Assembly (NCBI GenBank): GCA_021730935.1
Contig: JAKFYJ010000028.1
Span: 1-32,768 of the forward strand
DNA: 32,768 nucleotides
Direction of reading: 5' to 3'
Source of the DNA: Elusimicrobiota bacterium
GTDB taxonomy: Bacteria; Elusimicrobiota; Elusimicrobia; 2-02-FULL-39-32
How positions within the stretch are numbered: the first letter of the stretch is position 1; each line of letters starts with the position of its first letter. Under the pieces are notes generated by a model. The model searched no databases. It was not told the DNA's origin and saw only the letters and a list, made by a program, of their open reading frames with translations. Shown piece after piece: positions 1-32,768 of this stretch. Made by a program: the position numbers and the translations under genes.

Positions 1-1
1 T

Positions 2-3000
2 GTCAGCACGGGCAACACTCTCTTTGGGAATTTGGTCAACGGTTTGGAGCTGGCGGGTGGAACAATTTCTCACGATTATTATTGGCCCAATCTGGACATG
101 CCGTATGTTCCCAGCGGAGTCATTTCAGTCAACAACCGGAACTGGACCATGGATCCGGGAGTGATCGTGAAATCCAAGCCGGGAGGGGCGGCTTTAACCG
201 TTCAGAATGGAACCATGACAGTTGTGGGATCTCAGACGGAACCCATTGTGATGACCAGCATCAGCGATGACTCTGTCGGAGGCGACACCAACAACAATGG
301 GTCCGCGACATTGCCTGGGGCGGGGAATTGGAGCGGAATCGGGATCGGAAATGGATCGGGGTTAAGCTTCATGAAAGCGGGCAACCTGATCCTTAAATAT
401 GCCGGGACTGGCGTGACCATAAACAAAGGCGTGCTCGACATCTCTGTCTCCACCATTACAAACGGCTCTTCCAACGGATTCGCTCTCAGCTCATTCTCCA
501 CCGCAACCATCACAGACTGCCGGATTTCCTCAAACGCGACCGGCATCAATCTTTCTCAATCCACACTCACGATTTCCGGAAGCTTCCTAACCAATAACAT
601 AAGTTATGGCCTTAACATCAACACCCAAGGCGTATTGAATTTGTTCAAAAACCAGGTGACAGGAAATGGAGACAGAGGCGTCTATCTGAACGGCGCGGCC
701 CTGGCGATGATCGATCAAAACAACATTTCATCAAACATCAACTCGGGAATCTACAGCGACCAGCCGATCGGATCAGTCTCCATCACCAACAACACCCTCA
801 CGAACAACAAAAACCAAGCCATCTATTTTGCAAGCCCGGACTTCACTTCGATTTCTATCGCAGGAAATATTCTGTCAGGTAACTCGAGTAATGGCTTTGA
901 ATTGGGAGCAGGAAATGTTCCTCACAATTATTACTGGCCCAAATTTGACCTGCCTTATGTTTCCAATGGCGTGACAGTCTCCCAAGGCAACTGGACCATT
1001 GACCCGGGAGTCATCGTCAAGTCCCGCGGCGGCGGTCTCACCGTTTCCAACGGAACGATGACCGTTTTGGGGACCCCTGCTGAACCCATTATCTTCACGA
1101 GCGTCCATGACGACAGCTTCGCCGGGGACACCAACAACAACAGTTCAGCCACACTTCCTTCCCGAGGAAACTGGTCCGGGCTCTCCATCGGAGACGGAAC
1201 TCGTCCCAGCGTTCTCAAGGCGCAGAACATCCTGATCAAATTTTCCGGCAACAGCATCACCATAAATAAATCACTTTTGGACCTCTCGCGATCCACAATA
1301 GCTTTAAACAGCGGCGACGGCATCAACCTGAGCAATTTCTCCACAGGCACTGTGACAGACTGCCAGATTTCTTCCAACAACGGGGCCGGGTTCGCAGTGT
1401 CTCAATCAACATTGATCTCAACAAACAATACTGTTTCACTCAATTTGGCTCACGGCATTGTTGTGACCAATAAAGGTGTGCTTCAGGATGTTTTCAGAAC
1501 CGTGGTGACGAGGAACACCGGCATTGGCATATATTTGAGCGGAGCGGCGCACGCAAACATTAGAAACAGCACCATCTCTTTCAACACCAGCAATGGCATT
1601 TACAATGACCAGTCGCAGGGAACGCTCATTGTTTCTTCCAACGTGATCCACCACAACAGCGGCGTGGCCGTTTCAGTTCTTGCCAGTTTAAGCACTGTGA
1701 CCGTCAACAACAATTCTGTTTTTTCAAATGCCTCCAATGGATTGGATATCAGCGGAAATGTGTCTGGAGATTATCGGTGGCAGAAACAAGGCATTCCGTA
1801 TGTTTCAAACGGTGTGAACGCTGCGAACGGTCTCTGGACCATCGAGCCCGGAGTCATTGTTAAATCCCGCCCGGGGACAAGCTTAACCATACTCAATGGA
1901 ACCATGACGGCTTTGGGAACCCCCTCGGAACCCATCGTCTTCACCAGCCTTAATGACGACAGTTTTTCAGGCGACACCAACAATGACGGTTCCGTGACAA
2001 AACCTGCGCGCGGGGCCTGGGGAAACATCGGTGTCGGCAACGGAGCAGTGCCGGGCTCCTTCATCGGTCAAAACCTGATCGTGAAATACGGCGATTCCAC
2101 CTTTGATGTGAAAAAAGGCAATCTGGACTTGTTTGCCTCCCTCATTTCAAGCGGCGCGACTTCAGGCATCCGCATGAACACGCAGTCGTCCGTGACGGTG
2201 AATTTGTGCCAGATCACAGGGAATGAACGCGCATTTTTTATGAACAGTTCCGTGGGCTCCGTCCACAAGAGCGTTATTTCGGGCAACTCCTCTTTCGGGG
2301 TGTTAAACGAAACTCCCGGACTCCTGTTCGACGCCACAAACAATTATTGGGGCCACCCTTCAGGCCCGAACCCGCCCGGAAGCGGCGACAAGGTTTCCGC
2401 AGGCGTCAATGTCTCGCCGTTCCGTTCCATTCCTCCGGACTTCTCGCAGACCGACCCGCAGATTTCCTCGGTCACGGCAGCGGGCTCGGCGTTCAGCGGG
2501 GCGTTCCTCAGGAAAGGAATCGTGGACCATGTTCACAATGGCGGCATATCTTTCTCTCTCCAGTTTGACCAGTTTATGGACACGACCGTTCTCCCCGCAG
2601 TGGCCTTCGGCTCCGCGTTCCCTTTCAATCAATATCCCGTGTCCGGCTCCTGGCAAGACCTCAAAGTCTGGTCCGGCACCGCCGCCCTCACAAACTTGAT
2701 CCCGAACGCTCTCTATAATCTCTCCGTTTCCCAGGCCGTGGGACAGAACGCCCAGCGCATGTCTCCCGACAATGTTTATTCCTTTATCCTGGACACGCTT
2801 GCTCCCTCGTCAGCCGCCGTCACGGGAGCCGTCAATCAGCAGGGCGACATCGCGGTCAGTTTCACCCGCAAAGAGCTGAGCTCAGAAGCCGGCTTCATCC
2901 TGGACCGTTCCACCAGCGCGACCTTTGTGCCCTTTGCAACTCTCGCAGACGAGTTTCTGCAAAACACAGTTCAGACTTTGCCTTATCTGGACAAGACCGG

Positions 3001-6000
3001 AATTTCAGGAGATTATTTTTATCGCGTCAGTTTCAGAGACCTTTCCGGAAATGTCGGACCCTATTCCAACTCCATCGTCGTCAACCTGGACACCAATGTC
3101 CCTGTCGCCCCGCAATTCCTGAACGCGCTCTCCGCCGCGGGGGGAACCGTGAAACTTGCCTGGTCCCAGGCGCCCGGAAGCAACTCCGCTTTTTACAGGA
3201 TATACAGGAGCACCACCAGCTCGGATCTCCTCTCCGCTTCCCAGCCCCAGATCAAATTTCGAGTCGCGGACAATGTCGCCAAATTGACCTATACGGACAC
3301 TCCGCCCAAAGACGATCTTTATTATTATGCCGTCACTTCCGTCAATTCGTCATTCAAGGAAAGCGTCCTGTCGGACCCGGCCTATGCTCAGACCGACCGC
3401 GTCCTGCCCACGGCAAAAGTTTCCGTTTCCACGCCCGGAATTTTGGGCCCGGGGAATTATGCCGCAACCCTCACGCTTTCGGAAACCCTTTCCCAGCCGC
3501 CGTTCTTCCTTTTCGCTCCGGCCGGGTCCTCGCCCCAGGCGCTGAACATTTTTGCGCTCTCCGCCACCGTCTGGCAGGCGACCCTCACAGTCACTTCGCA
3601 GATGCCCGAAGGCCAGGGCGCCTTCTCGTTCCAGGGCACAGATTTTTCAGAAAATGTCGGAACAGTGATCACCCAGGGCAAAAACATCACCCTGGACACC
3701 CGCGGCCCCGTCGGACAAGTTTCCTTGTCTTCCGCCTCTCCCATCAGCCAGGGCGAATTCAATCTCGTCCTCACCCTGAACGAAGCTCCCGTTTCCACAC
3801 CCACAGTCTCCGTCAAACCCGCGTCTCGGCCCGCTTTCTCTGTGCCTCTCGTGGCGCTTTCCACGAATTCCCGTTCCTGGTCGGGCCAGGTTTCCGTCAC
3901 GACCCACACCGGCGAAGGTTCGGCAGTTTTTGTCTATAGTTCCACGGATGCTTTCGGCAATGAAGGCGCCATCCTGCAAGGAACAACCTATTTCATCGTT
4001 GACACCGTTGCTCCGGGCCTCCCGCTCGTGCCGCGCGCCAATCCTGCCGCGGGGGGAATCATCAATCTCTCATGGAGCGCTCCCCTGGGAGAGAAAGCGG
4101 TCTCATATCGCGTTTTCAGAAACAACCTTTTCCTCGCCGATGTCCTGCCTCTCTCCGACGGTTCCGGGAAATTCCAGGACCAGACTCCCTCGGACGGACT
4201 TCAGGAATATTCCATCGTCTCAGCGGACATTGCCGGAAACCTCGGGGCCCCCGCAAAAACTTCAGGAATTTCAGATTCCGTGCCGCCTCCCGTTCCGGTC
4301 AACATGTCCTCAACCATCAACGCTTTCGGAGCCGTTCAGGTTTCCTGGTCCGCGGATACCGGAGAAACCCCCGCGTCTTATAAAATTTATCGTTCCACTC
4401 GCCCCATCCTCTCTCTCTCAGGGCTCACGGGACTGAACGCTCTCCCGCCTTTTGTCGATTCTCCCTCTCAGGACGCCACATTCCATTATGTCGTGACAGC
4501 TCTGGATGTCATCGGCAACGAAAGCGCCTTCTCAGCCGAAACTTCCGTGCTTTATGACAAAGCGCCGCCCATCATCACTTTCAAGAATGTGTCCACCGGC
4601 GCGATTTCCAGAACAGATCTTTTTCCCGCTTTCACCGCGACCGACGGAAATCTGGACCCTGCCTCAGTTCATGCCGCCCTCAACGGCACAGATTTCGTTT
4701 CCGGGGACGCCGTCTTCGCCGAAGGGGCCTATACCCTCACGGCTTACGCAACAGATTTCGACGGACACACAACCACAGCTTCAATCCAGTTCTCCATCGA
4801 CAAAACTCCGCCCCAGATTTCGTTCCAGAACATCGCTCCAAACGATGTCCTTTATTCCACCTTCACTCCTCTGATCCTCATCACGGACCTGAACCTCGGA
4901 ACTTCCGCCTTCACGCTCACCAACTCCACCGGCGGTGTTTCCTCTTATAAAGCCGGAACCCCTCTCAAGCAAGACGGCAATTTCACCCTCACCGCGACGG
5001 CGAAAGATTTGCCCGGCAACGCCTCCACGGCAACGGTCAGTTTCCGGCTGGACCTTGAACCTCCAGCGCCCCTGAACCTGAGCGTAAACATCAAAAACAC
5101 CGCCTTCCTCACCTGGGGCCGGCCTGATCAGGATGTCACGGCTTATCGCGTATACAAAAATGGTTCCAGAATCAGTTCCAGCCTGCACCCTGAAATTTTC
5201 TTTGAAGACACGGGTTTTGCCGCCGGAGCCCAGACGGTTTATGAAGTGACCGCCGTTGACGCGCGCGGAGCCGAAGGCGCCGTTGCCAAAGCTGTTGTCC
5301 CCGCCGTCACTTTCACTCTGGACCCCGTGGTTTTGACCCGCGGATTCATTGACCAGATCAATCCCAGGGCGCTCAACGCAAGCACGGCGTCCGTCTCCGT
5401 GAGCGGGTCTCTTGAACTTTTTTCCAACGGCGTTGTCATCTCGCGGTCCAGCATGACGCAGATCTCCGTGAAAGGCGGGAACTTGGGCGACCTCTCAGGA
5501 TATCTTTCCGTCCCTCCGTCGTTGCCCGCGGCCTCTTCCCTCAATGTGAAACTCTTCTTCCCGGCCGCGCCCGGCTCAACGATTTCTCTTGAAGAAACTT
5601 TCCCGGCCTCCGCCGTGGACGCAGTTTCGCCTGTCGTTGAAATTTTGCCGGACCCTCTCGTCCCCGGCACGATCGTTCCCGTCCGCGTGCAGTTTTATAA
5701 CAGAGGTTCCGCCCCTCTCGACATCGTCTCAGCCAAAGTTTCAGGCGGAGCCATTCTTGCCGGAGACATCATCGTCAACCTCAAATCCCAGGCAGGGACT
5801 CTCCTTTCTTCGGGAGGCCTCAAACAAACAGCCGGCGCTTCCGCCGCCGTCATCAGCGGTCAGCAATCTTTCTTCATCACCGTGCCCGGCCATTCAAGCG
5901 TGCTCTTTGACCCCATTCAGGTCCTGGTGCCCAACACGCTTCTCCCCGGACTTGATCTTGAAGCGACCGTGAGCACCCCGTCTTTCAGTCTCCCGTTCCA

Positions 6001-9000
6001 GCCCGTCAAAGCGCCGAGCGGATTTTCCAAAACCCTGCTCCAGCCCGTGATCGCCGATATCCCCTATAAAACCACGGTTTCTCCTCAAAAATCGTTCTAT
6101 GACACAGGGTCCAGCGTCACCCTCACGGGTTTCGCTTTCGACGCGGGCGGTTCCTCCGTTCCCAATCAGGCTGTCGTGGTCCACATCACGAACCAGGGAT
6201 TTGAGCGCAAACTCAATGTCCAGACGGACAATCAGGGGCTTTTCACCGCGGTCTTCAACCCTCTCCCCAACGAGTTCGGATTTTACAGCGTTTTTGCCGC
6301 TCACCCTTCCGTCGTTTCCCAGACGCCTCAATCGTCGTTCACGATCCAGGCCTTCAATTTCCAATACGCCAACTTCAGCGCCGCTGTTTATGAAAACTCC
6401 TCGTTCCAGTTCAACATCGATCTCCTGAACCAGGGCGTGAACACGCTGAACGGTCTCGTGTTCGATCTCATGGCCCTTTCCACTTCCTCAATTGATCTCA
6501 CGCTCAACACTCTCACGGTCCCAAGCGACATCGCCCCCGGTTCCAGAATTTCCCTGCCCTTCACCGTCTCTGCGCCCGCAGGTTTGGGTTCCGCCGATTT
6601 CCTGATCAAGGTGACGGAATCCAACGGATATTCCCGATCCATGCCCATCAAGATCACCGCCGTTCCCGTGCCTGTGAACTTGCCGCCCAATGTTCCGCCG
6701 CCGCCTCCCGTGGTGATCAAGCCCGCTCAGCCCGTCATCACGCCCCAGGTCTTAAATTTCGGCATGCTTTCCGGAACCCTGAGAACTCAGGTCATCACTT
6801 TGAAGAACACAGGCGATTTGCCGTGGAAGAATGTTTCTCTGACCAATCCTGCTTTCCCCTGGGTTGTCATTCAAGGATCAACACTTCTTGGGGACATTCC
6901 CGCCGGAGGCAGCGTTCTTGTCACACTCAGTTTTGAACCGTCTCCAGCCGCCGCAAATGGCGTTTATCCCGCAAATCCCCTCATCCAGGTTTTGTCAGAC
7001 GGGTTCCCTGTTTTTCCTGTCGCCGCTTCTGTTTCCATCACTTCTTCCAAAATAGGGAACGCGGTTTTCAGCGTGATAAATGCCGACAAACCCAAAATTA
7101 ACGGCACAGGAGAGGGCGTTCCCAATGCGACAGTCAGCCTCCAAAGTTTGGATCTTGCAGGGCTCAGCTTCAGCAAGGTCTCGGACGCAAACGGAACCGC
7201 GATCTTCTCAGACATTCCGTCAGGGAATTATTCTTATCGCGCCGGCGCGAGCGGGTTCCAATCTGTCACGGGCAACCTGATCATCGAGTCCGGAATGGAC
7301 AACCTTGTGGAAGCTGTTTTGCCCACATCCATTATCACCTATACATGGACCGTCACCCCCACAACCATCGTCGACCAATATGACATTGTTTTAAGCGTGA
7401 CCTATAAAACCGATGTTCCTGCGCCGATCGTCGCTTTCGATCCGCCGTTTTTTGATGTCGAAATGGACGGAGGCCAGACGGCTTATGGGCAGATCAACGT
7501 CACGAACAACGGCGCGATCCGGATCATCGAATATACGCTTGATTTCAGCGGCGACCCTGAGATCAGCGTCAGCTTGGGAAATGGTTTTATCGATGAGATC
7601 CTGCCTGGACACAGCGTTTCAATTCCCGTCGCGATCCATTTGCAAAGCGCTTCCTGCCACGCGGGAAAAATCAAGCATCAATACAAATATGTCTGCGCCG
7701 CCGGACTGGTCGTCCCGGTCCAGCTTCCGGACATCTCGATCACGGCTGGAAACACTTGCCACAACAAACCCTCTTCAGGCGGGACAGGAGGTTCCGGCAA
7801 TTTTGGTCAGCCGATCGTCAATGGTTCGGTCGTGGGCTATGTTTCCAGCGGAGGCGGTGGGAACGGCAGCGGAAGCGGCGCCGGATCAGGCGGAGGTTCG
7901 AGTTATGGGTTCCCGGGAACTTCTGTTCAGCTCCCCAACCTGCCCAAATTGCCTTTGCCCAAACCTCCGGAATGCAAGGATGAAGATCTGAAGCCCAGCA
8001 CGGACATACAGTGCGATGATTGCGACGGCGTCAACCCCCTCACGGGACTGCTCTCGAAAGCCGCCGGCTGGTTTGGGTTTCCTCCCGGCTCTCCCGAAAT
8101 GGCGGTGCGTCCGGTTTATAGTTCCGGCAACAGGTCCCAGAAGGATCAAGGGGCTGGCTGGTCAGATGTGTTCGGCCAAACATTTCACTTGGAAGTCGCC
8201 ACGGGAACTCTCACTGGAGTTTCTGCGAACGGGACAACTAAGAAATATATTTTCGTCGGCGCCAACGCTCAGGGAGGCGAATATCTGAACCCCGCGGACA
8301 CTTATGAATCGGTCCGCAGACAGAACTTTCTGCAAGGCATTCCCCAGAGCATGCTGCAGACGTTCAAAGACGGTTCCTCCATCCTTTATAAAATCGCCAA
8401 CGGCGCGCCCCACACCTATCTGGTTTCCGAAATGACAGATTCCAACGGCAGCAAAACCGTAATCTCCCGAGATGTCTTTGGGCGGATCGAACAGGTGACA
8501 GATGTCCACGGCCGCAAACTCACGTTCACCTATAACGGCGTTTCAGGGAAAGTCACCAAGATCACAGACGACACAGGCCGGTCCGTGTCTTATAATTATG
8601 ATCTCCAGGGCAACAAGATCGACGAAGCCGATGCCAACGGCGACAGCACATCCTTTGAATATGACTCTGAAGGCCGCATGACCCAGGTTCATTTTCCCAA
8701 CGGCGGAGTCCGATCCTTCGCTTATTCCAGCTCCACAAGCGGAAGAGTGGTCAGCGAGTCCCAGGAAGGCAATATAGAAACAAAAACCTATGCCTATGAC
8801 GACAACGCCCAGACCACAGAGGTGGACAGCGCGGGCCGGGGAAAGTTCACCTATCTCTGGATTGAAAGCAACGGTCTAAAAAAACCTTTCGGCGTGATGG
8901 ACCCCGACGGGCGGACGACGGCGTTCACTTATGACGAGAACATGAACCTGACGTCTGAAACAGATTCGAACAGCCATAAAACTCAATATTCTTATGATGA

Positions 9001-11440
9001 GAAAGGAAATGTAACTTCCATCACGGGACCCAGCGGCCAGGTGACGCAGATCACTTATGAACCCAACTTCAACAAGCCCTCAATCGTGACTGATCCCAAA
9101 GGCAACCGCACCCAGTTCACCTATGATCCGAAAGGCAACCTCATCCGGATTCAAGACGCCGCCAATAATATCACCAAGATGGCTTATGACGGACAGGGCC
9201 ATCCCGTGACAATCACTGACGCTCTCGGCCATGTGACCTCCATGGTTTATAACAATCGCGGCGCCGTCATCTCCGTCACAGACCCCCTCGGGCGCAAATC
9301 GCAATTTTCTCAGGACGCTCTTTCCAGGGTGACTTCAGTGACCGATGCGCTGGGCAAGTCCAGCCATTTTGATTATGACGCTGTGGGCAACCTTCTCAAG
9401 ACGCTGGACGCGGTCAGCGGAGAAACCAGGTTTGGATATGTCGCCGGGCGCCCCAACCGCCTTCTTGCCGATTTGACCGACGCCAAGAACCAGACCACGA
9501 ACTTTGAATATGACAAGATGGCCCGCCTGACCAAAGTGACGAACCCCGCAGGTCAGCCGAGAGTCATGACCTATGATACCCGCAACAACTTGAAGTCCGT
9601 CAAAGACGCCAAGGGGCAGACCCTCACCTTGAATTATGATTCCATCGACCGGCTGACCAGCAAAGGGATGCCGGAAGGAACCGTCAACTATACTTATGAC
9701 GCCGCCAGCAACCTCACCAAAGTGACGCATCCCAACGGAAGCCAGATGACGATGTTTTATGACGCGTCCGACCGCGTGACGCAGACGGTCCAGCGTCTCC
9801 CGAACGGATACACCGTCACTCTCAATTATGCCTATGACGCCAACGGCAACCGCACCAGCATGACCACGCCGTGGGGCAACTTCACCTATTCTTATGATCA
9901 GCTGGACCGTCTCAAAACGATCACGAACCCTGATTCAAGGATATTCAATTTCACTTATGACGGGCTGGGCCGCAGAACCAAACTTGCTTATCCCAACGGC
10001 ATCGAAACCAATTACGCTTATGACGCCGCGAGCGAGCTCACCGGCATCGAGCATAAAAACACATCAGACGGCACCGTGGTTGCCTTCGCGAATTATGCTT
10101 ATGACGACGCAGGAAACAGGGCGAGCATGGAAGATGTGAGCGGAACCCACGATTACGGCTATGACGATCTGCACAGACTCATAACAGCCGATCATCCCGC
10201 CGGAAGCTCCGTGAACACAAAGAACGAATTCTTCGCTTATGATTCCGTGGGGAACCGAACATCAGACGCCGAGCGGACAAATCAGACTTATGACAACGCG
10301 AACCGCCTCCTCTCCGATTCCGAGAATTCCTATGACTATGACGCCAACGGAAACCAGACAGAGAAAACGGTTCTGACAAACAACACAAAGATCAAATATG
10401 CCTATAACTCCGAGAACCAGCTCGTCAAAACGATTTTGCCCAACGGCACAACGGTGGAATGCAAATATGACGAGTTCGGCAGACGAGTGGAAAAGTTCGT
10501 CGGAAACAATTTCGGCGGCAACGCTTTTGGATATGTTTATGACAACGAAGATATCCTTGTAATCCTGAACCCCGACAACAGCATCCGCGTGATCTTCACT
10601 CACGGCCCCGGAATCGACGAGCCCCTCATGATGAAGGACCCCAATTTTGGCAACACCACTTTGCACGCCGACGGCCTGGGTTCCATCGTGGCGCATGTGA
10701 GTTCCAGCGGGAGCGTGGTCGAGAGGATGGAATATGAGGCCTATGGAACGCCCAAGTTCATCGATGTGAGAGGAGCGGTCCCCGTGATTTCCTCCGCCTC
10801 ATTCACTTTCAGTCCGTATGCGTATACGGGGAGGGAGTGGGATGGGGAGATGGGGTTGTATTTCAATCGACATCGTTATCGCGATCCCATTACTGGCAAT
10901 TTTATAAGTGAAGATCCTTTGAGCTTTGCTTCAGGAGATACTAATCATTATGCGTATGTTTTGGAAAATCCATTAAACTGGAATGATCCTGATGGCATGA
11001 AGCGAGGCGAGCTGATATATTTTTATTCAACAAAAGATGAAGGCCCTAATTTTCCTCATCATGTTGGATTTGATCAAGGAAACAATCAAATACTTATGCT
11101 GACAGGGGGGGCAATATCCTCAGTTTATCTTAGCGATTATTTAAATATGATACCGCATTTTGGAGTTCTTGGTTATGCAGATATAACTAATTATATCAAT
11201 CCGAATGTATTTGAAAATAATATTTATGATTTGAAGGATGAGCTCGAATCAAACTTTAAAGATTGGCAGCCTTCTGGCACAGTTTGCGTAGATGTAATGA
11301 ATGCTGGGTTTGGAGACTCATACAGTAAATTGAAAAATGACATGCAAAGAATGTTCGGAAAGCAGAATGATCCTCTGTTTTGGAGGAGGAATTCAAATTA
11401 CTTAAAATTTTTTAAAAGAACCGGGAGGTTCAGAAAATGA
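2..11440 (+). CDS. Giant Rhs/YD-repeat polymorphic toxin, 5'-truncated by window edge
   Basis: Large Rhs-family surface or secreted toxin carrier, at least 3812 residues. The frame is open to the left edge, and its first residues match the end of a beta-helix module, so the TTG at 32 is not the true start. Domains, numbered from the codon at 2: parallel beta-helix modules (1-800) closing with NNYWGHPSGP (about 781); a train of Ig and fibronectin-III-like domains (about 820-2220); a proline linker (about 2221-2240); Ig-like and carboxypeptidase-regulatory-like domains (about 2247-2583); a Gly/Ser linker (about 2589-2637); the Rhs start (VNPLTGL); about 30 YD repeats (about 2813-3520); and the Rhs core with the PxxxxDPxG motif (DPDG at 3662-3665). 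The last about 147 residues are a variable tip. In known Rhs proteins the YD repeats form a shell holding the toxin, which is freed by self-cleavage near DPxG; that is assumed here. The DNA turns sharply AT-rich after about 10863. Confidence 0.93.
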   Translation, partial: VSTGNTLFGNLVNGLELAGGTISHDYYWPNLDMPYVPSGVISVNNRNWTMDPGVIVKSKPGGAALTVQNGTMTVVGSQTEPIVMTSISDDSVGGDTNNNGSATLPGAGNWSGIGIGNGSGLSFMKAGNLILKYAGTGVTINKGVLDISVSTITNGSSNGFALSSFSTATITDCRISSNATGINLSQSTLTISGSFLTNNISYGLNINTQGVLNLFKNQVTGNGDRGVYLNGAALAMIDQNNISSNINSGIYSDQPIGSVSITNNTLTNNKNQAIYFASPDFTSISIAGNILSGNSSNGFELGAGNVPHNYYWPKFDLPYVSNGVTVSQGNWTIDPGVIVKSRGGGLTVSNGTMTVLGTPAEPIIFTSVHDDSFAGDTNNNSSATLPSRGNWSGLSIGDGTRPSVLKAQNILIKFSGNSITINKSLLDLSRSTIALNSGDGINLSNFSTGTVTDCQISSNNGAGFAVSQSTLISTNNTVSLNLAHGIVVTNKGVLQDVFRTVVTRNTGIGIYLSGAAHANIRNSTISFNTSNGIYNDQSQGTLIVSSNVIHHNSGVAVSVLASLSTVTVNNNSVFSNASNGLDISGNVSGDYRWQKQGIPYVSNGVNAANGLWTIEPGVIVKSRPGTSLTILNGTMTALGTPSEPIVFTSLNDDSFSGDTNNDGSVTKPARGAWGNIGVGNGAVPGSFIGQNLIVKYGDSTFDVKKGNLDLFASLISSGATSGIRMNTQSSVTVNLCQITGNERAFFMNSSVGSVHKSVISGNSSFGVLNETPGLLFDATNNYWGHPSGPNPPGSGDKVSAGVNVSPFRSIPPDFSQTDPQISSVTAAGSAFSGAFLRKGIVDHVHNGGISFSLQFDQFMDTTVLPAVAFGSAFPFNQYPVSGSWQDLKVWSGTAALTNLIPNALYNLSVSQAVGQNAQRMSPDNVYSFILDTLAPSSAAVTGAVNQQGDIAVSFTRKELSSEAGFILDRSTSATFVPFATLADEFLQNTVQTLPYLDKTGISGDYFYRVSFRDLSGNVGPYSNSIVVNLDTNVPVAPQFLNALSAAGGTVKLAWSQAPGSNSAFYRIYRSTTSSDLLSASQPQIKFRVADNVAKLTYTDTPPKDDLYYYAVTSVNSSFKESVLSDPAYAQTDRVLPTAKVSVSTPGILGPGNYAATLTLSETLSQPPFFLFAPAGSSPQALNIFALSATVWQATLTVTSQMPEGQGAFSFQGTDFSENVGTVITQGKNITLDTRGPVGQVSLSSASPISQGEFNLVLTLNEAPVSTPTVSVKPASRPAFSVPLVALSTNSRSWSGQVSVTTHTGEGSAVFVYSSTDAFGNEGAILQGTTYFIVDTVAPGLPLVPRANPAAGGIINLSWSAPLGEKAVSYRVFRNNLFLADVLPLSDGSGKFQDQTPSDGLQEYSIVSADIAGNLGAPAKTSGISDSVPPPVPVNMSSTINAFGAVQVSWSADTGETPASYKIYRSTRPILSLSGLTGLNALPPFVDSPSQDATFHYVVTALDVIGNESAFSAETSVLYDKAPPIITFKNVSTGAISRTDLFPAFTATDGNLDPASVHAALNGTDFVSGDAVFAEGAYTLTAYATDFDGHTTTASIQFSIDKTPPQISFQNIAPNDVLYSTFTPLILITDLNLGTSAFTLTNSTGGVSSYKAGTPLKQDGNFTLTATAKDLPGNASTATVSFRLDLEPPAPLNLSVNIKNTAFLTWGRPDQDVTAYRVYKNGSRISSSLHPEIFFEDTGFAAGAQTVYEVTAVDARGAEGAVAKAVVPAVTFTLDPVVLTRGFIDQINPRALNASTASVSVSGSLELFSNGVVISRSSMTQISVKGGNLGDLSGYLSVPPSLPAASSLNVKLFFPAAPGSTISLEETFPASAVDAVSPVVEILPDPLVPGTIVPVRVQFYNRGSAPLDIVSAKVSGGAILAGDIIVNLKSQAGTLLSSGGLKQTAGASAAVISGQQSFFITVPGHSSVLFDPIQVLVPNTLLPGLDLEATVSTPSFSLPFQPVKAPSGFSKTLLQPVIADIPYKTTVSPQKSFYDTGSSVTLTGFAFDAGGSSVPNQAVVVHITNQGFERKLNVQTDNQGLFTAVFNPLPNEFGFYSVFAAHPSVVSQTPQSSFTIQAFNFQYANFSAAVYENSSFQFNIDLLNQGVNTLNGLVFDLMALSTSSIDLTLNTLTVPSDIAPGSRISLPFTVSAPAGLGSADFLIKVTESNGYSRSMPIKITAVPVPVNLPPNVPPPPPVVIKPAQPVITPQVLNFGMLSGTLRTQVITLKNTGDLPWKNVSLTNPAFPWVVIQGSTLLGDIPAGGSVLVTLSFEPSPAAANGVYPANPLIQVLSDGFPVFPVAASVSITSSKIGNAVFSVINADKPKINGTGEGVPNATVSLQSLDLAGLSFSKVSDANGTAIFSDIPSGNYSYRAGASGFQSVTGNLIIESGMDNLVEAVLPTSIITYTWTVTPTTIVDQYDIVLSVTYKTDVPAPIVAFDPPFFDVEMDGGQTAYGQINVTNNGAIRIIEYTLDFSGDPEISVSLGNGFIDEILPGHSVSIPVAIHLQSASCHAGKIKHQYKYVCAAGLVVPVQLPDISITAGNTCHNKPSSGGTGGSGNFGQPIVNGSVVGYVSSGGGGNGSGSGAGSGGGSSYGFPGTSVQLPNLPKLPLPKPPECKDEDLKPSTDIQCDDCDGVNPLTGLLSKAAGWFGFPPGSPEMAVRPVYSSGNRSQKDQGAGWSDVFGQTFHLEVATGTLTGVSANGTTKKYIFVGANAQGGEYLNPADTYESVRRQNFLQGIPQSMLQTFKDGSSILYKIANGAPHTYLVSEMTDSNGSKTVISRDVFGRIEQVTDVHGRKLTFTYNGVSGKVTKITDDTGRSVSYNYDLQGNKIDEADANGDSTSFEYDSEGRMTQVHFPNGGVRSFAYSSSTSGRVVSESQEGNIETKTYAYDDNAQTTEVDSAGRGKFTYLWIESNGLKKPFGVMDPDGRTTAFTYDENMNLTSETDSNSHKTQYSYDEKGNVTSITGPSGQVTQITYEPNFNKPSIVTDPKGNRTQFTYDPKGNLIRIQDAANNITKMAYDGQGHPVTITDALGHVTSMVYNNRGAVISVTDPLGRKSQFSQDALSRVTSVTDALGKSSHFDYDAVGNLLKTLDAVSGETRFGYVAGRPNRLLADLTDAKNQTTNFEYDKMARLTKVTNPAGQPRVMTYDTRNNLKSVKDAKGQTLTLNYDSIDRLTSKGMPEGTVNYTYDAASNLTKVTHPNGSQMTMFYDASDRVTQTVQRLPNGYTVTLNYAYDANGNRTSMTTPWGNFTYSYDQLDRLKTITNPDSRIFNFTYDGLGRRTKLAYPNGIETNYAYDAASELTGIEHKNTSDGTVVAFANYAYDDAGNRASMEDVSGTHDYGYDDLHRLITADHPAGSSVNTKNEFFAYDSVGNRTSDAERTNQTYDNANRLLSDSENSYDYDANGNQTEKTVLTNNTKIKYAYNSENQLVKTILPNGTTVECKYDEFGRRVEKFVGNNFGGNAFGYVYDNEDILVILNPDNSIRVIFTHGPGIDEPLMMKDPNFGNTTLHADGLGSIVAHVSSSGSVVERMEYEAYGTPKFIDVRGAVPVISSASFTFSPYAYTGREWDGEMGLYFNRHRYRDPITGNFISEDPLSFASGDTNHYAYVLENPLNWNDPDGMKRGELIYFYSTKDEGPNFPHHVGFDQGNNQILMLTGGAISSVYLSDYLNMIPHFGVLGYADITNYINPNVFENNIYDLKDELESNFKDWQPSGTVCVDVMNAGFGDSYSKLKNDMQRMFGKQNDPLFWRRNSNYLKFFKRTGRFRK
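71..2410 (+). repeat. Three tandem beta-helix modules of about 281-284 codons in the Rhs protein
   Basis: Modules begin at about 71, 923 and 1766. Each opens with a YYWP-like stretch (degenerate YRWQ in the third). Then come a PYV.NGV segment, a W.(I/M)(D/E)PGVIVKS motif, a TM..LG..(S/A)EPI block and a (D/N)DDS..GDTNN segment, followed by loosely repeated beta-helix coils rich in N, S and T. The codons before position 71 match the end of such a module, so at least one more copy probably lies to the left. The third module is shorter and runs into an NNYWGHPSGP cap, a typical end of NosD-like right-handed parallel beta-helices. The copies are diverged at DNA level, so the duplications are old. 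Confidence 0.85.
8440..10560 (+). repeat. YD (Rhs) repeat array, about 30 degenerate copies
   Basis: About 30 coding repeats of roughly 20-23 codons follow the pattern YD..G(N/R)(L/V)....D..G....F.Y. Examples are YDEKGNV, YDPKGNL, YDANGNR and YDGLGRR. Some copies are degenerate, for instance YVAGRPN and SQDALSRV. In TcC and Rhs structures such repeats coil into a hollow beta-shell around the C-terminal toxin. The recurring tat-gac codons make short direct repeats in the DNA, which are coding and not CRISPR-like. Confidence 0.9.
10338..10863 (+). repeat. Rhs core direct repeat, copy 1 (within main rhs gene)
   Basis: This roughly 526-bp segment recurs 2002 bp downstream at 12340-12865 with no indel. 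I count about 31 mismatches by eye (about 94% identity), including one perfect 134-bp block at 10562-10695. Twelve mismatches fall in a single patch at about 10696-10718. Identity starts at the YDANGNQ repeat and stops abruptly inside the codons for the GLYF motif, about 120 bp before the PxxxxDPxG codons, where base composition also shifts to AT-rich. Confidence 0.95.
11423..11428 (+). promoter_or_regulatory. Ribosome binding site of the exported immunity candidate
   Basis: GGGAGG lies 8 bases before the ATG at 11437, inside the last codons of the rhs gene. It fixes the start of the 255-residue protein and implies translation coupled to the toxin gene. Confidence 0.75.
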
Positions 11441-12204
11441 AATTAAAAATAATGATGTTGATAACTGGCATTTTATTTTATTTTAGCTTGGGTCATGCAG
11501 AAAATGATTACTCTTGTAAATATTCCTCTGTAGTATTTAATAATGAGTATATTTCATATATAGATAGTGAATCTAAGATGCATTTTTATGATTGCAATAA
11601 AAATAATTCTCATGATTTAAATGTGAAATATAAAATCAAGGCACTAGAAATGTGTTCTAAATATCCCTTCATATCATACATAGGATACACGGATAATCCT
11701 CAAGATGAAGAGCATTATTTTACATACGATATTGAAGATAGAAAATTGCATGAAATGAGCGATACTCAAATGCATTGGTCGTTATCGGGGAACTACACTT
11801 ACTATTTAGATCGAAATCATGAGTCTCTTATCTTGATTAAGACACAATTACTTAGGCCCTTTCTAAAAAATCGGAACAGTAGTGTACATCAAATAACAAT
11901 AAAAGGTATCCCACTAGGGTTTATACGCCCAATATTATGGGTTGGCGATAATCTTATATACGCTAACGAATTTGAGGAAACATCGGAATGCTGGGGTGTA
12001 TATAATTCAGGCAAGGAAGAAAATTATTTGATTGGTTGTTGTGGCCATAATACGGATTTAGCTTGTAATAATGAGCTTAAAAAAGATCAAAACATTATTA
12101 AAGCATACATATCCAAAGCAGAAAAATATCAGTTAAAAAAAATAAATAATGATTTTTTTAGTGAAATTAAACGATTAAAAGTTTTTAATACCAAATCGAA
12201 ATAG
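11437..12204 (+). CDS. Exported protein, presumed immunity to the main Rhs tip
   Basis: 255 residues, family not recognised. The N-terminus is a clear signal peptide: Lys at 2 and 4, a hydrophobic core, and a likely cut after GHA at about residue 21. The rest is rich in aromatic and beta-forming residues with recurring YISYID / FISYIG / YTYYLD strands, which suggests a beta-propeller-like fold (inference). A Cys-rich patch (GCCGHNTDLAC) lies near the C-terminus. The ATG overlaps the rhs stop as ATGA and has a good ribosome binding site, the usual arrangement of an Rhs immunity gene. The gene is strongly AT-rich, like the tip before it and unlike the housekeeping genes, which suggests the pair was acquired together. 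An exported immunity protein would fit a toxin acting in the periplasm or on the cell wall. The immunity role rests on position alone. Confidence 0.65.
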   Translation: MKLKIMMLITGILFYFSLGHAENDYSCKYSSVVFNNEYISYIDSESKMHFYDCNKNNSHDLNVKYKIKALEMCSKYPFISYIGYTDNPQDEEHYFTYDIEDRKLHEMSDTQMHWSLSGNYTYYLDRNHESLILIKTQLLRPFLKNRNSSVHQITIKGIPLGFIRPILWVGDNLIYANEFEETSECWGVYNSGKEENYLIGCCGHNTDLACNNELKKDQNIIKAYISKAEKYQLKKINNDFFSEIKRLKVFNTKSK

Positions 12205-12339
12205 GGGACTTGTCAACAAATTAACCAAATCAAACTCAAAAAATAAATTAAATGAACTTTAAAAGCAATTTAGCTTTGTGGAGTGAAAGTGATTTTGACC
12301 CGGATTTTTCACCGGTGCTGTTGTCTGTCATTGATCCTG
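12205..12339 (+). other. AT-rich junction between first immunity gene and orphan Rhs module
   Basis: The first 47 bases are AT-rich and non-coding. From 12252 the reading frame is open and encodes about 29 residues unlike any Rhs repeat (MNFKSNLALWSESDFDP...) before it enters the repeated core at 12340. I see no ribosome binding site before the ATG, no convincing promoter, no inverted repeats and no transposase remnant. It may be the scar of an earlier cassette. Confidence 0.5.
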
Positions 12340-13499
12340 ATGACGCCAACGGAAACCAGACTGAGAAAACGGTTCTGGCAAAAAACTCAAAGATCAAATA
12401 TGCGTATAACTCCGAGAACCAGCTCATCAAAACGGTGTTGCCCAACGGCACGACGGTGGAATGTAAATATGACGAGTTCGGCAGACGAGTGGAAAAGTTC
12501 GTGGGCAACAATTTCGGCGGCAACGCTTTCGGATATGTTTATGACAACGAAGACATCCTCGCGATCCTGAACCCCGACAACAGCATCCGCGTGATCTTCA
12601 CTCACGGCCCCGGAATCGACGAGCCCCTCATGATGAAGGACCCCAATTTTGGCAACACCACTTTGCACGCCGACGGCCTGGGTTCCATCGTGGCGCACGC
12701 GGACCTGACCGGAACCGTGATCGAGAGGATGGAATATGAGGCCTATGGAACGCCCAAGTTCATCGATGTGAGAGGATCGGTCCCCGTGATTTCCTCCGCC
12801 TCATTCACTTTCAGTCCGTATGCGTATACGGGGCGGGAGTGGGATGGGGAGATGGGGTTGTATTTTTATCGAACTCGTACTTATGATTCTGGCATTGGGA
12901 GATTTATGACGGAGGATTCCATTGGCTTTGCCAGTGGGGATGAGAATTTTTATGCTTATGCTTTGGATAATCCTGTGAATTATATTGATCCTACAGGAGA
13001 ATTTTGGAATGTAATTATCGGGGCTGGAACAAGTGTTGCGGCAGGTTATGTGATTGCAAGGCTAACAGATCAATGTTATGGCTGGAAAGATGTCGCGGTT
13101 GATGCGGCATTGGGTGCAACTGGGACAATTTTGATAGAAGAGTTAAGTAAAACATACAAGGTATGGAAATTAAGAAAGCTTGCGAATGAAAGAGAGTTGG
13201 AATATATAGGGACAAAAGGTTATACAGAAATCTGGCAGAAGGGCAAAGAAACAATAAAGATTAAGTTTCGTGGAGGAATTAGTGATGGCCTTCATCCAAA
13301 TAGTAAGGTCCCACGTTTTTCTTACAGATTATCTGATGGAATATTTAAGAATCCATTTTCAGGTGAGATTGGGCAGGGTCCTAAAAGTGCGCTTGGACAT
13401 ATACCACTTGGAATAACCGAAAGTGATTCCGCTCTAATTGGTTCAGTTATGGGAGGAATTGATTCAGCATCAGGAGGGTGTCACAATGGCTGTAAATAG
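12252..13499 (+). CDS. Orphan Rhs core fragment with alternative C-terminal toxin tip
   Basis: 415 residues. Residues 1-29 are unrelated filler. About 30-205 are a near copy of the main gene's Rhs core, and about 206-250 are the end of the core with PxxxxDPxG (DPTG at 246-249). The rest is a new tip. It opens with a small hydrophobic Ala/Gly-rich stretch (about 250-300), typical of a pretoxin segment, then a charged region and a C-terminal part with NPFSGEIGQGP and GHIPLG. The ending is Cys-containing (CHNGCK). I do not recognise the toxin family. There is no signal peptide, YD shell or ribosome binding site before the ATG, so it is more likely a silent donor tip than an expressed protein. 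Its ORF is intact, which argues for selection or recent arrival. A different presumed immunity gene follows 9 bp later. Confidence 0.8.
   Translation: MNFKSNLALWSESDFDPDFSPVLLSVIDPDDANGNQTEKTVLAKNSKIKYAYNSENQLIKTVLPNGTTVECKYDEFGRRVEKFVGNNFGGNAFGYVYDNEDILAILNPDNSIRVIFTHGPGIDEPLMMKDPNFGNTTLHADGLGSIVAHADLTGTVIERMEYEAYGTPKFIDVRGSVPVISSASFTFSPYAYTGREWDGEMGLYFYRTRTYDSGIGRFMTEDSIGFASGDENFYAYALDNPVNYIDPTGEFWNVIIGAGTSVAAGYVIARLTDQCYGWKDVAVDAALGATGTILIEELSKTYKVWKLRKLANERELEYIGTKGYTEIWQKGKETIKIKFRGGISDGLHPNSKVPRFSYRLSDGIFKNPFSGEIGQGPKSALGHIPLGITESDSALIGSVMGGIDSASGGCHNGCK
12340..12865 (+). repeat. Rhs core direct repeat, copy 2 (orphan module)
   Basis: Second copy of the core segment at 10338-10863, 2002 bp away. 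The orphan frame is in register with the main gene across the repeat, so a crossover anywhere within it would fuse the main Rhs shell to the orphan tip in frame and delete the first tip with its immunity gene. The longest perfect block is 12564-12697 (134 bp). After 12865 the DNA diverges although the protein stays Rhs-like. Confidence 0.95.
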
Positions 13500-13503
13500 G
13501 AGG
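13498..13503 (+). promoter_or_regulatory. Strong ribosome binding site of the second immunity candidate
   Basis: A perfect AGGAGG overlaps the stop codon of the orphan tip gene and lies 5 bases before the ATG at 13509. It supports translation of the small downstream gene even if the orphan tip is silent. Confidence 0.8.
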
Positions 13504-13508
13504 ACATA

Positions 13509-13829
13509 ATGTTTAAAGTGCAACAACCTCAGGGTTTAATAAGTGTTTTGTTAAATAAAAATGCAGAATTTGGGGATCGCGACGATGCTGCAATCGATTT
13601 AAGCGGATATGATGAGCCAGAAGCGGAGCTGGCATTAATAGAAATTGGGTCGAATGAAAATGAAGATGAAGACTTGTTGGACACATGTGGTGGGTCAATA
13701 GGTGAGATTTGGTCTAGAAAAAGACAAGTAAAACAAGAAGTGTTAAAACATTTGAAAGGACGCGCTTTAGAAAGTGCTATTGCAATGATTCGAGCAAGAA
13801 AACCTGAGCTTCTTAATGATCAAAAATGA
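13509..13829 (+). CDS. Small acidic protein, presumed immunity to the orphan Rhs tip
   Basis: 106 residues, no signal peptide or membrane segment, so cytoplasmic. The N-terminal half is very acidic (SNENEDEDLLD) and holds an IDLSGYDEPEAELAL segment. The C-terminal half is helical with GGSIGEIW and an ALESAIAMIRARKPELL ending. The pattern recalls HEAT-like immunity proteins with an acidic helical surface, but I cannot name the family with confidence. It sits 9 bp after the orphan tip, with a perfect ribosome binding site. A cytoplasmic acidic immunity protein would fit a basic toxin acting in the cytoplasm, such as a nuclease (inference). Keeping this gene expressed would protect against sister cells deploying the same tip. 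Confidence 0.65.
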   Translation: MFKVQQPQGLISVLLNKNAEFGDRDDAAIDLSGYDEPEAELALIEIGSNENEDEDLLDTCGGSIGEIWSRKRQVKQEVLKHLKGRALESAIAMIRARKPELLNDQK

Positions 13830-13891
13830 AATACACGACATCATACATAACCATCTCTGCCCATAATATCAGAGTAGCGGTGTAAAAAAAT

Positions 13892-21406: not shown

Positions 21407-23107
21407 ATGAACCGCCCGCTTATCATCGTTGAATCCGCGATGGAAATCGCCCACAGTCAGGAAGTCCTGGACAGGATTGCGGAAAAATACGGCAAGGAAC
21501 GAGCCCGCGCCTGCGCCATGTCCAATTCGGTGGGAGGCATCGGTCCGCTCCTCAAAGAGCGCATCCCCGCGCAGGCGGAACTGGGACACGAAATCATTGG
21601 AGTGTCTCTTCTTTATGATCATGTCTGGACCCAGGGATTTTATCAGTGGGGACAGATCTACATAGAAAAGAAAAGCGTCGGCGCCCGCCTCCGTGAAATT
21701 CTTGAAAACCCGGGCCTTCGCCTCAGTCTTGAATTTCCCGACGGAACCCAGAAAACGATCAATGTCTGGAAAGAGACCCGCGGCAAAGCTTCCGTTTATT
21801 TTCTGGATTACCGCGATGTTTCCGACGTCGTCTATCCCGGCCCCGAAGACGCCCCCAAAGACGCCGCAGACGCGCATGCCTGGGTGGAAAACCAGAAGAT
21901 GCTCCAGTCCTGGCTGATCGGGCGCGGAACCCTGGCGCTCCTCAAAGCTCTCAATAAAAAGCCCGACATCATCGTCCAGAGCGAAACGCCCACGCTGTTC
22001 GCGAACCATTCTCTCGTGATGGATGCTTATCAGAAAGACCCGTTTTTCGACGGAGTGAAATATGTTTTCAACGACCACACCCCTTTGGAATATGCCCACC
22101 CCATCTGGAACGAATCTCAGGTGACGAAAGCCAGGATGGATTTGAAAATCGTGAAGGACCCCAAATATTGGAACTCGTCCAACAACACCGTGGACATCAC
22201 CCGCCTGCTCATCGGAATCTCTGACAACACTTTCGGCGTCTCCAAGAAACACGAGCTCGTGATGAAAGCCATGCCGTCCCTCAAAGGTCTGGACGACCGC
22301 ATCACTTCCGTCACCAACGGCGTCAGCATTGACGAGTGGCGCGCCCCGGCTTATGCCGCCTACAAAAAAATGACCGGCGACGCCCTCATCCAGGCGAAAG
22401 AAAACGAGAAAGCCCAGATGATCGAGTGGATCTATAAAAGATATAAACTTTGGGCCAACTGGCGCGCGAAAGTGAAGGGGAAATGTTTCGTGAATTGGAC
22501 GCGCCGCGTGACCAGCTATAAACGCTTTGACATCCTGGAACAGATGCTCGTAAACCCCGAAATGCGCAAACGGTTCATCGCCACCGACATCGTGATCCTG
22601 ATGGGGGGACGCATCCACCAAAACGACAATCTCTCGCAAAACATCATGTTCCAGCTTCTTGATTTGGTCACGCGGGACCCCGTGCTTCAGGACCGCGTCC
22701 TGGTCCTGGACAATTACAACATCTGGGAAGCCCCCAAGATATTCCACGGCGTGGACGCCACCATCATGCTGGCTGACGACGGAAAGGAAGCATCCGCCAC
22801 GGGGTTCATGAAAGCGCAGGTGAACGGCGCCATGGTGATCGCGGTGCCGGACGGAGCCGTGCCCGAGTCCGTTCAGTTCGCGGGCCAGAACAAGACCAAC
22901 CCCGCTGAAAACGGATTTTTCGTGCCTTATGTGAACGGAGAAATCCGTCCGGAAAATTTGCTCAAAGCTCTGGAAGAACTGAATTGGGTTTATCGCGATC
23001 CCAAGGCAAGAGCGTCCATGATGCGCGCCGCGTTTGAAGCCGAGAAACAGGTGAGTATTGACCGCACTGCGAAAGAAATGTTAAAATTGTTTTTCTCCTT
23101 TTTTTAA
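21407..23107 (+). CDS. Short divergent alpha-glucan phosphorylase (GT35-like)
   Basis: 566 residues. Motifs match the glycogen/alpha-glucan phosphorylase family, which releases glucose-1-phosphate from glycogen or maltodextrin using phosphate and pyridoxal phosphate. The N-terminus has SNSVGGIGPLL, the counterpart of the family's GGLGxLA loop. At about 362-375 is NWTRRVTSYKRFDIL, resembling the ARRFATYKR motif of the short phosphorylases. The C-terminal part has EASATGFMKAQVNGAM, where Lys 469 aligns with the pyridoxal-phosphate lysine of EASGTxxMKxxLNG, followed by a DGAVPE segment. Classical enzymes have about 700-850 residues, so this is a shortened form. A GT3/GT5 glycogen synthase was considered, but the Lys motif argues against it. 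It lies 3 bp before gltB with no ribosome binding site. Confidence 0.75.
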   Translation: MNRPLIIVESAMEIAHSQEVLDRIAEKYGKERARACAMSNSVGGIGPLLKERIPAQAELGHEIIGVSLLYDHVWTQGFYQWGQIYIEKKSVGARLREILENPGLRLSLEFPDGTQKTINVWKETRGKASVYFLDYRDVSDVVYPGPEDAPKDAADAHAWVENQKMLQSWLIGRGTLALLKALNKKPDIIVQSETPTLFANHSLVMDAYQKDPFFDGVKYVFNDHTPLEYAHPIWNESQVTKARMDLKIVKDPKYWNSSNNTVDITRLLIGISDNTFGVSKKHELVMKAMPSLKGLDDRITSVTNGVSIDEWRAPAYAAYKKMTGDALIQAKENEKAQMIEWIYKRYKLWANWRAKVKGKCFVNWTRRVTSYKRFDILEQMLVNPEMRKRFIATDIVILMGGRIHQNDNLSQNIMFQLLDLVTRDPVLQDRVLVLDNYNIWEAPKIFHGVDATIMLADDGKEASATGFMKAQVNGAMVIAVPDGAVPESVQFAGQNKTNPAENGFFVPYVNGEIRPENLLKALEELNWVYRDPKARASMMRAAFEAEKQVSIDRTAKEMLKLFFSFF

Positions 23108-23110
23108 CAT

Positions 23111-26100
23111 ATGCCAAACACTGATTTTAAACAAATAAAACCCCTCACAGACCTCACTGAAGGCAAAGACGCCTGCGGCATCGGTTTTGTGGCCGAAATG
23201 CACGGCAAGAAATCGCATCGGATCGTGGAAATGGGCGTGGAAATGCTCAAAAACCTCGAACACCGCGGGGCCACGGGCTGTGACCCGCTCACCGGAGACG
23301 GCGCCGGAATCCTCATCCAAATCCCTCACGCTTTTTTCCAGAAATCAGGGCCCAAAAATTTGCCTGCGCAGGGCGATTACGGCGTCGGCATGGTGTTCCT
23401 TCCCAGCTTTCCTTCAGACCGCGAAAAATGCGAAGAGATTTTCAACAAAATCGTCGCCGAAGAATCCCAAACCCTGCTCGGCTGGAGAGATGTTCCGATC
23501 GACGCTGAAAAGTGCGGCGAACTCTCCCGCGAAGCCATGCCCGCCATCCGCCAGATTTTCATCGGACGGGGGAAATCAACCCAGGCTGGAGACGCTTTCG
23601 AGAGAAAGCTTTATGTGATCCGCAAGAGAGCGGAAAACGAAATCCGGAACTCCGGACTCAAATACGCCAACGATTTTTATGTGTGCAGTTTGTCCTATCG
23701 CACCATCGTATACAAAGGCCAGCTGATCTCGTATCAGATCCCGCTCTTTTTCCTGGACCTGCAGGACAAAACGCTGGACAGTTCCCTGGCGATGGTCCAC
23801 CAGCGTTTCAGCACCAACACATTTCCGTCCTGGAAACGCGCCCATCCTTATCGATACATCATCCACAACGGCGAAATCAACACGGTCCGCGGAAACAACA
23901 ACTGGATGTTCGCGAGGCAGGAAAATTTAAAGTCTGATCTGTTCGGGGAAGACCTCAAGAAACTGCTCCCCATCGTCGATTCCGACGGGTCCGACAGCGG
24001 CATGTTCGACAACGCCCTGGAACTCCTCATGCACACGGGCCGCTCGCTTCCTCACTCCATCATGATGATGATCCCGGAAGCCTGGCAGAAAGACAAAGCC
24101 ATGGACCCGAAAAAACGCGCGTTTTATGAATATCATTCCTGCATGATGGAACCCTGGGACGGCCCGGCCAGCATCGCCTTCACCGACGGCCAGGTCATCG
24201 GCGCCATCCTGGACAGAAACGGACTCCGGCCTTCGCGTTATGTCGTCACGAAAGACGGATTGGTCCTCATGTCCTCCGAAGTGGGCGTCATTCAAGTGGA
24301 ACCCAAGAATGTTGAATCTAAAGGCCGTTTACAGCCCGGAAAAATGTTCCTCGTGGACACCGCCCGGGGGAAAATCGTCACGGACGAAGAAATCAAATCC
24401 GAAATCGCGGGCCGTAAACCCTATCAGCAGTGGCTCTCGGAAAAGCTCGTGCGCATGGACGCCTTGCCCGAACCCAAACTCGAAGCCAGCAAGCTGAGCG
24501 CCGAAGATCTGGTCCGCCTCCAGAAAAATTTCGGCTTCACCCTCGAAGATTTAAAAATAATTTTGACCCCCATGGCTCTGAACGGCCAGGAACCCGTGGG
24601 CTCCATGGGCATCGACACGCCTCTTGCGGTCCTCTCCAGCCGCCCGCAAAACCTTTTCAATTATTTCAAACAGCTTTTCGCCCAGGTCACGAACCCTCCC
24701 ATTGATCCTCTGCGCGAAGACCTCATGATGTCGGTTGAAACCACGATCGGCGCCGAACAAAACCTTTTTGAAGAAACTCCGGAACATTGCCACCAGGTGA
24801 AGTTGGAATCTCCAACGCTCACGGAAAAAGACATGGCCCGTCTCCGGGAAATCAAAACCGGGAACATCCGTTCCAAAACGATCAGCCTTCTCTATAAGCC
24901 CGCCAAAGGCGAAGCCAATGGAATGGTGCTTGAATCAGCCATAGAGAGAGTCTGCAAGGAAGCCGCGAAAGCCGTTGAAGAGGGCAATGCCATCGTGATC
25001 CTCTCCGACAGAAATCCGTCCAAAGATTTGGCCGCGATCCCATCACTCCTGGCGACAGCCGCGGTCCATCACCATTTAATCCGGGAAGGCAAACGGACGA
25101 AGTGCGGCATCGTTGTGGAAAGCGGAGAGCCCCGGGAAGTCATGCATTTCGCTCTCCTCATGGGTTATGGCGCAGGCGCCTGGTGCCCGTATCTGGTTTA
25201 TGATTCCATCCGCCAGCTGATGAAAGAAGGCGTCATCAAAAATGTATCCGAGGATGAAGCCATCAAAAATTTCGGTAAAGCCATAGACAAAGGCATCCTC
25301 AAAGTCGCCACCAAAATGGGCATTTCCACACTCCAGAGCTATCGCGGCGCGCAGATTTTCGAAGCCATCGGCTTGAACCGCGAAGTCATCGACAAATATT
25401 TCACCTGGACAGCGTCCCGCATTGAAGGCATCGGCATGGATGTGATCGAGCAGGAAACGCTGTTGCGTCACAAGCAGGCGTTCCAACAGCCCATCGACGG
25501 CAAAACGGAATATTCCGAACTTGAAGTGGGCGGGCGTTATCAGTGGCGCCGCCGGGGCGAACTCCACATGCTGAACCCCGACACCATCGGAAAACTTCAA
25601 CAGGCGGTGCGCGAAAACAATCCGAAATCCTATAAGGAATTCACGCAAATCATCAATGAGCAGAACGAAAAACTGCTCACACTCAGGGGGCTTTTGCGAT
25701 TCAAAACCGGCCATGCCATTCCGATTGAAGAAGTGGAGCCTGTGAAAGAAATCGTGAAACGCTTTGCCACAGGGGCCATGTCTTTGGGCTCCATCTCGCG
25801 CGAAGCCCACGAAACCTTGGCAATCGCCATGAACCGCATCGGTGGAAAATCCAACACCGGAGAAGGCGGCGAAGACCCTGTCAGGTTCAAGCCCGACGCC
25901 AATGGAGATCTGCGGCGCAGTTCTATCAAGCAGGTTGCGAGCGCTCGTTTCGGCGTCACCATCAATTATCTCGTCAATTCCGACGACATCCAGATCAAGA
26001 TCGCCCAAGGCGCAAAGCCCGGTGAAGGCGGACAGTTGCCCGGACACAAAGTGGACGAATATATCGCCAAGATCCGTTATTCCGTTCCCGGAGTGGGCCT

Positions 26101-27661
26101 CATTTCTCCGCCGCCTCACCATGACATTTATTCGATCGAAGACATCGCTCAGCTCATCCATGATCTGAAAAATTCCAACCCGAACGCGCGCATCCATGTG
26201 AAGCTTGTGTCTGAAGTCGGTGTGGGGACCGTTGCGGCCGGCGTCGCCAAAGCCAAAGCGGATGTCGTGCTGATCAGCGGTTATGAGGGAGGAACAGGCG
26301 CCTCGCCCTTGAGTTCCATTCAGCATGCCGGAGCTCCCTGGGAACTGGGCCTCGCCGAAACTCAGCAAATTTTAGTCGCAAATGGCTTGCGCGGAAGAAT
26401 CGTCATTCAGACCGACGGAAAACTGCAGACGGGACGCGACGTCGCAATTGCGGCCCTCCTCGGCGCGGAAGAATTTGGATTTTCCACGGCACCCCTCATC
26501 ACCATGGGATGCATCATGATGAGAGTCTGCCACCTCAACACCTGCCCCGTCGGCATCGCCACTCAAGATCCTGTGCTTCGGAAAAAATTTGCCGGAAAAC
26601 CTGAAAACGTCATCAATTATTTCTTCTTCGTCGCCGAAGAATTGCGCGAAATCATGGCGATGCTTGGTTTCAGAACCATGAACGAGATGATCGGCCGAGT
26701 GGACCGCCTTGAAGTCTCGAACGCCATCACCCATTGGAAAGCGAAAGGCATTGACCTTTCCTCGCTCCTTTATTTGCCCGAACCCAAAAACCGGTGGTAT
26801 TCTCTCCATTGCGTGGAGAAACAGGACCACGGCCTCGAGAAAGCTTTGGACAATGAACTCATCAAGAAAGCGGCGCCGGCTCTGGACAAAAAAACGCCTG
26901 TCGTGATTGAATCTCAGGTCAGAAATTTCAACCGCTGTGTGGGCACAATGCTCTCAAGCGAAGTCGCGAAACGATATGGCGACGAAGCCCTGCCCGAAGA
27001 AACCATCCGGTGCAATCTCAAGGGCACGGGAGGCCAAAGTTTCGGAGCGTTCCTGGCCAAGGGTGTCACCCTCAACCTCGAAGGCGATGCGAATGATTAT
27101 TGCGGCAAGGGACTTTCGGGCGGAAAAATTATTGTCTTCCCTCCGAAAGAATCCACTTTTGTCGCGGAACAAAACATCCTCATCGGCAATGTCGCCCTAT
27201 ATGGCGCAACCGGAGGGGAAGCATATTTCAGAGGCCTCGCAGGCGAAAGATTCTGCGTCAGAAACAGCGGAGCGACCGCCGTCGTGGAAGGCGTCGGCGA
27301 CCACGGATGCGAATATATGACCAAGGGCGTCGTCGTCGTCCTTGGAAAGACAGGCCGGAACTTTGCCGCGGGAATGAGCGGCGGTCTGGCTTATGTTTTG
27401 GACGAAGCGGGGGATTTCAAAAACCGATGCAATCTTGGAATGGTTGGCCTGCACGCCGTTGAATCCAAGAGAGACCTGGACACTCTCAAAGTGCTTTTGG
27501 ATAAACATTATAAATTCACAGGAAGTTCGGTCGCTAAAAAATTATTGGACACATGGCCGGAATCCTGCAAAAAATTTGTGCTGGTGCTTCCGGAAGAATA
27601 TAAAAAGATATTGGACAAAATGCATTTGAACGCTGAATCCATGAAACTGGCGGCGGTATAA
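23111..27661 (+). CDS. gltB: Glutamate synthase, large (alpha) subunit
   Basis: 1516 residues, close to the about 1500 usual for the bacterial NADPH-type large subunit. It hydrolyses glutamine, channels ammonia and adds it to 2-oxoglutarate. The class-II glutaminase domain starts at Cys 22 (ACGIGF), so a short 21-residue leader would be removed. [16 protein letters not shown] and [18 protein letters not shown] confirm it. The central and FMN domains follow ([58 protein letters not shown]). The 3Fe-4S site is Cys 1134, 1140 and 1145 ([12 protein letters not shown]). The C-terminal beta-helix GXGXG domain is present ([22 protein letters not shown]). gltD follows 2 bp later. The start has no Shine-Dalgarno; the 20 bases before it are T-rich. 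Confidence 0.97.
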
Positions 27662-27663
27662 CC

Positions 27664-29121
27664 ATGGGCAAACCCACAGGATTTTTAGAAAACAAACGGA
27701 ACATCCCGGGAGACAGAAACCCGGCGGAACGCCTCAAGGACTGGAAAGAAGTCCACACCCATTTCACGGAAGACGCCATCAAAACCCAGGCGAGCCGATG
27801 CATGGACTGCGGCGTTCCTTTCTGCCACAAAGGTTGTCCTCTGGGCAACATCATTCCGGACTGGAACGATCTCGTTTATAAAGGCCGCTGGAAAGAAGCC
27901 CTCGAAGAGCTTTTCTCAACAAACAATTTCCCGGAATTCACAGGCCGGGTTTGTCCCGCGCCCTGCGAAGAATCCTGCGTCCTCAACATCAACGACAATC
28001 CTGTCACGATCGAACGCATTGAGCAGGAAATCGTGGAACATGGTTTCAAAGCCGGGTTTATCAAACCCAATCCTCCCAAAGTGCGGACAGGCAAAAAAGT
28101 GGCCGTCATCGGTTCTGGCCCTTCGGGTCTTGCGTGCGCGGACCAGCTGAACAAAGCCGGACATTCCGTCACCGTTTTTGAAAGAAACGACAGGGTGGGC
28201 GGCATCGTGATGTATGGCATCCCGGATTTTAAGTTGGAAAAGCACGTCGTGATCCGGCGCGTCAACCTGATGAAAGAAGAGGGCGTTGTTTTCAAAACCA
28301 ACGCTCATGTCGGCGTGAATGTGCCTGTGGAAGAAATCCGGAACAATTTTGACGCGATCGTGCTCGCAGGAGGCGCCACCCAGGCCCGAGACCTGAATGT
28401 GCCCGGCAGAGACCTGAAAGGCATTCACCTCGCCATGGAATTTTTGCCCATGCAGAACAAGCGCAACCAGGGCGATGTTATCCCTGAAGACAAATTTATT
28501 TCAGCCAAAGGCAAACATGTGATCGTTCTGGGCGGAGGAGACACAGGCTCCGACTGCCACGGAACATCTTTAAGGCACGGAGCAAAATCAGTTCACTCTT
28601 TCGAACTCTTGAGCAAGCCGCCCAAAGGCCGCGCTTTTGGAAACCCCTGGCCCGAATGGCCCAGAACCCTCAAAGTCACTTCTTCGCATGAAGAGGGCGG
28701 AGACAGAGACTGGGACATCAACACGAAAAAATTTACGGGCGAAAACGGAATCGTAAAAAGAATTCACATGGTGAGGGTCAAATGGGAAGGCGGAATCAAC
28801 GGCGCGCCCTTCAAGATGGTGGAAGTCCCTGGAAGCGAATTTGAGATGCCTGCAGACCTGGTCCTCCTGGCTCTTGGGTTCCTGGGCCCTGAAACCAACA
28901 CCATGCTTAAAGATTTCGGCGTCACACTCACTCCGCGCACCAATGTCCAGGCGGATAAAGATTACATGACCAATGTTCCCGGAATTTTCTCCTGCGGCGA
29001 CATGCGGCGGGGCCAGTCTCTTGTCGTGTGGGCCATCTGGGAAGGACGCGAATGCGCGCGCGGCGTGGACAAGCTCCTCATGGGAGAAACCGCTCTCCCC
29101 TCAAGCCCCTTCCACTACTAA
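27664..29121 (+). CDS. gltD: Glutamate synthase, small (beta) subunit
   Basis: 485 residues, the usual length. It is the flavoprotein that takes electrons from NADPH and passes them through iron-sulphur clusters to GltB. The N-terminal Cys motifs are [13 protein letters not shown] and [11 protein letters not shown]. The FAD-binding motif is [14 protein letters not shown] at about 145-158, and the NAD(P)-binding motif is [13 protein letters not shown]. Near the end, [19 protein letters not shown] is the family's FAD-contact region. The start lies 2 bp after the gltB stop with only a weak G-rich stretch before it, so translation is probably coupled. It converges on the TPR gene with 6 bp between the two stops and no clear terminator. 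Confidence 0.97.
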
Positions 29122-29127
29122 CTTCAA

Positions 29128-29862
29128 TTAAATCTTAAGTTTTTTTCTGAGGTCTTCGATCTGCTCTGCGGATTGGTGCCGATAAGTTTCGTCCAAATTT
29201 TTTTGTTCCGCCACTCCAACCCAAATTTCGAGCGCTCGCGCATATTTTCCGCGCGCTTTATAAATGTTTGCGAGACAGGATTTGACCAGCGTGGGGCAGT
29301 CCGGATATGCGATCGCCTCTTCCAGAAGCGGGATCAAATTGTCCATCTGCCCTTTCTTCTTCCAAACGATTGCCGCAATATAAAGCCTGAACTTCCATTG
29401 TGTCGGATTATATTTGACGCCTTCTTCCAGAATTTCTATGGCTTCATCAAACCTTCCGAGATTAAACGCCAAACTTCCCGCGCCGTATAAATAGGCAAAA
29501 TCAAAATAGGGATCCAGCCGGACGGTTCTCAAAACCAGGGTTTTGAGAGCGGGATATTCTCCTTTGGATTCGGAATCAATGCCCTGAGCGGCCATATTGT
29601 GGGATCCATAATATTGAAGAACGCTGATCCAGGCAATGTCCGCCGTCATGCGGCGCATCCCCATGAGAACCCCCGCCAAATCCCTGAACCCGCCCTCAGA
29701 ACCCAGCGGGCGGTTGGAACTGGTTTTGTCAGAAAATTCTTTTGAAACGTCCCAGATGAGTTCGTTGAACGGCGGGAAAAAATAATTGAAACTGCGGTGG
29801 ATGTGAACGGATAAAATAAGGGACAATATTGCGGCGGCGGAAACAGCGCCTAAAAGTTTCAA
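29128..29862 (-). CDS. Membrane-anchored TPR-like protein
   Basis: 244 residues. One N-terminal hydrophobic segment (about 4-20) suggests a membrane anchor or uncleaved signal, with the rest outside the cytoplasm. From about residue 100 the protein carries degenerate TPR helices, for example YLYGAGSLAFNLGRFDEAIEILEEGVKYNP and a later CLANIYKARGKYARALEIW unit. The start is TTG at 29862, 5 bp after the permease stop; I find no better ATG that keeps the hydrophobic segment. It is the last gene of the unit with the ABC ATPase and permease, so it may act with that transporter, for instance as a scaffold. No enzymatic motif is seen and its job is unknown. Confidence 0.75.
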   Translation of the reverse strand: MKLLGAVSAAAILSLILSVHIHRSFNYFFPPFNELIWDVSKEFSDKTSSNRPLGSEGGFRDLAGVLMGMRRMTADIAWISVLQYYGSHNMAAQGIDSESKGEYPALKTLVLRTVRLDPYFDFAYLYGAGSLAFNLGRFDEAIEILEEGVKYNPTQWKFRLYIAAIVWKKKGQMDNLIPLLEEAIAYPDCPTLVKSCLANIYKARGKYARALEIWVGVAEQKNLDETYRHQSAEQIEDLRKKLKI

Positions 29863-29867
29863 ACGGG

Positions 29868-30650
29868 TTAAAACTCCTTTTTCCTGAACGACGCATACGC
29901 CAGCATGAGGGCGGCGGAGCTATAACAAAGCGTATATAAGAACCCTTCAAGGGCAAACTGCTTGAAATGTCCCTGAAAAATGATCGCGGCGTCGCGCGCA
30001 TTCAGATATTGAAAGTGGGGGAGAACAAAATAAACGGCTTTGAAGAAAAGTTTTACTGCGGGCAAAGTGACTTTCTCCGCGAGGAACTTAAGTTCATGGA
30101 CAAAGTGCCCGGAAGTCCATATAAAAAAAGTGAATATCAGAGCAACGACGCCTGATGAAGAAAAGAGGGAAAAGAAAAGGCCGATCGCGGAAATCAAAAT
30201 TATTTTTTCAAAGGACATAAAGACCTGAGCGAAATAGATCAGCCCTTCCTGGCGGAAGTCCCAGCCTTTGAACAGGAGGACGGCGATGTTGAGGACTGTC
30301 ATCGCGCAGACGCCTGCAAAGACAGCGGAAACGGTTCCCAGATAACTTCCCAGAATATATTCGGAACGCGTGAGCGAACGGGTCAGGAGCAGATAGATCG
30401 TTTTCTGTTCGATTTGTTCGAGGACGAGGTTCACGATTAAAAAAATTGCCGTAAAGAGCGACAAAACCTCAACGGAAGAGAGGCCCAGGTCGGTGAGAAT
30501 TCGGATTTCCTGTTCCTGCCCGAGGATGGAGAGAAGGAACGAGCCCGAGAGGAGGACCACGCCGAAAAGGATTAAAACCAGGAAAATTTTGCTTCGAAGG
30601 TTTCCGATGAAAGTGTAGCGCGAGAGGGAAAAAATTCTGCCGAGGTTCAC
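29868..30650 (-). CDS. ABC-2 type transporter permease
   Basis: 260 residues with about six membrane segments (around 22-43, 57-77, 101-127, two within 148-180, and 232-254). The cytoplasmic loop after the second holds EQIEQKTIYLLLTRSLTRSEYILGSYLG, the pattern of ABC-2 permeases where Thr/Ser-Arg-Ser marks the coupling region. The start is GTG at 30650, overlapping the ATPase stop as GTGA. With the adjoining ATPase it forms one exporter; the substrate cannot be read from the sequence. ABC-2 systems of this size often move polysaccharides, lipids, peptides or drugs, or act in surface organisation. Confidence 0.85.
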   Translation of the reverse strand: MNLGRIFSLSRYTFIGNLRSKIFLVLILFGVVLLSGSFLLSILGQEQEIRILTDLGLSSVEVLSLFTAIFLIVNLVLEQIEQKTIYLLLTRSLTRSEYILGSYLGTVSAVFAGVCAMTVLNIAVLLFKGWDFRQEGLIYFAQVFMSFEKIILISAIGLFFSLFSSSGVVALIFTFFIWTSGHFVHELKFLAEKVTLPAVKLFFKAVYFVLPHFQYLNARDAAIIFQGHFKQFALEGFLYTLCYSSAALMLAYASFRKKEF

Positions 30651-31402
30651 AGTTCAATGCCTCCGCGCTCGTGGATCGTGTCCACGAATATTTTTTCGAG
30701 GGACCCGCTCTGGCCTTTCCATTCCTTGGAGGTGAGGACTTTGACCATCTCGCCGTTCGCCATGATGCCCGCGCTGTGAGCGATTTTTTCAACCTCAGAA
30801 ATGATGTGAGACGAGAAAAGGATGGTCTTGCCGCTTTTGTTGAGGGAAAGGATCATCTCCCTCATTTCGGTCAAGCCCACGGGGTCCAGGCCCGTGATGG
30901 GTTCGTCAAAAATTAAAAACGCGGGGTCGTGAATCAAGGCCTGAGCCAGAGAGAGGCGCTGCAGCATGCCTTTGGAGCACTCTCTCACATGTTTATCCTT
31001 GCGCTTGGTCATCCGAACAAGGTCCAGGACTTTTTCGGCTCTGGAATGGATTTGGTTTTCCGCAATCCCTGAGAGGCGGCCATAAAAATAAAGCACTTCC
31101 TGAACGGAAAAATTTCTGGGGAAATAGGGGACTTCGGGCAAAAAACCGACTCTTTGTATGACGGTCGGATCCGGAAGTTTCTTTCCCATAAGAAAAATTT
31201 CGCCTTCGGTGGGGTTCAGAAGGCCCAGGATGAGCTTGAGGGTCGTGGTTTTGCCGGCGCCGTTGGGACCGATCAACCCCATGATCTCGCCCTCGTTGAT
31301 TTCGAGGTTCAGATTTTTAAGGCCGACAGTGCTGGTGGTCCGGCCCAAATGAGAGCGCCGGTATATCTTGGTGAGGTTTTTGATCGATAAGATCGCGCTC
31401 AA
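30647..31402 (-). CDS. ABC transporter ATP-binding protein
   Basis: 251 residues, a single nucleotide-binding domain of the CcmA/NatA-like type. Walker A is GPNGAGKTT at about 45-53. The signature is the variant CSKGMLQR at about 141-148 instead of LSGGQ, which is common in this sub-family. Walker B and the following loop are FLIFDEPITGLDP, and the H-loop is FSSHIISEVE. The start is TTG at 31402, overlapping the stop of the upstream serA-like gene as TTGA; the resulting N-terminus (SAILSIKNLTKIY) is what this family shows. The stop overlaps the permease start, so ATPase and permease are translated together. Confidence 0.92.
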   Translation of the reverse strand: MSAILSIKNLTKIYRRSHLGRTTSTVGLKNLNLEINEGEIMGLIGPNGAGKTTTLKLILGLLNPTEGEIFLMGKKLPDPTVIQRVGFLPEVPYFPRNFSVQEVLYFYGRLSGIAENQIHSRAEKVLDLVRMTKRKDKHVRECSKGMLQRLSLAQALIHDPAFLIFDEPITGLDPVGLTEMREMILSLNKSGKTILFSSHIISEVEKIAHSAGIMANGEMVKVLTSKEWKGQSGSLEKIFVDTIHERGGIEL

Positions 31403-32768
31403 ATTTTAACGAGCCAGACGCTGGTGATCCCCGAGAAGCTCCGGATTTCTTTGACCACAGGTTCCGGAACGGGGGAATCAATGTTCAGCACCGAGATGGC
31501 TTCGCCTCCGGCTTGTTTGCGGCCGACTTGGAAGGAAGCGATGTTGATGTTGTTTTTTCCCAGCAATGTCCCGATGAATCCCACGACGCCGGGCCTGTCC
31601 ACGTTGCTGAAGATGATCATATGTCCTTCGGGCACGATGTCGACGGCCAATCCATCCACCCGGACGATTCTTGAATCGCCCCTGGCAAGGATGGAACCGG
31701 AAACGGTGCGGGTTTGCTTGTCCGTTTTAACCTTCACGGTGATGAGCGCGGTGTAATCTTCGCTCTCGGAAGAAGCCGCATCTTTGAGGAGAATGCCCCG
31801 CTCTTTGGCGATCAGCATGGCGTTCACCCAATTCACGGATTCTCCGCCCATGGCGGAAGAGAGCACGCCCTTGATGACGGAGAGGTTCAGGAGGTTGCGC
31901 ATGGGCGCTGAAAAATCTCCAGCGAACTCAACGCTGATTTCCCGGAGGCCGCCTTCAATGATCTGAGCGATGAAAAGCCCAAGGGATTCCGAAAGTTTCA
32001 TAAACGGAGAGGCCTTTTCGAGCACTTCAGGCTCAACGGAAGGAAGGTTGACGGCGTTCCGGATGATGCCCTTCTCAAAGAAGTCCCGAAGCGCGAGCGA
32101 AAGTTCATAAGCCACTTTCACCTGGGCTTCTTCTGTGGAGGCTCCCAAATGCGGCGTAAGGAGAATGTTGTCCAGCGCGAGCAAATCCTTGTTTTTGGGA
32201 GGCTCGGAGGTGAAAACGTCGAGAGCCGCCGCTTTAATTTTTTTATTCTTAAGCGCGTTCACGAGAGCCGTTTCGTCGATGAGTTCGCCTCTGGCGCAGT
32301 TGATCAGTCGGCAATCCGGTTTCATCTTGGTGAAAGCGGAATCGTTGATCATGCCTCGCGTCTGGTCCGTGACCGGCATGTGGAGGGAAATGTAATCCGA
32401 TGAGGCCAAGACTCCATCAAGCGTGGCAGGCATCACGCCCAGAGACTTCATGTGCTGTTCGGAAACGAAAGGGTCATAAACCAAGACTTTCATCTCAAAA
32501 CTCTGGCACCGTTTCGCGACTTCCCGTCCGATGCGCCCGAACCCGATCAAGCCCAGGGTTTTGCCCTGAAGTTCTGTCCCGATGAACTTGTTGCGTTCCC
32601 AGAGACCGGACGCCGTTGAAGCGTGCGCCTTGGCGACATTCCTGGAAAGGGACAAGATGAGGGCCATCGTGTGTTCCGCGGCGGAAATGGTGTTGCCTCC
32701 GGGAACATTCGCAACGACGATGCCTTTTTTGGAGGAAGCGTTCACGTCAAGGACCAGGCCCAACTGCT
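31399..32768 (-). CDS. serA: D-3-phosphoglycerate dehydrogenase, N-terminus cut by window edge
   Basis: At least 455 residues; the frame runs off the right edge, and about 70-80 N-terminal residues should be missing relative to the usual 525-530. It oxidises 3-phosphoglycerate with NAD, the first step of serine synthesis. Seen here are the family segment PGGNTISAAEHTMAL, the NAD-binding GLIGFGRIGREVAKR, the catalytic NCARGELIDE with its Arg, SEPP with its Glu and TPHLGAST with its His. An intervening domain follows (about 290-375), then a C-terminal ACT domain opening at DRPGVVGFIGTLLGKNNINI. The ASB plus ACT layout marks the long form, in which the ACT domain often binds serine for feedback control. 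It leads a unit with the ABC transporter genes, overlapping the ATPase start by 4 bp. Confidence 0.93.
   Translation of the reverse strand, partial: QLGLVLDVNASSKKGIVVANVPGGNTISAAEHTMALILSLSRNVAKAHASTASGLWERNKFIGTELQGKTLGLIGFGRIGREVAKRCQSFEMKVLVYDPFVSEQHMKSLGVMPATLDGVLASSDYISLHMPVTDQTRGMINDSAFTKMKPDCRLINCARGELIDETALVNALKNKKIKAAALDVFTSEPPKNKDLLALDNILLTPHLGASTEEAQVKVAYELSLALRDFFEKGIIRNAVNLPSVEPEVLEKASPFMKLSESLGLFIAQIIEGGLREISVEFAGDFSAPMRNLLNLSVIKGVLSSAMGGESVNWVNAMLIAKERGILLKDAASSESEDYTALITVKVKTDKQTRTVSGSILARGDSRIVRVDGLAVDIVPEGHMIIFSNVDRPGVVGFIGTLLGKNNINIASFQVGRKQAGGEAISVLNIDSPVPEPVVKEIRSFSGITSVWLVKI

Follow-up and report, generated by a model that had tools for sequence, protein, structure and literature searches.

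Organization of the locus

The window analysed here is a 32,768-bp stretch (positions 1-32,768, forward strand) of contig JAKFYJ010000028.1 from an Elusimicrobiota bacterium of the class Elusimicrobia (GCA_021730935.1, a draft of 96 contigs that is 95% complete). Its plus strand, on which all the features below lie, carries in order a main Rhs gene, tip 1, immunity candidate 1, an in-frame fragment of the Rhs core, tip 2 and immunity candidate 2. This is the anatomy described in the initial annotation, namely a main rhs gene and its immunity candidate followed by a second module with another tip and another immunity candidate. The main gene (2-11440) specifies 3812 aa in the window, and its 5' end is missing because the window starts at contig base 1. 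The encoded giant combines a right-handed β-helix, weak Ig-like and CarboxypepD_reg regions, RHS/YD repeats, an Rhs-associated core and tip 1. In Pfam and NCBIfam searches, the β-helix presumed from the outset was recovered by Beta_helix (2e-30) and NosD (9e-17), the repeat array of Rhs polymorphic toxins by RHS_repeat (5e-84, 18 stretches) and TIGR01643 (3e-74), and the core by TIGR03696 (1e-17); Big_13 and Big_3_3 matches fell under the cut-off.

The orphan reading frame (12252-13499; 415 aa) consists of a 29-aa leader unrelated to the core, whose DNA is single-copy in the genome, followed by the core fragment and tip 2. The core profile TIGR03696 scores above its cut-off in both copies, which terminate in NDPDG and IDPTG, respectively, before giving way to the variable tip. 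Downstream of the second module lie a gene for a rhodanese-domain protein (13892-15037; Pfam Rhodanese 5e-36) and one for a 1650-aa Ig-domain protein (15034-19986; Big_7 3e-60, Por_Secre_tail 6e-6), which by synteny serve as two conserved markers of the locus. By eye, the rhodanese-domain protein has a membrane-like N-terminus and an HEGGH motif.

An in-register repeat of the Rhs core

The core copies at 10338-10863 in the main gene and 12340-12865 in the orphan are identical at 495 of 526 bases (94.1%), with 31 mismatches and no indel, at an offset of 2002 bp. The main frame runs from base 2, and the orphan start shifted by this offset (12252 minus 2002, i.e. 10250) falls in it; likewise, the frames agree in 9/9 exact blocks of at least 20 bp. 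The length, identity, spacing and frame agreement first read from the sequence are hence all borne out, as is the perfect 134-bp block (10562-10695, partner 12564-12697), which is accompanied by two more perfect blocks of 56 bp and one of 31 bp. Beyond 10863, weaker homology continues for about 130 bp to DPxG-type core ends at 10996 in the main gene (NPLNWNDPDG) and 12998 in the orphan (NPVNYIDPTG), so that the real tips, stops excluded, occupy 10997-11437 and 12999-13496.

The mismatches are unevenly placed, with 12 of them concentrated in a 23-bp patch (10696-10718, partner 12698-12720) within the otherwise near-identical repeat. Under random placement, a longest identical run of at least 134 bp has a probability of 0.003, which rises to 0.048 when the patch is left out; the mosaic signal is therefore modest, and with the patch set aside the clustering expected from past conversion is weak. 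Between 10338-10561 and its orphan partner, nine codons differ synonymously and six non-synonymously, against about 47 synonymous and 175 non-synonymous sites. The differences are thus mostly synonymous relative to site numbers, and the orphan core is not decaying.

Tips, immunity candidates and their predicted expression

Tip 1 (10997-11440; 147 aa and stop) and tip 2 (12999-13499; 166 aa and stop) differ from one another, as claimed at the start: their best blastp match has an E-value of 0.21 over 13 aa. Neither could be matched significantly with any known toxin family in profile searches, and their AF2 models (pLDDT 35 and 32, respectively) are unusable. For tip 1, phmmer aligned a GELIYF...HHVGF stretch, spanning the His strand only, with the cell-wall hydrolases 9ubf (E 0.16) and 4hpe (E 0.46), and matched a dehydrogenase equally weakly (E 0.18 and 0.27). 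No NlpC/P60 match appeared in the Pfam search of tip 1, the best being Mad3_BUB1_I_2 (E 0.006, under its cut-off). These non-significant hydrolase matches leave a circularly permuted NlpC/P60-like peptidase as a possible identity for tip 1, in which the Cys-His order would be permuted. Tip 2 matched no known family and, among the 294 phylum genomes searched, was present in the window's own genome only.

Each tip is directly followed by its own small gene with a strong Shine-Dalgarno (SD) sequence, which we regard as a candidate immunity gene. Immunity candidate 1 (11437-12204; 255 aa) overlaps the stop of tip 1 and by eye has a signal-peptide-like start, i.e. is secreted-looking; it matched no family above the cut-off, and a search of 231 class genomes at E 0.01 yielded no relative. 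Immunity candidate 2 (13509-13829; 106 aa) is acidic and, by eye, without a signal peptide; in the same 231 genomes it recovered, besides itself, only two weak matches (E 0.004 and 0.008). Neither candidate matched a known immunity family.

The SD duplex energies of the two immunity starts are -11.0 and -10.2 kcal/mol, against a background with a median of -2.4 and a 5th percentile of -7.2 kcal/mol, and we infer that both genes are translated. The orphan ATG at 12252 has an energy of +1.6 kcal/mol, and the best of the four candidate starts of the orphan reaches -3.4; its leader, MNFKSNLALWSESDFDPDFSP, is not signal-peptide-like. With a start devoid of a Shine-Dalgarno sequence and a leader in which no export signal is recognisable, the orphan probably stays silent until it is placed on the giant by recombination, with weak translation being possible from the ATG, which lies behind an in-frame stop. 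Class-wide, the contrast in SD strength is uneven: the best listed start is at -5.9 or stronger in 4 of 14 orphans and 14 of 24 immunity candidates.

As for the giant, its complete relatives in genomes G187, G064 and G114 begin with signal-peptide-like sequences, which points to Sec export, and the type VI sheath protein VipB/TssC (PF05943) was not found in the window's own genome (0/1), the profile being positive among 14 control genomes in E. coli only, which disfavours the type VI system. The giant is hence probably exported by Sec, and is probably deployed against competing bacteria.

Successive Rhs modules across the class

The initial annotation had proposed a comparison of the locus across related genomes, and the layout indeed recurs, with in-register modules, tips that change position and an orthologous locus whose module count varies. 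Successive Rhs modules occur on 13 contigs from 13 genomes, out of 36 genomes of the class found to carry Rhs, and in 8 of these 13 contigs an intact in-register second module with a tip is present. One orthologous locus, comprising the giant, the tips, the rhodanese-domain protein and the Ig-domain protein, is shared by different families and holds one to three modules (one each detected in G187 and G224, two in G000 and three in G218). Some related tips are on the main gene in one genome and occur as an orphan, a fragment or a decayed copy in another; in 9 of the 13 pairs of related tips, no related gene was detected downstream. The modules of G251 (L042) and G297 (L048) share weak repeats only, without a 20-bp exact block, and those of G112 (L039) and G093 (L046) have no common repeat of 80 bp, with only 363 and 57 contig bases, respectively, before the first core end. 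The recurrence of successive Rhs modules, the in-register second modules and the varying module number within the class are what is new here.

The class also possesses shell-less "mini-Rhs" genes, in which a core stub and a tip follow their own signal-peptide-like start, with a strong SD in 8/9 cases (-8.3 to -10.3). A tentative synthesis, to which we give slightly less than an even chance, is that the class maintains a two-tier Rhs arsenal. The giants, exported by Sec and encoded at an old orthologous locus with tips, rhodanese and Ig protein (in the window's genome with no type VI sheath detected), would be re-armed from silent in-register orphans, while the mini-Rhs proteins, in which a signal peptide is joined to roughly the final 40-75 aa of the core and an exchangeable tip, would be translated and exported alone. 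If so, orphans might be ammunition for the giant or future stand-alone secreted toxins.

Proposed tip exchange and its alternatives

We consider it likely that tip 2 serves as a silent reservoir within an Rhs polymorphic-toxin locus. The 526-bp repeat would allow homologous recombination, probably preceded by a duplication as in the model for Salmonella, to swap tip 1 for tip 2 in frame; the 2002 bp removed in the process would carry tip 1 together with its immunity gene. The initial annotation had envisaged just such a crossover, and both the frame arithmetic and the parallel in Salmonella LT2 support it. At this locus itself, neither a recombinant junction nor a strain variant was encountered. 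The arrangement itself most likely arose by the reverse route, with an incoming core fragment, tip and immunity gene pushing an older tip downstream.

Such displacement could alternatively have left tip 2 as a decaying relic without further role, accompanied by an immunity gene that might still be of use against toxin-carrying kin. Decay of this kind is seen in the class: the tip of the first module in G309 matches broken frames of 42 and 71 aa in G120, the G160 orphan shifts frame between core and tip, and the third copy in G120 is broken. The 415-aa orphan frame is nevertheless intact, and together with the mostly synonymous core differences and the intact second modules in the class this makes a relic unlikely. 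Less probable still is that the orphan is a small toxin used independently from its own ATG and exported otherwise, with no exchange needed; the mini-Rhs genes offer a precedent, but their signal-peptide-like starts and strong SDs are just what the orphan leader and start lack. An assembly artefact, in which the main genes of two strains with different tips were joined, is very improbable. The perfect 134-bp block could confuse a short-read graph in a draft of this kind; however, the copies differ at 31 sites, they lie on one contig with unique DNA between them, and other genomes show the same arrangement. Moreover, a false join would give no 135 bp of unique DNA ahead of the second core copy, made up of the gap after the immunity stop and the new leader.

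A silent reservoir tip remains our preferred interpretation. In several families the class retains the layout at one orthologous locus, and it does so at other Rhs loci as well; this offers natural replicates for asking how frequently tips are swapped, in which direction they are displaced and how cells survive the loss of the old immunity gene. The signal-peptide-like starts of the mini-Rhs genes raise the question of whether an Rhs tip needs a shell at all.

Comparison with known systems

Tip variation through recombination with cassettes carrying a tip and an immunity gene was described by Zhang et al. 2012 (PMC3482391), who also report Sec-dependent RHS toxins and include NlpC/P60 among the toxin domains listed. 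In contrast to those cassettes, the tips here could not be placed in any toxin family by profile searches, and long in-register repeats of the present kind are not described in the portions of that study drawn on here. Poole et al. 2011 (PMC3150448) present orphan cdiA-CT/cdiI and rhs-CT modules in which most tip fragments are without initiation signals and the immunity genes are expressible, along with a reservoir model involving recombination, possibly after tandem duplication. The present locus resembles these in its downstream tip/immunity module and differs from the cdiA-CT modules in that it is Rhs rather than CDI two-partner secretion, has other tips and retains an ATG, albeit without an SD.

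The closest likeness is to the displaced tips already noted for Enterobacteria, as exemplified by rhs-main/rhs-orphan of Salmonella Typhimurium LT2 (Koskiniemi et al. 2014, PMC3967940). In that locus, a full-length rhs and its immunity gene are followed by an orphan tip with its own immunity gene, main and orphan share a 522-bp, 95% identical core repeat, and the orphan is without translation and export signals; recombinants were detected with the orphan tip fused to the main gene and the first immunity gene deleted. For LT2, evidence for recombination and contact-dependent inhibition was given. The present locus differs in the β-helix and weak Ig-like regions of its giant, in the secreted-looking immunity candidate 1 and in that no VipB/TssC was found. 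Both have a main gene and an orphan with a long, near-identical in-frame core repeat, each tip being followed by a separate immunity gene or, here, immunity candidate, and by analogy this locus would be another case of the same exchange mechanism. The re-arming from orphan tips that has experimental support in Salmonella would here appear in a class whose Rhs core shares less than 60% identity with any of the plasmid-borne Rhs sequences found.

The window locus and its in-register repeat

The main gene of the window (2-11440, plus strand) encodes 3812 amino acids, its 5' end missing at the contig start, and its product shows profile matches to beta-helix, NosD and CarboxypepD_reg domains and sub-threshold Ig-like matches, followed by RHS repeats, the Rhs-associated core and a terminal region, tip 1 (10997-11440). 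Immunity candidate 1 (11437-12204, plus strand) comes next, and then an orphan ORF (12252-13499, plus strand) made up of a leader, a core fragment and tip 2 (12999-13499), followed by immunity candidate 2 (13509-13829, plus strand). As the initial annotation had it, each tip has its own small gene downstream, and the two tips are unrelated to each other. The repeat that it described also stands: 10338-10863 matches 12340-12865 at an offset of 2002, with 31 mismatches in 526 positions and no indel, and the perfect 134-bp block lies at 10562-10695. Its claim that the reading frames agree is borne out, with the main gene read from base 2 and the orphan from 12252, which corresponds to 10250 (12252-2002) in the main frame; the agreement extends to all nine exact blocks of at least 20 bp. 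Past the end of that repeat, weaker core homology continues up to DPxG-type ends at 10996 and 12998, and the tips therefore start about 130 bp downstream of the repeat end.

Between 10338-10561 and the orphan copy, the codon differences comprise 9 synonymous and 6 non-synonymous changes against about 47 and 175 sites, respectively, which argues that the orphan core is not decaying. A strong claim of gene conversion for the 134-bp block was dropped because P rises to 0.048 once a 23-bp patch is omitted. Tip 2 is most likely a silent, in-register reservoir tip kept beside an expressed immunity gene, which homologous recombination at this locus would load onto the main gene; the tips would be toxic and the immunity candidates protective.

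The orphan leader as a dispersed or mobile element is ruled out for the window, its DNA being single-copy in the genome. Elsewhere, the two orphans of genome G218 and that of G064 have a homologous 5' leader in common (73-87%), with core starts positioned differently (contig regions L038, minus strand, before oriented positions 9702 and 13370, and L041:10918-10995); in three genomes searched, this leader is confined to those orphans.

Successive modules across the class

Of the 235 class genomes, 36 have TIGR03696 (35 above the cut-off), as do 2 of 14 control genomes. These 36 genomes yielded 83 core-end hits, partial ones included, on 66 fetched loci and the window; core-end distances rest on the hits not truncated at the model end. 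Fifteen contigs had at least two hits, and with L067 (second hit a partial 53-aa frame) and L108 (both hits within one ORF) left out, there remain 13 contigs, each from a different genome and the window among them, on which two or three modules of core end plus tip follow one another on the same strand, a class-wide recurrence of the arrangement. In nine of them (G309, G218, G160, G064, G315, G231, G234, G120 and the window), the modules have exact blocks in common (longest block, 28 to 1302 bp), all of which keep modules one and two in the same frame; in G309, G234 and G120 the contig start cuts the first module, and "main gene" is an assumption there. The second-module frame runs to its tip in eight of the nine, the exception being G160, where a frameshift precedes the tip. 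The third copy in G120 has three blocks in frame and then one out of frame, and is therefore broken. Weaker core repeats (74-76%) are all that is seen in G251 (L042) and G297 (L048), and no repeat of at least 80 bp was found in G112 (L039) and G093 (L046), in which only 363 and 57 contig bases precede the first core end. Two further contigs, from G219 and G224, stop inside an in-frame second copy. The first and second modules of G309 (L037, minus strand, oriented 1324-4779) have 1302 identical bases and different tips, which suggests that one module was duplicated or converted very recently, or else an effect of the assembly.

After the two modules of the window come a rhodanese protein (13892-15037), with a membrane-like N-terminal part bearing HEGGH, and a 1650-aa Ig protein (15034-19986); the two mark the Rhs locus in several families. 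The pair also follows Rhs core ends in G187, G224, G218, G093, G236 and one G219 contig, in part in G095, where the core is split across two frames, and as the rhodanese alone in G091. Homologous giants precede it in G218, G187 and G224 (37-43% over about 1600 aa), and similar giants exist in G064 and G114. The initial annotation had proposed comparing this locus across related genomes; in that comparison the rhodanese/Ig flanks are kept and module number varies, with one module detected between giant and rhodanese in G187 and in G224, two in the window, three in G218 and at least two ahead of the rhodanese in G093. Such variation between kept neighbours points to a tip region that turns over while its flanks stay. 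In G001, of the same genus, a different lipoprotein-like gene lies directly upstream of the pair, at the contig end (L121, minus strand, first 700 bases); it is an immunity candidate.

Tips and immunity candidates

Searches of Pfam, NCBIfam and PDB sequences gave nothing significant for the identity of either tip, and single-sequence AF2 models were unusable (pLDDT 35 for tip 1, 32 for tip 2). The best Pfam match of tip 1, Mad3_BUB1_I_2 (E 0.006), is under the cut-off, and its four PDB matches are weak (E 0.16 to 0.46), split evenly between cell-wall hydrolases and a dehydrogenase. The stretch at the start of tip 1, GELIYF...HHVGFDQGNNQ, gives a weak alignment to the His strand of the hydrolases 9ubf (E 0.16) and 4hpe (E 0.46), which we take to be of the NlpC/P60 family; the dehydrogenase matches (E 0.18 and 0.27) are as good. 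A Cys-bearing stretch comes after this start, and tip 1 may be a circularly permuted NlpC/P60-like peptidase, a reading in keeping with the secreted-looking immunity candidate 1. Immunity candidate 2 is small, with no signal peptide by eye.

Neither tip has a relative in plasmid tblastn and viral-contig scans. Among 340 genomes of the phylum, tip 1 gave, apart from the window itself, weak matches alone (E 0.018 to 0.07). None of the searches with tip 2 gave a relative. Among 231 class genomes, immunity candidate 1 had no match and immunity candidate 2 had two weak ones (E 0.004 and 0.008). A genome-contig search with the orphan protein returned one distant Rhs (L005, 34%), and an Rhs search of plasmids gave 1109 records, of which the best 10 are all below 60% identity.

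Tip movement and mini-Rhs genes

Comparison of 76 of the 83 tips, those of at least 40 aa, gave 19 rows and, with a self-match of L108 removed, 18 pairs of related tips in different modules at E <= 1e-3, some of them same-genome and some partial. Over 84 aa, the tip of a 2609-aa gene in G219 has 68% identity to a 214-aa orphan in G089; that of a 1306-aa gene in G315 is 34% identical to the tip of the second-module 443-aa ORF in G112, with related downstream genes. The main-gene tip of G231 matches a 76-aa fragment in G112 (5.6e-37), and two broken G120 frames match the first-module tip of G309 (9.6e-25 and 1.1e-8). Related downstream ORFs were found for 4 of 13 tip pairs of our choosing, which represent 12 of the 18 with one module in several pairs, and none for the other 9; in one of these 9 (L084) this is because the contig stops just past the tip.

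A by-product of this survey, outside the window, is a set of nine small ORFs in eight genomes, here called mini-Rhs (194-358 aa), found in a scan of ORFs not truncated at the 5' edge of the retrieved region. They combine a signal-peptide-like start, a core stub of about 40-75 aa, drawn in most cases from the RYYD/E...GRFLQEDP segment, and a tip, and lie at L104:6802-7404, L105:6358-6954 (G315), L108 (oriented 1743-2327, minus strand), L094:6007-6597 and L049:2052-2645, and in L096, L099, L100 and L091. Their Shine-Dalgarno pairing is strong in eight of nine (-8.3 to -10.3 kcal/mol; G001, -4.2). In G315 and G276, 1327 bp of DNA align at 92.6% identity and extend 129 nt into the mini-Rhs gene, where the tips begin to differ, and identity resumes at 84.7% over 360 bp around the gene end and downstream ORF; differing tips between conserved flanks argue for tip replacement in a shell-less gene. 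The G315 tip (L105:6358-6954) has a Pfam match to SAA, serum amyloid A protein (1.1e-24). We found no description of mini-Rhs genes in listings of the open-access literature, and one may still exist.

Translation signals and delivery

Shine-Dalgarno pairing is strong at both immunity starts of the window (-11.0 and -10.2 kcal/mol), against a random-position background with median -2.4, 10th percentile -5.9 and 5th percentile -7.2 kcal/mol. In contrast, the orphan ATG lacks it (+1.6 kcal/mol), and the best of four candidate starts reaches -3.4. Across the loci scored, with immunity ORFs chosen by length and position only, first starts reach -5.9 in 2 of 14 orphans versus 11 of 24 immunity ORFs, and the best printed start per ORF does so in 4 of 14 versus 14 of 24. 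This contrast agrees with two papers (PMC3150448, PMC3967940), by which most orphan tip genes are without initiation signals and expression of orphan immunity genes is possible.

The complete giant relatives in G187, G064 and G114, and several shorter main genes, have signal-peptide-like starts as called by hydropathy scan and eye. No VipB/TssC was found in the window's genome, and the giant is probably exported by Sec.

Comparison with known systems

What merits follow-up here is the set of replicates across the class, together with the mini-Rhs variants. Among known systems, the nearest in anatomy is the rhs locus of Salmonella LT2, for which evidence of recombination and of growth inhibition by the orphan tip is given in excerpts of PMC3967940. 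The core repeat there is 522 bp at 95% identity, compared with 526 bp at 94% in the window, and by this match in anatomy the window locus appears to belong to the same, already known kind of system.
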